Positions 1 to 64,000 of a stretch of 64,000 nucleotides of DNA are shown here, piece by piece. The notes below the pieces were generated by a model. It was given only the letters and a program-made list of their open reading frames with translations. It did not search any database and was not told where the DNA came from. The stretch's first letter is position 1; every line of letters begins with the position of its first letter. Source of the DNA: Collimonas sp. OK242 (GTDB lineage Bacteria; Pseudomonadota; Gammaproteobacteria; Burkholderiales; Burkholderiaceae_D); the NCBI RefSeq assembly GCF_900107095.1, contig NZ_FNOR01000012.1, positions 62,001 to 126,000 on the forward strand, written 5' to 3'. Made by a program: the position numbers and the translations under genes.

Positions 1-631
1 AATTGAGAATGACTTTGCGCGTCGGGCTGGCTTGCCAGGCTTCAACCACGGCATCGCAGACTTCTTTCGAAAAATCCAGCTCGGCGGTGCTGAAGGTTTC
101 CGGCGAATATTCATAACGCCATTGTGTTTCCGGACGGGCGTCGGTCAATTCCTTGATCAGGCGCGTGCCGGAGACGGCGATTTCCCTGACTTCTTCGCGG
201 CTCTTGTCGAACACGATACGGCGCCAGGCCGGAGAGATCGGGTTATACAGATGGACGATGGCTTGCTTGGCGTTCTTGAGCGCATCGACGGTGCGGCGGA
301 TCAGGTCATCGCGCGATTGGGTCAAGACGATGATGGTGACGTCGTCCGGAATGTGCTTTTCTTCAATCAGCTTGCGGACGAAGTCGAAATCGGTTTGCGA
401 GCCGGAAGGGAAGCCGACTTCGATTTCCTTGAGACCTATCTTCACCAGCAACTTGAAGAAGCGCAGCTTGCGATCGGCGTCCATCGGTTCGATCAAGGCC
501 TGGTTGCCGTCGCGCAGATCGGTGCTCATCCAGATCGGCGGAGCGCTGATGATTTGATTGGGCCAGGTGCGATCACTCAATGGAATCGGCGGGAACGGGC
601 GATACTTGACAGCGGGATTGTGCAACATCAT
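1..631 (-). CDS. leuA: 2-isopropylmalate synthase (5' part, cut by window edge)
   Basis: First committed enzyme of leucine biosynthesis: it condenses acetyl-CoA with 2-oxoisovalerate in the cytoplasm. Reading the minus strand, the protein opens with two Met codons, then a Pro-rich stretch ([15 protein letters not shown]) and the signature [18 protein letters not shown], which carries the metal- and substrate-binding Arg-Asp-Gly-Asn of the isopropylmalate/homocitrate synthase TIM barrel. The opening matches the long (about 560-residue) LeuA class. About 210 residues lie in the window; the rest is beyond position 1. The start is at 631 (ATGATG, the second Met at 628 being equally possible), with AGAGAGG just upstream. 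About 560 nt of leader with two leucine-rich mini-ORFs precedes it, so control by leucine supply is likely. Confidence 0.93.
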
Positions 632-688
632 GTTAGGCCTCTCTTGGAGCTAGTGAAGTGTGCTGATGAAATGAAAAGGAATTCTGTC

Positions 689-743
689 GTGGCAAGAAGG
701 TTGCCTGACTGCCACTCGAAAATTAACGCGAGGCCAGGCAACC
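689..743 (-). promoter_or_regulatory. Mutually exclusive hairpins, putative leuA attenuator
   Basis: Two RNA structures on the minus strand compete for the same bases. Hairpin B pairs 735-743 with 699-707 (GGTTGCCTG with CAGGCAACC, nine perfect pairs), and its 5' arm is codons 37-39 of the second leader peptide. Hairpin C pairs 710-715 with 689-694 (GTGGCA with TGCCAC) and can add GGCAA/TTGCC (701-705 with 691-695), which uses part of B's 3' arm. The RNA after C is moderately U-rich (CCTTTTCATTTCAT) but has no clean U-tract. The arrangement fits attenuation by translation of the leader; that function is inferred. Confidence 0.55.
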
Positions 744-851
744 GATCGGTAGCAGTAGCTGGAGCGATAGCAGTAGCAGAGCTGGCAAACGCTTGGCGGC
801 GAGCGTGTAGTTGTGGCGGAAGAAGGTAAAACGAAGTGGCGTGGAGTACAT
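723..851 (-). CDS. Leucine-rich leader peptide 2 of leuA (42 aa)
   Basis: A 42-codon frame on the leuA strand whose middle reads LPALLLLSLQLLLPIGCLA. Leucine codons include the run CTG CTA CTG CTA TCG CTC CAG CTA CTG CTA (codons 25-34). CTA is rare in the neighbouring genes, where leucine is mostly CTG, so this is the composition expected of a leucine-sensing leader such as enterobacterial leuL, although the sequence itself is not homologous as far as I can see. Start ATG at 851 with a weak AAAGAG nine bases upstream; stop at 723-725, which falls in the loop of hairpin B. It is the second of two such frames before leuA and, like the first, begins Met-aromatic-Ser-Thr (MYST here, MFST in the first). 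Translation has not been shown. Confidence 0.65.
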   Translation of the reverse strand: MYSTPLRFTFFRHNYTLAAKRLPALLLLSLQLLLPIGCLASR

Positions 852-953
852 GGAATCTTGCTCTTTAAAATGAAGATTCATTGACGAATCTCAGTTTTAC
901 TACCGTTGATTTCTTGACTGGCGCTGTTGTTGCTGTTGCTGCCAGTTGTGTCC

Positions 954-969
954 CCCCGTCAGAACGGGG
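954..969 (-). promoter_or_regulatory. GC-rich hairpin after leader peptide 1
   Basis: CCCCGT and ACGGGG (six perfect pairs, four-base loop) lie six bases after the stop codon of leader peptide 1. No U-tract follows, so it is not a standard intrinsic terminator. It may act as a pause hairpin or in a Rho-type mechanism coupled to leader translation. Confidence 0.4.
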
Positions 970-975
970 TCGAGA

Positions 976-1083
976 TCATAGTGCGCGTAGTAGCGATAGC
1001 GCTAGTAGCGGCACTAGCAGCATTGCCGGCAGGGCGCCAGCAACGTGCAGTAGAGAGCGGGATTGGATGCGTGTGGAAAACAT
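976..1083 (-). CDS. Leucine-rich leader peptide 1 of leuA (35 aa)
   Basis: A 35-codon frame on the leuA strand ending in MLLVPLLALSLLRAL. Of its eleven leucine codons eight are the rare CTA (codons 11, 23, 26, 27, 29, 31, 32, 35), a strong sign of selection for slow leucyl-tRNA-dependent decoding. The outer ATG is at 1083; an in-frame internal ATG at 1023 would give a 15-residue peptide. Neither has a Shine-Dalgarno sequence. A promoter-like TTGACA with a weak -10 would place the RNA start at or next to 1083, so the outer start could be leaderless. A GC-rich hairpin follows six bases after the stop, then the second leucine-rich frame. Function as a leader is inferred from composition, position and order. 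Confidence 0.68.
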   Translation of the reverse strand: MFSTRIQSRSLLHVAGALPAMLLVPLLALSLLRAL

Positions 1084-1089
1084 GCACTT

Positions 1090-1119
1090 AATGTATGGGA
1101 TAAAGTCGGGCCTTGTCAA
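1090..1119 (-). promoter_or_regulatory. Probable leuA promoter
   Basis: On the minus strand TTGACA (1114-1119), an 18-bp spacer and TACATT (1090-1095) form a plausible sigma-70 promoter: perfect -35, -10 matching TATAAT at four of six positions. It is upstream of both leader frames and would start transcription near 1083. Confidence 0.5.
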
Positions 1120-1192
1120 GCGCCGCTTGCTGCATGGCGCAAAATATTGACCAAGCCGTGCGGATTTTGCATACGGGCACGGGAAAGCTCGC

Positions 1193-1330
1193 TTAGCGGC
1201 CGAACAAGCCGATCAGGCCGATAACTATCAGATACAGCGCGATAATGTAGTTCAGTAGGCGTGGAATTATCAGGATAAGCACCCCGGCGACCAGCGAAAC
1301 GATGGGGGTCAGGTGCAGGCCGGAAATCAT
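1193..1330 (-). CDS. DUF3096 small membrane protein (45 aa)
   Basis: A 45-residue protein that starts MISGLHLTPIVSLVAGVLIL and ends IVIGLIGLFGR, almost entirely hydrophobic with a Pro-Arg break between two short membrane helices. This matches the DUF3096 family of tiny bacterial membrane proteins, whose function is unknown. The start at 1330 is set by AAGGAG six to seven bases upstream; a longer frame to 1402 exists but lacks a ribosome site. It stands alone, in the same direction as leuA, upstream of the leuA promoter. Confidence 0.8.
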   Translation of the reverse strand: MISGLHLTPIVSLVAGVLILIIPRLLNYIIALYLIVIGLIGLFGR

Positions 1331-1686
1331 ATGCGCTCCTTTTTTCGAGTGAAGAATCAGGTTGCATCTGGCTCGATGATACGTCGCCGACGGTATTTCC
1401 ATTGTAGGACAAGGTCACCAAACATAGTAGGATTACGCTGATTTCCGGAAAAAAACGGCTTGGCTATCGACTGTATCAGGAGGAGAGACCGTTACAGTGC
1501 TGGCTAATGCCGATAAGGACACACACTCCGTCAGGTGCGCGAGCTGAAACCTGGCGGTCATCGTCAGCAACGGGCAGGTCGTTGGCGATCACCATTTCAG
1601 ATCGGGCAGGAGACGGATTCACTCCCTTCCCGGGGAATACTTTGGCGCTCTCGCAAGATCGCTGAAACGCGCGTTAATCATTGGCT
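1331..1686. other. Intergenic stretch, no gene recognised
   Basis: About 350 bases between the DUF3096 gene and the small Fur-linked gene. A purine run AGGAGGAGAGA near 1478 resembles a ribosome site but no usable start codon follows it. I see no RNA gene, repeat or clear terminator here. Confidence 0.5.
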
Positions 1687-2013
1687 TCAGAGGGCGCGCG
1701 TGCCCGAAATCAAGCGCGTAATAAACGCCGAACGTTCAGATTTTTTCCTGGGTAGGGCGCGCTCAATCATCGAGGTCCATTGCTCCGACAGTTGCTGGCA
1801 AGTTGCACGCAGCACCGGCGCCAGTCCCGGCCAGTCCGACAGGGTGCGCAAGTGCCGTTCAATCGTCTGGGCCGACTGTACGCAGGCGTCGCTCGCCAGG
1901 TTGTGCATATTGTATTGAGAGATCAGGTGCAATACCGCCGAAATCAACAACTCCGGCGGCGTACGATAGTCCCCGGCCGCGGCCGGGTCTGCTGCTGTGC
2001 GCGAATTGTTCAT
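1687..2013 (-). CDS. Unknown protein (108 aa) behind a Fur-type promoter
   Basis: I do not recognise a family. The protein is soluble and mostly helical in character (TPPELLISAVLHLISQYNMH, then QLSEQWTSMIERALPRKK), with one Cys pair too far apart to suggest a metal site and no signal peptide or membrane segment. Start ATG at 2013 is supported by AAGGAG seven bases upstream; an in-frame TTG lies one codon earlier. The promoter region carries a close match to a Fur box, so expression is probably raised under iron limitation. The neighbours (GNAT and MFS genes upstream in the same direction) do not suggest a job. It could be an iron-starvation protein or a helper of an iron-uptake system encoded elsewhere. 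Confidence 0.7.
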   Translation of the reverse strand: MNNSRTAADPAAAGDYRTPPELLISAVLHLISQYNMHNLASDACVQSAQTIERHLRTLSDWPGLAPVLRATCQQLSEQWTSMIERALPRKKSERSAFITRLISGTRAL

Positions 2014-2046
2014 CAAAAACTCCTTGAGCGGATATCTTTAAATAGT

Positions 2047-2091
2047 AATGATTCTCATTTAAATTATTATCCAACGCGAGTTTGAATGCAA
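2047..2091 (-). promoter_or_regulatory. Promoter with Fur box
   Basis: On the minus strand TTGCAT (2086-2091), a 17-bp spacer and AATAAT (2063-2068) form a promoter. Just downstream lies AATGAGAATCATT (2047-2059), a perfect inverted repeat (AATGA/TCATT) and the classic core of proteobacterial Fur boxes. Fur-Fe(II) bound here would block initiation. Confidence 0.7.
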
Positions 2092-2142
2092 GCACTTTGC
2101 TGTTTTTTAATTTGATCGGGAGTTTCGGACCTTCGGTGCGGC

Positions 2143-2604
2143 TTAAGCGGAAGCGGGGAACGGGTCTGGCCGAGGCGGGCAGACCATCAGGTGGTCCACG
2201 CCTTCCCGGCTGACTTCCCGGAAGCCCAGCGCTTCGTATAGCCGCCTTGCCGGATTGCCCGTCAATACTTTCAGCGCCGTGGGTAATTGATCGCGACTGG
2301 CCTGGTTCAAGACGTTTTCGATGATGGCCCGGCCCAGGCCTCGCCTCTGAAATTCCGGGGCAATCTGGATCTGCGCGATATACCATCGGGTTGCCTCCTT
2401 ATAGGCTTTCAGCAAACCGATATCCTGGCCGTTCATGGAGACGATCCGAGCATGTTCGAACAGAGCCTGGACGCGCGCCAGTTGCGCGGCATCGTCGCGT
2501 GCGGCGTTAACCCGCGCCAAGTGTTCGCTCATGGTGGCATTGCGCAGCGCGATCAGGAACGGCATGTCCGCTTCAGTAGCGTTTCTGAATTCCAGGGCTG
2601 GCAT
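2143..2604 (-). CDS. GNAT family N-acetyltransferase
   Basis: A 153-residue single-domain acetyltransferase that would use acetyl-CoA on an unknown amine. The acetyl-CoA loop is visible as QIAPEFQRRGLGRAI (motif A, R/Q-x-x-G-x-G/A), preceded by a beta strand and followed by ALKVLTGNPARRLYEALGFR (motif B, with the typical A-x-x-x-Y-x-x-x-G-F). Start at 2604, after AAGGAAGAGG. The frame stays open upstream, but that part is the shadow of the MFS gene. It follows the transporter by 62 bases on the same strand, so co-transcription is likely; detoxification of the transported compound is one possibility but only a guess. Confidence 0.85.
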   Translation of the reverse strand: MPALEFRNATEADMPFLIALRNATMSEHLARVNAARDDAAQLARVQALFEHARIVSMNGQDIGLLKAYKEATRWYIAQIQIAPEFQRRGLGRAIIENVLNQASRDQLPTALKVLTGNPARRLYEALGFREVSREGVDHLMVCPPRPDPFPASA

Positions 2605-2666
2605 GCCGTCCTCTTCCTTTCTGCCGGCGCTGTGCGCCGATGTACGCCTATGCAGACAACCGCGAT

Positions 2667-3983
2667 TTACTTGTTCACCAGACGTTTCGGCACCGACAGC
2701 GTCAGCAGCGCGCCCAGTACCAGCGACGCCGCCAATACAAACATGCCGCTGTTGGTGCTGTGGGTCTGGTCTTTGAGCCAGCCGACCAGGTAAGGGCTGA
2801 CGAAACCGGCCAGGTTGCCGAGCGAATTGATCAAAGCAATCCCGGCCGCCGCCGCTGCACCGCCGAGTAACGCAGTCGGCAAACTCCAGAACAGCGGCAA
2901 TACGGTAATGATGCCGATGGTCGCCAAGGTGAGTGCCGACATGGCCAGCAGCGTATTGTGATCGTACACGGTGCTCAAGACCAGGCCGATGCTGCCTAGC
3001 AGCGCCGGAATCGCCACATGCCAGCGCCGTTCGCGTTGCTTGTCGGCGCTTTGACCGATCAAGATCATGGCGGCCGCCGCTGTGGCGTAAGGGATGGCCG
3101 TCAGCATGCCGATGTTGAAGGTGTCGGTGACGCCGGTAGTCTTGATAATGGTCGGCAGCCAGAAGCTGACGCCATACAGGCCCATGACGAAGCAAAAATA
3201 GATCAGCGCCATCAGCCACACGCGAGGATTGGCAAACATCTGGCCCAGGGAAGCCTCTGTCTTCTGGCTGCTTTCGGCCTGTATTTGCGATTCGAGCAGT
3301 TGCTTTTCTTCCTCGCTCAGCCAGCTGGCGCCGCGGATCCGGTCTTGCAAATAAAAGATCACGACTACACCCAACGCCAAAGAAGGAATCGCCTCCAGGA
3401 TAAACATCCATTGCCAGCCCGCCAGGCCATGCACGCCAGGCATGGCTTTCATGATCCAGCCTGACAGCGGGCCGCCGATGACGCCGGAGATCGGCACCCC
3501 GGTCATGAACAGCGCCGTTATCTTACCGCGCCGATTAGATGGATACCAATAAGTCAGATACAGGATGACGCCAGGGAAAAAACCGGCTTCGGCCACGCCA
3601 AGCAAGAAGCGCATGACATAAAACGTAGTCGGGCTGTCGACAAAGATCATGGCGCCGGAGACGAGGCCCCAGGTGATCATGATGCGGGCGATCCAGAGCC
3701 GGGCGCCGACCCGGTGCAGAATCATGTTGCTGGGTATTTCAAAAATGAAGTAGCCGAGAAAGAAAATCCCCGCACCGAGACCGTAGACGGTTTCACTGAA
3801 TTTCAGGTCGCTCAGCATTTGCAGCTTGGCGAAACCGACATTCACGCGATCCAGATAGGAGGCGACATAGCAGAGGAACAGCAGGGGCAGCAGGCGCCAG
3901 GTCACCTTGGCATAGGTCGCTGCTTCGAATGCGCTGCTGGCGGGAGTGCTGCTTGAACTTGTGGCGCTTGGATTATCTGACAT
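2667..3983 (-). CDS. MFS transporter, anion:cation symporter (ACS) type
   Basis: A 438-residue inner-membrane transporter with about twelve hydrophobic segments. The hallmarks of the ACS branch (phthalate, tartrate, hexuronate and 4-hydroxyphenylacetate carriers) are SYLDRVNVGFAKLQM in the first helix region, GYFIFEIPSNMILHRVGAR in helix 2 to loop 2-3, and RFLLGVAEAGFFPGVILYLT in helix 4. The central loop is charged (SEEEKQLLESQIQAESSQK). The substrate is probably an organic acid but cannot be told from sequence. The LysR gene at 4217 is divergent across a 233-base gap and is the probable regulator; the GNAT gene follows. Confidence 0.9.
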   Translation of the reverse strand: MSDNPSATSSSSTPASSAFEAATYAKVTWRLLPLLFLCYVASYLDRVNVGFAKLQMLSDLKFSETVYGLGAGIFFLGYFIFEIPSNMILHRVGARLWIARIMITWGLVSGAMIFVDSPTTFYVMRFLLGVAEAGFFPGVILYLTYWYPSNRRGKITALFMTGVPISGVIGGPLSGWIMKAMPGVHGLAGWQWMFILEAIPSLALGVVVIFYLQDRIRGASWLSEEEKQLLESQIQAESSQKTEASLGQMFANPRVWLMALIYFCFVMGLYGVSFWLPTIIKTTGVTDTFNIGMLTAIPYATAAAAMILIGQSADKQRERRWHVAIPALLGSIGLVLSTVYDHNTLLAMSALTLATIGIITVLPLFWSLPTALLGGAAAAAGIALINSLGNLAGFVSPYLVGWLKDQTHSTNSGMFVLAASLVLGALLTLSVPKRLVNK

Positions 3984-4216
3984 GTCTCTCTACCTATTGG
4001 TTTAGTTATAAGAAACTTATATGAAGCGACAGCTGCAAATTTCGATTTGATCGTATTGCTGAAGGGCATTGTAGCCGTACGGGTGTGGAATGGCTACGAG
4101 GCGATTTTACGGTTGGCTGGGCGAAGTCGTTTACACTGCCGTGTGCTGGATGAGTTAGCCGAGCTAGTCGAGCTAGTTCAGAATACCGCCCATACATATC
4201 TTAAGGTCCGCGCTTT

Positions 4217-5152
4217 ATGGAATTGCGTCAACTGCGCTATTTTGTCGCCATCGTCGATCATGGTTCGCTGTCGCGCGCCGCGCGGGTGTTGCATATCGCC
4301 CAGCCGGCCTTGACGCAACAGATAAAACAACTGGAAGACGAACTGGCCGCGCAGCTGCTGCATCGCTCCGCGCAAGGGGTGATAGCCACCGACGCCGGCA
4401 AGATTTTCTACGAACATGCGCAGGCGATCCTGAAACAGGTAAGCGATGCCAGATCGGCTGTCGCCCAGTCTACCGACAAACCGGCAGGCACGGTCGCCCT
4501 GGGCATTCCGCAAAGTGCTTCCGGCATCCTGGCGTTGCCCTTGCTGACGGCAATGCGTGAAAGATATCCGGATATTTCGCTGCAACTGACGGAAGAACTG
4601 ACCGGCAACCTGATCGAGCAATTGAAGACCGGGCGCATCAACCTGGCGGTGTTGTTCGATGATGGCCAGCTGACTTCATTTGCTACGACGCCGCTGGTTG
4701 AGGAAGAGATGATGTTTATCACGCGCTCCGGCTCGCAGTATGCGACAACCCGCCGTTCAGTGACTTTTGCGCGCGCCGTCAAGGCAAAGCTGATATTGCC
4801 CGGCATGCAGCACGGCGTGCGGCCGCGCATCGAGAGCGTGGCCCGGGCCGCCGGCCTGACGCTTGATAACGTAATCGAAATCAGTTCGGTGACGATCATG
4901 AAATCGGCCATCCTGGCGGATATCGGCGCCACCATTTTGCCGGTAGCGCCGCTGCTGCCGGAAATCAAGCGCGGCGAGATGACGGCCTACTCGATCAGCG
5001 GCGCAAAGCTGTCGCGCACACTGACCTTATGTTCTTCCAAGAATATTCCGCTGACCACCGCGGCGGCGGCGGTCGAACGGCTGGTGTTGGAGGTGACCGA
5101 TGAGTTGTGCCGTAGCGGCGAGTGGCTGCATGCAAAAATTCTTGCGCGCTAG
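4217..5152 (+). CDS. LysR-family transcriptional regulator
   Basis: A 311-residue regulator. Residues 1-60 form the winged helix-turn-helix (MELRQLRYFVAIVDHGSLSR, then AARVLHIAQPALTQQIKQLE). The C-terminal part from about residue 90 is the periplasmic-binding-like co-inducer domain (GTVALGIPQSASGILALPLL). The sequence resembles the Nac/Cbl-like branch, but that does not fix the effector. It is divergent from the MFS-GNAT pair, the usual layout for a LysR protein and its target, so an organic-acid inducer is a reasonable guess. The start matches the typical LysR opening. Confidence 0.92.
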   Translation: MELRQLRYFVAIVDHGSLSRAARVLHIAQPALTQQIKQLEDELAAQLLHRSAQGVIATDAGKIFYEHAQAILKQVSDARSAVAQSTDKPAGTVALGIPQSASGILALPLLTAMRERYPDISLQLTEELTGNLIEQLKTGRINLAVLFDDGQLTSFATTPLVEEEMMFITRSGSQYATTRRSVTFARAVKAKLILPGMQHGVRPRIESVARAAGLTLDNVIEISSVTIMKSAILADIGATILPVAPLLPEIKRGEMTAYSISGAKLSRTLTLCSSKNIPLTTAAAAVERLVLEVTDELCRSGEWLHAKILAR

Positions 5153-5492
5153 GTATCGGATGCAATTGACGAAGGCGATGAGCCATCGTTTTTCCTTATA
5201 GCCATATCCAGAATCGGTATTTCCTGTAAACGCGCTGCTCCCTTAGACTTCAATCACAGCAGAGTTCAACCCGTGCTGTGTTGCGAGGGCCGCCACCATG
5301 GCCGCGTCGTCTGGCAGTCGGATACCTTATCGGGTATCCACATGGCAGATGTTTTCCGGATCATCATTCTGGGAATTGGTCTAATCGCTCATGCCAGGTT
5401 TTCTGTTGATGTGCCGTCTGGAATCTGTGCTGCGGCTCCGTCCTGATCAAACGGAGCGAGCCGGAAGCAAGTTTGATTCCGGCCGAACCCGT
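5153..5492. other. Intergenic stretch with a possible gene remnant
   Basis: No intact gene is visible. On the minus strand at about 5243-5312 a short frame reads DAAMVAALATQHGLNSAVIE and then stops; this resembles the FAD-binding Rossmann segment of flavin oxidoreductases such as fumarate reductase or 3-ketosteroid dehydrogenase (A-A-x-x-A-A-x-x-A-x-x-x-G-L-x-x-x-V-I-E). There are stops on both sides. It may be a decayed fragment; the match is too short for certainty. Confidence 0.3.
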
Positions 5493-5882
5493 CTACGAAC
5501 AGGCCAGCTTATCGTGTTCGGCAAACACTTCTTTCGCCGCAAACATGCCGTTCAAGGCCGCAGGAAAACCGGCATACAGCGCCATCTGGATAATCGTCTC
5601 AGTAATTTCCTGGCGTGACAGGCCGACGTTCAAGGCGGCCGCCAGATGCACCTTCAATTGCGGTTGCGCTGTGCCCATGGCGGTAAGCGCCGCCACCGTG
5701 GCCAGTTCGCGCTGTTGCAAGCTGAGTCCGGGACGGGAATAGATTTCGCCGAAGCCGAATTCGATGACATAGCGTCCCAGGTCGGGACAGATGTCGGCCA
5801 GGCTGTCGATCACTTTCTCGCCGGCGATATCATCCACTTCCTTCAACCGTTGCAAACCTCTTTCGTAAATGCTTTGTTCCAT
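5493..5882 (-). CDS. Carboxymuconolactone decarboxylase family protein
   Basis: A 129-residue protein with the all-helical AhpD/CMD fold. Visible family features are SRPGLSLQQRELATVAALTA, then QLKVHLAAALNVGLSRQEIT and the tail ALYAGFPAALNGMFAAKEVF. The AhpD-type Cys-x-x-Cys redox pair is absent, so it belongs with the gamma-carboxymuconolactone decarboxylase-like branch rather than the alkylhydroperoxidase branch; substrate unknown. Start at 5882 after GGAGAA; the TTG four codons upstream overlaps that ribosome site. It lies 17 bases after a MerR-family gene on the same strand and is surely in its operon, so the regulator probably senses the compound or stress the enzyme deals with. Confidence 0.87.
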   Translation of the reverse strand: MEQSIYERGLQRLKEVDDIAGEKVIDSLADICPDLGRYVIEFGFGEIYSRPGLSLQQRELATVAALTAMGTAQPQLKVHLAAALNVGLSRQEITETIIQMALYAGFPAALNGMFAAKEVFAEHDKLACS

Positions 5883-5899
5883 GCGATTCTCCAAATGAA

Positions 5900-6295
5900 T
5901 TATGCGTCGATGGCGGCTTTCAGTTTTTGTTCCAGGCCGGCATACAGCGCGACTTTGTCGCGTAATATTCCCAGCGTTTCCTGTAACTCCAACAGTTCAG
6001 CTTCCAGCGCTACCGTATGCCGCTCCAGCATTACCTTGCGCTCTGACACACTGCCAAGTTGCTCCCCCAGTCTGCGCAGTTCGGCGTAACGCAGCATTTG
6101 CTGTATCGACATGCCTGTAGCGCGCAACCTGAGCAGGAATGCTATCCAGCGCAGGTCTTCCTGGCGATACATGCGATGCTGATTGCTTTGCCTCGGGACA
6201 GGATCGATCAACCCTATCTTTTCGTAATAGCGCAAAGTGTGGATGCTCAGTCCGGTGGCTGCCGCAGCTTGTTGGATCGTAATGGTAGTGGCCAT
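5900..6295 (-). CDS. MerR-family transcriptional regulator
   Basis: A 131-residue regulator. Residues 4-40 form the MerR helix-turn-helix (ITIQQAAAATGLSIHTLRYY, then EKIGLIDPVPR), followed by the second wing helix (MYRQEDLRWIAFLLRLRATG) and a long dimerisation coiled coil (about 75-120). No metal-binding cysteines are present in the short C-terminus, so it is unlikely to sense a heavy metal; the arrangement next to an oxidoreductase-fold gene fits the YhdM/AdhR-like stress sensors. It leads the operon with the carboxymuconolactone decarboxylase family gene. Its own promoter has the MerR-type long spacer with an inverted repeat, pointing to autoregulation. Confidence 0.93.
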   Translation of the reverse strand: MATTITIQQAAAATGLSIHTLRYYEKIGLIDPVPRQSNQHRMYRQEDLRWIAFLLRLRATGMSIQQMLRYAELRRLGEQLGSVSERKVMLERHTVALEAELLELQETLGILRDKVALYAGLEQKLKAAIDA

Positions 6296-6302
6296 GGAAT
6301 AA

Positions 6303-6333
6303 AGTCTAAAAGTTAGAGTGCGCTCTAGGTCAA
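6303..6333 (-). promoter_or_regulatory. MerR-type promoter with 19-bp spacer and operator
   Basis: On the minus strand TTGACC (6328-6333) and TAGACT (6303-6308) are separated by 19 bp rather than 17. The spacer holds the inverted repeat TAGAG-CGCA-CTCTA. Both features are diagnostic of promoters activated by MerR-family DNA twisting. It drives the MerR/carboxymuconolactone decarboxylase pair. Confidence 0.8.
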
Positions 6334-6495
6334 GCGTTTATTATCGCAGGGCCTCGCCCCGTGCAACAACGGCAGATCACCGCAAGTGCATGAGGACCGA
6401 TTAAAATTAGCGCATCTCATGCAAGAAAAAAATTCAATAAAAGCAATGTCCAATGGCTAAGCCCTAGGGCAAATTTCAAGAATGATGAAGGACAT

Positions 6496-7164
6496 ATGCA
6501 TATTCTTTTGGTAGAAGACGATTCGGTGCTGGCAGATGGCATCTTGCGCATTTTCAGAGGCCACGGCATGGTAGTCGACGTGGTGCAGAACGGTAACGAT
6601 GCCGACGCGCTGCTGCAGCGCACGGAAATTTCAGTGGTGGTGCTGGATATCGGTTTGCCGGGTATCGACGGCTTCGAGGTGATTCGCCGCCTGCGCGCGC
6701 GCGGCAGCCATGTGCCGGTGCTATTGCTGACCGCCCGCGATTCGGTGCAGGACCGCGTCTATGGCCTGGAGCTGGGGGCGGACGACTATCTGGTGAAGCC
6801 GTTTGCGACTCAGGAACTGGTGGCCCGGGTGCGTGCGCTGTTGCGTCGTAGCGCGCCGCAACCGCTTGAGATGCATCTGGGTGGCTTGTCGCTGAACACT
6901 TCATCGAGACGCGCGAAAATCAACGGCAAGATTATCGATTTGTCGGTGCGCGAATGGGCGGTGCTTGAATATCTGCTGCAGCAAGCTTCGCGCGTGGTAT
7001 CGCGGCAGCAGATTATCGACGCCATTTTGCCTTGGGGCGCAGAGCTGACCCTGAATGCAGTCGAGGTCTACATATCCAGGATCCGCTTGAAAATCGCCGA
7101 TGCCGGGATCGAGATCCGGACCATACGAGGGTTCGGCTATATGCTGGAAAAAATCGAGTCATGA
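6496..7164 (+). CDS. OmpR/PhoB-family response regulator (TctD-like)
   Basis: A 222-residue two-component response regulator. The receiver domain (1-115) has the acidic pocket VEDD (7-9), the phosphoacceptor Asp51 in VLDIGLPGIDG, Thr in LLLTARD and Lys in YLVKPF. The C-terminal winged helix (about 125-220) ends in the typical VEVYISRIRLKI...IRTIRGFGYML. It overlaps the downstream histidine kinase gene by four bases (ATGA), so the two are translationally coupled. The closest recognised layout is TctD/TctE or QseB/QseC, systems that often sense organic acids or cations; the signal here is unknown. Confidence 0.93.
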   Translation: MHILLVEDDSVLADGILRIFRGHGMVVDVVQNGNDADALLQRTEISVVVLDIGLPGIDGFEVIRRLRARGSHVPVLLLTARDSVQDRVYGLELGADDYLVKPFATQELVARVRALLRRSAPQPLEMHLGGLSLNTSSRRAKINGKIIDLSVREWAVLEYLLQQASRVVSRQQIIDAILPWGAELTLNAVEVYISRIRLKIADAGIEIRTIRGFGYMLEKIES

Positions 7165-8549
7165 GCATGTCCAGCATCCGTATCAGCCTGCTCAAGTGGC
7201 TGATTGTGCCGCTGCTGATTGTCAATTTCGTCGGCGCCGGCCTGACTTATTGGCTGGCCTGGATTCCGGCCCAGATTGCTTTCGACCAGAGCCTGGCGGA
7301 TGCGGGCTGGGCCATGATTCCACGTTTGCACGAGGCAGGCGCGGAGGTCGAAATCGATTTGTCGAAGCAGGCCGAACAAGTGTTGCGAGTCGATCATTTC
7401 GACGCCATATTTCTGGCGGTGCGCGACCGCCAGGGCAAGCTGCTCGCCGGCGACGCCGATTTTCCCGTGCTGCCGCAAAACGAACAGTTGAACGATCCGA
7501 CTCCCTACGACGGCCTCATGCGCGGCGAACCAGTGCGGGTCGTGGCCTTGAAAACCATGATCGGCAATCAGCCGGTATTCATCGGCGTCGCTGAAACTTT
7601 ACGCAAACGCACGCATATCCGTTCAGTGATATTTTTTGCGCTGCTGCTGCTGGAGGGAGTACTGGCCCTGGTGCTGATTGCCGCCATCTGGCTGGCGGTC
7701 AGCAAGGGTCTGCTGCCGCTGAAAAAAATGAAACTGGACCTGAATGCCCGTAGCGCCGACGACTTGTCGGCGCTGGACGAACAACATGTGCCGCTCGAAC
7801 TCAGCCCGGTAGTCAAGGCCATCAACGGCTTGCTGGACAAGGTGCAACTGGATGCCAAGGCGCAGCAGAATTTTCTCGCCAATGTCGCGCATCAGTTACG
7901 CACGCCGCTGGCAGGCTTCCGGACCCAGCTGGAATGGCTGTTGCAGAAGCACGCGAACGAACCGGAAAGCGCGTATTCGATCGCGCTGATGACATCGTCG
8001 ACCGAACGCATGATCCGCCAGACCAACCAGTTGCTGACGCTGGCGCGCGCCGAACCGGCCAAGTTCGAGAAGGAGCGCTTGCGGGTGGTTGATCTCAATA
8101 AATTGGTGGAGGAGTCAATCCAGCATTTTGTCGAACAGGCGCACAAAAAGAATATTGACCTCGGCTTCAACTTGCAGCCGACACGGGTGATGGGCGATCA
8201 TTTCCTGTTGCGGGATCTGATCGATAACCTGGTTGACAATGCAATCCGTTATTCACCGCTTAACGGCACGGTCACGGTCAACACACTGCAGGGCAAAGAC
8301 GGCGGGGTTTTCTCGGTGGAAGATTCCGGCGCCGGGATTGCGCCGTCCGAGCAGGAGTTGATTTTCAACCGCCATCATCGGCTCGACGATAGCGTCGCCG
8401 GCAACGGTTTAGGCCTGGCGATCGTGCGCGATATCGCCAAAGATCATGGCGCCAGGATCACGGTCGAGCCTGGCGCCGTGGGCGGGACGATTTTTTCGGT
8501 GCATTTTCCATTCCCAATTTTGGGCACGCCATCAAAATTGCCGGCTTAG
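7161..8549 (+). CDS. Sensor histidine kinase (TctE-like)
   Basis: A 462-residue inner-membrane kinase. A first membrane helix (about 10-32), a periplasmic sensor region of some 125 residues of the TctE N-terminal type, and a second helix (about 156-180) precede the cytoplasmic part. The H-box is FLANVAHQLRTPLAG with His244; the ATPase domain shows the N-box LIDNLVDNAIRYSP, the G1 box VEDSGAGI and the G2 box GNGLGLAIVRDI. Start ATG 7161 overlaps the stop of the response regulator. No transporter gene flanks the pair, so the target is not evident; the genes beside it are a MerR operon and a TonB receptor. Confidence 0.92.
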   Translation: MSMSSIRISLLKWLIVPLLIVNFVGAGLTYWLAWIPAQIAFDQSLADAGWAMIPRLHEAGAEVEIDLSKQAEQVLRVDHFDAIFLAVRDRQGKLLAGDADFPVLPQNEQLNDPTPYDGLMRGEPVRVVALKTMIGNQPVFIGVAETLRKRTHIRSVIFFALLLLEGVLALVLIAAIWLAVSKGLLPLKKMKLDLNARSADDLSALDEQHVPLELSPVVKAINGLLDKVQLDAKAQQNFLANVAHQLRTPLAGFRTQLEWLLQKHANEPESAYSIALMTSSTERMIRQTNQLLTLARAEPAKFEKERLRVVDLNKLVEESIQHFVEQAHKKNIDLGFNLQPTRVMGDHFLLRDLIDNLVDNAIRYSPLNGTVTVNTLQGKDGGVFSVEDSGAGIAPSEQELIFNRHHRLDDSVAGNGLGLAIVRDIAKDHGARITVEPGAVGGTIFSVHFPFPILGTPSKLPA

Positions 8550-9140
8550 TTGCTCACAATTGCCCGCTTAAGCACCGAATAGCTGCATGCCGCCACCTTG
8601 CAGACCTGCTCAAGCGACGTTATCAAGCTATCTGCTGCCATGCAACAACAACTGTTGTCGAAGTGTTAGCGAAAGGCCTGGGGCACAAGTCCGGGGCCAA
8701 GACTATGCACTAAATTATTTCTCAGTGACACAATTTTTACTCTTTTTACTCATTTGAGGGGAAATTGTTGTATCCCAATTACACCCCCGTTCGTCCATTC
8801 CCATAATTAATTTCTTTGCGGTAACTTAGGCGCCGAGCGATCGCTCCTCCGCGCTCTGGCGCGCTGCTGCTGGCGTGCCAGGAGGAGAGGCATGGTCTCA
8901 GTGCCGCAGTGTTTTGTGGCATGTTTGTTGCTAGGTGTTTGTGCGGAAATCTTTTCGAGTGGCAATTACAAATTGCGATCCGAGGGCAACTCCGTAAGAA
9001 GTGGCATTACAGCGGAAGAAACCTGTTTTCAGTTGCGCATGGGTTTCCAAAGCATCGCTCAGAAGGCGATTAACAAAACTGTTTGTTTTTTTTATAAAAC
9101 TTAAAAGTTCCGCTCTGAAATTTACCCATAGGGAGTTGTG
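8550..9140 (+). other. Long upstream region of a TonB receptor gene
   Basis: About 590 bases without a convincing gene. At 8844-8850 CTCCTCC can pair with GGAGGAG at 8881-8887 (seven perfect pairs, 30-base loop). The second arm is a strong ribosome-site sequence in front of a 70-codon frame (8892-9104) that matches nothing I know. If transcribed, this could be a regulated leader. The lower-GC stretch near 8715-8820 probably contains the receptor promoter, but no clear -35/-10 pair stands out. Confidence 0.4.
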
Positions 9141-11996
9141 ATGATAAAAGAAAGAAGATTGCCGCATTTGCTACGACTGATGTTTTCCGGCAGCGTGGTG
9201 GTAGGAGTGGGCTTGTTGGCCCATTCAGTGCAGGCGCAGGAGACGAAGACTGACGATGCTCCGCAACAAATGCAAAAGGTCGAAATTACCGGTTCGTCCA
9301 TCAAGCGGATCACCAAAGAAGGAGCGCTGCCGGTACAGACGCTCACCAAGGAAGATATCGCAAAGACCGGCGCCCAAAGCGTCGCCGATCTGATTCAGGC
9401 CCTGCCTGCGATGCAGGGCTTCGTTCCTTCATCGAATTCTGTCAACGGCAGCGGTGCCGGCGTTGAGACGGCTTCGATCCATAGCCTGGGTTCCGGCTAT
9501 ACCCTGGTGCTGCTGAATGGACGACGGATGGCCAAATCGGCGATCAACAACAACGACTACGCAGTCAATCTGGCGAGTATTCCGCTGGCAGCCGTCGAGC
9601 GCGTCGAAATCCTGACCGATGGCGCTTCCGCACTGTACGGTTCCGATGCGATTGCCGGCGTTGTCAACTTCATTCTCAAGAAAAATTCAACTTCAACTGA
9701 CATCTCTGCCACCTACAATGCGCCGACGAAAGCGGGCGGCAAGAGTTTTAATGTCGGCATCTCCAAAGGCTTCGGCGATCTGGATAAAGACGGTTACAAC
9801 GTGCTGCTGGCATACAGCCACGACGAACAAAAAAATCTGGTTGCCGATCAACGGGGTTTTGCCAAGTCCGGCGTGGTGCCTTTCAGTGTCGGAGGGCAAA
9901 ATTATTCGCTGTATCAGTTGAGCAGCAATACGTCGCCGGCTGGCGTCACATTGCATCACAATGATGGTTCGACGACGCAGTTTTCACCTGATTTCTTAAA
10001 AAATGGCGTGTGCGGACCGCATACATTCAGGTCGAATAACTATTGCAAATTTGACTATGCGTCAACGGTTGAACTGATCCCCGAGTCGACGCGCGACAGT
10101 TTTACGGCTTCGGGAAATCTCAAGCTCAATAGCGATACCACGCTGTTCTCGGATATCGTTGTGTCCAAGTTCTCGATCAAGCCGCAATATGCGCCTCCGG
10201 CGCAGCCGGTGGGGTTGTCGCTGAGCAGCCCGCTGTATGCCAAATATGTGACGCCTTATCTGGCGCGACTTGGTGAAGACCCAGCCAACATCAAGAGCGC
10301 TTCGTTGGGCTTGCGCCTGTTCGATACAGGTGGCCGCAGAGACGAGTATCGGACCGACGCATTGCATATGGCATTCGGTGTCGATGGCAACTTCAAGGGG
10401 TGGGACTACAATGCTTCCTATACCCACTCGCAAAACAGATGGTACGACAATGCGCTAGGCGGCTATGCCAGCAACAACGCGTTTAATGCCATCTTGGCCA
10501 GCGGCGCTTACGATCCTTTCCTGCCTGCAGGATCAGGGGTAGCTGCACTGGCGCCATCCGTGCTGCACCAGACCCTCGATCAATCGACTTCGAAACTCGA
10601 TATCCTCAACCTGCACGGTTCGCACGACTTGTTCAAGGCGCCGGGCGGTACTGCGCAATTGGGCGTCGGTATCGAAGCTACCCGGGAATCGCATACCGAC
10701 AGTCCTAGCGCCATTCTGCAAGGTCAAAACGGAATGCAGCCTAACTTCACCGACAACATCCTCGGTGGCGGTTTTGGCGCGCTGCCATCCTCATCCAAGC
10801 GGAACAATTACGGCTCGTTCGCTGAATTGCTGGTTCCCGTGGCGAAGAACTTGGACGTCACCGGCGCACTGCGTTACGACAGCTACGAAGCCGCCAAGAA
10901 CGACATGGTGTTCGACGACGTCGGCAATCCGCTTGGATCGGCGACTCAAGGTAACTCCGCCAGCAAAGCCACGTACAAGGTTTCGGCACGTTGGCAGCCG
11001 GTAGAGACATTGTTGTTGCGTGCTTCGTACGGTACCGGTTTCAAGGCGCCTACGCTGGCGCAGATCACTTCGCCGGCTATCCTGGGCAGCACCGCGAATT
11101 CGCATCCATGTCCATTTTCGGCGCCTGATCCACGAGCTGCAGGTTGTCAGGGCGAAACACAATATGACTTGCTGCAAGTCGGTAATCCGAGCACCGGCTC
11201 CGCCGGTCTGAAACCGGAAACGTCAAAGCAGAGCACCGTCGGCTTCCGGCTTGAACCGGTGCGCAATGTGTCGATTGGTTTCGATTGGTGGCAAGTCAAG
11301 ATCAAGGATCAAATCAGCCAAGTCCAGGAAAACCTGGCGTTCAATGATCCTGTGACCTATTCGAAATTGTTCACGCTGTTCAATGATCCGTTCAATGGCC
11401 CGACCGTTGCGTTCACCTCGGTTCCGGTCAATCTGGCAAGCGCGAAGTATAGCGGCATCGATTGGGATCATACATTCAAGACCAAGTCACCGATCGGTGA
11501 CATGAGCCTGCAATGGACTGGTACCTACATGCTGAAAGCCGAGCAGAACTTCCCTGGAAGCGGCACGCAGAGCAGCCTTGGCAAGTATGGTGCGGACCAG
11601 AACGTGGTGTTCCGCGTGATCTCCAGACTGGCAGCGTCACTGCAGGTGTCGGATATGTTCACGCATACGCTGATCGCCAACTACCGTTCCGGCTATCACG
11701 ACCAAACTTTCACAGCCGACGATGCTACGGTGCGTATCGTCAATCCGGACGGTTCGTTCGGTCCGTATGTGGCTATGCCTAATCACAACGTGGCTTCTTA
11801 CACCACGTTCGATTGGCAAGTAAAGGCGCAAGTGCAAAAAGGCCTGGTGATTACGGCTGGCATCAAGAACCTGTTTGCGCGTACTCCGCCGTTGTCTCTG
11901 GTGGTTGCAGGCGGCGGCAATCAGGTTGGTTACGATGCTCGCTACACCGATCCGCTCGGACGTCAGTTCTATATCACAGGCGCCTACAAGTTCTAA
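9141..11996 (+). CDS. TonB-dependent outer-membrane receptor (951 aa)
   Basis: A large outer-membrane transporter. Residues 1-33 form a signal peptide ending AHSVQAQ. The plug domain begins with QKVEITGSSIKR (TonB-box region) and contains SVADLIQALPAMQG, SGYTLVLLNGRRMAKSA and VERVEILTDGASALYGSDAI. The barrel ends in ...LGRQFYITGAYKF with the C-terminal Phe required for BamA recognition. The TGSSIKR and LNGRR motifs place it in the large 'TonB-dependent receptor plug' group used for peptides, oligosaccharides and other non-siderophore ligands. GGGAG upstream supports ATG 9141 rather than the GTG one codon before. No inner-membrane partner is adjacent; it is monocistronic with its own terminator. 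Confidence 0.92.
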   Translation: MIKERRLPHLLRLMFSGSVVVGVGLLAHSVQAQETKTDDAPQQMQKVEITGSSIKRITKEGALPVQTLTKEDIAKTGAQSVADLIQALPAMQGFVPSSNSVNGSGAGVETASIHSLGSGYTLVLLNGRRMAKSAINNNDYAVNLASIPLAAVERVEILTDGASALYGSDAIAGVVNFILKKNSTSTDISATYNAPTKAGGKSFNVGISKGFGDLDKDGYNVLLAYSHDEQKNLVADQRGFAKSGVVPFSVGGQNYSLYQLSSNTSPAGVTLHHNDGSTTQFSPDFLKNGVCGPHTFRSNNYCKFDYASTVELIPESTRDSFTASGNLKLNSDTTLFSDIVVSKFSIKPQYAPPAQPVGLSLSSPLYAKYVTPYLARLGEDPANIKSASLGLRLFDTGGRRDEYRTDALHMAFGVDGNFKGWDYNASYTHSQNRWYDNALGGYASNNAFNAILASGAYDPFLPAGSGVAALAPSVLHQTLDQSTSKLDILNLHGSHDLFKAPGGTAQLGVGIEATRESHTDSPSAILQGQNGMQPNFTDNILGGGFGALPSSSKRNNYGSFAELLVPVAKNLDVTGALRYDSYEAAKNDMVFDDVGNPLGSATQGNSASKATYKVSARWQPVETLLLRASYGTGFKAPTLAQITSPAILGSTANSHPCPFSAPDPRAAGCQGETQYDLLQVGNPSTGSAGLKPETSKQSTVGFRLEPVRNVSIGFDWWQVKIKDQISQVQENLAFNDPVTYSKLFTLFNDPFNGPTVAFTSVPVNLASAKYSGIDWDHTFKTKSPIGDMSLQWTGTYMLKAEQNFPGSGTQSSLGKYGADQNVVFRVISRLAASLQVSDMFTHTLIANYRSGYHDQTFTADDATVRIVNPDGSFGPYVAMPNHNVASYTTFDWQVKAQVQKGLVITAGIKNLFARTPPLSLVVAGGGNQVGYDARYTDPLGRQFYITGAYKF

Positions 11997-12017
11997 TTTA
12001 CTTGTGAGGTAGCAGCG

Positions 12018-12052
12018 GCCGGGCGCGATATTTGCGTCCGGCTTTTTTTTTT
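12018..12052 (+). terminator. Rho-independent terminator
   Basis: GCCGGGCGC pairs with GCGTCCGGC (nine pairs, one G-U) and is followed by ten T residues. It ends the TonB receptor transcript. Confidence 0.9.
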
Positions 12053-12170
12053 GCGCCAGCCGTCAATTTCCCGCACCAAAATGTTCCGGTGAAGAACTGA
12101 TAAGATAGGCCGATCACCTTAATTGAAACAGGCAGCGAGTGCTGTCGATTTTCTAACAGGAAGGTCGCCC

Positions 12171-13553
12171 ATGAACTTATCAAGCCGCCCCGCAGTGCTG
12201 GACCTGATCGGCAACACGCCGTTGATAGAAGTGACACGGCTGGATACCGGTTGTTGCCAGCTTTTTCTGAAACTGGAATCGCAAAATCCCGGCGGCTCTA
12301 TCAAGGACCGTATCGGCCTGTCCATGATCGAGGCGGCCGAACAGGATGGCCGTCTGCGAGCTGGCGGCATCGTGATAGAAGCGACCGCCGGCAATACCGG
12401 CCTGGGCCTGGCGCTGGTTGCTTGCGCCAAGGGCTATCGTGTGATCCTGGTGGTGCCGGACAAAATGTCGGTGGAAAAAATACAGCATCTGAAAGCGCTC
12501 GGCGCCGAAGTCCATATCACCCGGTCGGATGTCGGCAAGGGCCATCCCGAGTACTACCAGGATTACGCAGCGCGCCTGGCGCGTGAAATGCCAGGTGCTT
12601 TCTATGCCGACCAATTCAACAATCCAAGCAATCCCCTGGCACATGAGCAAAGCACCGCCCCCGAGATTTGGGAGCAATGCGGGCACCAGCTCGATGCCAT
12701 CGTGTGCGGTGTCGGTTCGGCCGGCACGCTTACCGGCCTTACGCGGTTTTTCCGCAAGGCGCAGCCGGAACTGGAGTTTGTCCTGGCCGATCCCAAAGGC
12801 TCTATCCTGGCCGAATATGTCAATACCGGGAAAATAGAGTCCATCCCGGGTTCCTGGGCAGTCGAGGGAATCGGCGAGGATTTCGTGCCCGCCATCGCTG
12901 ATCTGTCCGGCGTCAAACACACGTATACGATCAGCGATGAAGAAAGTTTCAGCAGCGCCCGCGAGCTGGTGCGCGCGGAGGGCATCCTGGGCGGCTCGTC
13001 GACCGGCACCTTGCTGGCGGCGGCGCTCCGTTATTGCTGTGAGCAGAGTAAGCCGAAGCGCGTCGTCACCATCGTCTGCGATACCGGCACGCGTTACCTG
13101 TCAAAGATGTACAACGACAACTGGATGCACGACCAGGGTTTGCTCAAGCGCGAACCACTGGGCGATTTGCGCGACATCATCGGTCGCCGTTACGACGAGG
13201 GCAGCGTCATCAGCGTGACGCCTGGCGATACCTTGATGACAGCGTTTAACCGCATGCGCAGCGCGGAGATTTCGCAATTGCCGGTGATGGAGGGGCAGGG
13301 CCAGCATGTGATCGGGATTATCGATGAATCCGATGTGTTGCTGAAAGTCGCCGCCGATGCCGTCCATTTCAGCGATCCGGTGAGCAGCACCATGACCAGT
13401 GCGATAGAAAAACTGGCGCCGACCGCAAGTGTCGATGCGCTACGCAGTACGCTAGCCCGTGGCCTGGTCGCCATCATTGCCGACGGCGACCGCTTCTACG
13501 GTTTGATTACCCGTTTCGATCTGCTCAACCATCTTCGAAGGAGTCTGTCATGA
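12171..13553 (+). CDS. Cystathionine beta-synthase with CBS domain pair
   Basis: PLP enzyme (460 aa) that joins homocysteine and serine to cystathionine, the first step of reverse transsulfuration. The PLP lysine is Lys45 in NPGGSIKDRIG, the phosphate loop is EATAGNTGLGLALV and a second glycine motif is VGSAGTLTG. Two CBS domains follow from about residue 335 (GDTLMTAFNRMRSAEISQLP and the final DRFYGLITRFDLLNHL); they often bind adenosyl ligands. There is no N-terminal heme domain, unlike the animal enzyme. The start at 12171 has AGGAAGG upstream. The next gene, cystathionine gamma-lyase, overlaps by four bases, so the pair makes cysteine from methionine-derived homocysteine. A cysteine synthase role is the alternative, but the CBS domains and partner argue against it. 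Confidence 0.9.
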   Translation: MNLSSRPAVLDLIGNTPLIEVTRLDTGCCQLFLKLESQNPGGSIKDRIGLSMIEAAEQDGRLRAGGIVIEATAGNTGLGLALVACAKGYRVILVVPDKMSVEKIQHLKALGAEVHITRSDVGKGHPEYYQDYAARLAREMPGAFYADQFNNPSNPLAHEQSTAPEIWEQCGHQLDAIVCGVGSAGTLTGLTRFFRKAQPELEFVLADPKGSILAEYVNTGKIESIPGSWAVEGIGEDFVPAIADLSGVKHTYTISDEESFSSARELVRAEGILGGSSTGTLLAAALRYCCEQSKPKRVVTIVCDTGTRYLSKMYNDNWMHDQGLLKREPLGDLRDIIGRRYDEGSVISVTPGDTLMTAFNRMRSAEISQLPVMEGQGQHVIGIIDESDVLLKVAADAVHFSDPVSSTMTSAIEKLAPTASVDALRSTLARGLVAIIADGDRFYGLITRFDLLNHLRRSLS

Positions 13554-14749
13554 CCAGCAGCAACGACGCCGAGCATCCATCCGACATGCATTTCGCCACC
13601 CGCGTAATTCATGCCGGGCAGGCTCCCGATCCTACTACCGGCGCCATCATGCCGCCGATTTACGCCACCTCGACCTTCGTGCAGCAAAGCCCGGGCGTCC
13701 ACAAGGGGCTCGATTACGGCCGCTCCCACAATCCCACGCGCTGGGCGCTGGAGCGCTGCGTGGCCGACCTGGAGGAGGGCGCTCAGGGCTTCGCCTTCGC
13801 CTCCGGCATGGCTGCAGCAGCTACCGTCCTGGAATTGCTGGATAGCGGCGCTCATGTGGTGGCCGGCGACGATTTATATGGCGGCACCTATCGTCTCTTC
13901 GACAAGGTGCGCAAGCGCAGCGCCGGCTTGTCGTTCAGCTTCGTCAACCTGGTCGATCCGGCCAACCTGCTGGCAGCGATCCGGCCGGAAACCAAAATGG
14001 TCTGGGTCGAAACGCCGACCAATCCGATGCTGAAGCTGGCCGATCTGGCCGCGATCGCCAAGATCTGCCGTGAGCGCGGCATCATCGCCGTCGCCGACAA
14101 TACTTTCGCCAGTCCGATGGTGCAGCGTCCGCTCACCTTCGGCTTCGATGTGGTGCTGCATTCGACCACCAAATATCTGAACGGGCATTCCGACATCATC
14201 GGCGGCATCGCCGTGGTCGGCCGCGAAGCACGCCAGGCGGAATGGCGCGAGCGCCTGGCGTTCCTGCAAAATGCGGTGGGCGCCATCGCCGGACCGTTCG
14301 ACAGTTTCCTGGCTCTGCGCGGTGTCAAGACACTGGCGCTGCGGGTCGAACGTCATTGCGAAAATGCGCTGGAGCTGGCCGGCTGGCTGGAAAGCCTGCC
14401 GGAGGTTAAACGGGTCCACTATCCGGGTTTGGCTTCGCATCCGCAGCATGAACTGGCGCAGCGCCAGATGCAGGGTTATGGCGGCATCATCTCGGTGGAA
14501 CTCAATAGCGACCTGGCCGGCGCCAAACGTTTCCTGGAACACTGCAAGATTTTTGCACTGGCAGAAAGCCTGGGCGGGGTGGAAAGCCTGATCGAACATC
14601 CCGCCATCATGACCCATGCCACCATTCCGGCGGAACATCGGGCCAAGCTCGGGATCAGCGATTCACTGGTCAGGTTGTCGGTCGGGGTAGAAAATATCAG
14701 CGACCTGAAAAAAGATCTGCAGAGTGCCTTGGCGGCCATGCAAGCATGA
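13550..14749 (+). CDS. Cystathionine gamma-lyase (Cys/Met PLP family)
   Basis: PLP-dependent enzyme (399 aa) that would split cystathionine to cysteine, 2-oxobutyrate and ammonia. Family marks: PPIYATSTF, DYGRSHNPTR (cofactor phosphate contact from the neighbouring subunit), FASGMAAA, WVETPTNP and the cofactor lysine Lys208 in LHSTTKYLNGHSD; the C-terminal part has SLGGVESLIEHPA and RLSVGVENISDL. The family also includes cystathionine gamma-synthase and methionine gamma-lyase; the tight coupling (ATGA overlap) with cystathionine beta-synthase favours the lyase role. Its stop overlaps the start of the next gene in the same manner. Confidence 0.88.
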   Translation: MTSSNDAEHPSDMHFATRVIHAGQAPDPTTGAIMPPIYATSTFVQQSPGVHKGLDYGRSHNPTRWALERCVADLEEGAQGFAFASGMAAAATVLELLDSGAHVVAGDDLYGGTYRLFDKVRKRSAGLSFSFVNLVDPANLLAAIRPETKMVWVETPTNPMLKLADLAAIAKICRERGIIAVADNTFASPMVQRPLTFGFDVVLHSTTKYLNGHSDIIGGIAVVGREARQAEWRERLAFLQNAVGAIAGPFDSFLALRGVKTLALRVERHCENALELAGWLESLPEVKRVHYPGLASHPQHELAQRQMQGYGGIISVELNSDLAGAKRFLEHCKIFALAESLGGVESLIEHPAIMTHATIPAEHRAKLGISDSLVRLSVGVENISDLKKDLQSALAAMQA

Positions 14750-15282
14750 GCGTCGCCATGCAAGACTGGGAAGCCCGTGTAGCTGCGCTTTGGCAGCAGG
14801 TCGATGCGATTTCGCCCACGGCGCTGGTCAGCGCTATCGATGCGCTGGCGGCAGAGCGCCCGGCGGATGATGCCCGGGCTTTGTTCGAGCGCGCCTGCGC
14901 GCGCGATACAGCGGGACTGGAATCGGCGGCGGAACCGTTTTACCGGGCCGCCCTGGCGAGCAAAGATCTTGATCCATATCGCCAGGCTCGCGCCTCGATC
15001 CAGCTCGGCAGTACTTTGCGTCTGCTGGGGCGGCTGGAAGAGAGCGAGCTGCTGCTTGCAGCTCAGCTTCAGCGTTATGCAGAAGCCGGCTATGGCAACG
15101 CTTTATACGATGAAACACGGGCCATTCTTGCTCTTACTTATCTGCTGCAGGGAAGAGCGACGGAAGCCGCTTGCCTGGCGCTGGGTACGCTGGCGCCGCA
15201 TTTGTCTCGCTACAATCGCTCGGTGGCGGCAAACGCAGCTGAAATTCTCAAGAACACGGCCCTGGTCCCCAGCTGGTCCTGA
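14746..15282 (+). CDS. TPR-like protein in the transsulfuration operon
   Basis: A 178-residue soluble protein, alpha-helical throughout, with helix pairs reminiscent of tetratricopeptide repeats (residues about 40-150: ARALFERACARDTAGLESAA, then YRQARASIQLGSTLRLLGRL and ETRAILALTYLLQGRATEAA). No catalytic motif is seen. The start codon overlaps the stop of the cystathionine gamma-lyase gene, so it is translated with the two transsulfuration enzymes. A scaffolding or regulatory role for those enzymes is possible but not shown by the sequence. The predicted Leu- and Ala-rich helices fit the small 'tetratricopeptide repeat protein' annotated in related genomes. Confidence 0.75.
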   Translation: MSVAMQDWEARVAALWQQVDAISPTALVSAIDALAAERPADDARALFERACARDTAGLESAAEPFYRAALASKDLDPYRQARASIQLGSTLRLLGRLEESELLLAAQLQRYAEAGYGNALYDETRAILALTYLLQGRATEAACLALGTLAPHLSRYNRSVAANAAEILKNTALVPSWS

Positions 15283-15365
15283 TCGTCAGGAAATCCTAAG
15301 GAAAATCTCTATTTTGTCGAAGTATAATTAGAAACTACCAAATGCTTTGTTGAATGGAGATAAAA

Positions 15366-15959
15366 ATGACAATCAAATCCGTGCTGGCCATCGTTGCCTG
15401 CGGCGTGTTTACCGCCTGTGCCGCAGGCCCTTACGACAACGGCTATAGCGGATATTCACCTGCCGCTGCCGGCGGTTATGGCAATGCGCCGGTCGTCGCT
15501 TATGGCGGCTATGATGATACGCCCTCGTATGGCGATCGTCGCGCCGACCGGTACGACGACCGTTACGGCGACAGCAATTGGACGCCGCCAGGAAGCTATC
15601 GCGATTCTTGCCGCGATATTGTGGTGCGGCGCGGCATGCTGGAAGCTACTTGCGGAGGCGATAACGGCGGCAGAAGGACGGCGATTCCCCTGTCATCTTG
15701 CCGCAGCGGCAGTTTTGAAAACATCAACGGCAACCTGCAGTGCATGGGTGGCCGTGACCGTGACTACGGCGGTTCCAACAGAGACTTGCCGCCGGGGAGC
15801 TACCTCCAGTCTTGCTCGGATGTCGGGATACGAGGTGGTGTGCTGGAAGCAACCTGCGGCGGCAGCGACAACCGCAGGGTACGCTCTTCAATCTCCCTGC
15901 GTTCCTGCAGAAGCGGCAGCTTCAGCAATATAAACGGCTACCTGCAATGCGACCGCTAG
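15366..15959 (+). CDS. Lipoprotein with two cyanovirin-N (CVNH) domains
   Basis: A 197-residue exported protein. Residues 1-18 form a signal peptide ending in VFTAC, a plausible lipobox with the acylated Cys at 18. A Tyr/Gly/Asp-rich linker (about 20-70) follows, then two similar domains: about 74-127 (PPGSYRDSC ... MLEATCGG ... NINGNLQC) and 141-195 (PPGSYLQSC ... VLEATCGG ... NINGYLQC). The pattern G-S-Y-x-x-S-C, L-x-A-T-C and I-N-G-x-L-x-C is that of CVNH lectins, which bind mannose-rich glycans. SD GGAGA fixes the start at 15366. TATAAT at 15323-15328 is a likely -10 element. Glycan binding at the cell surface is inferred from the fold. Confidence 0.8.
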   Translation: MTIKSVLAIVACGVFTACAAGPYDNGYSGYSPAAAGGYGNAPVVAYGGYDDTPSYGDRRADRYDDRYGDSNWTPPGSYRDSCRDIVVRRGMLEATCGGDNGGRRTAIPLSSCRSGSFENINGNLQCMGGRDRDYGGSNRDLPPGSYLQSCSDVGIRGGVLEATCGGSDNRRVRSSISLRSCRSGSFSNINGYLQCDR

Positions 15960-15980
15960 TTGCAGAGGCAGCCGCAGCAA

Positions 15981-16901
15981 TCAGAGCAATTCCACGCTCA
16001 GCAGATTGACGTAGCAGCTCTCGCGCGTGGTGCTGACAAAGTCGGCCAGATACGATTGCTGCGACATCTCAGGCAGGCAAGCCGCATATAGCCGCCCGGT
16101 CAGGCCGCTGGCGGTGATTCTCTTGGCCAGCACGTAGTCGCGCGTCAGATAGTTCTGCGCGGCCCAGATCGGCAAGGTAGCGATGCCGCGGCGGCTGGCG
16201 ACCAGCTGCAGCATCGCCACCGTCAATTCCGTGGTGCGGCGCGCGGTCTGGACGCCGGCCGGTTTCAACACCTGGCGTACCACATCGAGCATGTCGTCCG
16301 GCACCGGATAGGTAATCAGCGTGTCGCCGGCAAAATCTTCGGCAACCAGGTATTCCTTGCCTGCCAGCGGATGATCGTGCGCCACCAGCGCGACGATTTC
16401 AAAGCTGAACAGGGCATGATAATCCACCTTTTCATCAAGATCGACTTCAGCCACGATCGCGACATCGGCGCGATGCTCATATAGCAGCCCGACCGGATCC
16501 GCCTGGAAGCCCGAGACGATATCCAGCTCCACTTCCGGCCAGCGCTTGCGGAAAATATCCATGGCCGGCATCAGCCAGTCGAAACAGGTATGGCACTCCA
16601 CCGCAATCCGCAACTGGCCGGCCACGCCTTGCGCCAGCCGCACCAGGTCGCGCTCGCTTTCCGCCACTTGCGGCAATACCGCATCCGCCAGTTTCAGCAG
16701 GCGTTCGCCGGCCGGGGTAAACCGCACCGGCACCGATTTGCGTTCAAACAGCGTGGTGCCGTGATGATCTTCCAGCTGCTTGATCTGATGCGACAGCGCC
16801 GACTGGGTCACGTTGAGCAGCGTCGCCGCACGCAGCAGGTTGCCGGCTTCGCGCAGGGCGTGCAGGGTTTTCAGGTGGCGTAGTTCCAGGATGGATTGCA
16901 T
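15981..16901 (-). CDS. metR: LysR-type activator of methionine synthesis
   Basis: A 306-residue LysR protein. The N-terminal helix-turn-helix reads LRHLKTLHALREAGNLLRAA and TLLNVTQSALSHQIKQLEDH; the effector domain contains IAVECHTCFDWLMPAMDIFR, where ECHTCFDWL is characteristic of MetR, whose co-inducer is homocysteine. It is divergent from metE across a 144-base gap, the same layout as in enterobacteria. A MetR-like site lies between the two genes. It converges on the CVNH lipoprotein gene, with only 21 bases between the stops. Confidence 0.93.
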   Translation of the reverse strand: MQSILELRHLKTLHALREAGNLLRAATLLNVTQSALSHQIKQLEDHHGTTLFERKSVPVRFTPAGERLLKLADAVLPQVAESERDLVRLAQGVAGQLRIAVECHTCFDWLMPAMDIFRKRWPEVELDIVSGFQADPVGLLYEHRADVAIVAEVDLDEKVDYHALFSFEIVALVAHDHPLAGKEYLVAEDFAGDTLITYPVPDDMLDVVRQVLKPAGVQTARRTTELTVAMLQLVASRRGIATLPIWAAQNYLTRDYVLAKRITASGLTGRLYAACLPEMSQQSYLADFVSTTRESCYVNLLSVELL

Positions 16902-16946
16902 ATGCTTGCTTATATATTGCTTAAATGGTAATTAAAATACTGTGTA

Positions 16947-16959
16947 TGAGTAAAATTCA
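16947..16959. promoter_or_regulatory. Candidate MetR binding site
   Basis: TGAGTAAAATTCA matches the MetR consensus TGAA-N5-TTCA at seven of eight fixed positions and lies between metR and metE, 87 bases before the metE start. Confidence 0.5.
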
Positions 16960-17045
16960 AGTTGATTCTTAATATTTATCGTTTGAATCATAATCCAGCT
17001 TGGCCCAATATGCGAGTCATTGAATTTGTTTTTATGGAGATAAAG

Positions 17046-19334
17046 ATGGCATTGGCACACGTATTAGGGTTTCCGCGCATCGGCGCTCACCGCGAACTGA
17101 AGTTTGCCCAGGAATCGTTCTGGAAGGGCGCATCCGATGAAGCTGCATTGCGCACCACCGGTGCCACGCTGCGCGCCCGTCACTGGCAGGCACAGGCCGA
17201 TGCCGGCCTCGACTTCGTGACAGTCGGCGACTTTGCCTGGTACGACCAGGTGCTGGGCACGCTGGCGCTGCTGGGCGCAATTCCAAGCCGTTTCGGCTTC
17301 GATCCGAAACAGCTGACGCTGGCCGACTATTTCACCCTGGCGCGCGGCAGCAAGCATCACTTCGCGATGGAAATGACCAAGTGGTTCGATACCAACTATC
17401 ACTATCTGGTGCCGGAATGGAGCGCCGATGTGCAGTTCGACGGCGGCGTCGACTGGCTGCACGACGAGATTGCCGAAGCACGTGCGCTCGGTCATCGTGT
17501 GAAAGTAGCGCTGGTCGGTCCGTTGACGCTGCTGTATCAAGGCAAGATCAAGTCCGGCGTCGCGCACAAGCTGGATCTGTTGCCCAAGGTGCTGGCCGGC
17601 TATCAGCAATTGCTGCAGCGTTTGCAGCTTGCCGGCATCGAATCGGTACAGATCGATGAGCCGATCCTGGCGCTGGAACTGGACGCGACCTGGCGTGCCG
17701 CCTTTGCCCCTGCCTATGCGCAATTGGCCGGCACTGCGCCGGCATTGCTGTTGACCACGTATTTCGGCGAAGTCAGCGAGCACGCTGAACTGCTGCGTTC
17801 GCTGCCGGTGGCCGGCGTCCATCTGGATCTGGTGCGCGGCGCCGATCAGCTGGAGCAGATCGTTGCCGGCTGGCCGCAAGACAAAGTGCTGTCGCTAGGC
17901 GTGGTCGACGGCCGCAACCTGTGGCGTACCGACCTGGATCAGGTATTGACCAGGCTCAAGCCTGTGCAAGCGCAACTCGGCGACAGATTGTGGGTGGCTT
18001 CCAGCTGCTCGTTGCTGCATGTGCCGGTGGACCTGGCCAGCGAAACCAAGCTCGACGACGAATTGAAAAGCTGGCTGGCGTTCGCTACCCAGAAACTGGC
18101 CGAAATCGTCACCCTCAAGCTGGCATTGAATGGCAAGGCAGGCGAAGTGGAAGCGCAATTCGTCGCTTCACGTGCGGCCCAGGCCAGCCGGCGCAGCTCC
18201 AGCCGCATCCACAATCCACTGGTGCAAAAGCGTCTGGCTGCGGTAACGGCGGCGGATGCCGAGCGCTCTGCTGGTTTTGCCGAGCGCATCGCCAAGCAGC
18301 AAGCCAAATGGCAATTGCCGGCTTTCCCGACCACCACCATCGGCTCTTTCCCGCAGACCGCGGAAATCCGCCAGGCGCGCGCCGCTTACAAACGCGGTGA
18401 AATCGGTCACCTGGATTACCTCGACAAGATGCGCGAAGAAATCCGCGTCGTGGTGGAGAAACAGGAACAGCTCGGTCTTGACGTGCTGGTGCATGGCGAG
18501 CCGGAGCGCAACGACATGGTCGAATATTTCGGCGAACAATTGTGGGGTTACACCTTCACCGCCAACGGCTGGGTGCAAAGCTACGGTTCGCGCTGCGTCA
18601 AACCGCCGATCATTTATGGCGACGTGTATCGTCCGGAAGCGATGACCGTGGGCTGGAGCCAGTTTGCCCAGACCCTGACAAGCAAGCCGATGAAGGGCAT
18701 GCTGACCGGTCCGGTGACCATGTTGCAATGGTCCTTCGTGCGCGACGACCAGCCGCGCGAAACCACCGCGCTGCAGATCGCCCTGGCCTTGCGCGACGAA
18801 GTCTGCGACCTGGAGCGAGCCAACATCGGCATGATCCAGATCGACGAACCGGCGTTCCGTGAAGGTTTGCCGTTGAAATCACGCGACTGGCCGCATTACC
18901 TGGACTGGGCGGTGCGCGCGTTCAAGATCAGCGCCGCCGGCGTCGGCGACGAAACCCAGATCCACACCCACATGTGCTATTCGGAATTCAACGATATCCT
19001 GCCATGGATCGCAGCGATGGACGCGGACGTCATCACTATCGAGACTTCGCGGTCGGATATGGAATTGCTGGACGGTTTTGGGCAGTTCGCCTATCCGAAC
19101 GACATCGGTCCCGGCGTCTACGACATCCATTCGCCGCGGGTGCCGCAAGTCGACGAGATGGAACGCCTGTTGCACAAGGCACGCGGTGTGATTCCCGATG
19201 CGCGCTTGTGGGTCAATCCGGATTGCGGCCTGAAGACGCGCGGCTGGCCTGAGACTTACGAGGCGCTGGAAAACATGGTGCTGGCAGCCAAGCGCCTGCG
19301 TGAGAGCGTGGCGCAGGAGCGTAAGGCGGCTTAA
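17046..19334 (+). CDS. metE: Cobalamin-independent methionine synthase
   Basis: Transfers a methyl group from 5-methyltetrahydropteroyl-triglutamate to homocysteine (762 aa, the usual length). The opening [20 protein letters not shown] is typical of the N-terminal barrel. The C-terminal barrel carries the zinc ligands and substrate residues in [34 protein letters not shown] (His and Cys ligands) and [11 protein letters not shown] (last Cys ligand). The SD GGAGA fixes ATG 17046; an ATG four codons upstream overlaps that site. Divergent metR is the likely activator. With cystathionine beta-synthase and gamma-lyase nearby the region handles both directions of homocysteine use. No cobalamin or SAM riboswitch is visible upstream. 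Confidence 0.97.
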
Positions 19335-19352
19335 CAGGGGTAATAAAAAAAA

Positions 19353-19385
19353 GGGGGGGCAAGTTTTACTTGCCCCCCTTTTTGT
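19353..19385. terminator. Bidirectional terminator between metE and a ClpP-like gene
   Basis: A stem of ten perfect pairs (GGGGGGCAAG with CTTGCCCCCC, loop TTTTA) is followed by a T-run and preceded by an A-run of eight, so it can stop transcription from both sides of this convergent pair. Confidence 0.9.
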
Positions 19386-19438
19386 TCATTGCGCGCCAGA
19401 TCAGGTTTCAGCTTGATTGGACCGATCGTGGTCTGGAG

Positions 19439-20017
19439 TTACGAAAGTTCTTTGGCGCTCACGATGGATTTCGACACCAGGCCATACTCTATTGCTTCTG
19501 GCGCCGACATCCAGTAATCCCGGTCGATGTCGGTCATCACTTTTTCCGGTTTCTGCCCGGTTTCTTTAGCAATCAAGGCGCCGATGCGTTCGCGCACGCG
19601 AATGATCTCGCGCGCCTGAATCGCAATATCGGAAGCCTGGCCGCCTACACCGCCGCTCGGCTGATGAATCAGGAAGCGCGTGTTTTGCAGGCAGTAGCGC
19701 CGTTCTTTAGGCACTGCCAGGAATACGTTGACTGCCGCGCTGCCAACCCAGCCGCTGCCGATCATGTTGACCGGCGCGTCGATAAATCGAATGACGTCAT
19801 GGATCACGTCGCCCGACTCGACGTGTCCGCCGGGTGAGCAAACCAGGAGATTGATCGGCGCTGTAGATTCGCCGGACAGGGCGATCAGCTGCCTGACAAC
19901 ATCCCGCGCAAGCGTATCGTTGATTTGGCCGAAGACCAGCACGGTACGTGATTTAAATGCTTTTTCTTCCAGGAATGCATCGCGCTGAGATGCGTTTGTT
20001 TCCACTTTTTCTTCCAT
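19439..20017 (-). CDS. ClpP-like ATP-dependent protease subunit
   Basis: A 192-residue serine peptidase of the ClpP fold. The triad is intact: Ser93 in GWVGSAAV, His118 in RFLIHQPSGG and Asp167 in DIDRDYWMSAPEA. It differs from the housekeeping ClpP in the serine motif (GSAAV rather than the usual G-x-A-A-S-M-G) and in its unusual N-terminus. No Clp ATPase gene or trigger-factor gene is adjacent, so it is a second, stand-alone ClpP-type protein that would need ClpX or ClpA encoded elsewhere, or might work alone. It converges on metE with a shared terminator. Upstream lies a decayed metN fragment. Confidence 0.87.
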   Translation of the reverse strand: MEEKVETNASQRDAFLEEKAFKSRTVLVFGQINDTLARDVVRQLIALSGESTAPINLLVCSPGGHVESGDVIHDVIRFIDAPVNMIGSGWVGSAAVNVFLAVPKERRYCLQNTRFLIHQPSGGVGGQASDIAIQAREIIRVRERIGALIAKETGQKPEKVMTDIDRDYWMSAPEAIEYGLVSKSIVSAKELS

Positions 20018-20112
20018 GATTTGCCTCTGAGGTCGATGTGTTCGTTAATCGTCAAACAGTCAGTGTAAACTAAAAATCCCTCGCAATTTGCTACTCGTTC
20101 CAGTTGTATGTA

Positions 20113-20265
20113 CTTGCCCGAAATCTTTAGCGGCCAATCGATATTGGCGGCCACGGTCTTGGCGTTGAGCGGGTTGAAATGCTGGAAAATCATGCCGATC
20201 CGCCGGCGCAGCCGATGCAGGCCGTTATTGTCCAGCGCAGTGATGTCTTCACCGTCGATCGCTAT
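20113..20265 (-). pseudogene. Remnant of a methionine ABC transporter ATPase (metN)
   Basis: A 50-codon piece on the minus strand reads IDGEDITALDNNGLHRLRRR, then [20 protein letters not shown] and DWPLKISG. This is the stretch around the Q-loop of MetN (consensus ...[32 protein letters not shown]). The upstream side ends in a stop codon before the Walker A region and the downstream side runs into unrelated sequence, so the fragment has lost both ATPase catalytic motifs. It lies upstream of the ClpP-like gene and in the same direction. It marks a deletion or rearrangement that removed a methionine importer from a region otherwise devoted to sulfur amino acids. Confidence 0.75.
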
Positions 20266-20358
20266 TTAACAATAGCGGTGTTAGGCCATGCTTCCGTTTC
20301 ATAAAGATGTCGGATGAAGATGTTGGAATGACATCATGCAAAAGATGTTTTTTTATGG

Positions 20359-20376
20359 CATAGTGAGCTCACTATG
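20359..20376. promoter_or_regulatory. 18-bp perfect palindrome overlapping a start codon
   Basis: CATAGTGAGCTCACTATG is its own reverse complement, and its last three bases are the start codon of the small gene at 20374. A dimeric repressor bound here would block expression directly, or the RNA could fold to hide the start. No ribosome site is visible upstream. Confidence 0.55.
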
Positions 20377-20586
20377 AAAGCACTCCAGAGCGAATTGGCC
20401 AAAAGAGTTCTCGCTGACCCCAGCGCGACGCTGCAGTTGCGCGCCTACCTGGCCAGCAAGAACTCCAAGTCGTCGCTATCCACTACGGCCACCGCAGTCT
20501 CCAATGACGAAGACGTGATCAGCTTGCATTCCGCGCAAGAGGGAACTGTCCAGTACCGTATCAAAATCGTTCCCAAGGCCGCCTGA
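20374..20586 (+). CDS. Unknown small protein (70 aa)
   Basis: I do not recognise a family. The protein has a helical N-terminal half (MKALQSELAKRVLADPSATL), a Ser/Thr-rich middle and a beta-like end (GTVQYRIKIVPKAA). It has no signal peptide or membrane helix. Its start codon is the end of an 18-bp perfect palindrome and lacks a clear Shine-Dalgarno sequence, so translation may be leaderless or controlled. The gene for a membrane protein starts eight bases after its stop, and the two are likely co-transcribed. The unit is bounded by a metN remnant and a TonB locus, suggesting acquired DNA. A small regulator or partner of the membrane protein is possible. Confidence 0.6.
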   Translation: MKALQSELAKRVLADPSATLQLRAYLASKNSKSSLSTTATAVSNDEDVISLHSAQEGTVQYRIKIVPKAA

Positions 20587-20594
20587 GCGGAACG

Positions 20595-21407
20595 ATGAAC
20601 GTAGCGCTGCCTGCTTTAATCGTCTTCCTGCTGTTACTCCCCGGTTTTATTGCCCGTTCCCGATTTAAGCGGGCAGAGCGCATTTCCCTTGATTATTCTC
20701 CGTTCGGACAGATTGTCACTGAGGCCATGCTGTGGAACTGCGTTTTCCACCCTTTGTGGTTGCTCGCGTCCGCAGTGTTATTCGGCCGTGCGCTGCAACC
20801 GCTATTGTTGCTGGAACTCTTGTCTTCCGATCCCGCCAGCCAGTCCAGGGCAATCCAGGGGATCGCCCTGCAGTTTTCCTGGATATGCGCTTATTTCCTG
20901 AGTTTGTATGGCGGCGCCTGGGTCGTGCCCAATTGTTTTCGGCTCGCCATCACCCGCTTTCGGCTGGATCGCTCCGACGCCGGCTGGTTTGTTCCCTGGC
21001 TACGCTTTAACCAGGCGCCCTGGTACTACCTGCTGACCGGCGCCGATTTCGACCGGGATCAGCAACCCGACCTGATTGCCGTATCTGCGATTGTGAATGT
21101 GGCCGGGCAGGCGGTATTGTTTACCGGCATCCTGGATGATTTTTTTGTCGATGCCGGCGGCAGCCTGGATCGCCTCATCTTGTCGCAGGTGATGCGGCGG
21201 CCGCTGGTCGCCGACAAGGAAGACAGCAGCACCGTAGCAGAAGATCTGGCGCGCTTCTACGGGGTCGATGGCGATTATTTCGTGCTGCGTTATAGCGAGG
21301 CCATTACGTTGAACATTGAATATATCAAGATCGACATGGATGTGGCCGATACTGCGGCCGCCGGCACATGGGCTGGTTCGCTACCATCCGGGCTTGTCGT
21401 CAACTAA
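20595..21407 (+). CDS. Predicted membrane protein, DUF6338-like
   Basis: A 270-residue protein. The N-terminal 130 residues have about three hydrophobic segments (VALPALIVFLLLLPGFIARS; NCVFHPLWLLASAVLFGRAL; LQFSWICAYFLSLYGGAWVV). The cytoplasmic rest contains short beta motifs (QAVLFTGILDDFFVDAGGSL, then DRLILSQVMRRPL) and ends with DGDYFVLRYSEAITLNIEYI. This layout, a membrane anchor followed by a small beta domain with an F-x-G-x-L-x-D-F pattern, resembles the DUF6338 family of unknown function, from memory and not from a search. It follows the small gene by eight bases. The same context (two-gene unit, palindromic operator candidate, accessory patch) makes a stress or defence role worth testing. 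Confidence 0.6.
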   Translation: MNVALPALIVFLLLLPGFIARSRFKRAERISLDYSPFGQIVTEAMLWNCVFHPLWLLASAVLFGRALQPLLLLELLSSDPASQSRAIQGIALQFSWICAYFLSLYGGAWVVPNCFRLAITRFRLDRSDAGWFVPWLRFNQAPWYYLLTGADFDRDQQPDLIAVSAIVNVAGQAVLFTGILDDFFVDAGGSLDRLILSQVMRRPLVADKEDSSTVAEDLARFYGVDGDYFVLRYSEAITLNIEYIKIDMDVADTAAAGTWAGSLPSGLVVN

Positions 21408-21643
21408 ATTATGCAACTCTGTTGCAATTGCCTTGCAAGCAATACCGGTTCGCGATTACACTTGCAGCTTGCCGTCTTTGATTTCCGTCAGCCACGTAAG
21501 CCATATAAACCATATAAGCCAGGCCAGAACCGCATGTATCTTCAGACCAGTCCTGCTCCGTCATCGCCGCGCTTAGCGCGCGCGGCAGGCACGTCTGCAG
21601 ATTTGCGAGGGATAGCAGTGCCCTGCAACCGCGCGAGCTTCTC

Positions 21644-21979
21644 ATGCGGCTGATCGTCGAACCGCATTTTCATGCCCGGCGCCGCTTCAAGCTGCGCTTG
21701 CAGCAGTTCGCGCTATGGCTGGCGCTGGCGATCCTGGTGCTGCAACTGGTCGGGATGGCATTCCATAATCATAGCCTGGCCGAAACTTCGTCCGACTGCG
21801 TCAGCTGCGACCTGGCTGCCGATTTTCCTTCTCCAGCCCCACCCAGCCCGGTGCCGGTGCTGACGCCGGTCCTGGTGTTTGCGTATCGCACTGCTATCGA
21901 ACCGGCCTATGCCTTTATACCAGCGCAGAAACATTTCCTGATCCCGCATTCTCAAGCCCCGCCGACCGTCGTCGTTTGA
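21644..21979 (+). CDS. DUF2946-like small protein upstream of a TonB receptor
   Basis: A 111-residue protein with one strong membrane helix (FALWLALAILVLQLVGMAFH) followed by an export-side tail containing HNHSLAETSSDCVSCDLAAD, a possible His/Cys metal site, and a Pro-rich stretch. The arrangement of one helix, a His pair, a Cys-x-x-Cys and a Pro-rich end resembles the DUF2946 family, which is often found beside copper or other metal receptors. No good ribosome site is present before ATG 21644. The TonB receptor gene starts 142 bases after its stop, so the two may work together in metal uptake or sensing; this is inference. Confidence 0.6.
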   Translation: MRLIVEPHFHARRRFKLRLQQFALWLALAILVLQLVGMAFHNHSLAETSSDCVSCDLAADFPSPAPPSPVPVLTPVLVFAYRTAIEPAYAFIPAQKHFLIPHSQAPPTVVV

Positions 21980-22120
21980 CCTTCTGTTATCCCATTATTT
22001 CCGACCTGAAACAGCCTTGAAGCTGTTTGTATGCCATTTCCCGATTGTATGCAGCGCTTGCTGCAGATCCGGCGGCCGGCGGTCCGGCGGCTGGGTTATT
22101 CCGTTTACTGGAGTTTGAGA

Positions 22121-24490
22121 ATGAAAACACGCCTGTTGCACCTGAGCGCCCTGATTGCGCTTGCCTACGGCTTTGCTATTCCCGCGGCTTATGCGCAGTC
22201 CGCCGCCAAACAGATTAGCGGCGCCATCCATGATGCGCTCGGCCATCCTTTGCCGGACGCCACCGTCGCCTTGAAAGACGCGACCGGCAAGGCGGTCGGC
22301 AGCACCAGGAGCGATCAGCAAGGGCACTTTGTCTTTAGCGACATTGCCCCAGGCAGCTATGCCATCAGCGTTGGCAAGCCTTCCTTCCAATCGGAAAACG
22401 GCACGGTGACGGTGGCCGACGAGGCCGGCGCAACCGCCGATATCACGTTGAAAGCCAGCCAGGCAAACACGGTCCAGGCGGGCAGCGCCGTGGTGGTCAC
22501 AGCCGATCGGCTGGATCGCGCCAGGAACGGGATCCAGGTAGAAACCGGCAGCAGCATTTATCGTATCGGCCGCAAGGAAATCGCCGCCATGCCGCAGGGA
22601 GAAGACACGGCGTTCAATGAAGTCCTGCTGCGCGCCCCCGGCGTGGCGCAGGATTCTTTCGGCCAGTTGCATGTGCGAGGTGACCACGCCGACCTGCAAT
22701 ATCGGCTGAACGGCATCATTTTGCCGGAAAGTATTTCCGGGTTCGGCCAGACTTTGGATACCCGCTTTGTCGATAGCGTCAGCGTCCTTACCGGCGCCTT
22801 GCCGGCGCAATATGGTTATCGGACTGCCGGGGTCGTCGATATTCATACCAAGACCGGCGAACTGGTCAATGGCGGCAATATCGGCGTGCAGGTCGGCAGC
22901 TACAATACGCGCCAGGTCAGCGGCGATGTCAGCGGCAGCACCGACTCCTTCAGCTATTACCTCAACGGTTCCTTCGAAGCCAACAACCTGGGCATCGAAA
23001 ATCCTACCGGCGCCTCGAGCGCCTTGCATGACCGGACTTTGCAAAACAAGGCTTTCGGTTATTTTTCCTATATGCTCGATGCGGATACGCGCGTCAGCCT
23101 GATCCTGGGTAATTCGGACGGCCGCTTCCAGATTCCGAACCGCCCGGATCAGACGCCAGGTTTCCAGCTCGACGGCGTAACCGACTTCCCGTCGGCCAAC
23201 CTGAACGAACGGCAGCGCGAAACCAATCGCTACGGGATTCTTGCCTTGCAAGGAAAAATCGGCTCTGACATCGACTATCAGGTGGCCGCGTTCAGCCGCT
23301 ATTCGAAAGTGTTGTTCGAGCCGGATCAGGTCGGCGACCTTTTGTATACCGGCGTTGCTTCCCGCGTATTGCGGACCGGTCTGGCGAATGGCTTGCAGGC
23401 TGACGGCAGCTACCGTTTGAACGCCAGCCATACTCTGCGCGCCGGCATCAACTATACGCGAGAGAATTTAAAAAACAGCAGCGACTCCCTGACCTTTCCG
23501 GCCGACGACAGCGGTAATCAATTGGCTACGCAGCCGATTGCGCTGGCCGACAGCAACCGGAAGACCACCAACCAGACCGGCTTGTACCTGCAAGACGAAT
23601 GGAAGCTGAGCGACAAGGTGACCGTCAACTACGGCGCCCGCGCCGACTGGGTCAATGCCTATGTCACCGCCAGCCAGTTCAGCCCGCGCATCGGCGTGGT
23701 GTACCAGATGACGCCGCAGACCACCTTCCATGCCGGTTACGCCAAATACTTCACGCCGCCGGCCAGCGAACTGATCGGCTCCAGCACCATCGCCAGCTTC
23801 AACGGCACCACGAATGCATCTCCCAGCAGCCAGAACGATCCGGTGCAGGCGGAAAGTTCGGATTACTTCGATCTCGGCGTCAATCATCAGCTGACACAGC
23901 ATTTGACGCTGGGATTGGATGGTTACTACAAGAAAGTCAAGAATCTGCTGGATGAGGGACAGTTCGGATCGGCCTTGTTGTACACGCCGTTCAACTATGC
24001 CCAAGGCAAGGTCTATGGCCTGGAGCTGACGCTCAACTACCGCAAGGGCGATCTGGGCGCATATTTGAATGTGGCGCGCTCAACCGCACTGGGTAAGAAC
24101 ATCGTTTCCAGCCAGTACAACTTCGGGCAGGATGAACTACATTACATTGCCAGCAATTGGGTGCATCTCGATCATGACCAGGCCATCACCGCATCGACCG
24201 GCGTCTCCTATCTGTGGCAAGGCACGACATGGACCGCGGACGCGTTGTTCGGCAGCGGCTTGCGCAGCGGCTTCGCCAATACCGAGCACCTGCCTGCGTA
24301 TACCGAGGTCAACCTGGGCGCCAGCCATGTGTTCAGCGGTAGCCCGATCGGCAAGTTCACTACGCGTTTAAGCGTGATCAATCTGTTCGACAAGGTCTAT
24401 GAAATACGCGACGGTTCCGGCATCGGCGTCGGCGCGCCGCAGTTTGGACAGCGGCGTGGTTTCTATCTGTCGATGACAAAATCGTTCTGA
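22121..24490 (+). CDS. TonB-dependent receptor with N-terminal carboxypeptidase-like domain
   Basis: A 789-residue outer-membrane receptor. Signal peptide 1-26 ends AAYAQS. Residues about 30-110 form a carboxypeptidase-regulatory-like beta sandwich (QISGAIHDALGHPLPDATVA; RSDQQGHFVFSDIAPGSYAI). The plug follows (EVLLRAPGVAQDSFGQLHVR; SVSVLTGALPAQYGYRTAGV), then the barrel, ending in RRGFYLSMTKSF with the terminal Phe. TGGAG seven bases upstream fixes ATG 22121; the longer open frame begins in the leader. The DUF2946-like gene just upstream hints at a metal ligand, but the plug motifs do not decide it. A hairpin terminator follows. Confidence 0.9.
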   Translation: MKTRLLHLSALIALAYGFAIPAAYAQSAAKQISGAIHDALGHPLPDATVALKDATGKAVGSTRSDQQGHFVFSDIAPGSYAISVGKPSFQSENGTVTVADEAGATADITLKASQANTVQAGSAVVVTADRLDRARNGIQVETGSSIYRIGRKEIAAMPQGEDTAFNEVLLRAPGVAQDSFGQLHVRGDHADLQYRLNGIILPESISGFGQTLDTRFVDSVSVLTGALPAQYGYRTAGVVDIHTKTGELVNGGNIGVQVGSYNTRQVSGDVSGSTDSFSYYLNGSFEANNLGIENPTGASSALHDRTLQNKAFGYFSYMLDADTRVSLILGNSDGRFQIPNRPDQTPGFQLDGVTDFPSANLNERQRETNRYGILALQGKIGSDIDYQVAAFSRYSKVLFEPDQVGDLLYTGVASRVLRTGLANGLQADGSYRLNASHTLRAGINYTRENLKNSSDSLTFPADDSGNQLATQPIALADSNRKTTNQTGLYLQDEWKLSDKVTVNYGARADWVNAYVTASQFSPRIGVVYQMTPQTTFHAGYAKYFTPPASELIGSSTIASFNGTTNASPSSQNDPVQAESSDYFDLGVNHQLTQHLTLGLDGYYKKVKNLLDEGQFGSALLYTPFNYAQGKVYGLELTLNYRKGDLGAYLNVARSTALGKNIVSSQYNFGQDELHYIASNWVHLDHDQAITASTGVSYLWQGTTWTADALFGSGLRSGFANTEHLPAYTEVNLGASHVFSGSPIGKFTTRLSVINLFDKVYEIRDGSGIGVGAPQFGQRRGFYLSMTKSF

Positions 24491-24497
24491 ATGTAAG

Positions 24498-24524
24498 GCG
24501 GGGGAGTTGGCTTCCCCGCTTTCG
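24498..24524 (+). terminator. Terminator-like hairpin after the TonB receptor gene
   Basis: GCGGGGGAG pairs with CTTCCCCGC around TTGG (nine pairs with one G-U), followed by only three T residues, so it is a moderate terminator. Confidence 0.6.
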
Positions 24525-24554
24525 AACACGATATTTCAGTATGCGAAATTTGCG

Positions 24555-24569
24555 TTTCATAATATGAAA
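24555..24569. promoter_or_regulatory. Operator candidate upstream of isocitrate lyase (1)
   Basis: TTTCAT-AAT-ATGAAA, an inverted repeat with perfect six-base arms, embedded in a region rich in GAAAT/ATTTC half-sites. The layout resembles IclR-type operators. It is 204 bases before the aceA start. Confidence 0.4.
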
Positions 24570-24677
24570 ATCAGAAATGCGAGGCAGCATTTCGATATTT
24601 CACTTTCAGGAATTTTATTCCACATCGCGAAAATTAATAGTTAAGTTATTGAATTTAAACGATATAAAAATACTTAT

Positions 24678-24695
24678 ATGTCTTATATAAGACAT
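24678..24695. promoter_or_regulatory. Operator candidate upstream of isocitrate lyase (2)
   Basis: ATGTCTTATATAAGACAT is an 18-bp perfect palindrome in the AT-rich upstream region, 78 bases before the aceA start. Such symmetry with a TATA centre is typical for dimeric regulators of the GntR kind. Confidence 0.6.
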
Positions 24696-24772
24696 TGTTG
24701 CCGCGCACAGATAAGCCTACTATTTAGTCATCGGATTTGATTTTACTTTTTGTTTTTAACAGGAGAGCGACG

Positions 24773-26068
24773 ATGACCACACGTGAACAGCAAGTAGCAG
24801 CCTTGGCCAAGGACTGGGCCGAGAACCCGCGCTGGAAAGGCGTTACCCGCAACTATTCGGCGGAAGACGTGGTCCGTTTGCGCGGTTCCGTACAGATCGA
24901 ACATACGCTGGCAAAGCGCGGCGCCGAAAAACTGTGGAACCTGGTTCACGACGAGCCTTTCGTCAACGCTCTCGGGGCGCTGACCGGCAATCAGGCGATG
25001 CAGCAAGTCAAGGCTGGCTTGAAAGCGATCTACCTGTCAGGCTGGCAAGTTGCCGGCGACGCCAACCTGGCCGGCGAAATGTATCCTGACCAATCGCTGT
25101 ATCCTGCCAATTCGGTACCGCTGGTGGTTAAGCGCATCAATAATACTTTCCAGCGCGCTGACCAGATCCAATGGTCGGAAGGCAAAAACGATATCGACTT
25201 TTTCGCTCCTATCGTGGCCGATGCGGAAGCCGGTTTCGGCGGCGTGCTGAATGCCTACGAACTGATGAAGTCGATGATCGATGCCGGGGCAGCCGGGGTT
25301 CACTTCGAAGATCAGCTTGCATCCGTCAAGAAGTGCGGTCACATGGGCGGCAAGGTACTGGTGCCAAGCCGCGAAGCGATCGAAAAGCTGAACGCAGCGC
25401 GTCTGGCGGCCGACGTTTCCGGCACGTCGACTCTGGTGATCGCTAGGACCGATGCTGAAGCAGCTGATTTGCTGACTTCCGACGTCGATGAAAACGACAA
25501 GCCCTTCCTGACTGGCGAACGTACTGTCGAAGGCTTCTACAAGACGCGTCCAGGGATCGACCAGGCTATCTCGCGCGCACTGGCTTACTCGCCATACGCC
25601 GATCTGGTGTGGTGTGAAACCGGCAAGCCGGACCTGGCTTTCGCCAAGAAATTCGCAGAAGCGGTGCATGCCAAGTTCCCAGGCAAGATGCTGGCGTATA
25701 ACTGCTCGCCGTCGTTCAACTGGAAAAAGAACCTGGACGACGCGACTATCGCCAAGTTCCAGAAAGAACTGGGCGCCATGGGTTACAAGTTTCAGTTCAT
25801 CACGCTGGCCGGTTTCCATGCATTGAACTACTCGATGTTCAACCTGGCGCACGGTTATGCACGCAACCAGATGTCCGCATTCGTCGAACTGCAAGAAGCC
25901 GAATTCGCAGCCGCCGACAAGGGCTTTACCGCGGTCAAGCATCAACGTGAAGTCGGCACCGGCTATTTCGATGCAGTGACCCAGGCTATCCAGCAAGGTC
26001 AGTCATCGACTACCGCTTTGCACGGTTCGACTGAAGATGAGCAATTCTTCGCAGCGAAGGTTGCTTGA
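24773..26068 (+). CDS. aceA: Isocitrate lyase
   Basis: Glyoxylate-shunt enzyme (431 aa) that cleaves isocitrate to glyoxylate and succinate, needed for growth on acetate and fatty acids. Key sites: [20 protein letters not shown], the metal region [12 protein letters not shown], the catalytic signature KKCGHMGGK with Cys188, and [13 protein letters not shown] near the C-terminus. AGGAG precedes ATG 24773. It stands alone: no malate synthase gene is adjacent. Upstream lie two palindromic operator candidates, consistent with tight carbon-source control, and downstream a strong terminator shared with an Lrp-type gene. Confidence 0.97.
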
Positions 26069-26095
26069 CCTGCTTGAATCTCGCTAGTAGTCCAA

Positions 26096-26127
26096 AAGGC
26101 CGCATCCCACAAGGATGCGGCCTTTTT
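26096..26127. terminator. Bidirectional terminator after aceA
   Basis: AAGGCCGCATCC and GGATGCGGCCTT form twelve perfect pairs with a five-base loop, with T residues on the right and A residues on the left. It separates aceA from the convergent Lrp-type gene. Confidence 0.93.
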
Positions 26128-26141
26128 ATTCGGCCGCCGTT

Positions 26142-26618
26142 TTATGCGGCCGGCAACGGCAGCATGTTGGTCGCTTTGATTTCATCCAGGCAGACGCTGG
26201 AACGGACGCCGCTGACGCCGCGCATGCGCATCAGCTTTTCCATCAGAAAATCCGACAGCTCTTTCAGATCGTGTGCGGTGACCTTCAGCACATAATCGAA
26301 ATCACCGGTAATCGAGTAGCATTCCAGAATCTGCGGCCATTCGTTGATGGCGGCTCTGAATCCGGACAGATCGTTGATATGGCCTTTTTCCATCGATACA
26401 TGGACGAAGGCAATCACGTTCAAACCCAGGCTGGCGGGGCTCAACCTGGTCTCATAGCCGACGATGAAGCCCGCTTCCTCCAGTCGCCGATGGCGGCGAT
26501 GGCATTGCGGAGCCGACAGATTGACTGCTGCCGCCAGCTCCAGATTGGATGCGCGACCGTTCTTCTGCAAAAACGTCAGCATTTTGCGGTCGATTTGATC
26601 GATATCAATTTTGTGCAA
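26142..26618 (-). CDS. Lrp/AsnC-family transcriptional regulator
   Basis: A 158-residue regulator. The N-terminal helix-turn-helix reads IDQIDRKMLTFLQKNGRASN and LELAAAVNLSAPQCHRRHRR; the C-terminal RAM domain (about 70-150) includes VSMEKGHINDLSGFRAAINE, then ECYSITGDFDYVLKVTAHDL, where the G-D-F-D-Y loop binds amino acids in this family. It is divergent from the ABC importer, amino-acid dehydrogenase and 4-hydroxyphenylpyruvate dioxygenase genes, across a gap of 203 bases. That makes it the obvious candidate to sense an amino acid, perhaps tyrosine or phenylalanine, and control their uptake and breakdown. Confidence 0.93.
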   Translation of the reverse strand: MHKIDIDQIDRKMLTFLQKNGRASNLELAAAVNLSAPQCHRRHRRLEEAGFIVGYETRLSPASLGLNVIAFVHVSMEKGHINDLSGFRAAINEWPQILECYSITGDFDYVLKVTAHDLKELSDFLMEKLMRMRGVSGVRSSVCLDEIKATNMLPLPAA

Positions 26619-26821
26619 TTTATTCTCGATTTATAGGTTTGTAGCGAAATTATATTTCATAAGCCATTAAAAAACGGTCTCAACTCGCAAACCAATTTTC
26701 AACGTTCAAAGCTATACTTTTTTCAAAATAACATATGGCGCCACAGAGGGAAAATCTCTGTTGCAATATAATAAAGAAGCCGATTCCCGGCACCCAAACT
26801 GACTTATCTGGAGACAAAGTC

Positions 26822-27799
26822 ATGAAATTTCCTTTCTTGCGTTCCGCTATCGCATCTGTAGTCTTGCTCAGTCTGGCGGGCGTATCCGCTTCCGCCGTCT
26901 ATGCCGCCGACAAAACGGTGGTGGTCACTGCAATCGTTGAACATCCGGCGCTTGACGCTGTGCGCGATGGCGTCAAGGATGAGTTGAAAGCTGCCGGCTA
27001 CGAGGCTGGCAAGAATCTGAAATTCGAATACCAAAGCGCGCAAGGCAACAACGCTACGGCTTCGCAAATCGCCCGCAAGTATGCCGGCAGCCAGCCGGAT
27101 GTCGCGGTGGCGATTGCCACTCCTTCAGCCCAGGCGCTGGTGGCCGCCACCAAGAGCGTGCCTATCGTGTATGCCGCGGTGACCGATCCGGTCGCGGCCA
27201 AGCTGGTCAAGAGCTGGGATGCATCCGGCACCAATGTCACAGGCGTGTCCGACATGTCGCCATTGGCCAAGCAGATCGATCTGATTCGCCAGGTTGCGCC
27301 TAAGGCCAAGCGCATCGGCGTGATCTACAGCCCGGGCGAAGCGAATTCGGTGTCTATCGTCGAATCGCTCAAGAAGCTGCTGGCCGGCACCGACCTGACC
27401 CTGGTCGAGGGCGCTGCCGCCCGCACCATCGATGTACCTAGCGCTACCCAAAGCCTGGTGGGCAAGGTCGACGTGATCTACGCGCCTACCGACAACAACG
27501 TCATGTCGGCATTTGAAGGCATCGTCAAGGTGGCGGAACAAGCCAAGCTGCCTATCGTCGCAGCCGATACCAGCGCGGTGAAGCGCGGTGCGGCGGCCGC
27601 CATCGGTTTGAATTATTACGATCTCGGCCGTCAAACCGGCAAGATCGTGGTGCGCATCCTGAAGGGCGAAGCGGCTGGCAAGATCGCCTCGCAAACCAGC
27701 ACGACATTTGAACTCTACGTTAATCCTAAAGCTGCGCAGAGACAGGGGCTGACCTTGTCGCCCGAATTGATCAAGTCGGCCAAGGTGGTCGAACAATAA
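26822..27799 (+). CDS. ABC transporter substrate-binding protein (TrpX-like)
   Basis: A 325-residue periplasmic binding protein. The signal peptide (1-28) ends SAVYAA. The mature part matches the family of TrpX and related binding proteins (ABC_sub_bind, PF04392): TAIVEHPALDAVRDGVKDEL, then VAIATPSAQALVAATKSVPI, VTDPVAAKLV and LNYYDLGRQTG. TrpX-type systems import tryptophan or tyrosine. SD GGAG precedes ATG 26822. The permease gene starts 155 bases later and the ATPase follows, so this is a complete importer. The downstream dehydrogenase and dioxygenase suggest an aromatic amino acid as the substrate; this is inference. Confidence 0.87.
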   Translation: MKFPFLRSAIASVVLLSLAGVSASAVYAADKTVVVTAIVEHPALDAVRDGVKDELKAAGYEAGKNLKFEYQSAQGNNATASQIARKYAGSQPDVAVAIATPSAQALVAATKSVPIVYAAVTDPVAAKLVKSWDASGTNVTGVSDMSPLAKQIDLIRQVAPKAKRIGVIYSPGEANSVSIVESLKKLLAGTDLTLVEGAAARTIDVPSATQSLVGKVDVIYAPTDNNVMSAFEGIVKVAEQAKLPIVAADTSAVKRGAAAAIGLNYYDLGRQTGKIVVRILKGEAAGKIASQTSTTFELYVNPKAAQRQGLTLSPELIKSAKVVEQ

Positions 27800-27954
27800 G
27801 ATGTGCGCGGATGGCCGTCGCGGCCGTTCGCACTTCGTCTTGCCAGCGATGTATTGCTGGTGATCTGTTTAGTTGGCGAACCGCCTGCCGCCTGGCTGGG
27901 GCGGCGATTCTGTAGCTTAGTCATGTAGCTTGTTTAAGGAAGTAAAGGAAGTAT

Positions 27955-28902
27955 ATGTCGCTCATCGCTTCGCTTGGCGCCATCGAGATCGGCCTGATTT
28001 TCGGCCTGGTTGCGCTTGGCGTGTTCTTGTCTTTCCGCGTCGTCAATTTTCCCGACCTGACGGTCGACGGCAGTTTTCCCCTCGGCGGCGCAGTCGCCGC
28101 AACCCTGATTGTCTCTGGCTGGAATCCCTTCCTCGCCACCTTCGTCGCGCTGCTGGCCGGCGGACTGGCCGGCTGCGTGACCGCTTGTTTGAACGTGTAT
28201 CTCAAGATCATGCAATTGCTGGCCAGTATCCTGGTGATGATTGCCTTGTATTCGGTTAACTTGCGCATCATGGGCAAACCTAACGTGGCGCTGATCAGCG
28301 AGCCGACGGTTTTCAGCATGATACGTATCGGCGATTTGCCTGATTACTGGGTACAGCCGGTGGTGATGGCGGTGATCGTACTGATTGCCAAGATCCTGCT
28401 GGATGCCTTTTTTGCGTCCGAGACCGGGCTGTCGATGCGTGCTACCGGCGCCAATGCGCGCATGGCGCGCGCCCAAGGTATTTCCACCAACCGCCAGACC
28501 GTCTGGGGCCTGGCTATTTCCAATGCGCTGGTGGCGCTGGCGGGTGCGCTGTATGTGCAGACGCAGGGCGGCGCCGATATTTCGATGGGTATAGGCACCA
28601 TCGTGATCGGACTGGCGGCGGTGATTATCGGCGAAACAGTGGTGCCGGCGCGCAGCCTGGTGATCACTACCGCGGCTTGTATTTTCGGCGCCGTGCTGTA
28701 CCGCTTCTTCATTGCGCTGGCGCTGGACATGGATTTTATCGGCCTCAAGGCGCAGGACCTGAATCTGGTGACCGCATTGCTGGTCGGGTTCGCATTGTTG
28801 ATACCTAATTTCAAGCGCCGCTTCGGCCGCATGCGCGGCAATGTGAAACTCAAACCTTCTGGCGGCAGTGTCGTGGCGGCCACCCGGGAAGGGGAAAACT
28901 GA
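27955..28902 (+). CDS. ABC transporter permease (TrpY-like)
   Basis: A 315-residue inner-membrane permease of the branched-chain/ribose type (PF02653) with about nine hydrophobic segments. Visible marks are LGVFLSFRVVNFPDLTVDGS near the N-terminus, the cytoplasmic coupling loop MRATGANARMARAQGISTNR (contact to the ATPase) and IGTIVIGLAAVIIGETVVPA near the C-terminus. A single permease gene implies a homodimer. AAGGAAG precedes the start. Its stop overlaps the ATPase start (TGATG), so the two are coupled. Confidence 0.9.
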   Translation: MSLIASLGAIEIGLIFGLVALGVFLSFRVVNFPDLTVDGSFPLGGAVAATLIVSGWNPFLATFVALLAGGLAGCVTACLNVYLKIMQLLASILVMIALYSVNLRIMGKPNVALISEPTVFSMIRIGDLPDYWVQPVVMAVIVLIAKILLDAFFASETGLSMRATGANARMARAQGISTNRQTVWGLAISNALVALAGALYVQTQGGADISMGIGTIVIGLAAVIIGETVVPARSLVITTAACIFGAVLYRFFIALALDMDFIGLKAQDLNLVTALLVGFALLIPNFKRRFGRMRGNVKLKPSGGSVVAATREGEN

Positions 28903-29696
28903 TGTTGCAACTGAATAATCTGGAAATTACCTTCAATCCCGGCACTCCCATCGAAAACAAGGTATTGCGCGGTCTTTCATTGGAAATTCCGTCAGGGCAG
29001 TTTGTCACCGTAATCGGCTCCAACGGCGCCGGCAAGTCGACCATGTTGAATGCGGTCAGCGGCGACCTGATGGTGGATAGCGGCAGCATCACGATCGACG
29101 GCGCCGACGCTACCCGGCGCACCAGCTGGCAGCGCGCCGATCTGGTGGCGCGGGTGTTCCAGGATCCGATGGCGGGTACCTGCGAGAGCCTGACGATTGA
29201 AGAAAACATGGCGCTGGCCTGGAAGCGCGGCGCGGCGCGCGGCCTGCGTTTCTCCTTGAACCGTTCGATGCGTGAACTGTTCCGGGAAAAGCTCAGCATT
29301 CTCGGCCTGGGGCTGGAAAACCGCCTGTCCGATCGCATGGGTTTGCTGTCCGGCGGCCAGCGTCAGGCAGTCAGCCTGTTGATGGCTTCGTTGCAGCCGT
29401 CGCGCATCTTGCTGCTGGATGAGCATACCGCCGCGCTGGATCCGAAAACCGCGGCCTTCATTCTGGCGCTGACCGCCAAGATCGTCGAGTCCGGCCAGCT
29501 GACGGCAATGATGGTGACGCACAGCATGCGGCAGGCGCTCGACTACGGTACGCGGACGGTGATGCTGCACGAAGGAAAAGTGATTCTGGATGTGCATGAC
29601 GAACAGCGGCGCGGTCTGGACGTGCCCGATCTGCTGCGCATGTTTGAAACCACGCGCGGTGAAAAAATTGATGACGACAAATTGTTGCTCGGCTAA
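28902..29696 (+). CDS. ABC transporter ATP-binding protein (TrpZ-like)
   Basis: A 264-residue ATPase of the importer. Walker A is GSNGAGKST, the signature is LSGGQRQAV, Walker B is RILLLDEHTAALD and the switch histidine lies in MMVTHSM. The Q-loop reads VARVFQDPMAGT. The Glu-His at the end of Walker B (DEHTAALD) is common in this amino-acid-importer subgroup. It overlaps the permease gene by one base and is followed 65 bases later by the dehydrogenase gene. Confidence 0.92.
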   Translation: MLQLNNLEITFNPGTPIENKVLRGLSLEIPSGQFVTVIGSNGAGKSTMLNAVSGDLMVDSGSITIDGADATRRTSWQRADLVARVFQDPMAGTCESLTIEENMALAWKRGAARGLRFSLNRSMRELFREKLSILGLGLENRLSDRMGLLSGGQRQAVSLLMASLQPSRILLLDEHTAALDPKTAAFILALTAKIVESGQLTAMMVTHSMRQALDYGTRTVMLHEGKVILDVHDEQRRGLDVPDLLRMFETTRGEKIDDDKLLLG

Positions 29697-29761
29697 AAAA
29701 CACAAGGGCAGACATAGCGGCGCACGGCATTATTGCCGCTACAGATATACCAAGGAGAAGT

Positions 29762-31036
29762 ATGAAGGCTTTACTCAATGCGTTTGAAAGCAAAGCGCCG
29801 GAAATCGTCTTTGAATGGCATGACGCGCAAACCCCGGCGCGCGGCTGGATTGTCATCAATTCGCTGCGCGGCGGCGCTGCCGGCGGCGGCACCCGCATGC
29901 GCAGCGGCCTGGACCGGCGCGAGGTCGAGTCGCTGGCGAAGACCATGGAAGTCAAATTCACCGTCTCTGGTCCGGCCATCGGCGGCGCTAAATCGGGTAT
30001 CGATTTCGATCCCGCCGATCCGCGCAAGGATGGCGTGCTGAGCCGCTGGTACAAGGCGGTGACGCCTTTGCTGAAAACCTATTACGGCACCGGCGGCGAT
30101 CTGAATGTCGACGAAGTCCATGAAGTGATACCGATGACTGAAAGTTATGGCTTGTGGCATCCGCAGGAAGGGATTGTGAATGGCCATTTCCAGCCTAGCG
30201 ACAGTGAACGGATCCAGAAAGTCGGACAGTTGCGCATGGGCGTGGCCAAGGTGGTGGAAGACGTGCGCTACACGCCGGCTGCCAGCCGCAAATATCTGGT
30301 GGCAGACCTGATCACCGGCTGGGGCGTGGCCGAATCCGTATTGCATTACTACCGGCTGTATGGCGGCAGCGTAGAAGGCAAGCGCGTGATCGTGCAGGGC
30401 TGGGGCAATGTCGGCTCGACTGCTGCATATTACTTGTCCAGGGCCGGCGCGCGCGTGGTCGGCATCATCGACCGCAATGGCGGCCTGATCAATGCCGCTG
30501 GCTACAGCCATGAAGAAGTGCATGCCTTGTTCCTGGCCAAGCAGGGCAATCAGCTGATCTCCGAGAACATGCTGTCCTTCGCCGCCTGCAATGCGGCGAT
30601 CTGGAGCGTCGGCGCCGACATCTTCCTGCCTTGCGCCGGCTCGCGCCTGGTCAAGCAGGAGCAGGTGGACCAGTTGCTCGCCAACGGCCTCGAAGTGGTT
30701 GCTAGCGGCGCCAACGTACCGTTTGCCGACAGCGACATATTCTACGGCCCGATCTACGAGCATGCCGATAACCGCGTCGCCGTGATACCGGATTTCGTCG
30801 CCAATTGCGGCATGGCGCGCGCCTTCGCATTTCTGATGCAAAGCCAGGTCGAGATATCGGATGAAGCCATCTTCGGCGACGTCTCGGCAACGGTGGCCGC
30901 GGCACTTGAAAAATGCCGCAGCCATTCCGCCAGCCATACCGGCATTGCGAAAGTGGCTTTTGAAATCGCCTTGCAACAACTGATTACGCCGGAAATTACG
31001 CCAGAAATCCCGGAGCAAACTGCTACCCGCAGCTGA
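29762..31036 (+). CDS. Glu/Leu/Phe/Val dehydrogenase family protein
   Basis: NAD(P)-dependent oxidative deaminase (424 aa) of amino acids to 2-oxo acids. The substrate-binding part has [20 protein letters not shown] and the lysine motif [17 protein letters not shown]; the nucleotide domain has [20 protein letters not shown] (G-x-G-x-x-G). The ending GANVPF and [11 protein letters not shown] is also typical. Because it lies between a TrpX-type importer and 4-hydroxyphenylpyruvate dioxygenase, a role as phenylalanine/tyrosine-like dehydrogenase feeding that enzyme is attractive, though glutamate or leucine cannot be excluded. AAGGAG precedes ATG 29762. Confidence 0.85.
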
Positions 31037-31080
31037 TCCGTTTGACCCAGTCCACCAGACTTTATATTCAGGAGTGCCTT

Positions 31081-32157
31081 ATGTCCGACCTTTTTGAAAA
31101 CCCTATGGGCCTGTGCGGCTTTGAATTCGTCGAGTTCGCATCACCAGCGCCGAACGTGCTGGAGCCTGCGTTCGAAGCCATGGGCTTCGTCAAGGTGGCG
31201 CGTCACCGCTCCAAGGACGTGACGCTGTATCGCCAGGGCGATATCAATTTCATCATCAACTACGAGCCGAAAAGTCCCGCCTATTACTTTGCTAAAGAGC
31301 ATGGCCCGTCCGCGTGCGGCATGGCGTTTCGCGTCCATGATGCGCACCTGGCCTACCAGCGCGCGCTGGAGCGCGGCGCCGAGCCGATGGAGATCGATAC
31401 CGGCGTGATGGAACTGCGCTTGCCGGCGATCAAAGGTATCGGCGGCGCGCCGCTGTATCTGATCGATCGCTTTACTCCGGGCAAATCGATCTATGACATC
31501 GATTTTGAATTCATCGACGGCGTCGAGCGCAATCCTGTCGGCGCCGGCCTGAAAACCATCGACCATCTGACCCACAATGTGTATCGCGGCCGGATGGCGC
31601 ACTGGGCCGCCTTTTACGAGCGACTGTTCAATTTCCGCGAAGTCCGCTATTTCGACATCAAGGGCGAATACACCGGGCTGACATCCAAGGCGATGAGCGC
31701 GCCAGACGGCAAGATACGGATTCCCTTAAATGAAGAGTCGTCCAAGGGTTCTGGCCAGATCGAAGAATTCCTGATGCAGTTCAATGGCGAAGGGATCCAG
31801 CATATTGCTTTGCAAACAGATAATCTGGTGAAGACCTGGGACGCCTTGAAGAAAATGGGCACGCCGTTCATGACAGCGCCGCCGGCAACCTATTACGAGA
31901 TGCTGGAAGGGCGTTTGCCCGGCCACGGCGAGCCGACCGCCGAACTGCAAGCGCGCGGCATCCTGTTGGATGGCGTCTCGGACGACCAGGGCCAACGCCT
32001 GCTGTTGCAGATATTTTCAGCAACCACCCTGGGCCCGGTGTTTTTCGAGTTTATCCAACGTAAAGGCGATGAAGGCTTCGGCGAAGGCAATTTCAAGGCG
32101 CTGTTTGAGTCGATCGAGCGCGATCAGATACGGCGCGGTGTTTTGAAAGCGGAATAA
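31081..32157 (+). CDS. hppD: 4-hydroxyphenylpyruvate dioxygenase
   Basis: Converts 4-hydroxyphenylpyruvate to homogentisate with O2, the second step of tyrosine breakdown (358 aa). The N-terminal half is the degenerate and the C-terminal half the active vicinal-oxygen-chelate domain. The iron ligands are the His in [13 protein letters not shown], the His in [11 protein letters not shown] and the Glu in [13 protein letters not shown]. The start at 31081 follows AGGAG. It is last in the operon of the importer and dehydrogenase genes. The next enzyme, homogentisate dioxygenase, is not in this window. Confidence 0.96.
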
Positions 32158-32366
32158 ACCTAGTGGGGTTTTTGCAACAACTTGTCTTGGGGAAAAGTTG
32201 TGCTGATATGATGTCCGTTCAGCTTTACCCCCGACAACGCTGAAATGGCAGCGCGATGTAGTAGCAAGTAGCAGCAGTGGCGGTAAGGCGATGGCTAGGG
32301 CGACGTAGCAATATGCGGCCATGCCATCGAACAAAATCTAAAAATGTTTAATCTATGGAGACATGC

Positions 32367-33455
32367 ATGAAAAAAATCCCTTTGTTATTGGCGGCGGCGG
32401 GCTTGGTCAGCGGCAGCGCAATGGCGCAAACCAGTGTCACTATCTACGGCATTGTCGACACCAGCATCCGATATCTCAGCAGCGATAACGCGGCCGGACA
32501 GAAAAACTTCATAGTCACGAACGGCGCGATCTCGAACAGTCGTTTGGGATTCAAAGGCAGTGAAGATCTGGGCGGTGGCCTGAAAGCGATTTTCCGTCTC
32601 GAGAATGGCTTCAATTCCGATAACGGCGGCATGGCCAGCCCCGGCGTCTTGTTCAGCCGCCAGTCTTACGTTGGTTTGAGCGGCAGTTTCGGCCAGGTTA
32701 CCGTAGGCCGTCAACAGACTCCGCTGTTCGATCTCATGGCAGATCACTTCGATCCGCTGACAGTCGGCAATTACGACCAGAACGCATGGATGCCGGCCGG
32801 CGCGACCTTGGTTCGCAATTCGAACATGCTCAAATATTACGGCACCTTCGGCGGCCTTGCTGCCGGCGTGAGCTATGCCGCGGGCGAGAAGGCCGGATCG
32901 GTCAAGCTGGGCAGCCAGATCGGCGGTACGCTGGCTTATACCGCCGGCCCGTTTGCCATTGGCGGCGGCTTTCAGCAAACTGTCAGCCCGACCAATTCGG
33001 ATTGGAAAGACACTGCCTATAATCTGAGCCTTTCCTACACCTTGGGCGCGGCCAAACTGTTCGGCGGCTACTATCGGATCAAGGACAGCACCGGCACCAC
33101 TCCTGCATATTTCGGTGTTTCCAATAGCGTGGCTGCCATCAACGGCGGCATCGCCGGTGTCGAGCGTAAGGACGATGCTTACTTCCTGGGCGCGACTTAC
33201 CAGGCGACTCCAGCCTGGTCGCTGACCGCAGCCGGTTATTATGACAAGAGCAAGAACGTCACGGTCGCTACCTTGGGCAACCTGGGCGACGGCACCCGTT
33301 ACGCGCTGGTCGGCGTCGCCGAATACGCCTTGTCCAAACGGACCCAGGTCTACGGTACGGTGGATTACAACAAGGCTAAGAACGCAGCCTTGTCGGAACT
33401 GGTTGGCAAGGATAGTGTGACTGGCGTCGCCGTCGGTATCCGTCACATTTTCTAA
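32367..33455 (+). CDS. General porin (Burkholderia OmpC-like, Porin_4)
   Basis: A 362-residue outer-membrane beta-barrel that would form a trimeric diffusion channel. A signal peptide (1-20, KKIPLLLAAAGLVSGSAMAQ) is followed by TSVTIYGIVDTSIRY, the standard first strand of beta-proteobacterial porins, GFKGSEDLGGGLKAIFRLEN and SRQSYVGLSGSFGQVTVGRQ. The barrel closes with TGVAVGIRHIF and the C-terminal Phe. ATGGAG just upstream serves as ribosome site for ATG 32367. A bidirectional terminator lies between it and modC. Confidence 0.96.
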   Translation: MKKIPLLLAAAGLVSGSAMAQTSVTIYGIVDTSIRYLSSDNAAGQKNFIVTNGAISNSRLGFKGSEDLGGGLKAIFRLENGFNSDNGGMASPGVLFSRQSYVGLSGSFGQVTVGRQQTPLFDLMADHFDPLTVGNYDQNAWMPAGATLVRNSNMLKYYGTFGGLAAGVSYAAGEKAGSVKLGSQIGGTLAYTAGPFAIGGGFQQTVSPTNSDWKDTAYNLSLSYTLGAAKLFGGYYRIKDSTGTTPAYFGVSNSVAAINGGIAGVERKDDAYFLGATYQATPAWSLTAAGYYDKSKNVTVATLGNLGDGTRYALVGVAEYALSKRTQVYGTVDYNKAKNAALSELVGKDSVTGVAVGIRHIF

Positions 33456-33475
33456 GCAAAGTAATCCGGCAGCAT

Positions 33476-33507
33476 AAAAAAAGCGCAGCTTCGACCGCGC
33501 TTTTTTT
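33476..33507. terminator. Bidirectional terminator between porin and modC
   Basis: AAAAAAAGCGC pairs with GCGCTTTTTTT around a ten-base loop. A- and T-runs on either side serve both convergent transcripts; the modC stop codon lies in the T-run. Confidence 0.85.
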
Positions 33508-34189
33508 ACGTCCTGGCGGATGGCGTCGGCGTAATCATGCCGTCGCGGATTTCGAATATTTCGTCGCCCAGCAGGGCCAGGTCGGCAGGATCGTGGGTGA
33601 TCACCATCATCGGCACGTTCAATTGCTGTTGCAACTCGGATAATTCACGCCGCATCCTGTCGCGCAAATTCAAATCCAGCGCAGAAAACGGTTCATCCAG
33701 CAACAGGATATCCGGTTCCAGCACCAATGCCCTGGCCAGCGCCACGCGTTGCCGCTGGCCGCCCGACAATTGATGCGGATAGCTATTGGCGGTGGCGCTC
33801 AGTTCGAACGAGGCCAGCCATTTCCTTACTGCCGGATGATCGTGCGGCCGGCGCAGATTGAAGCAGCCTGAGCGTAAGCCGAAAGCCAGGTTCTGGGCCA
33901 CGGTAAGGTGAGGGAACAGCGCATAGTCCTGGAACAGATAGGCCACCTTGCGCTCTTGCGGCGGCAGGCAGATCCCGGCCGCGCTATCGAACAATGGCTT
34001 TTGCTTGAGGCGTATCAGGCCTTCGTCAGGCGTCAGCAAGCCGGCGATCGCCTGCAAGGTGAGGCTCTTGCCGGCGCCAGAAGGGCCGTAAAGCACCACG
34101 CGGTCGCTCTCGGCATGCATGACGATATCGAGATTGAAGCCGCGGTCGCCGGCTTGCAAATGTTTGCGTATGCGGATGTCGATGGTCAT
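33506..34189 (-). CDS. modC: Molybdate ABC transporter ATP-binding protein (short form)
   Basis: Energises molybdate import (227 aa). Walker A is YGPSGAGKS, the Q-loop VAYLFQDYALFPH, the signature LSGGQRQRV, Walker B ILLLDEPFSALD and the switch region VITHDPADL. It ends directly after the nucleotide-binding domain, whereas typical ModC (about 350 residues) has a C-terminal molybdate-binding MOP/TOBE domain. It is 10 bases after modB and completes modABC on the minus strand. Confidence 0.92.
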   Translation of the reverse strand: MTIDIRIRKHLQAGDRGFNLDIVMHAESDRVVLYGPSGAGKSLTLQAIAGLLTPDEGLIRLKQKPLFDSAAGICLPPQERKVAYLFQDYALFPHLTVAQNLAFGLRSGCFNLRRPHDHPAVRKWLASFELSATANSYPHQLSGGQRQRVALARALVLEPDILLLDEPFSALDLNLRDRMRRELSELQQQLNVPMMVITHDPADLALLGDEIFEIRDGMITPTPSART

Positions 34190-34199
34190 AGGAAGTTCA

Positions 34200-34877
34200 T
34201 CACGATTGCCTGCGCCGCTGGCTTTTCGGCAACAGGCGGCCGGCGATCAGCAACACCACGATGCAGGTAGCCGAAGTAATCAGCACCAGCAGGTTGGCGC
34301 TCTGGTCGTCGCCGGCTTGTACTGCTTCATAAATGGCGACCGATAAAGTCTGGGTGCGGCCTGGCAGATTGCCGGCGATCATGAGGGTGGCGCCGAATTC
34401 ACCTAGCGCGCGCGCAAATGCCAGCAATACACCTGCGGCAATGCCCTTGGACGCTAGCGGCAAGGTGACGCGGAAGAACACGCCGGCCTCGGACACGCCC
34501 AGTACGCGGGCGGCGTTTTCGAGTTGTACATCGACATTGTCAAAGGCGGCGCGGGCTGATTTGAGGACCAGCGGGAAGGCGACGATGGTGGCTGCGATCA
34601 CTGCGCCTTGCCAGGTGAACACCAGCTCGATGCCCCATTTTTCCAGCCAGGCGCCGAACACGCCGCGGCGGCCCAGCAGCACCAGCAGATAATAGCCGAG
34701 CACAGTCGGCGGCAGTACCAGCGGCAGGGTCAGGATGGCGTCCGCCAGATCGCGCGCCGGCGAGCGCCAGCGCGACAAGCCATACGCGGCAGCGACACCG
34801 AACAGCATGTTAAGCAGGGTCGCCCAGCCTGCAACTTTCAAGGACAGCGAGAGGGCGACCCAGACCCCGCTATTCAT
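34200..34877 (-). CDS. modB: Molybdate ABC transporter permease
   Basis: Inner-membrane permease (225 aa) with about five hydrophobic segments. The ATPase-docking EAA loop is visible as LENAARVLGVSEAGVFFRVT, followed by LPLASKGIAAGVLLAFARAL and GEFGATLMIAG, a very typical ModB ending. A further marker is LTLPLVLPPTVLGYYLLVLL. The upstream modA gene is 78 bases away. The ribosome site before ATG 34877 is weak. Confidence 0.95.
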   Translation of the reverse strand: MNSGVWVALSLSLKVAGWATLLNMLFGVAAAYGLSRWRSPARDLADAILTLPLVLPPTVLGYYLLVLLGRRGVFGAWLEKWGIELVFTWQGAVIAATIVAFPLVLKSARAAFDNVDVQLENAARVLGVSEAGVFFRVTLPLASKGIAAGVLLAFARALGEFGATLMIAGNLPGRTQTLSVAIYEAVQAGDDQSANLLVLITSATCIVVLLIAGRLLPKSQRRRQS

Positions 34878-34955
34878 GGCTACTCATGACTTCTGCTTTC
34901 TATTCACCGCATACCCTGTTGCTGTGCTGAAGAACTTGACGATAACACTCTGCCA

Positions 34956-35729
34956 TCAGGGTTTCAAGAAGCCGTAGCGCGCCAGCGTGGCCTGGCCGGC
35001 CGGCGACAGCACATAGGCGACGAATTTGGCCGCCATCTCAGCTTGCTTGGTATTGGCGGTGACGGCGATCGGGTAGCTGACCGCGGTTGGCGAAGGTACG
35101 CGCATTGCGATCTTGACCTTGGCTGGCATGATCGCCGCGTCGGTCGAGAAAACGAAACCGGCTTCGACTTCGCCGCGCGCCACGTAGTCCAGGCTTTGCC
35201 GCACGTTTTGTGCCGGCACGCCTTTGGCGGCAACCGCGTCCCACAAGTTGGCGTGCTCCAGCGCCGCTTTGGTGTAACGGCCGACCGGCACCGAAGCCGG
35301 ATTGCCGTAGGCGATCCGCTTGACTGCCGGCTGGGTCAGATCCTGCAATTGCTGGATGTGCAGCTGGCTGTCGGCCGGCACGATCAGCACGATCTGGTTA
35401 CTCGCAAAATTCTTGCGGCTGGCGGCGAGTACCGCCTTTTCAGCTTCGGCCTTGTTCATAGCTTCCTGGTCGGCGGCAGCAAACACGTCTGCCGGCGCGC
35501 CTTTGATGATTTGCTGCAGCAAGACGTCGGATGCGGCGAAGTTGAGTATCACCTTGGTGTCTGGATGCAGGGCTTCAAAAGACTGGCTCAGATCCTTGAA
35601 AGCATTGGTCAGGCTGGCGGCAGCCGAAACCACCAGGTCGGCCGCGTGCGCTGCCGGCGTCAACAGCAGCAAAGGAAGGGCGCTGGCAAGAAGGAGGCGC
35701 TTAAAAGGAAGTAACATTCGAAGCAACAT
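34956..35729 (-). CDS. modA: Molybdate ABC transporter substrate-binding protein
   Basis: Periplasmic molybdate binder (257 aa). A signal peptide (1-29) ends PAAHAADL. The oxyanion pocket residues are in VSAAASLTNAFKDLSQSF (first Ser cluster) and FNFAASDVLLQQIIKGAPAD-like sequence (NFAASDVLLQQIIKGAPADV), followed by GNPASVPVGRYTKAAL and the Val-Phe-Ser-Thr-Asp end of the pocket. AGGAG eight bases upstream fixes ATG 35729. It is first in modABC and divergent from the modE-type regulator. Confidence 0.96.
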   Translation of the reverse strand: MLLRMLLPFKRLLLASALPLLLLTPAAHAADLVVSAAASLTNAFKDLSQSFEALHPDTKVILNFAASDVLLQQIIKGAPADVFAAADQEAMNKAEAEKAVLAASRKNFASNQIVLIVPADSQLHIQQLQDLTQPAVKRIAYGNPASVPVGRYTKAALEHANLWDAVAAKGVPAQNVRQSLDYVARGEVEAGFVFSTDAAIMPAKVKIAMRVPSPTAVSYPIAVTANTKQAEMAAKFVAYVLSPAGQATLARYGFLKP

Positions 35730-35766
35730 CGCAATATCTCCTGGACAGCAAATGGCAAAATCGAAA

Positions 35767-35783
35767 TATATGGCAGGATACAG
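35767..35783. promoter_or_regulatory. Candidate ModE operator
   Basis: TATAT-GGCAGGA-TACAG matches the ModE pattern TATAT-N7-TAYAT at nine of ten fixed positions. It lies 38 bases before modA, in the modA/modE intergenic region. Confidence 0.55.
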
Positions 35784-35903
35784 CGCTGGTCAACCTTAAT
35801 AACGTTGGAACTGAGATTGGAACGCCGTGAAATCCTGCCGGCGCAGCGTGCTTGTCATTAAAATACCTGAATCGCTGCCTAGCGCCTTGCTACAATCCCG
35901 GGT

Positions 35904-36272
35904 ATGGTAAATTCCAAATCGATTCGACTCAGGGTGATGCAGGGCGATGCAATCGCCTTCGGGCCAGGCAAGGCGGCACTGTTGCTAGCCATCCATCAAA
36001 GCGGTTCGATTTCTGCGGCAGCGCGCGCTATCGGCATGTCTTATCGCCGCGCCTGGTTGCTGGTCGAGGCGATGAACCAATGCTTCCAGTCGCCGCTGGT
36101 GGCGACCGCGACTGGCGGCGCCAAAGGCGGCGGCGCACAAGTCACGCCAAGCGGGCATGAGATCATCGCCCGTTATCAAGCCATGCAAATCAAGGCGGAA
36201 GCGGCGGTGGCTGCCGATATGGCGTATTTCGACGCGCTGATGGCGGCGCCGGATAGCCCGGCAGCCAGGTAA
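35904..36272 (+). CDS. ModE-type regulator, DNA-binding domain only
   Basis: A 122-residue winged-helix regulator corresponding to the N-terminal half of ModE: IRLRVMQGDAIAFGPGKAAL, SGSISAAARAIGMSYRRAWL and EAMNQCFQSPLVATATGGAK, GGGAQVTPSG. The C-terminal tandem molybdate-binding MOP domains of E. coli ModE (total 262 aa) are missing. It is divergent from modA and probably binds the site between them. How it would sense molybdate without MOP domains is unclear; single-domain ModE proteins are known in many bacteria. Confidence 0.9.
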   Translation: MVNSKSIRLRVMQGDAIAFGPGKAALLLAIHQSGSISAAARAIGMSYRRAWLLVEAMNQCFQSPLVATATGGAKGGGAQVTPSGHEIIARYQAMQIKAEAAVAADMAYFDALMAAPDSPAAR

Positions 36273-36314
36273 AGCGGCAGCATTCCAACCACCATCTCCT
36301 TGTCATCACACACT

Positions 36315-38066
36315 ATGCTTCCACGTAGTACGCTCTTAAGATACCGGATTCGCCTGCAGCGGCAGTTCCATTTTTCGGAAAGCCACTCGATGCTGCTGTG
36401 GGCTGCGGTGGTCGGTTTCCTGGGCGCCCTGGCGACGATGCTGTTCCGCGAATGCATCTACGGTTTGCAGTTGCTGCTGACCGGCCAGAGCGGCAGTTTT
36501 GTCGCCATGGCCAAAAGCTTGCCGTGGTCTATGCGGCTGTTGCTGCCGGCCGCCGGCGGCCTGATCGCCGGCGCGATCCTGGTGCTGGCGAAGCGCGTGC
36601 CGTCCAGCGCTACCTCGGACTACATGGAAGCGGTAGCGATTGGCGACGGTAACATTCCGGTGCGGCAGAGTTTGTTGCGCAGTTTGTCTTCGCTGGCGAC
36701 TGTGGTCACCGGCGGTTCGATCGGGCGCGAAGGCCCTATGGTGCAGCTGGCGGCGCTGGCGGCATCGCTGGTGGGCCGTTTCACGCATTTCAACCCGGCG
36801 CGCTTGCGCCTGCTGGTGGCGTGCGGTGCGGCGGCCGGGATTACCTCCGCCTACAACGCGCCGATTGCCGGCGCATTTTTTGTGACCGAAATCGTGCTGG
36901 GCGCGATTGTCATGGAGAGTTTCGGTCCGGTGGTGGTGGCCTCGGTGGTCGCCAACATCACCATGCGCGAATTGCCCGGCTACCATCCGGCGTATGAGAT
37001 GCCGCCGTTCCCGCCTATCGCCGGCATCGAGATTTTGTGGTTCGTGTTGCTCGGCATCATGGCCGGCATCGCTGCGCCGCAATTTCTGCGTTTGCTGGGA
37101 TTTTCCAAAAAACTGTTTACCAAGAGCGCATTGCCGTTACCGCTGCGGCTGGGCCTTGGTGGCTTGCTGGTGGGCCTGATTTCGATCTGGATGCCGGAGG
37201 TCTGGGGTAACGGCTATAGCGTGGTCAATTCGCTGCTGCATACGCCTTGGCTGTGGTGGAGCGTATTGCTGATGCTGTTGTTCAAGGTGGCGGCCACTGC
37301 CATCACCACCGGCTCCGGCGCGGTCGGCGGCATCTTCACGCCGACGCTGTTCGTCGGCGCCGCCATCGGCTACCTGTTCGGACAAGCGCTGCATGTCGTG
37401 CTGCCAGGCGCCACCTCGGCGCCGTTTGCCTATGCGATGGTGGGCATGGGCGCATTCCTGGCGGCGGCGACCAGCGCGCCGCTGATGGCGATCCTGATGA
37501 TATTCGAGATGACCTTGAGCTATCAGGTGGTGTTGCCGCTGATGCTGTCTTGCGTGGTGGCTTACTTCATCGCGCGCAGCATCAACGGCGCTTCCATGTA
37601 CGACATCACGATCAAGCGCAATCGCGACGCCCAAGAGCGGGTGCGCCTGCGCGGCATCCACATGAGCGAACTGATACGGCCGGCGGATACCGTGTTGCCG
37701 CTGACAGCGTCATTCTCCGAAATCAGCGGGCTGTTCCTGAAATATCCGGTGAAATATATTTATATCGTCGACCAGCGCAATCGTTATTGCGGCGTGGTGG
37801 CGTTGCAAGATATTACTTCCTGTCTGCTGGAGAAGAGCGATACGCAAACGCGGGTGGCGGCAGATTTTGTGCGGCGCGAATTCCTGCATGTGGTGACGCC
37901 GGAGATGTCCCTGGGGGATGCCTTGCAATCTTTCCTGGATCATCAGGGCGAGCGGCTGCCGGTGGTGCGCAGCCACGAGGATCCGGAATTGTTGGGCGCG
38001 GTCTACAAGACGTCCTTGCTGGATGCGTATTTCCGGCTGGATCGCTCGCACGAGCTGCATGCGTAG
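36315..38066 (+). CDS. ClC-family chloride channel or H+/Cl- antiporter with CBS domains
   Basis: Inner-membrane protein (583 aa) with about ten or more hydrophobic segments over residues 20-420. The ion-path motifs are visible: GGSIGREGPMVQLAA (with the gating Glu of G-R-E-G-P), NAPIAGAFFVTE and GGIFTPTLFVGA. The C-terminal 150 residues form a CBS pair (ELIRPADTVLPLTASFSEIS; LGDALQSFLDHQGERLPVVR), which may bind nucleotides. ATG 36315 has no good ribosome site; an in-frame TTG at 36300 is an alternative. The gene follows modE by 42 bases but has no known link to molybdate. Confidence 0.9.
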   Translation: MLPRSTLLRYRIRLQRQFHFSESHSMLLWAAVVGFLGALATMLFRECIYGLQLLLTGQSGSFVAMAKSLPWSMRLLLPAAGGLIAGAILVLAKRVPSSATSDYMEAVAIGDGNIPVRQSLLRSLSSLATVVTGGSIGREGPMVQLAALAASLVGRFTHFNPARLRLLVACGAAAGITSAYNAPIAGAFFVTEIVLGAIVMESFGPVVVASVVANITMRELPGYHPAYEMPPFPPIAGIEILWFVLLGIMAGIAAPQFLRLLGFSKKLFTKSALPLPLRLGLGGLLVGLISIWMPEVWGNGYSVVNSLLHTPWLWWSVLLMLLFKVAATAITTGSGAVGGIFTPTLFVGAAIGYLFGQALHVVLPGATSAPFAYAMVGMGAFLAAATSAPLMAILMIFEMTLSYQVVLPLMLSCVVAYFIARSINGASMYDITIKRNRDAQERVRLRGIHMSELIRPADTVLPLTASFSEISGLFLKYPVKYIYIVDQRNRYCGVVALQDITSCLLEKSDTQTRVAADFVRREFLHVVTPEMSLGDALQSFLDHQGERLPVVRSHEDPELLGAVYKTSLLDAYFRLDRSHELHA

Positions 38067-38262
38067 CCCGGTCAAAAATAGAAACTCGTAGAAAATTCGC
38101 AGCTCGCCTTGTTTGTTATTTATTTATCTTTAATGCAATATTTCACATAAATTTGCTGTCCAGGCGCTGCGCAGCGGCAAGCTTTGCTCTATATTGGACG
38201 CCGGGCCGCCGGTTTTACCAGAACCAGCGGCCCGCAGCCGACAACAACTCTGAGGAGCTTCA

Positions 38263-38517
38263 ATGGAAATTCTGTGGACAATCGTCGTGGGTTTCATCGT
38301 TGGCGTGATTGCTAAGTTTCTTCACCCAGGGAGGGAGAACATGGGCTTTATCGTGACTACCTTGCTGGGCATAGCCGGTTCGTTTTTGGCTGGCTATATC
38401 GGCCAGGCTCTGGGCTGGTATCACGCCGGCCAGGGCGCGGGCTTTATTGGCTCCATCGTCGGCGCTTTCATCCTGCTGTTGATTTACGGCTTCGTCAAAG
38501 GCAAGGCGGCGAGCTGA
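38263..38517 (+). CDS. GlsB/YeaQ/YmgE family membrane protein
   Basis: An 84-residue inner-membrane peptide of three hydrophobic, Gly-rich segments (WTIVVGFIVGVIAKFLHPGR; GFIVTTLLGIAGSFLAGYIG; GFIGSIVGAFILLLIYGFVK). This is the 'transglycosylase-associated' family (PF04226), often induced by stress; its function is unknown. GAGGAG precedes the start. Its stop overlaps the start of the next gene, so the two are translationally coupled. Confidence 0.92.
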   Translation: MEILWTIVVGFIVGVIAKFLHPGRENMGFIVTTLLGIAGSFLAGYIGQALGWYHAGQGAGFIGSIVGAFILLLIYGFVKGKAAS

Positions 38518-39056
38518 TGTTCGACCGGCTGCGTGGGCGCAAGCCAGCCAGGGAGGTCGCGGGAATCCTGATTCCCGCTTCCGAACATGCGCTGCACACG
38601 GTGCGTCAGCGCTGCCGGCAGATGGTGGCCAGGCGCGCGCTGCTGTCCGCCGCCGCTTCGGCTCTGCCGATCATGGGCGTCGATGTTGCAATCGATATCC
38701 ATTTGCTGTCGCGCCTGATCGAGGACATCAATGCCGAATTCGGCATGACGCCGCAGCAGATCGAAAAACTCCAGCCTAAACTCATGGTAGCGACCTATAG
38801 CACTATCGTCGGCCTCGGCAGCACGCTGGTGGGGCGGCTGGTGACACGTGAGCTGATGCTTAACATCCTCACGCGCAGCGGCGTCAAGCTGGCGTCGAAG
38901 AATGCTACCCGGCTGGTGCCCATCGCCGGCCAGATGGTGTCGGCGGCGATCGGTTTTTCTGCATTCCGGGCGATCGGGAACAGGCATATTGAAGCTTGCG
39001 TCAAAGTGGCGGAAGAGATGTTGAAAATGCAAGCTGAAAATCGGGTAATCGAATAG
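38517..39056 (+). CDS. Unknown membrane-associated protein (179 aa)
   Basis: I do not recognise the family with certainty. The protein has two amphipathic to hydrophobic regions (ALLSAAASALPIMGVDVAID; NATRLVPIAGQMVSAAIGFS) and a charged N-terminus. The segment RLVPIAGQMVSAAIGFSAFR followed by a helix recalls the C-terminal region of DUF697/EcsC-like proteins, which associate with membranes. It is coupled to the GlsB/YeaQ-type gene upstream by a one-base overlap, so a joint role in envelope stress is plausible. Confidence 0.7.
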   Translation: MFDRLRGRKPAREVAGILIPASEHALHTVRQRCRQMVARRALLSAAASALPIMGVDVAIDIHLLSRLIEDINAEFGMTPQQIEKLQPKLMVATYSTIVGLGSTLVGRLVTRELMLNILTRSGVKLASKNATRLVPIAGQMVSAAIGFSAFRAIGNRHIEACVKVAEEMLKMQAENRVIE

Positions 39057-39221
39057 CTTTTTCTTCTCGATTGCCACAATGCTAGAATGCGGGTCGTTTG
39101 CGCACGGGGCGCTTTGTTGCACTACGCAGTTCCCAGGCCACCTCGCCGCACTTCTACACAGCAGCCGACCGGTTCTTTGATGTAGAGTGTGGCAACACAC
39201 TTCACCACGATAGAGTTTCCT

Positions 39222-40130
39222 ATGTTGAGTTACCGCCATGCCTTCCATGCGGGCAATCATGCCGATGTGCTGAAGCACTTGGTCACCATCCAGTTATTGC
39301 GCTACCTGGGCCAGAAAGATACCTCCTACATGGTCATCGACACCCATGCCGGCGCCGGCGTATATGCGCTGGATGGCGGTTATGCGTCGAAAAACGCCGA
39401 GTTCGAGACCGGTATCAGCCGTCTCTGGGACCGCAAGGATTTGCCGCCGGCGGTGGCGGAGTATGTGGACGTAGTCCGCCAGTTGAATCCCGACGGCAAG
39501 CTGCGCTACTACCCCGGTTCGCCGTATTGCGCCGATGCCGTCATGCGCGAGCAGGATCGCCTGCGCCTGTTTGAGCTGCACCCGAGCGACGGCAAGATCC
39601 TGACCGATAATTTCCGCCGCCTGGAAGCCGAGCGCAACCCGCGCGGCAACGGCCGCGGCAAACGCGTCATGATCCAGCTGGGCGATGGCTTCCTCGGCCT
39701 GAAGGCCTTGCTGCCGCCGCCGTCGCGCCGCGGTCTGGTGCTGATCGATCCGCCGTATGAGGTCAAAGAAGATTACCGCCACGTCAAGAACACCATCGAA
39801 GACGCGCTGACGCGTTTTTCCACCGGCACCTATGCCGTCTGGTATCCGCTGTTGAACCGGATGGAGTCGCGCCAGATGCCGGACAAGCTGAAGCGCATGA
39901 AAGCCAACGGCTGGCTGAACGTCACGCTGACCGTGAAGACGCCGTCGCCGGATGGCTTCGGCTTGCACAGCAGCGGCATGTTCGTGATCAACCCGCCATG
40001 GACGCTGGAGCCGATGCTGAAAGAATTGATGCCTTACCTGGTCAAGGTGCTGGGCACCGATTCCGGCGCCGGCTTTACGCTGGAGTCGGGGCAGACCAAG
40101 GCAGTCGATACCGGCACCCGTCGCGTATAA
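39222..40130 (+). CDS. rlmJ: 23S rRNA (adenine2030-N6)-methyltransferase
   Basis: SAM-dependent methyltransferase (302 aa) that modifies A2030 of 23S rRNA. It opens with the conserved MLSYRHAFHAGNHADVLKH, followed by the SAM motif DTHAGAGVYAL and the catalytic motif IV DPPYEVKEDY, as expected for an N6-adenine enzyme. The length is slightly above the E. coli protein (280). A -10-like TAGAAT at 39083 precedes it. It stands as a single gene. Confidence 0.93.
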   Translation: MLSYRHAFHAGNHADVLKHLVTIQLLRYLGQKDTSYMVIDTHAGAGVYALDGGYASKNAEFETGISRLWDRKDLPPAVAEYVDVVRQLNPDGKLRYYPGSPYCADAVMREQDRLRLFELHPSDGKILTDNFRRLEAERNPRGNGRGKRVMIQLGDGFLGLKALLPPPSRRGLVLIDPPYEVKEDYRHVKNTIEDALTRFSTGTYAVWYPLLNRMESRQMPDKLKRMKANGWLNVTLTVKTPSPDGFGLHSSGMFVINPPWTLEPMLKELMPYLVKVLGTDSGAGFTLESGQTKAVDTGTRRV

Positions 40131-40168
40131 GACCGAGTGTAGAGCCGAGCCTGGTTAAAGCCCGGAGT

Positions 40169-40657
40169 TCAGACTTCGGGTTTGAACTTCAGCACGGCGC
40201 CGTTCATGCAATAGCGCAGGCCGGTAGGTTTCGGCCCGTCGTTGAATACATGGCCCAGATGGCCGCCGCAACGGCGGCAATGCACTTCGGTGCGGCTCAT
40301 GCCGAACGTGGTGTCGGTTCTGGTGGCAACCGCGTTTGGCAGCGGTTGCCAGAAACTGGGCCAGCCGGTGCCGCTGTCGAATTTGCTCCTGGACGAAAAA
40401 GCCGCCAAATCGCAACCTGCGCAAAAATAGGTGCCGGCGCGTTTTTCATGGTCGAGCGGACTGGAAAACGGCCGCTCCGTGCCTTCCTGCCGCAAGATCG
40501 CATACTGGGTTGCCGTCAGGCGTTGCTTCCATTCGGCATCGGTATGGGTGATTTCAAACGTTTCAGCGGCAAACGTCCGCCGCTCCCGGCTTGCCAGCAA
40601 TCCGCCCGCCAACAGCGTGGCGCCAGCTCTCAGGATCATATTGCGTCGGCTAACCAT
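40169..40657 (-). CDS. msrB: Peptide-methionine (R)-S-oxide reductase with Tat-like signal
   Basis: Repairs oxidised methionine (162 aa). The zinc site is Cys79/Cys82 (CAGC) and Cys127/Cys130 (CRRC); the catalytic residue is Cys150 in [21 protein letters not shown] is a family signature. The first 30 residues ([20 protein letters not shown]) contain a twin arginine followed by a hydrophobic stretch, as in Tat signals, so this copy probably acts in the periplasm. AAGGAGGTGAG upstream fixes ATG 40657. Convergent with rlmJ, gap 38 bases. Confidence 0.92.
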
Positions 40658-40879
40658 GAGCTCACCTCCTTTGGTTCTCAAATGGCGTCACATTGGTATA
40701 CGAAGCAATAGGGGCTGCGGATGCAAACGCCGATATTGCTCACGCTCTAATTCCAATCTAATCAAAAAGACGGATAATGCGAGTCCTGTTTTAATTGCCT
40801 CCGGATTTTTAGATTTTATATATGTACATTAATCAATCGATATGTATTGACGTGTGTTGATGTGTATATATGACAATAA

Positions 40880-40898
40880 AATAATGATAAATATAAAA
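40880..40898 (+). promoter_or_regulatory. Fur-box-like sequence at the start of a TonB receptor gene
   Basis: AATAATGATAAATATAAAA matches the 19-bp Fur consensus GATAATGATAATCATTATC at about 13 positions. It spans the probable ATG at 40884. The area is AT-rich, so a chance match is possible. Confidence 0.35.
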
Positions 40899-43157
40899 GA
40901 ATTGCACTCTGTAGCTATCCGTACGCGCACGTTACCGCTGCCAGCCAGAAAAAAACTGTTGATTACATTAATTGCCGCAGCCACCGCCCACATGGCGCAT
41001 GCGCAAAGCATTTCCGATCAAAAAGAGACTGCGGCACATGCTTCCGGGCAGACCGGGCAATTGCAAACCAAGGCGGACGACGCTCCTGCGTTGCCGACCG
41101 TTACCGTAACCGGCGCCGACAGTTATCGCAAGAGATCGGCGTCGATCGGGACATTCGGCGAAGCTTCCTTGCTGGACACGTCTGCCTCGATTTCGGTCAT
41201 CACGCGCAGCCAGCTGGATGACCAGCAATCACGCTTACTCAGTGAAGTAGTGCGCAACGATGCCGCGGTCGGCGACAATTACGCGCCGGTCGGCTACTAC
41301 GAAAATTTCACCATTCGCGGCTTTGCGCTGGATCTGGCGTCGAGTTACCAGATCAACGGCATGAGCATTGCCGGCGAACAGAATGTGGCGCTTGAAAACA
41401 AGGAGAGCGTTGAAATCCTGAAGGGGCTGGCCGGCCTGCAAAGCGGCATGGCCGCTCCAGGCGGCCTGATCAACTATGTGACCAAGCGCCCGGCCGATGT
41501 ACGCTCTGTCACGCTTGAGACAGACTCGCGCGGCTCGCGTTACCTGGCGGCCGATATCGGCGCCTTGTTCGGCGAGCAAAAGCAGTTCGGGATCCGCATC
41601 AACGCCGCCCACGAAAGCCTGCATTCGTATGTGAACGATGCCGACGGCGAGCGTAATTTCGCCTCGCTGGCCGCCGACTGGGTGATCACACCGCAGGCGC
41701 GGCTGCAATTCGACGCCGAGTATCAGCACCGCGAGCAACGCTCCGCGCCGGGCTATCAACTGCTGGGCGGCACAGTCGTCCCAAGCAACGTCTCTCCGGA
41801 AAAATTGCTGGGCGCGCAACCGTGGGCCAAGCCGGTCACGATCAACTCGGTTAACCTGAATCTGCGCCTGGATCTTGACCTGACGCCTGACTGGCATGCG
41901 TATCTGGCGGCCAGCCACAGCCGGGTGGTGATCGACGATAATTCAGCGTTTCCGTACGGCTGCGGTTATGGCGCCAGCTGCGGCGCAGGCGGGACGCCGG
42001 CGCGTTATTTCAGCGCCGGCGGCGATTTCGATATCTACGATTATCGTTTCCCTGACGACACCCGACGCAACGACCAGTTGCAGGCGGTGCTGCAAGGACA
42101 TCTCGATACCGGCAAGCTGCGCCACGATCTGACCTTGGGGGCGAGCATGTTCCGCCGCACCGTGGCGCAGAGCGATGGCGTCAATGAGTATGTCGGCAGC
42201 GATAATATCTATAACCCGAACCCGATCGTCTATGCGCCGTCGCCGTTGACGCCGGACGCTTCCTATCTGCGCCTGGACAGCCGGCAGAAGGCATTGTTTG
42301 CGGTAGATCGCCTCAGTTTCAATCCGCAATGGCAACTGATCGCCGGCGCCCGCCAGGTGTGGGTGAATGAACGGGCGCTGGATATTACCGGCGCGGCGAT
42401 GCGCACCACCGACAAGACACTGCTGTTGCCGCAGATCGCCCTGGTGTACAAACCGCAAGCGGACCTGTCCCTGTACACCAGCTACAGCAAGGGGTTGACG
42501 ATGGGCGGCCAGGCCCCGTGGTGGACCGAGAACGCCTTTGCTTTCCTGCCGCCGGCCGTGTCGCGCCAAATCGAAGCCGGCGTCAAATACGATTGGCGCG
42601 ACCAGCTCAGCCTGAGCGCGGCGATATTCCAGATGAGCAGGCCTTACGAATATCCCATGCCGGACGAGAATGGCTTCACCTATGTCCGGCAAGGTAGCGA
42701 AACGCATCGCGGGATAGAGCTGAATGCAGCTGGCCAGGTCAGCAAGCAACTGCGGCTGACGGCCAGCCTGGCCATGATCCAGGCACGCGCCGAGGATACC
42801 GGCACGCCGGCTTACGACGGCCATCAAGCAATCAATGTGCCGCGGCTGCGCGCCGCCCTGTATGCGGCCTACGCAGTGCCGCAGATTACTGGCCTGAGCG
42901 TGCTGGGCGGCTGGCAATACAGCGGCAGCAAAGCGGCCACGCGGGAAGGCAGCGTCGACGTGCCGGCCTATTCTTTGTTCAATGCCGGCTTGCGTTACAA
43001 GACCAGCGTGGCGGGTCATGCAACGGCGGTGCGTCTGAGCGTAGATAATCTGTTCGACAAGCGTTATTGGAAAGATGTCGGCGAATACATCGGCGATGGC
43101 TATCTGCATCTGGGCGCACCGCGTACCGCCCGTTTGTCGGTTCAGTACGACTTTTGA
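40884..43157 (+). CDS. TonB-dependent receptor, siderophore-receptor type
   Basis: Outer-membrane receptor (757 aa from ATG 40884; alternatives at 40860 and GTG 40854). Signal peptide 1-41 ends MAHAQS. Plug motifs are those of the FhuA/FoxA group: TSASISVITRSQLDDQQSRL, then YYENFTIRGFALDLASSYQI and ENKESVEILKGLAGLQSGMA, PGGLINYVTKRP. The barrel ends TARLSVQYDF with terminal Phe. No ribosome site is evident. The next two genes, an APH-fold kinase and a PnuC transporter, follow with gaps of 19 and -1 bases, so the ligand is more likely a vitamin or nucleoside that is phosphorylated after uptake than a siderophore. The plug type and the Fur-like site support the siderophore option. Confidence 0.88.
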   Translation: MINIKELHSVAIRTRTLPLPARKKLLITLIAAATAHMAHAQSISDQKETAAHASGQTGQLQTKADDAPALPTVTVTGADSYRKRSASIGTFGEASLLDTSASISVITRSQLDDQQSRLLSEVVRNDAAVGDNYAPVGYYENFTIRGFALDLASSYQINGMSIAGEQNVALENKESVEILKGLAGLQSGMAAPGGLINYVTKRPADVRSVTLETDSRGSRYLAADIGALFGEQKQFGIRINAAHESLHSYVNDADGERNFASLAADWVITPQARLQFDAEYQHREQRSAPGYQLLGGTVVPSNVSPEKLLGAQPWAKPVTINSVNLNLRLDLDLTPDWHAYLAASHSRVVIDDNSAFPYGCGYGASCGAGGTPARYFSAGGDFDIYDYRFPDDTRRNDQLQAVLQGHLDTGKLRHDLTLGASMFRRTVAQSDGVNEYVGSDNIYNPNPIVYAPSPLTPDASYLRLDSRQKALFAVDRLSFNPQWQLIAGARQVWVNERALDITGAAMRTTDKTLLLPQIALVYKPQADLSLYTSYSKGLTMGGQAPWWTENAFAFLPPAVSRQIEAGVKYDWRDQLSLSAAIFQMSRPYEYPMPDENGFTYVRQGSETHRGIELNAAGQVSKQLRLTASLAMIQARAEDTGTPAYDGHQAINVPRLRAALYAAYAVPQITGLSVLGGWQYSGSKAATREGSVDVPAYSLFNAGLRYKTSVAGHATAVRLSVDNLFDKRYWKDVGEYIGDGYLHLGAPRTARLSVQYDF

Positions 43158-43176
43158 TAAGGATCAGGAACGCCGC

Positions 43177-44403
43177 ATGAGCGACCCCAGACAAGATGAC
43201 GCGATCGGCCCAGGCATGCCTGCGGTGTTGAGCCACGGCATGGGCCTGGATGCGGTGGCGTCAAGCTGGCCGGCGCTGACCCTGGATGAGGTAGCGCGGC
43301 TGTTGCGCCATTATCCGCAGGTCGGCACAGTCGCACGCCTGAACTGGCATAGTCCGCGGCCGTTTTCCAGTGCTTGTGTAGCCGACACAGTATCAGGCCC
43401 GGTATTTGTAAAGCGCTTGTTGCGGGTGATACGGACCGCGGACGAATTGATGGACGAGCACCGCTTCATGGCACATCTGCAGCAGCATGGAATGGCGGTC
43501 AGCGAGGTATTGCAAGCCAGCGACGGCAACACTGCCCATGCCGACGGCGACTGGACTTACGAGGTGCAGCGCGTCGGACAGGGCGTTGACCGCTATCGCG
43601 ATGCAACCTCATGGACGCCTTTCGCCAGCACTGCGGATGCGGCGGCGGCAGGCGGCGCGCTGGCCAGGCTGCATCTCGCGGCGCGCGGTTACGATGCGCC
43701 GGCGCGCAGCACCAAATTGCTGGCGTCCGGCTTTACCTTGTTCAATATTGAAGATCCGCAAGGAGTGCTGAGCCGGATCGGGCTTTACATGCAGGAGCGG
43801 CCGGCATTGGCCGACTACCTGGCGCAGCGTGACTGGCAACAGGAAGTGGGGCGCGTGCTGTTGCCGTTCCATGCGCGTTTAAGCCCCATGTTGCATGGCT
43901 TGACGCCCTTATGGACGCATAACGACTGGCATGCTTCCAACCTGCTGTGGCAGCCGCATGTGCCAGCTGAACTATCGACTGCGGTCGCGACCGTGGTCGA
44001 TTTCGGCCTGGCCGATCGTACCTGCGCTGTCTACGATCTTGCCATCGCCATCGAGCGCAACCTGATCGAATGGCTGGCCCTGCCGTCGATGCCTGTCAAT
44101 CAACGTGGCTTGGTGCATATCGATCAACTGGACGCCATGCTCGATGCTTACGAGGCGGTGCGTCCATTGTCGGTGCTGGAAGCGGCTGCCTTGCCGGCAT
44201 TGCTGCCTTTGGCGCATGCTGAATTCGCGCTGTCGGAGCTGGCTTATTTTCATGGCGTGCAGAAATCCGCCGAAAACTCGGCGCTGGCCTACGATACATA
44301 TTTCCTCGGCCATGCCGAGTGGTTTAATAGCGATGCCGGCGAATATCTGCTGGATCATCTGCAGCGCCGCAGCAACCATAAAAACAAACAACAGGAGTCC
44401 TGA
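43177..44403 (+). CDS. APH-fold small-molecule kinase next to pnuC
   Basis: A 408-residue protein of the aminoglycoside phosphotransferase/choline kinase fold. The ATP lysine is likely Lys79 (VFVKRLL), the Brenner motif is LWTHNDWHASNLLW (catalytic Asp250, Asn255) and the metal-binding DFG is Asp275 (TVVDFGLADR). Such kinases phosphorylate hydroxyls of small molecules. Position between a TonB receptor and PnuC suggests that it traps an imported vitamin or nucleoside, such as thiamine or nicotinamide riboside, by phosphorylation. Resistance to an aminoglycoside is unlikely in this context. The stop overlaps the pnuC start (TGATG). Confidence 0.82.
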   Translation: MSDPRQDDAIGPGMPAVLSHGMGLDAVASSWPALTLDEVARLLRHYPQVGTVARLNWHSPRPFSSACVADTVSGPVFVKRLLRVIRTADELMDEHRFMAHLQQHGMAVSEVLQASDGNTAHADGDWTYEVQRVGQGVDRYRDATSWTPFASTADAAAAGGALARLHLAARGYDAPARSTKLLASGFTLFNIEDPQGVLSRIGLYMQERPALADYLAQRDWQQEVGRVLLPFHARLSPMLHGLTPLWTHNDWHASNLLWQPHVPAELSTAVATVVDFGLADRTCAVYDLAIAIERNLIEWLALPSMPVNQRGLVHIDQLDAMLDAYEAVRPLSVLEAAALPALLPLAHAEFALSELAYFHGVQKSAENSALAYDTYFLGHAEWFNSDAGEYLLDHLQRRSNHKNKQQES

Positions 44404-45008
44404 TGTCAGGTTTGGAAATCAGTGCAGTCATCATCAGCGCCTTGGCAGTCTGGCTGACCGCGCGCCGCCATTTGTGGTGCTGGCCTATCGGCCTGGTCTC
44501 GGTGCTGTTATATGCGCGCATATTCCTGGATGCGAAGCTGTATTCGGATCTGTTGCTGCAATTGATCTTTGCGGTCATGCAATTGTATGGCTGGTGGCAG
44601 TGGAGCAGGGCCGTGCCGGAGCAGCACCATAGCCGGCAAGACAACCATCATATTCAGCCGCGGCGTTTGTCGAAATCCGGCTGGCTGACCGGCTTGCTGG
44701 CCGGGGCGTCAGGCAGCGTAGTGCTGGGTTATGTCATGGCCAGCTTTACCGATGCGCACATTCCCTGGCTGGATTCGGCGCTGACCAGCTTCAGCCTGGT
44801 GGCCCAGTTCTGGATGGCGCGCAAATACGTCGCCAACTGGTGGCTATGGATCGCGGTCGACATCATCTATGTCGGCGTGTATATCTATAAGGATCTGAAC
44901 CTGACCGCGGGTTTGTACGCCGCGTTCATCGTGCTGGCCGTTATCGGCTTGCGCAACTGGCAGCGGCAGCTGGTCGGCAATCAGCCGGCAGCCGCCGCCG
45001 CAGTTTAA
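44403..45008 (+). CDS. PnuC-family vitamin transporter
   Basis: Inner-membrane facilitator (201 aa) with about seven hydrophobic segments. Family features: WCWPIGLVSVLLYARIFLDA, LYSDLLLQLIFAVMQLYGWW and, near the end, QFWMARKYVANWWLWIAVDI, then YIYKDLNLTAG. The pattern W-x-x-x-x-x-x-D fits PnuC/PnuT, which move nicotinamide riboside, thiamine or riboflavin and rely on intracellular phosphorylation for accumulation. The adjacent kinase fits that mechanism. Vitamin identity is not resolved; no TPP or NAD riboswitch is visible upstream. The 3' end overlaps the convergent next gene by four bases. Confidence 0.9.
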   Translation: MSGLEISAVIISALAVWLTARRHLWCWPIGLVSVLLYARIFLDAKLYSDLLLQLIFAVMQLYGWWQWSRAVPEQHHSRQDNHHIQPRRLSKSGWLTGLLAGASGSVVLGYVMASFTDAHIPWLDSALTSFSLVAQFWMARKYVANWWLWIAVDIIYVGVYIYKDLNLTAGLYAAFIVLAVIGLRNWQRQLVGNQPAAAAAV

Positions 45009-46225
45009 ACGGCCTTCACGCCCAGATTCTGCGCCCATGCCAGCGCCGACAGATGCGCCAGGTTGACTTCCGCCGGGCTGATCTTCAGCGAGCTGGCCAA
45101 CGGGCCGATCAGCGGCGAGTTCAGCTCGCAAGCCTCGGCCAGCGCCACATAAGGGCCATACGGTCCGGATCGTGTCAGCAGCGCTGCGGCCACCTGGTCG
45201 GATAGTTTGATGTTGGCGAGAACTTCCTCCATGCTGACGCCGAGCAAGCGGTCCAGCAGCGAAAAGATACCGGCCACAAACAGGTTTTCCGATTCGCCCT
45301 TAGGCAGGTATTTTTTTCCGAGCAACTCGGAGAAGCGCCCGCGAACGATCGCCGTTTCCATCAGCACCGGCGAATAGCCGCTGCTGCTGGCGGTCGCCAA
45401 TAACAAGGACAGCCATTGAAACAGCGCTTCGTAGCCCAGCAAGGCGAGGGCGGCGCGCAGTGACTGCACTTCCGTTTTCAAGCCGAATGCAGCGGAATTG
45501 ATGAAGCGCAGCAGTTCGTAAGACAAGCCCGGATCGTGTTTGAAGATTTCTTCGATTTTTTGCAGATTCTCGTTCTTGGCAACCAGGTTCATGATTTGCA
45601 CAATGTGTTTCTGAGCAGGATTCAAGCCGGTGGCGCGTTTGCCGGGGCGCGGCGTCAGGTGCAGCTTGCCGATGAAAGCATCCAGTCCCAGCAAGGCGCA
45701 AGCGTCATAGTCCTGCCAGTTGCTGACCGGCCGGCCGACCATGCGCAACGACGATTTTTTCAGCGCCGCGTAGTGGCGTGCCTGCGCCGCAAAATTGCCG
45801 GCGGAAAATCGTACTTCAAGATGTGAGATGTCAGCGGGTAGCGCCGCGCCGGCCAGCTCTGCATCACGCAGCGATATGCCATAGCCTTCGGCGCGCAAGG
45901 TATTTACCGCAGCCAAGGTGTCCGGATCGGCGAGGTCGCTGTGCTTGAGTGTCAGCACGATGCTGGCGGCCGGCATCCTTTTGAGCGCCTCGCTTTTAAG
46001 CAGGGCCGGCGATGCCTCCAGGAACAGCAGTTTATTACCCAGCAACCAGCCGGTTTTTTCGTCGCTCAGTTTGTCGGCGACGAAACTCAGCAAAACAAGT
46101 AAGTCATATTCTTTCGTCTGCACATCGGCATCGTCGTCAGTTTCCTGCCAGGTGAGGTCGTAGCCGATAACGACCTGTTTCGGATCTAGCAAAGGTTCTC
46201 GAACTATGAAATTTTCGTTACGCAT
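45005..46225 (-). CDS. EAL-like/HDOD two-domain signalling protein (YuxH type)
   Basis: A 406-residue cytoplasmic protein. Residues 1-195 resemble a degenerate EAL domain (REPLLDPKQVVIGYDLTWQE; KHSDLADPDTLAAVNTLRAE) without the catalytic E-x-L and metal residues, so c-di-GMP hydrolysis is not expected. Residues 200-400 form an HDOD domain (QIMNLVAKNENLQKIEEIFK; HDPGLSYELLRFINSAAFGL; LFVAGIFSLLDRLLGVSMEE) that also lacks the HD phosphohydrolase metal ligands. Such proteins act as signalling scaffolds, often in motility control. It converges on pnuC with a four-base overlap and has three T-G-T/A-T-T-T-A-G-like repeats upstream. Confidence 0.87.
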   Translation of the reverse strand: MRNENFIVREPLLDPKQVVIGYDLTWQETDDDADVQTKEYDLLVLLSFVADKLSDEKTGWLLGNKLLFLEASPALLKSEALKRMPAASIVLTLKHSDLADPDTLAAVNTLRAEGYGISLRDAELAGAALPADISHLEVRFSAGNFAAQARHYAALKKSSLRMVGRPVSNWQDYDACALLGLDAFIGKLHLTPRPGKRATGLNPAQKHIVQIMNLVAKNENLQKIEEIFKHDPGLSYELLRFINSAAFGLKTEVQSLRAALALLGYEALFQWLSLLLATASSSGYSPVLMETAIVRGRFSELLGKKYLPKGESENLFVAGIFSLLDRLLGVSMEEVLANIKLSDQVAAALLTRSGPYGPYVALAEACELNSPLIGPLASSLKISPAEVNLAHLSALAWAQNLGVKAV

Positions 46226-46492
46226 CTTGGAATTTTTATAGTGGATGATGGTGAATGCTGCAAAATCGATTTTCCTAAACAGGCTAAATACTGCCTAAAC
46301 ACTGTTAACGGCTGTTTTTCAAAAAAATTGAGCCGATAATCTGAACTACAGGAAAATCTGCCACGACCACTATAAAAATGTCGCATTGTCACGACAAAAC
46401 CGCATCTCCGCCAACGGCACTGCGACCGTTGCGCTCGAATGCCAGAGTACCGGTAACAGCGACGGCAGCTTTCACTGCCGTGCGGTGACTGC

Positions 46493-47419
46493 TTAGCGTT
46501 TTGCCAATGCAGCGCGCTGCTGCAGCAAGGTCAGCCAGCGTTCGCCGCATTCAGCATCGCTGATACAGAGCGCGTAGTCGGTGACGGTGCGGGCGGCGCG
46601 TTCCAGCAACTGGATATCCGCTTCGTGCTGGCGCGCGACGTGCGGATCTTCCAGAAACAGTACGCGCCGGCATTGCTGGCGATCCAGGATCAGTTCAGCG
46701 ATCTGGGCGTCGCCGCCCAGCGGGCCGCTGAGGAAGGGTTTTACCCAGTTGCGTCCGGCTTCTTCACCTTTTATTTTTTGCGCCAGCTTATTGAGCAGGC
46801 TGCCGGTGGTGCCGGTGGCGCAGCGAAATGCAAACTGATCGAGCAGCGGGAAATGACGTTCAGCAATGTCCAGCATCCGCTCTTTCATGGCGTCGTGGGC
46901 GATCAGCGCGATGCCTTCTTGGGCCAGATTGAAAGTCGGGTCGAGCTCCGGGTTCGGTGCGGCGCCGGCCGCCATGCCTTCCAGCTCCAGCCATTCGCGG
47001 GCGCCGGCCAGCGTCGATAAAAACGGTTTTCCGTGAATCACGCATTGCCGTTTCAGGGCTACCGCTTCCGGAAAGGTCGATGACGGATCGACCGGATCCA
47101 TCAGGTAGATCACCGCATCCAGGGTCCGCGCCGGATCGGCGTCGACCACCCGCGACACCAGTTTCATCAGGCCGCCGTGACGGCCGTAAGGGAAGCGTTC
47201 GATGTGCGGATAGTCAAGCAGCAAGCCGAGCCGCTGCATGGCGTCCAGCGTGCGGCCGACGACGATCAGTTGCGGCTTCAGTTGCTGCTCGATGAGGTGG
47301 CGGCTACCCGCGAGCAGTTGCGCCAGCGCCGAATCGGCGCCGTTCTGATGGCTGCGGCTGGTGGCGAGGCCGATCCGGAAAGGAGCGGAAGGGGCATTGC
47401 GGGAAGAATTGGCAGGCAT
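46493..47419 (-). CDS. Tandem methylglyoxal-synthase-like protein
   Basis: A 308-residue protein made of two MGS-like halves. The second (about 169-285) keeps the pattern of the active enzyme: IALIAHDAMKERM (His175, Asp176), CATGTTGSLL, LSGPLGGDAQI (catalytic Asp237), LEDP (Asp258) and QHEADIQ (His265, Asp268). The first (about 14-140; IGLATSRSHQNG, YGRHGGLMKLV, YLMDPVDPSS) has lost the GGD and His positions. E. coli MgsA has one domain of 152 residues. The enzyme turns dihydroxyacetone phosphate into methylglyoxal. Start chosen at 47419; a longer frame to 47485 is possible. The greB gene is divergent. Confidence 0.8.
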   Translation of the reverse strand: MPANSSRNAPSAPFRIGLATSRSHQNGADSALAQLLAGSRHLIEQQLKPQLIVVGRTLDAMQRLGLLLDYPHIERFPYGRHGGLMKLVSRVVDADPARTLDAVIYLMDPVDPSSTFPEAVALKRQCVIHGKPFLSTLAGAREWLELEGMAAGAAPNPELDPTFNLAQEGIALIAHDAMKERMLDIAERHFPLLDQFAFRCATGTTGSLLNKLAQKIKGEEAGRNWVKPFLSGPLGGDAQIAELILDRQQCRRVLFLEDPHVARQHEADIQLLERAARTVTDYALCISDAECGERWLTLLQQRAALAKR

Positions 47420-47538
47420 ATGACGGGATCTGGAGTCGACGCGGGCAACATTGCACCGGCCTGACTTTACCATACCGCCATGCAATAAAAGCCATGTTCA
47501 GGAGCCGAATCGGCAGTCGCAGCGCAATTGGAACTACA

Positions 47539-48102
47539 ATGTCAGCTATGAACAAGGCATTTGTAAAAGAATCTGAAGGCGATGACGACGATCTGGAATT
47601 CGGACTGCCGGCGATCCCGCCCGGCACCAAGAATTACATGACGCCGGCAGGCTATCAACGCATGAAAGACGAGCTGTTGCGTCTGATTGATGTGGACCGG
47701 CCGGAAGTGGTGCGCATCGTTTCCTGGGCCGCCTCGAATGGCGACCGTTCCGAAAACGGCGATTATATTTATGGCAAGCGCAGACTGCGTGAAATCGACC
47801 GCCGCATCCGCTTTTTGACCAAGCGCCTGGATCTGGCCGAAGTGGTCGATCCGAGTGTGCATCACGGCCGCGACCAGGTGTTTTTCGGCGCCACGGTGAC
47901 TTACCAGAATCATGCCGGCGAAGAGCACACGGTGACCATCGTCGGCATCGATGAACTGGATCCGCTGCATGGCAAGATCAGCTGGATTTCTCCGGTGGCG
48001 CGCGCCTTGACCAAGGCCCATGAAGGCGAGAGCGTAACCTTGATGACGCCGGCCGGGCTTGATGAACTGGAAATATTGGCGGTTAGTTATCCTGCATCGT
48101 AG
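47539..48102 (+). CDS. greB: Transcription elongation factor GreB
   Basis: Rescues backtracked RNA polymerase by stimulating transcript cleavage (187 aa). The N-terminal coiled coil contains NYMTPAGYQRMKDELLRLID and, at its tip, the acidic pair in ENGDYIYGKRRLREIDRRIR; the C-terminal FKBP-like domain has VFFGATVTYQNHAGEEHTVT and DELDPLHGKISWISPVARAL. An acidic insert (EGDDDDLEFG) precedes the coiled coil, as usual for beta-proteobacterial GreB. Start at 47539 or 47548; neither has a strong ribosome site. A perfect hairpin terminator begins at the stop codon. Confidence 0.95.
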   Translation: MSAMNKAFVKESEGDDDDLEFGLPAIPPGTKNYMTPAGYQRMKDELLRLIDVDRPEVVRIVSWAASNGDRSENGDYIYGKRRLREIDRRIRFLTKRLDLAEVVDPSVHHGRDQVFFGATVTYQNHAGEEHTVTIVGIDELDPLHGKISWISPVARALTKAHEGESVTLMTPAGLDELEILAVSYPAS

Positions 48103-48128
48103 GGTGGGCACTTCCGTGCCCACCCTAC
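48099..48128. terminator. Perfect hairpin between greB and a GST gene
   Basis: GTAGGGTGGGCAC and GTGCCCACCCTAC form thirteen perfect pairs around TTCC, overlapping the greB stop codon. There is no real T-run, so it acts as a bidirectional block or is a REP-like element; similar GGTGGGCAC repeats occur widely in proteobacteria. Confidence 0.7.
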
Positions 48129-48133
48129 ATTCT

Positions 48134-48826
48134 TTATCGTTTCTGATATTGCTGAGCGCCAAACAGGATATCCCGCGCCTTGTCGTCGGTCAGCGGCTTG
48201 CGGGCCGAGGCCAGCACTGCGACGCCGCGCTGGACCGCCGGGCGTTCGCTGATCATATCGAACCAGGCTTTCAGATGCGGAAAGTCGCTCAGTTCTATGC
48301 CCTGGTTTTTCCAGGAACGAAGCCACGGGAAAGTGGCGATGTCGGCGATCGTATATTCATTGCCGGCGAGGTAGGGGTGTTGTGACAATTGCTTGTCGAT
48401 CACGCCGTAGATGCGCTTGGCTTCGTTGGTATAGCGATTGACGGCATACTCTATCTTTTCCGGCGCGTAGATGCGGAAATGGTGAGTCTGGCCCAGCATT
48501 GGCCCGACCGCGCCCATCTGGAACATCAGCCATTGCAGGGTGCTGAATTTCTCACGATCGGTATGGCCCAGGAATTTGCCGCTCTTGCCGGCCAGGTAAA
48601 TCAGGATCGCGCCCGATTCAAAAAGAGAAATCGGCTTGCCGTCGGGGCCGTCGGCATCGACGATCGCCGGGATTTTATTGTTGGGCGAAATCGACAGGAA
48701 GTCCGGCTTGAACTGGTCGCCGGCGCCGATATCGACTGCGTGCACGCGATAGGGCAAGCCCAGCTCTTCCAGCAGGATGTGTACCTTGTGACCGTTCGGT
48801 GTGGGCCAGCTATAGACATCGATCAT
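48134..48826 (-). CDS. Glutathione S-transferase, YfcG/YghU-like
   Basis: A 230-residue GST. The N-terminal thioredoxin-like part reads MIDVYSWPTPNGHKVHILLE, then ISPNNKIPAIVDADGPDGKP and SLFESGAILIYLAGKSGKFL; the Asn in T-P-N-G and the E-S-G-A glutathione-binding pair match the Nu-class YfcG/YghU proteins, which work as disulfide reductases rather than classic transferases. The C-terminal all-helical part has LAGNEYTIADIATFPWLRSW. It converges on greB and is upstream-linked (48 bases) to the aminotransferase gene on the same strand. Confidence 0.9.
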   Translation of the reverse strand: MIDVYSWPTPNGHKVHILLEELGLPYRVHAVDIGAGDQFKPDFLSISPNNKIPAIVDADGPDGKPISLFESGAILIYLAGKSGKFLGHTDREKFSTLQWLMFQMGAVGPMLGQTHHFRIYAPEKIEYAVNRYTNEAKRIYGVIDKQLSQHPYLAGNEYTIADIATFPWLRSWKNQGIELSDFPHLKAWFDMISERPAVQRGVAVLASARKPLTDDKARDILFGAQQYQKR

Positions 48827-48873
48827 GACTATTTCCTTTTTTAAAGTTGTATCGCTGCGTGCTTGAAATACGT

Positions 48874-50076
48874 TCAGATTTTTGCCAGGCGCTGCAGCGC
48901 CTGCTGCAAGGTCTGGTCTTGCTTGGCGAAGCAGAAACGGACGATGCCCGATTCCCGTGGAGCTTGATAGAACGCCGATACCGGAATTGCGGCGACACCG
49001 ATTTCAGAAGTCAGCCAGATCGCGAAATCAGCCTCGCTCAACGATGAGATGGCGGAGTAATCGACGCACAGGAAATAGGTGCCGTCAGCTGGCAGCAGTT
49101 TGAAGCGCGTTTGCTTCAAGCCAGCGCGAAACAGGTCGCGCTTGTGCTGATAAAACGCCGGCAGCTCCAGGTAGGGTGCGGGATTTTGCATGTACTGCGC
49201 AATCCCATGCTGCACCGGCGTGTTGACGGTGAAGACATTGTATTGATGCACTTTGCGGAATTCCGCGGAAAGCGCCGCCGGCGCCGCCACATAGCCGATT
49301 TTCCAGCCGGTGACGTGATAGGTCTTGCCAAAGCTGGAGACGACAAAGGCGCGCGCCGCGAGTTCGGGATGGCGGCAAATCGATTCATGGCGCACACCGT
49401 CGAACACCATATGCTCATAGACTTCATCTGACAAGATCAGGATTCCGGTCCCGCGCACGATATCTTTCAGCGCTTCGATATCGGCCGGGGTCAGTACGCT
49501 GCCGGTAGGATTGTGCGGCGAGTTGATCATGATCATGCGGGTACGCGGGCTGACTGCCGCTGCAATCCGGTCCCACGGTATGGCGTAGCCACCGGCGCCC
49601 AATGTCATTTGCACCGGCACCGGCTTGCCGCCGGCCAGTTCGATGGCTGGCACGTAGCTGTCGTATGCCGGTTCGATCACGATCACTTCGTCGCCCGCAT
49701 GCACCGTGCACATGATGGCGGTCAGCAAGCCCTGGGTGGCGCCGGCGGTGACGGTGATGTCGGTGGCTGGATCGTAGCTGTGGCCATACAGTTTTTCGAT
49801 TTTAGCGGCGATGGCCTGGCGCAGAGCCGGCACACCTGCCATCGGCGGATACTGGTTGAAGCCGTTCTTCATGGCGTCGCCAACCGCGTCGACCAAGACC
49901 GGATCGCAATCGAAATCGGGGAATCCTTGCCCCAGGTTCACTGCCGATTTTTCGCTGGCGAGCGTCGACATCACAGTAAAAATAGTGGTGCCGACCTTGG
50001 GGAGTTTGGATTGAAGCTGTGTGGCGGCGCGGTCTGCTGCAATGTCGCCGCCAGGAATTCTTAAATCACGGTTCAT
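48874..50076 (-). CDS. Class I/II aminotransferase, methionine-type
   Basis: PLP aminotransferase (400 aa). Features: VNLGQGFPDFDCDPVLVDAV, TAGATQGLLTAI, INSPHNPTGSVL (Asn contacts the cofactor), SDEVYEHMVFDG and the lysine site SSFGKTYHVTGWKIGY. The pattern fits the YbdL/KAT III-like group that prefers methionine, glutamine or kynurenine and uses 2-oxo acids such as 2-oxo-4-methylthiobutyrate. In a window with several methionine genes a role in methionine salvage is reasonable, but the operon partner is a GST gene. Confidence 0.88.
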   Translation of the reverse strand: MNRDLRIPGGDIAADRAATQLQSKLPKVGTTIFTVMSTLASEKSAVNLGQGFPDFDCDPVLVDAVGDAMKNGFNQYPPMAGVPALRQAIAAKIEKLYGHSYDPATDITVTAGATQGLLTAIMCTVHAGDEVIVIEPAYDSYVPAIELAGGKPVPVQMTLGAGGYAIPWDRIAAAVSPRTRMIMINSPHNPTGSVLTPADIEALKDIVRGTGILILSDEVYEHMVFDGVRHESICRHPELAARAFVVSSFGKTYHVTGWKIGYVAAPAALSAEFRKVHQYNVFTVNTPVQHGIAQYMQNPAPYLELPAFYQHKRDLFRAGLKQTRFKLLPADGTYFLCVDYSAISSLSEADFAIWLTSEIGVAAIPVSAFYQAPRESGIVRFCFAKQDQTLQQALQRLAKI

Positions 50077-50171
50077 CTGCTATCAATCTCGGTGTCTGTC
50101 TGAATCTGGCATTTTAGCGTTTTGTCCGGGACTGCACAGCGCGTTGCGAATTCCTGTGGGCTTCCCGCGAG

Positions 50172-50696
50172 CTAAGAGCCGGCCGCGGCCGGCGAGCCCC
50201 ATGCCTGCGGCGGAATGATGGCGAACAGGCCTATCTTGGCCGTCTTGCGCGCCAGTTTGAGCAAGGCTTTGTCCTTGGTGATCAAGGTCGTAGCGTGAGC
50301 GCCCAGCGCCAGTTCGAGGAATTTCTGGTCGTCCCTGTCCGTGCAGATGGGCAGGCGGATGTCGGTACGCGGTGTCAGCGCTTCGGCTGCCAGGCAGGTG
50401 ATCAAGGCGTCAAATTCGGCATTGAAGGCGGGCCGGGTGTCATCGGTGATGGGCAGATGCGAATAATGCAACACCGTTTGCCATTCCTGGCGGCAGTCGG
50501 CCCGGGTGACGGCTTCGACTGCGCCGCTTTGCAATGCCGCCATCAAGCCGGCCCAGCGCGGATCGCGGAAGACAAAGAGATCGAGGCAGACATTGGTGTC
50601 GATCACGATGCGTGGTTTGTCTGGGCGACTGTTGGGGGCTGCGGGTAGATCAGCGGTTGTGTCTGCGGGTATGTCTGAATTCATGCGGGTTTCCAT
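50172..50696 (-). CDS. PIN-domain protein (putative toxin PIN family)
   Basis: A 174-residue protein. The PIN nuclease acidic residues are visible in RIVIDTNVCLDLFVFRDPRW (first Asp), ADCRQEWQTVL (Glu) and CTDRDDQKFLELALGAHATT (two Asp), followed by LITKDKALLKLA. This matches the 'putative toxin-antitoxin PIN' family (TIGR00305), RNases in several cases. No antitoxin-like small gene is adjacent, so it may be a solitary RNase. Start ATG 50696; an internal ATG at 50684 would remove four residues. It lies 18 bases after the DJ-1 family gene in the same direction. Confidence 0.85.
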   Translation of the reverse strand: METRMNSDIPADTTADLPAAPNSRPDKPRIVIDTNVCLDLFVFRDPRWAGLMAALQSGAVEAVTRADCRQEWQTVLHYSHLPITDDTRPAFNAEFDALITCLAAEALTPRTDIRLPICTDRDDQKFLELALGAHATTLITKDKALLKLARKTAKIGLFAIIPPQAWGSPAAAGS

Positions 50697-50714
50697 CAAT
50701 CGGTAGCGCGCATT

Positions 50715-51602
50715 TTACCTCGGCTGCCAGTTCGTCAAGCCATCTTCCAGCAGGCGCGAGAAAGTGGCGGCGAAGTGATGCACGTCGCCAGGCCAGCGGG
50801 CCGAGACGTAATTGCCGTCTTGCACTACGAAAGCGGGGCGAAGGTCGCGGTCGGTGTCGCGGAACAAGCCGCTGCTTTTGCGAAAGTAATCCGGCGCGCC
50901 GGGTTCGGCATCGATGAAATCGCCGGGTTGCGCCAGGGCGCGCGTCACTTCGGCCTGTACGCTGCGATAGCCGGCTGCTTCGCCGTCTTGTTCGCCATAG
51001 GTGCGGTAGTAGGCAGGATTCCAGAAACGGCCGCAGAACTTCATCAGGGTCCAGGCGCTACGTTCCAGCTTCCAGGTCAGTGCTGTGCTTATGCGGCCAT
51101 GCAGAACAGATTTGCCGCTGCGCGGCGAGCGGCTGCGGGCGGCCAGGACGACGCCGTGGCAGATGGCGGCCACCGGTTTGCCGCTGTCGAAGAATGCGCC
51201 GGTGAAATGCTGCAGCGGCTGGCTTTCCAGGTAAGCCAGCATGCCGCGCGCACAGTGGCCGCCGGGCAGCAGCAAGCCGTCATAGTCGGCGACATCAAGC
51301 CCGGCATAAGCCAGCGGCGCCTGGAATGCGCGGTCGGCTTCAAGCGCCGCATAGTCGGCGCGGGCCGAGGTATTGGCGCGCAGCATCAGCCCCAGCAATT
51401 TGATTTTCCTGAGCAGCGGTATCCAGCCCCAGGCATCCAGGCCTTCGCCGGACAGCATCAGCGGATCGGCCGCGGCGGTTTTGCCGTCGGGCGTGGCGAA
51501 CAGCACCTTGTGTCCACGTGAAGTCAAAATGCGCCAGGAGACCGCCACTTCGCTAGGATCGAAATCCAGGTTCGGGATCGGAATCAGGATAATTTTTGGC
51601 AT
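50715..51602 (-). CDS. DJ-1/PfpI family protein (type 1 glutamine amidotransferase-like)
   Basis: A 295-residue protein of the DJ-1/PfpI/ThiJ fold. The reactive cysteine is Cys148 in AAICHGVVLAAR, with a glycine-rich turn at DGLLLPGGHCARGML and a start typical of the family (MPKIILIPIPNLDFDPSEVA). It is longer than plain PfpI proteins (about 170-230) because of an extra C-terminal segment with FRDTDRDLRPAFVVQDGNYV. Possible roles are chaperone, glyoxalase III-like deglycase or hydrolase; a methylglyoxal link is tempting because of the MGS-like gene 3 kb away, but nothing proves it. Confidence 0.87.
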   Translation of the reverse strand: MPKIILIPIPNLDFDPSEVAVSWRILTSRGHKVLFATPDGKTAAADPLMLSGEGLDAWGWIPLLRKIKLLGLMLRANTSARADYAALEADRAFQAPLAYAGLDVADYDGLLLPGGHCARGMLAYLESQPLQHFTGAFFDSGKPVAAICHGVVLAARSRSPRSGKSVLHGRISTALTWKLERSAWTLMKFCGRFWNPAYYRTYGEQDGEAAGYRSVQAEVTRALAQPGDFIDAEPGAPDYFRKSSGLFRDTDRDLRPAFVVQDGNYVSARWPGDVHHFAATFSRLLEDGLTNWQPR

Positions 51603-51711
51603 CGTATCATTTCAGAATCAGCGCAAACTCAAGTTCGCTAGACAATTATCGTCCTGGTGCTTATGCTCCCATGCTACAGGTAAATTCCCACTCCAAGGAA
51701 AAATGAAGCCC

Positions 51712-52221
51712 ATGAAAGTTCTTGACACAGAGCGTTTGATTTTGCGTACCTTGCACGAGGACGATGCTGAATTTTATCTGCGTCTGGTGAACCAGCCTTC
51801 ATGGCTGCGGTTCATCGGCGACCGCGGCATCAGAACCCTTGAAGCGGCGCGCGCGGCGCTCCTGAGCGGACCGATAGCGGCACAGGAGCGCTATGGATTC
51901 AGTTTCTATATGACGGAATTGAAAGACGGCGCGCAGCCGATAGGCATATGCGGCCTGATCAAAAGAGAGACTTTGCCGGATGTCGATATCGGCTACGCTT
52001 TTCTGCCGGAGTTCTGGGGCAAGGGCTACGCCTTTGAGGCTGCGTCGGCAGTACTGGAGTATGGCAATCGTACTTGCGGCCTGCAGCGGATAGTCGCCAT
52101 TACCGCGCCGGACAATCATCAATCGATCAAAGTGCTGGAAAAAATAGGCCTGAGGTTTGAAAAAATGCTGCAGCTGAAGGATGACGGTTCAGAGACGAAA
52201 TTGTTCGCCAGTCAATTTTAA
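51712..52221 (+). CDS. GNAT family N-acetyltransferase, RimJ/RimL-like
   Basis: A 169-residue acetyltransferase of the RimJ/RimL group. Key features: LDTERLILRTLHEDDAEFYL at the N-terminus, DVDIGYAFLPEFWGKGYAFE (acetyl-CoA loop G-K-G-Y-A) and AITAPDNHQSIKVLEKIGLR (typical N-x-x-S-x-x-x-L-E-K-x-G). Start at 51712 or 51703; AAGGAA lies too close to the earlier ATG. The target is an alpha-amino group of a protein or small molecule and cannot be named. Confidence 0.9.
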   Translation: MKVLDTERLILRTLHEDDAEFYLRLVNQPSWLRFIGDRGIRTLEAARAALLSGPIAAQERYGFSFYMTELKDGAQPIGICGLIKRETLPDVDIGYAFLPEFWGKGYAFEAASAVLEYGNRTCGLQRIVAITAPDNHQSIKVLEKIGLRFEKMLQLKDDGSETKLFASQF

Positions 52222-52311
52222 TGCCGCCGGCCCGGGCGAACAGCGGCGCAGGCATTAGCGTGCTATGGTAAGAACTCGCGATGTCACTTGTTGTCACTTC
52301 GGGAGGCGCAC

Positions 52312-52563
52312 ATGAAGCTCATCGAACCGGATGAAAAGCATGATTTCCATGCGGTCTTGTCGGCGCAGAATCTGGCTGCCGACGATTTTGAATTGCATGA
52401 AGTGGATACGACGGATCCCAAAACCGATGAGATATTCGCGCTCACCGGCTTTGTCACGGTAAGCAGGAAATCCACTGGCCGTAAACAACAATATCCGACC
52501 GGCGACGGTTCGATCTGGGTTGCTGAATTCGAACGAGATCTGTCGCAAGGTGTTTTCGACTGA
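52312..52563 (+). CDS. Unknown small protein (83 aa)
   Basis: Not recognised. A soluble, acidic protein (MKLIEPDEKHDFHAVLSAQN; LHEVDTTDPKTDEIFALTGF) with a beta-rich appearance at the end (VTVSRKSTGRKQQYPTGDGS). GGGAGG five bases upstream of ATG 52312 is a strong ribosome site, so the gene is probably real. Two copies of TTGTCACTTC-like sequence precede it. Its neighbours, a GNAT gene and yaaA, give no clear function. Confidence 0.7.
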   Translation: MKLIEPDEKHDFHAVLSAQNLAADDFELHEVDTTDPKTDEIFALTGFVTVSRKSTGRKQQYPTGDGSIWVAEFERDLSQGVFD

Positions 52564-52656
52564 ATGTCGATAGCAGTCGGCGATGGCGGCAGCGCCAGCG
52601 CCGAAATGTTTGTTTCGGTATCATTGCGGACATTCTTCTGCTTATTTGGATGTCAC

Positions 52657-53433
52657 ATGCTGATTGTCTTGTCGCCCGCAAAATCCCTTGATTACAGCAC
52701 TCCCAGCACTACCGAAACGCACACCACCCCGGATTTCATCGACCATTCAGCAGAGTTGATCAGCGTCTTGAAACAGCTGTCGCCAGCCGAGATCGGCAGC
52801 ATGATGAAGATCTCCGATCCGCTGGCGCAGCTGAACACGGCGCGTTTTGCGTCGTGGTCGAAGAAATTCACCAGCAGCAATTCCAAGCAAGCGATCATGG
52901 CCTTCAACGGCGATGTCTACGAAGGCCTGGATGCCGCCTCTTTGAGCGCTGCACAGTTGAACTATGCGCAGAGCCGCATCAGGATCCTGTCAGGCTTGTA
53001 TGGCGTATTACGGCCGCTGGACCGGATGCAGCCGTATCGGCTGGAAATGGGCACCGGCCTGGCCAACCCGCGCGGCAAGAATCTCTATGCTTTCTGGGGC
53101 GATACGGTGACCCAGGCTTTGAACCAGCAATTAAGCCAGCAAAAAGCCGACACGCTGGTGAATCTGGCATCTGAGGAATATTTCAAGGTGGTCCGGCCGC
53201 AAGTGCTTGACGCCAGTATCGTCACACCGGTTTTCGAGGATTGGAAAAACGGCAAATACAAGATCATTTCATTCTATGCCAAGCGGGCGCGCGGCATGAT
53301 GGCGCGCTATGCGGCATTGAACAAGATCACCGATGCGGAAAAACTCAAGGCATTCGATCTGGGCGGCTATCAATATATTCCGCAGGATTCGGATAACGGC
53401 CACTGGATGTTTCGGCGGCGCCTGGCGGAATAG
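52657..53433 (+). CDS. yaaA: Peroxide stress protein YaaA
   Basis: A 258-residue protein, the usual length. Signature segments: [40 protein letters not shown] (then DVYEGL), [20 protein letters not shown] and [20 protein letters not shown]. In E. coli YaaA, an OxyR-regulated protein, lowers free iron during peroxide stress and thus DNA damage; it has a DNA-binding fold. ATG 52657 gives the typical MLIVLSPAK start; the upstream open frame is not part of it. Confidence 0.95.
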
Positions 53434-53494
53434 CGCTCGGGGATTCGAAGCGTTTGCTGCGCTGGCGATGTTTAATTAATACAAAGGATTAAAA

Positions 53495-54508
53495 ATGACT
53501 GCTGCCAACCATGCCGGACCTGTTGCAGCCGCTGGGCTTGCTGTCACGTATCAAGACATCGTCGCTGCCGCTAAACGGCTTGCGGGCGTGGCGCGCCAGA
53601 CGCCGGTACTGACTTCCGGCCAGGCTGACCGGCAAGCGGATGCCAGCGTTTTCTTCAAATGCGAAAATTTTCAGCGGGTAGGGGCATTCAAGTTTCGAGG
53701 CGCATATAACGCCATCAGCTGCCTCAGCGAAGAACAAAAGCAGCGCGGCGTAGTGGCATTTTCGTCCGGCAACCACGCACAAGGGATGGCGCTGGCGGCG
53801 CGCATGCTTGGCGTGCATGCGACCATTGTCATGCCGAGCAATGCGCCGGCAATGAAGCTGGCGGCGACACGCGAATACGGCGCCGAGATCATTCTGTACG
53901 ATCGCGAGCGTGAAGACCGGGAAGTGATTGCCGCCCGTCTGTCCGCTGAGCGCGGCTGCGCCGTGATTCCGGCCTATGATCATCCCGACGTGATTGCCGG
54001 CCAGGGCACGGCAGCGAAAGAATTGTTCGATGCTGTCGGCCCGCTCGATTATTTGTTCGTGTGCACTGGCGGCGGCGGCTTGCTGTCCGGTTGCGCCATT
54101 GCCGCGGCGCATTTGTCTCCCGACTGCATCGTGATCGGCGTCGAGCCGGAAGCGGGAAACGATGTGCAGCAATCATTGCGAAGCGGCAATATCGTGCATA
54201 TCCCGGTGCCGGACACGATTGCCGATGGCGCCCAAACGCAGCATGTCGGCAAGCTGGTGTTGCCTATCCTGCAGGCATATGTAAAGGACATCGTTACCGT
54301 GAGTGACGATCAACTGCGCACGCAAATGCGGTTTTTTGCCGAGCGCATGAAGATCGTGGTCGAACCGGCCGGCTGCCTGGCTGCCGCCGCGGTGATGCAC
54401 CGGGCATTGGCGTTTGCGGGAGCAAAAGTCGGCGTAATAGTGAGTGGCGGCAATGTCGATATGGCGCTTTTTGCGAACAGTATTGCCGCTGCGAAAGCAT
54501 TTTCCTGA
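53495..54508 (+). CDS. PLP ammonia-lyase/racemase (threonine dehydratase-like)
   Basis: A 337-residue fold-type II PLP enzyme. Motifs: FKCENFQRVGAFKFRGAYNA with the cofactor lysine, AFSSGNHAQGMALAARMLGV (phosphate-contact Asn), VCTGGGGLLSGCAI and a C-terminal Gly-rich VIVSGGNVDMALF. It lacks the ACT domains of biosynthetic threonine deaminase. This architecture is shared by catabolic threonine/serine dehydratase, serine racemase and threo-3-hydroxyaspartate ammonia-lyase (the last is favoured by the S-G-N-H and the short C-terminus), so the substrate is a hydroxy amino acid. The tpiA promoter follows it. Confidence 0.88.
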   Translation: MTAANHAGPVAAAGLAVTYQDIVAAAKRLAGVARQTPVLTSGQADRQADASVFFKCENFQRVGAFKFRGAYNAISCLSEEQKQRGVVAFSSGNHAQGMALAARMLGVHATIVMPSNAPAMKLAATREYGAEIILYDREREDREVIAARLSAERGCAVIPAYDHPDVIAGQGTAAKELFDAVGPLDYLFVCTGGGGLLSGCAIAAAHLSPDCIVIGVEPEAGNDVQQSLRSGNIVHIPVPDTIADGAQTQHVGKLVLPILQAYVKDIVTVSDDQLRTQMRFFAERMKIVVEPAGCLAAAAVMHRALAFAGAKVGVIVSGGNVDMALFANSIAAAKAFS

Positions 54509-54606
54509 GTTGCCTGGTGCTAAACCCATGCGCTCGGCCCGCGGTTCGATTGTAAAGTCGGCCGCCAATTGGTTTGATAACTGCTTGGTAACTATTTCTT
54601 GCCGGT

Positions 54607-54636
54607 TTGACCGCTTTCCCCTCGACGCGTTAGAAT
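54607..54636 (+). promoter_or_regulatory. Probable tpiA promoter
   Basis: TTGACC (54607-54612), an 18-bp spacer and TAGAAT (54631-54636): five of six matches in each hexamer. It lies 33 bases before the tpiA start. Confidence 0.7.
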
Positions 54637-54669
54637 GCCGGGTTATTGAAAACCTAGGCCTTGGTAAAT

Positions 54670-55419
54670 ATGCGTCGTAAACTGGTAGCGGGTAACTGGA
54701 AGATGAATGGCAGTCTGGTTGCCAATGCTGCATTGATGGCGGAAATCAAGGCTGGCCTGACAGCGCCGGCTTGCGATATCGCCTTATGCGTACCGGCCCC
54801 TTATTTCGCGCAATGCCAGGCTGAGCTTGCCGGATCGGCAATTGCCTGGGGTGCGCAAGACGTTTCCGCGCACGCCGCAGGTGCTTATACCGGTGAAATC
54901 GCAGTCAGCATGTTGCAGGATTTTGCTTGCCAGTACGCTATCGTCGGCCATTCCGAGCGGCGCGCTTATCATGCCGAAAGCGATGCGCTGGTGGCGCAGA
55001 AAGCAGTGCGCGCCTTGCAGGCCGGCGTTACGCCTATCGTATGCGTCGGTGAAACCCTGGCTGAGCGCGAAGCCGGCCAGACCGACGCGGTAGTAGGGCG
55101 GCAGCTGGCAGCGGTGCTGGATGTGCTGGATGCGGCTGATCTGGCCAGGATTGTGGTGGCCTACGAACCGGTGTGGGCAATCGGGACCGGCAAGACGGCG
55201 ACCCCGCAAATGGCGCAAGATGTGCACCTGGCCTTGCGCGCCAAGCTGGCTGAAAAAAATCCTGCGGCTGCAGCCGAGGTAAAGATTTTGCATGGCGGTA
55301 GCATGAAGCCCGACAACGCCGCCGAATTGCTGGCCATGCCGGATATAGACGGCGGTTTGATCGGCGGCGCGGCGTTGAAGGCGCTTGATTTTCTGGCGAT
55401 CGTTGCTGCAGCCCGGTAG
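54670..55419 (+). CDS. tpiA: Triosephosphate isomerase
   Basis: Interconverts dihydroxyacetone phosphate and glyceraldehyde 3-phosphate (249 aa). The catalytic residues are in GNWKMNG (Asn, Lys), [13 protein letters not shown] (His) and [14 protein letters not shown] (Glu); the phosphate-binding end is [15 protein letters not shown] and [10 protein letters not shown]. Start ATG 54670, downstream of a good sigma-70 promoter. The gene order tpiA-secG-tRNA-Leu-nuo is common in beta-proteobacteria. Confidence 0.98.
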
Positions 55420-55446
55420 TGCGGATTTAGAAATTCAGTAAAAACA

Positions 55447-55474
55447 AAGAATCATAAAGAATCACCAAGAATCA
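55447..55474. repeat. Three 10-bp-spaced AAGAATCA repeats
   Basis: AAGAATCA occurs at 55447, 55457 and 55467, exactly one helical turn apart, 22 bases before the secG start. It could be a protein binding array or simple slippage. Confidence 0.6.
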
Positions 55475-55495
55475 ACTCTCATTGGAAATCATTAA

Positions 55496-55918
55496 ATGAA
55501 CACAGTATTTAACATCATTGTCATCGTTCAGGTGTTGTCGGCGTTGACGATTATCGGCCTCGTGCTGCTGCAGCATGGCAAGGGCGCCGATATGGGTGCG
55601 GCTTTCGGTTCCGGCGCCTCGGGTAGTCTGTTCGGCGCTACCGGTTCTTCGAATTTCCTGTCGAAGTCGACCGGCCTGGCGGCGGCGATTTTCTTCATCG
55701 CGACTTTGGCGTTGGTGTACCTGGGGAATCATCGTTCGGCGGTGACCGGCGGCGTGATGGAGAATTTGCCGGCGGCTGCTGCGCCTGCGGCAGCCATTCC
55801 GGCGACATCGGCGGAGCCTGTTGCGGCCCCTGCAGCTGCTTCCGGATCGGCTAGTGCGGCTGCTTCCGCGCCTGCGCCATCGACCGGTAGCGCGCAGTCG
55901 AATCAAATTCCTAAATAA
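55496..55918 (+). CDS. secG: Preprotein translocase subunit SecG
   Basis: Part of the SecYEG translocon (140 aa). Two membrane helices (VFNIIVIVQVLSALTIIGLV; LAAAIFFIATLALVYLGNHR) are separated by the conserved loop LLQHGKGADMGAAFGSGASG. The C-terminus is an Ala/Pro/Ser-rich tail of about 55 residues, longer than in E. coli (110 aa in all), as is usual in Burkholderiales. It sits between tpiA and a leucine tRNA gene, 77 bases after tpiA. Confidence 0.96.
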   Translation: MNTVFNIIVIVQVLSALTIIGLVLLQHGKGADMGAAFGSGASGSLFGATGSSNFLSKSTGLAAAIFFIATLALVYLGNHRSAVTGGVMENLPAAAAPAAAIPATSAEPVAAPAAASGSASAAASAPAPSTGSAQSNQIPK

Positions 55919-56003
55919 GTAGTGTTATAGAGTGAAAATGCTGACTTTTAACTCGATTGTGCATTGAACAAAAGTATCAAATCAGGTTAAAATACGCGCT
56001 TAT

Positions 56004-56088
56004 GCCGACGTGGTGAAATTGGTAGACACGCTATCTTGAGGGGGTAGTGGCGAAAGCTGTGCGAGTTCGAGTCTCGCCGTCGGCACCA
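56004..56088 (+). tRNA. tRNA-Leu (anticodon GAG), CCA encoded
   Basis: 85 nt including the encoded CCA. Acceptor arms GCCGACG and CGTCGGC pair perfectly. The anticodon stem CTATC/GGTAG encloses the loop TTGAGGG, giving anticodon GAG, which reads CUC and CUU. A long variable arm and GTTCGAGTC T-loop complete a class II tRNA. It lies between secG and nuoA, its usual place in Burkholderiales. Confidence 0.96.
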
Positions 56089-56099
56089 AAGAATATGAG

Positions 56100-56131
56100 G
56101 CCAGCAACGGTTGCCCCTGCGCTGGCTTTTT
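56100..56131 (+). terminator. Terminator after tRNA-Leu
   Basis: GCCAGC (56100-56105) pairs with GCTGGC (56121-56126), followed by five T residues. It would end the secG/tRNA transcript ahead of the nuo operon. Confidence 0.7.
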
Positions 56132-56239
56132 GTCGAGGAACTTGTGGTCTGGTTTGCCGGATTGGGGGCGTCAGGTTTGAGAATTCGAACCGGCAAATCA
56201 TTCTGCTAATCGTTCAAACCAAACTACTGGCGTAAAATC

Positions 56240-56599
56240 GTGAACCTCGAAAATTATTTTCCCGTCCTGCTGTTTATTCTGATCGGTATCGCGGTTGGCA
56301 TCGCCCCGCAAGTGCTTGGTCGTGTACTTGGGCCGCATCGGCCCGACTCCCAAAAAACTTCTCCATACGAATGCGGTTTTGAAGCATTCGAAGATGCGCG
56401 CATGAAATTCGATGTGCGTTATTACCTTGTCGCCATTTTGTTCATTTTGTTCGATCTGGAAACCGCTTTTTTCTTCCCGTGGGGGGTTGCCATGCGCGAC
56501 CTCGGTTGGCAGGGCTTTATCACGATGATGGTGTTTATCGCTGAATTCGTGGTGGGCTTCTGGTATATCTGGAAACGCGGCGCTCTGGATTGGGAGTAA
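56240..56599 (+). CDS. nuoA: NADH-quinone oxidoreductase subunit A
   Basis: Membrane subunit of complex I (119 aa) with three helices. Typical segments are [20 protein letters not shown], the loop [20 protein letters not shown] with the conserved Cys, and [20 protein letters not shown] with the conserved Asp and Glu. The start is GTG at 56240. It is first in the nuo operon; nuoB starts four bases after its stop. Confidence 0.97.
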
Positions 56600-56602
56600 G
56601 CC

Positions 56603-57079
56603 ATGTCTATTGAAGGTGTATTGAACGAGGGCTTTGTCACCACTACGGCTGACAAATTGATCAACTGGACCCGCACCGGCTCTTTGTGGCCGATGACGTT
56701 TGGTCTGGCCTGCTGTGCCGTAGAAATGATGCATGCCGGCGCCTCGCGCTACGACATGGACCGTTTTGGCGTAATCTTCCGGCCGTCGCCGCGCCAGTCT
56801 GACGTGATGATCGTGGCAGGTACGCTGTGCAACAAGATGGCGCCTGCCTTGCGCAAGGTGTACGACCAGATGCCGGAGCCGCGCTGGGTGATTTCCATGG
56901 GCTCCTGCGCCAATGGCGGCGGCTACTATCACTATTCGTATTCGGTGGTGCGCGGTTGCGACCGCATCGTGCCGGTCGATATTTATGTTCCCGGTTGCCC
57001 GCCGACTGCGGAAGCGCTGTTGTACGGCATTATCCAGCTGCAAAACAAGATTCGCCGCACCAACACGATTGCGCGCTAA
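56603..57079 (+). CDS. nuoB: NADH-quinone oxidoreductase subunit B
   Basis: Carries cluster N2, the last iron-sulfur centre before quinone (158 aa). The ligands are in [16 protein letters not shown] (two adjacent Cys), [15 protein letters not shown] and [34 protein letters not shown] is also a family signature. Tight spacing to nuoA and nuoC. Confidence 0.98.
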
Positions 57080-57088
57080 GAGAACACC

Positions 57089-57685
57089 ATGACGACCAAA
57101 CTGGAAACCCTGGAAGCCGCCGTGCGCAATGCGCTTGGCGACGACCTTCAAAGTCTGACTGTGGCCTTTGGCGAGATCACGATCGTGGTCAAGGCGTCGA
57201 ATTACCTGTCAGCGATGCGCGTCCTGCGCGATCACGCCGATACCCGTTTTGAAGAGTTGATCGACCTCTGCGGCGTCGACTATTCGACCTATGGCGACGG
57301 TATCTGGGAGGGCGCCCGTTTTGCGGCGGTTTCCCACTTGCTGTCGATCGAGCACAACTGGCGCCTGCGCGTCCGCGTGTTTGCTCCGGACGACGAAATG
57401 CCGATGCTGGCCTCGCTGACCGATATCTGGGCCTCGGCCAACTGGTATGAGCGCGAGGCTTTCGATTTTTTCGGCATCCTGTTCGAAGGTCACAACGACT
57501 TGCGCCGCATCCTCACCGACTACGGCTTTATCGGCCATCCGTTCCGCAAGGATTTCCCGGTGTCGGGCTATGTCGAGATGCGCTACGACGCTGAGCAAAA
57601 ACGCGTAATTTATCAACCCGTAACGATTGATCCGCGCGAGATTACGCCGCGGGTGATTCGTGAAGAACATTACGGGATCAAATAA
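57089..57685 (+). CDS. nuoC: NADH-quinone oxidoreductase subunit C
   Basis: Peripheral-arm subunit (198 aa) of about 30 kDa homology. The signature is [20 protein letters not shown] followed by [20 protein letters not shown] and [14 protein letters not shown]. It is separate from nuoD here, unlike the fused NuoCD of E. coli. Stop and the nuoD start overlap by one base. Confidence 0.97.
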
Positions 57686-58938
57686 TGGCAGAAATTAAGA
57701 ATTACACGCTGAACTTCGGTCCGCAACATCCGGCCGCGCATGGTGTTTTGCGTCTGGTGCTGGAGTTGGATGGCGAAGTGATCCAGCGTGCCGACCCGCA
57801 TATCGGCTTGCTGCATCGCGGCACCGAAAAATTGGCGGAACAAAAAACCTATCTGCAGTCAGTGCCTTACATGGATCGCCTCGACTACGTGTCGATGATG
57901 TGTAATGAGCATGGCTACGTGATGGCAATCGAACGCTTGCTGGGCCTGGAAGTGCCGCTGCGGGCACAGTACATCCGCGTCATGTTCGACGAAATCACGC
58001 GTCTGCTGAATCACCTGATGTGGATCGGCGCGCATGCGCTGGACGTGGGTGCGATGGCGGTGCTGCTGTACGCATTCCGCGAACGTGAAGATCTGATGGA
58101 TTGCTACGAAGCCGTTTCCGGCGCTCGCATGCATGCTGCTTATTATCGTCCGGGCGGCGTGTACCGCGATCTGCCGGATACCATGCCGCAGCACAAGGCG
58201 TCGCTGGTGCGCAATGCAAAGGCCATCAATGCGCTGAATGAAAATCGCCAGGGTTCCTTGCTCGATTTCATCGAAGATTTCACCGTGCGCTTCCCGAAAT
58301 ATGTGGACGAGTACGAGACTTTGCTGACCGATAACCGGATCTGGAAGCAGCGTCTGGTCGGCATCGGCGTGGTGTCGCCAGAGCGCGCCAAGGCGATGGG
58401 CTTTACCGGCGCGATGCTGCGCGGTTCCGGCGTCGAATGGGATTTGCGCAAGAAGCAGCCGTACGAAGTGTATGACTTGCTCGACTTCGACATCCCGGTC
58501 GGCAAGAACGGCGATTGCTATGATCGTTACCTGGTGCGGGTTGAAGAAATGCGCCAGTCCAACCGGATTATCAAGCAATGCGTAGAATGGCTGCGCAACA
58601 ACGGCGGTCCTGTGATGACAAGCAACCACAAGGTTGCGCCATCGTCGCGGGTCGACATGAAATCCAACATGGAAGAGCTGATCCATCACTTCAAGCTCTT
58701 TACTGAAGGATTCCACGTGCCGCCGGGCGAAGCTTACGCTGCAGTGGAACATCCAAAGGGCGAATTCGGCGTGTATATCGTGTCGGATGGCGCCAACAAG
58801 CCGTACCGCTTGAAAATCCGTGCACCCGGTTTCCCGCATTTGCAGGGTTTGAACGAAATGGCCAAGGGCCACATGATTGCCGATGCGGTTACCATCATCG
58901 GTACACAAGATATCGTGTTCGGTGAAATTGACCGTTAA
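57685..58938 (+). CDS. nuoD: NADH-quinone oxidoreductase subunit D
   Basis: The 49-kDa subunit lining the quinone pocket (417 aa). Opening [20 protein letters not shown] contains the conserved His-Pro-Ala-Ala-His; further marks are [23 protein letters not shown]-like sequence ([20 protein letters not shown]), and the C-terminal end [30 protein letters not shown] gap of 102 bases with a nine-base tandem repeat separates it from nuoE. Confidence 0.98.
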
Positions 58939-59040
58939 GTCCGCTGTTGTTACTTGCAGTTCGCAATCACAGTTGTCACGCATGTCACGCATGTCAATAT
59001 TAACTACTCGCGCAAAACACCGCGCACGAATGGCCAACAC

Positions 59041-59532
59041 ATGTTGTTAAGTCAAGATACATACAAAAAGATCGATCGCGAAGTAGCGAAATTCCCCGCC
59101 GACCAGAAACAGTCGGCGGTGATGGCCGCTCTGGCGATCGCGCAAGATGAAAAAGGCTGGCTGGCGCCGGAAACCATGCAGGATGTCGCGGATTACCTCG
59201 GCATGCCGGCTATCGCGGTGCAGGAAGTCGCGACCTTTTACAATATGTACAACACCAAGCCGGTCGGCAAGCACAAGATCAGCATCTGCACCAATCTGCC
59301 ATGCCAGTTGTCCGGCGGCGATCGGGCGGCGCAGCATCTGAAGCACAAGCTCGGCATCGATTTCCGCGAAACCACCGCGGACGGCCGGTTCACTCTGGTT
59401 GAAGGCGAATGCATGGGCGCTTGCGGCGATGCGCCGGTACTGCTGGTCAATAACAAACGCATGTGTAGCTGGATGTCGAACGAAAAGATTGACGGCTTGT
59501 TGGCGGAACTCAATGAGGTAACCCCGAAATGA
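59041..59532 (+). CDS. nuoE: NADH-quinone oxidoreductase subunit E
   Basis: The 24-kDa subunit with a [2Fe-2S] cluster (163 aa). The cluster ligands lie in [14 protein letters not shown] and [37 protein letters not shown]-type sequence ([20 protein letters not shown]) is typical. ATG 59041 gives the usual MLLS start; longer open frame upstream is not coding. It overlaps nuoF by four bases (ATGA). Confidence 0.97.
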
Positions 59533-60824
59533 CCAGCTTGCACAATCGTCATATCAACCCGCTGATCCTGGCTAACCTGGACGGCGACAACTGGCACTAC
59601 GCCGATTACGTCAAGCGCGGCGGCTATACCGCCCTCAAGCGCATCCTCTCCGAAGGCATCACGCCGGAACAAGTCATCGCCGAGCTGAAAGCCGGCTCGC
59701 TGCGCGGCCGCGGCGGCGCAGGGTTTCCGACCGGCCTGAAGTGGAGCTTCATGCCGCGTCAGTTCCCGGGGCAAAAATACCTGGTCTGCAATACCGACGA
59801 AGGCGAGCCTGGCACGTTCAAGGACCGCGACATCATCCGCTACAATCCGCATTCGCTGATTGAAGGCATGGCCATCGGCGCTTACGCCATGGGTATCTCG
59901 GTCGGCTACAACTACATCCACGGCGAAATCTGGTCCGGCTACGAGCGCTTTGAAGAAGCGTTGGAAGAGGCGCGCGCCGCCGGTGCGCTGGGCGACAAGA
60001 TCTTCGGTAGCGAATTCAACTTCCAGCTGCATGCATTCCACGGTTACGGCGCTTACATCTGCGGCGAAGAAACTGCATTGCTGGAATCGCTCGAAGGCAA
60101 GAAGGGCCAGCCGCGCTTCAAACCGCCGTTCCCGGCCAGTTTCGGCCTGTACGGCAAACCGACCACGATCAACAATACCGAGACCTTCGCAGCCGTGCCG
60201 TTCCTGCTCAACATGGGCGGCGAAGCCTATGCAGCGCTGGGCAAGCCGAACAACGGCGGCACCAAGATTTTCTCGATCTCGGGCGACGTCGAAAAGCCGG
60301 GCAATTACGAAGTGCCGCTGGGTACGCCGTTCGCCAAGCTGATGGAACTGGCAGGCGGCATGCGCGGCGGCAAAAAGATCAAGGCCGTGATCCCTGGCGG
60401 TTCGTCCGCACCGGTGATCAGGGGCGAGGTCATGATGGATACCGATCTCGATTACGATTCGATCGCCAAGGCCGGCTCGATGCTCGGTTCCGGCGCAGTG
60501 ATCGTGATGGACGAAACGCGTTGCATGGTGAAATCGCTGCTGCGCCTGTCCTACTTTTATTTTGAGGAATCCTGCGGCCAGTGCACGCCTTGCCGCGAAG
60601 GCACCGGCTGGCTGTATCGCCTGGTGCATCGCATAGAAACCGGGCATGGCCGTCCGGAGGACATGGATCTGCTGGATACGGTAGCGGGCAACATCATGGG
60701 CCGCACCATTTGTGCGCTCGGCGATGCGGCAGCGATGCCGGTGCGCGGTTTCCTGAAGAATTATCGCGAAGAATTTGAATATCACATCGAGCATAAGCAT
60801 TGCTTGGTGCCTAGTTATCAATAA
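59529..60824 (+). CDS. nuoF: NADH-quinone oxidoreductase subunit F
   Basis: NADH- and FMN-binding subunit (431 aa). [17 protein letters not shown] is the NADH-binding glycine motif; [10 protein letters not shown]-like sequence ([15 protein letters not shown]) follows; [20 protein letters not shown] holds three of the ligands of cluster N3 and the fourth Cys is in [13 protein letters not shown] repeat element follows, 5 bases after the stop codon, ahead of nuoG. Confidence 0.98.
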
Positions 60825-60828
60825 TTGC

Positions 60829-60963
60829 GGGACAGAGTTTAAGAGCCACCGTAGCGTGGCGAATTACTCTGTCCCCAACTGACTAGATAAGACGCTTGAA
60901 TAGCAAAGAAAAGTAGCTGGACAGGGTTTAAGGGGCACCGTTGCATGGTGAATTACGCGACCC
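60829..60963. repeat. Inverted-repeat element with a degenerate second copy
   Basis: Copy 1 (60829-60875) starts GGGACAGAGT and ends ACTCTGTCCC, ten perfect pairs, and contains an inner stem GCCAC/GTGGC. Copy 2 (60919-60963) repeats the layout with changes (GGACAGGGTTTAAGGGGCAC ... GGTGAATTACGCG) and has lost the perfect outer arms. Both have the same internal order TTTAAG-GCACC/GCCACC-GTxGC-GTGG-GAATTAC. Such GGACAGAGT...ACTCTGTCC elements resemble REP or MITE sequences; copies elsewhere in the genome were not tested. Confidence 0.75.
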
Positions 60964-61013
60964 GTGCGACTCAGTCCTCAACTAATCAAAACATAGGCAA
61001 GAAAAGCAAAGCC

Positions 61014-63368
61014 ATGGTTGAAATCGAAATAGACGGCAAGAAGGTGGAAGTCCAGGAGGGCAGCATGGTAATGGATGCTGCCAACAAGATTGGCACTTAC
61101 ATTCCACATTTCTGCTATCACAAAAAACTCTCCATCGCGGCCAACTGCCGCATGTGCCTGGTCGAGGTGGAAAAAGCGCCGAAGGCCCTGCCTGCCTGCG
61201 CCACTCCGGTGACTGCCGGCATGATCGTGCGCACCAGCAGTGAAAAGGCGACCACTGCGCAAAAGAGCGTGATGGAATTCCTGCTGATTAATCATCCGCT
61301 GGATTGCCCGATCTGCGATCAGGGCGGCGAATGCCAGTTGCAGGATTTGGCGGTCGGTTACGGTAAATCGTCTTCCCGCTACGAAGAAGAGAAGCGGGTC
61401 GTGGCGCCGAAAGATGCCGGTCCGCTGATCTCGATGCAGGAAATGAGCCGTTGCATCCAATGCACCCGCTGCGTTCGCTTCGGCCAGGAAATCGCCGGCG
61501 TGATGGAATTCGGCATGGTTGGCCGCGGCGAACACTCCGAGATCACTACCTTCGTCGGCAAGACCGTCAATTCCGAACTGTCCGGCAACATGATCGATCT
61601 GTGCCCGGTCGGCGCACTGACATCCAAGCCATTCCGTTACAGCGCCCGGACCTGGGAATTGTCGCGCCGCAAATCGGTCAGCCCGCATGATGGCCTGGGC
61701 GCCAACCTGGTGGTGCAAGTCAAATCCGGCAAGGTGATGCGCGTGCTGCCGCTGGAAAACAACGACGTCAATGAATGCTGGCTGTCGGACAAGGATCGCT
61801 TCGCCTATGAAGGCTTGAACAGCGCCGAACGCCTGACCAAGCCGATGCTCAAGCAAGACGGCAAATGGCAGGAAGTCGAATGGCAAACTGCGCTTGAATA
61901 TGTGGCGCACGGTTTGCGCAACATTCGCCATGAGCATGGCGCTGACGCCATTGCCGCTGTCGGTACGCCGTATTCGACGCTGGAAGAATTGTCGCTGCTG
62001 CAAAAAGTGGTGCGCGGCCTGGGTTCGGAAAACATCGATTTCCGCCTGCGTCAATCCGATTTCGCCCTGGATGGCAAAGTCATGCCGTGGCTCGGCATGT
62101 CGATCAACGAATTCGCGCAGCTGGATCGCGCTTTCATCATCGGCTCGTTCCTGCGCAAGGATCATCCGCTGTTGTCGGCGCGGCTGCGCCTGGGCGTCAA
62201 GCGCGGCGCCAAGCTGAGCATCCTGCATGCGGCTGACGACGATCTGCTGATGCCGGTCGCTAACAAGATGATCGCTGCACCGTCGGCCTGGTTGTCGCTA
62301 TTGGGTCAGGTGGCGGTTGCTGTGGCACAGGCCAAGAGCATCGCAGTGCCTGCCGGCTTCGAGAATGTCGAAGCTTCGGCCGAAGCCAAGCAAACCGCTG
62401 CCAGCCTGTTGTCCGGCGCTGCGAAAGCGGTATTGCTCGGCAATGCCGCGGCACAGCATCCACAGGCTTCGCAACTGCACGCAGTGGCGCAGTGGATTGC
62501 ACAGCAGACCGACGCCAAGTTCGGCTACATGACCGAGGCTGGCAATACTGTCGGCGGTTATTGGGCGAATGCCTTGCCGGCAGCCGGCAAGGGCCGCAAC
62601 GCGCAACAGATTTTCGCTCAGCCGCACAAGGCTTATGTGCTGTTGAACGCCGAGCCGGAGCTTGATAGCTTCGACCCGCAAGTCGCTGTGGCGGCGCTGA
62701 AGCAGGCCGAGATGGTCGTGACTTTGTCCGCATACCAGCACGGCGCTGAATACGCCGACGTATTGCTGCCGATTGCGCCATTTACCGAAACCTCGGGTAC
62801 TTTCGTCAATTGCGAAGGCCGTGCCCAAAGTTTCAACGGCACCGTCCGGCCCATGGGCGATGCCCGTCCGGCCTGGAAGGTATTGCGCGTATTGGGTAAC
62901 CTGCTGGGCCTGCCTGGTTTCGACTACGACACTTCCGAAGCGATTCGCGATGAAGTGCTGGGTACCGGCGAAGTTGCTGAAGCCAACCTGTCGGCACGTC
63001 TGAACAACTTCAGCGATCTGGCGCCGCAAGCTGCAGCACGGGCTGCCAACGCCAATGGCGAGGGCGGGCTGGAACGTTTAGCGGATGTGCCTATCTATTT
63101 TGCCGATGCGGTAGTGCGTCGCGCGGCATCGTTGCAGGAAACCGTTGACGGCCAGGCGCCGCAAGCATGGTTGTCGGCTGCGCTGGCGGCAAAGCTGGGC
63201 ATCGCTGCCGGCGATCGCGTTAATCTTAAACAAGGGCAGGGCGCTGCTGCGCTGGCCGCGGCGATTGATCCTTCGCTGCCGGAAAATGTGGTGCGGGTAG
63301 CCGCTTCGCATGCCTCGACCGCAGCCTTGGGTGCGATGTTTGGTTCTATCGTAGTGGAGAAAGCATGA
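61014..63368 (+). CDS. nuoG: NADH-quinone oxidoreductase subunit G
   Basis: Largest peripheral subunit (784 aa). The N-terminal [2Fe-2S] site uses [20 protein letters not shown] and ALPACATPV; the His-Cys3 [4Fe-4S] region follows ([18 protein letters not shown]) and then [16 protein letters not shown]; the rest is the molybdopterin-oxidoreductase-like fold without the cofactor. Start ATG 61014 gives [16 protein letters not shown]; the frame is open further upstream through the repeat element, which is not part of the protein. The stop overlaps the nuoH start. Confidence 0.97.
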
Positions 63369-64000
63369 TGGATCATTTCATCGCCGCCATCAATGCCACC
63401 GGCGCCGACTGGTTCGGTTTCCTCTGGCCGCTGATCTGGAATCTGATCAAGATCATCGTTGTCGTCGTGCCGCTGCTGTTGTGCGTGGCCTACATGACTT
63501 ACTGGGAACGCAAGCTGATCGGCTGGATGCATATCCGCCTCGGCCCTAACCGGGTTGGTCCGGCCGGTTTGCTGCAACCGATCGCCGACGCCCTCAAGCT
63601 GCTGTTGAAGGAAGTCACCTTGCCGGCGCGCGCCAACAAGGTATTGTTCTTCATCGCACCGATCATGACCATCATGCCGGCTTTGGCTGCATGGGCGGTG
63701 GTGCCGTTCGGTCCGGAAACCGTTTTGGCCAACGTCAACGCCGGCCTGCTGTTCGTGATGGCCATCACTTCGATGGAAGTCTACGGCGTGATCATTGCCG
63801 GCTGGGCTTCCAACTCCAAGTATGCCTTCCTCGGCGCGATGCGCGCTTCGGCGCAGATGGTGTCCTACGAAATTTCGATGGGCTTCGCCCTGGTCATCGT
63901 GCTGATGGTGTCGGGCAGCCTGAATCTGACCGATATCGTGATGGCGCAAAGCAAGGGCTATTTCTACGATCACGGCGTCGGCGTGCTGTCGTGGAACTGG
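63365..64000 (+). CDS. nuoH: NADH-quinone oxidoreductase subunit H (cut by window edge)
   Basis: Membrane subunit at the quinone entry (5' 212 codons present). Features: [20 protein letters not shown], then [20 protein letters not shown] and [20 protein letters not shown], the conserved quinone-loop segments of the ND1 family. Start at 63365 (ATGATG, overlapping the nuoG stop) or 63368. It continues beyond position 64000. Confidence 0.97.

Follow-up and report, generated by a model that had tools for sequence, protein, structure and literature searches.

In attenuators of the leuL type, a short leader frame ahead of leucine genes contains consecutive rare CTA codons. In Actinobacteria, the LEU element precedes leuA and combines a leader peptide containing a Leu run with a pseudoknot, for which the authors proposed a protein as the binder (Seliverstov et al. 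2005, PMC1262725). For the Streptomyces leuA leader, mutation of Leu codons is reported in that article to have given results inconsistent with classical attenuation. Leaders with two peptides have also been described: the tandem attenuators mgtM and mgtP of Salmonella mgtCBR sense ATP and proline (PMC3641672), and two leader peptides, ermBL and ermBL2, precede the single gene ermB (PMC8274638). The trpL attenuator of Sinorhizobium is leaderless, with the leader frame placed at the 5' end of the mRNA (PMC10117765). Given mgtCBR, the premise of the first-pass annotation of the DNA considered here, that the attenuators known so far carry a single leader peptide, was too strong. Its statement that a tandem leader for leuA is not known to have been described agreed with the open-access literature, in which none was found; an earlier mention of parts of the arrangement elsewhere is possible.

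The DNA analyzed (the window, i.e. the whole stretch of 64,000 nucleotides) belongs to a Collimonas-like soil-bacterium genome, the closest LeuA loci being from Collimonas with 97% identity over 210 residues. The leuA gene starts at position 631 on the minus strand, and its full open frame in the genome encodes 574 amino acids. Two short Leu-rich frames precede it on the same strand, and comparison with related loci indicates that these are probably two serial leucine-sensing leaders that form a two-step, ribosome-mediated attenuator. As in mgtCBR, two short serial frames lie in one leader ahead of the same downstream genes, but the mgtCBR leaders sense different signals, whereas both leuA leaders appear to sense leucine. 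The CTA-run leader is shared with the leuL type, from which the tandem differs in having two leaders and no terminator/antiterminator pair. Sinorhizobium trpL is a single leader concerned with tryptophan, whereas the first leuA leader is leaderless by prediction from promoter spacing. Unlike the leucine leaders, ermBL and ermBL2 attenuate the translation of a resistance gene in response to an antibiotic. The gene and its two leader frames are as follows.

2–631, minus strand: leuA, 2-isopropylmalate synthase (5' part, the gene being cut by the window edge); best NCBIfam match NF011420, E 2.7e-102.
638–643, minus strand: Shine-Dalgarno sequence of leuA, GAGAGG, kept in most Collimonas sequences.
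723–851, minus strand: leader 2, a 42-codon frame with a CTG/CTA run, ending in LLLPIGCLASR and a stop; supported by in-frame indels in Collimonas.
861–866, minus strand: AAAGAG, the probable ribosome-binding site of leader 2, kept in most Collimonas sequences.
976–1083, minus strand: leader 1, a 35-codon CTA-rich frame, predicted to be leaderless, most of whose Leu positions retain CTA within Collimonas.

Leader 1 encodes MFSTRIQSRSLLHVAGALPAMLLVPLLALSLLRAL and leader 2 encodes MYSTPLRFTFFRHNYTLAAKRLPALLLLSLQLLLPIGCLASR, each followed by its stop codon, and the coordinates and codon counts given for them in the first-pass annotation (1083–976, 35 codons, eight of 11 Leu codons CTA; 851–723, 42 codons, runs of CTG/CTA) were confirmed. 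The codon background was taken from the window and from leuA. CTA makes up 30 of the 1785 Leu codons in the window (1.7%), and relative to this usage its excess has a P value of about 1e-12 in leader 1 and of 3.5e-5 in leader 2, where four of the 12 Leu codons are CTA and four are CTG. When the region was shuffled 2000 times by dinucleotides, no frame contained eight CTA codons. Most Leu positions of leader 1 were CTA in all 13 Collimonas sequences, and in a pool of 102 distinct leader-1 peptides, mostly from Oxalobacteraceae with some from other Betaproteobacteria, CTA accounted for 499 of 875 Leu codons (57%) versus 5 of 1011 (0.5%) in leuA at the same loci. For leader 2, pairwise comparison of Collimonas sequences gave indels that were multiples of three in 150 of 150 cases versus 49 of 389 in the flanking non-coding RNA, these pairs not being independent events. 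The in-frame ATG at 881 would be an alternative start for leader 2, but it lacks conservation within Collimonas, and 851 was retained as the right one. Because the CTA bias is kept and the leader-2 indels are all in frame, both leaders are very likely translated.

Each leader is accompanied by a hairpin, as had been noticed before: one at 969–954 follows leader 1, and the other, formed by 743–735 with 707–699, overlaps leader 2. A further hairpin lies within leader 1.

954–969, minus strand: hairpin 3' of the leader-1 stop, CCCCGT-tctg-ACGGGG, without a U tract, seen in the Collimonas alignment.
1021–1045, minus strand: hairpin within leader 1, CGTTGCTGGCG-ccc-TGCCGGCAATG, abutting the CTA run, supported by a codon-shuffling test.

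The internal hairpin spans from about codons 13–16 up to the CTA run. Its mean score over 49 species was 14.9 versus 9.3 for codon-shuffled sequences (p ≤ 0.1 in 24 of the 49), and the sequence of the stem varies among genera with the pairing retained. The hairpin 3' of the stop is identical in 14 Collimonas sequences; other genera show no sequence conservation at this position.

The end of leader 2 coincides with a strongly structured part of the region, which consists of two crossing helices, S1 and S2, and the Leu codon in front of them.

750–752, minus strand: final Leu codon (CTA) of the leader-2 run, 6 nt 5' of S1, found in the frames of the family.
735–743, minus strand: 5' arm of S1, GGTTGCCTG, supported by alignment and covariation.
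711–715, minus strand: 5' arm of S2, GTGGC, within the S1 loop, recovered in elements located by S1 alone.
699–707, minus strand: 3' arm of S1, CAGGCAACC.
689–693, minus strand: 3' arm of S2, GCCAC, crossing S1 (pseudoknot or alternative hairpin), with compensated forms.

In an alignment of 61 sequences (A1), S1 is a 9-bp stem with 97.6% of cells paired and both-side changes at six of its nine pairs, and the whole structure is 98.5% paired versus 20–59% in slid controls. The near-invariance of S2 in this alignment is partly a product of the search pattern; a recount that used S1 only found S2 in 116 of 127 elements, with about 40 expected, and compensated variants (GCGGC/GCCGC and GCGAC/GTCGC) occur. 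The element is strongly structured (mean z −2.7) and the spacers are unstructured. S1 and S2 appear to be a pseudoknot-capable structure that could adopt either a pseudoknot or alternative hairpins; the last loop (loop 3) of the putative pseudoknot is only 3–6 nt in many sequences, so it may be too short for S2 to form alongside the 9-bp S1.

The leader-2 unit has in common with the LEU element a position before leuA, a Leu run, a stem with a second helix crossing it, and no obvious terminator. The published base stem of the LEU element, in which the Leu run pairs with the leuA Shine-Dalgarno sequence, is absent; such pairing scored 10.1 versus 10.6 for shuffled sequences over 102 loci, and for this reason the unit was named LEU-like rather than counted as a LEU member. 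The LEU element has one leader whereas leuA of Oxalobacteraceae has two, the sequences differ, and the codons are CTA and CTG here versus CTC and CTT in the actinobacterial loci L079–L081. A model of the leader-2 element (R1) gave no match in Actinobacteria up to E 5, the likeness being one of order of parts alone. The unit is suggested to be a betaproteobacterial counterpart of the actinobacterial element. The leader region had no Rfam family match at curated thresholds, and microRNA-family matches in two alphaproteobacterial loci (L067 and L062) fell below the gathering scores and were set aside as chance. A search of a plasmid collection gave no match.

In the 83 members of the family whose frame could be read, the Leu codon preceding S1 is CTA in 77 and CTG in six; a Leu codon was demanded at this position by the frame search, so its constancy is partly imposed, but the CTA:CTG ratio was not demanded and is hence informative. 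Immediately upstream of this codon, CTA makes up 44% of Leu codons in leader 2. The distance to S1 is 5 nt in the L108-type clade. The stop codon of leader 2 shifts by lineage and is found 5' of S1, within it, or 3' of it, and because the stop moves while the Leu codon stays, the comparison points to a stalled rather than a terminating ribosome as the sensor in leader 2. In a Herbaspirillum-like clade (L108–L121 and L131), leader 2 is mostly shortened (ending in PLLAL or similar) and stops before S1, and the S1 stem and a CTA codon 5 nt ahead of it are retained despite the short frame. In five other loci (L195, L199, L201, L202, and L206) leader 2 runs without a stop as far as leuA and overlaps its start, with the leader-2 TGA within an ATGTTGA overlap in L195, L201, L202, and L206; such an overlap could couple to, or interfere with, initiation at leuA.

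According to the strongest rival to the serial-sensor reading, S1/S2 alone would regulate, as a site for a protein or ligand, with leader 2 secondary and with leader 1 as the only leader to sense leucine by translation. S1/S2 is indeed the most conserved part, the L108-type clade keeps the structure with a short leader 2 of few Leu codons, and the codon mutations of the Streptomyces leuA leader reported in PMC1262725 would suit such a site. That same clade, however, also retains the Leu codon 5–6 nt before S1, and neither the exclusively in-frame indels of leader 2 nor the share of CTA just upstream favors a secondary leader, so we regard this explanation as unlikely, though deserving of some weight. 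How S1/S2 might act was also considered. Sequestration of the leuA Shine-Dalgarno sequence by S1 was rejected, masking of the S1 5' arm giving a mean change of −0.009 in predicted accessibility over 102 loci, as was a pairing of GGCCT in leader 2 with GAGGCC at the leuA ribosome-binding site, which is seen in the window, accessibility being independent of S1 across the 102 loci. Since accessibility does not change on S1 masking, simple sequestration does not explain the action of S1/S2.

The reading of two leaders in series presupposes a single transcript, and a sigma-70-type promoter was found directly ahead of leader 1.

1114–1119, minus strand: −35 box, TTGACA, present as such at 89 of 102 leader-1 loci and as TTGACG or TTGACC at the other 13.
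1090–1095, minus strand: −10 box, TACATT, with a spacer of 18 and its end 6 nt 5' of the leader-1 ATG, found by promoter scan.

The spacer is 18 at 90 of the 102 loci, and the end of the −10 box lies 6 nt from the leader-1 ATG at 80 and 7 nt at 16 (96 of 102 together), a narrow distribution that was not imposed, as the search window extended from 3 to 13 nt. The usual distance from a −10 box to the transcript start is 6–7 nt. As the spacing to the ATG matches this distance, the leader-1 mRNA is predicted to be leaderless, its transcript starting at or next to the AUG, and we propose that leaderless translation of leader peptides is a common design. Were the two leaders instead carried on two transcripts from separate promoters, they would never be in series; the leader-2 unit of Alcaligenaceae does lie near a promoter-like sequence of its own, and the promoter scan was crude, but the scan of the leuA strand from 1090 to leuA found no further promoter-like site apart from a weak one within leuA itself, and near-perfect −35 and −10 boxes stand ahead of leader 1 family-wide. 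This arrangement is therefore decidedly improbable.

The serial-sensor reading is best supported, with conservation wider than Oxalobacteraceae and with a leader 2 that belongs with a LEU-like RNA element. Of 97 non-redundant leuA upstream regions from Oxalobacteraceae, 96 contain leader 1, 90 the leader-2 element, and 89 both, where the counts involving the leader-2 element were made by a strict pattern; six of the seven regions missed by it (L003, L004, L012, L090, L092, and L171) carry a variant of the element. Another locus, L211, keeps leader 1 and has in place of the leader-2 element, in the stretch from −180 to leuA, an inverted repeat, GGGGTCGGAGCCC...GGGCTCTGACCCC. The two Leu-rich leaders in series that the first-pass annotation had pointed out are thus conserved family-wide with their CTA bias. 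R1 matched 31 of 399 genomes of the order, and 29 of the 30 loci examined precede leuA, a count that leaves out the match in genome G649; the one exception (L205) was taken as chance. In genome G524, a second leuA copy (L258) is preceded by its own diverged leader-2 element. Alcaligenaceae have the leader-2 unit only, and both units also occur in Methylovorus and several other families.

This distribution also bears on the earlier suggestion that leader 2 arose from leader 1 by duplication and divergence. Both leaders are Leu-rich and, in the Collimonas window, both start with Met-aromatic-Ser-Thr; the shared start was correctly read in this genome, but it is not conserved in relatives and so carries no weight as evidence. 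The units are differently built, leader 1 having its hairpin ahead of the CTA run and a predicted leaderless start, and leader 2 having its stem behind the Leu run and a start preceded by a Shine-Dalgarno sequence, and they occur apart, leader 2 without leader 1 in Alcaligenaceae and leader 1 without leader 2 in L211, which makes a duplication very improbable.

Considering again two serial sensors, the RNA that follows each leader was examined. The RNA 3' of the leader-1 stop has little structure (mean z −0.3) and contains 0.34 C and 0.22 G, with C exceeding G in 95% of sequences versus 52% upstream of the promoter. The spacer 3' of the leader-2 element has a median length of 42 nt and contains 0.32 C and 0.16 G, with C exceeding G in 97%. 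Such C-rich, G-poor, unstructured spacers fit Rho-dependent attenuation, which they suggest, though other untranslated regions can look alike. Attenuation of the classical kind, with an intrinsic terminator at either leader or at both, is hardly credible, as terminator-like sites are nearly absent (5 of 83 species after leader 1, where 1.5 were expected, and 0 of 83 after leader 2), even though Comamonadaceae-like genomes (L232 and L235, f49) have a CTA-run leader, a GC hairpin, and a U tract. Within 260 nt upstream of leuA, these two loci carry a single CTA-run leader (MQYLSLALLLMSHGQRQ and MQNLSLALLLMSNGQRK), and with the hairpin and U tract that follow, it is apparently a classical leucine attenuator.

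A mechanism can be proposed for the two-step attenuator from the parts that comparison among relatives supports, namely both frames, their codon bias, the promoter spacing, S1, S2, and the position of the Leu codon; translation, leucine sensing, the direction of the response, and a role of Rho are what we infer in it. A single sigma-70 transcript would start at or next to the leader-1 AUG, leader 1 would be read as a leaderless CUA-rich frame, and leader 2 would be initiated from a weak ribosome-binding site of its own. Under a shortage of charged tRNA-Leu, ribosomes would stall on the Leu runs, and a stall in leader 2 would block the folding of S1/S2; since the stall site lies 5–6 nt from S1, a stalled ribosome should keep S1/S2 open. 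With ample leucine, the ribosome would depart, S1/S2 would fold, and leuA expression would fall. The first step would most likely be a transcriptional checkpoint without an intrinsic terminator, and the foremost candidate for its effector is Rho, acting at the C-rich spacer. A simple model in which ribosomes shield the RNA from Rho does not follow readily, since a ribosome held up in leader 1 would leave a large part of the spacer uncovered. For the second step, the unaffected accessibility of the Shine-Dalgarno sequence and the absence of terminators in 83 species leave three candidates: action of Rho at the C-rich spacer, an effect on the stability of the RNA, or interference with initiation. 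The particular effector assigned to each step is tentative, and we would sooner expect it to be revised than upheld. Serial sensors of one amino acid ahead of one gene raise the question of what the second decision adds, and natural single-leader and double-leader versions within the family provide material for comparison.

A comparable arrangement was found in Alphaproteobacteria (L061–L065, L067, L068, and L070–L073), where 420 nt upstream of leuA contain two short Leu-containing frames. The first is preceded in most loci by a TTGAC-type promoter 6–7 nt before the ATG, and the second contains a Leu codon and extends into a GC stem. The two frames share stretches resembling CTTCGACTTA or CTGCGACTTA, after which come GC stems. 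R1 matched the alphaproteobacterial elements weakly (E 0.14–2), and the peptide end IGGSRA is loosely like PIGCLA; the weakness of the matches means that common descent of the alpha- and betaproteobacterial tandems is suggested, the link consisting of the arrangement and the loosely similar peptide end. It is conceivable, though we lean against it, that an ancient two-step leucine gate is common to both classes, in which one transcript would be judged twice for the same amino acid, first by a leaderless frame that reads CUA codons and then by a pseudoknot-tied frame started from a Shine-Dalgarno sequence, with a graded or thresholded response beyond the reach of a single attenuator. In a 299-genome sample of other Proteobacteria, a simple pattern found mostly one short Leu-containing leader or none.

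On its upstream side, the leuA leader of the window is adjoined by a gene for a small DUF3096 protein (PF11295; 1193–1330, minus strand). This gene lies outside the leader, its product is itself rich in Leu and Ile, and its position next to the leuA leader is kept in Collimonas and some related genomes.
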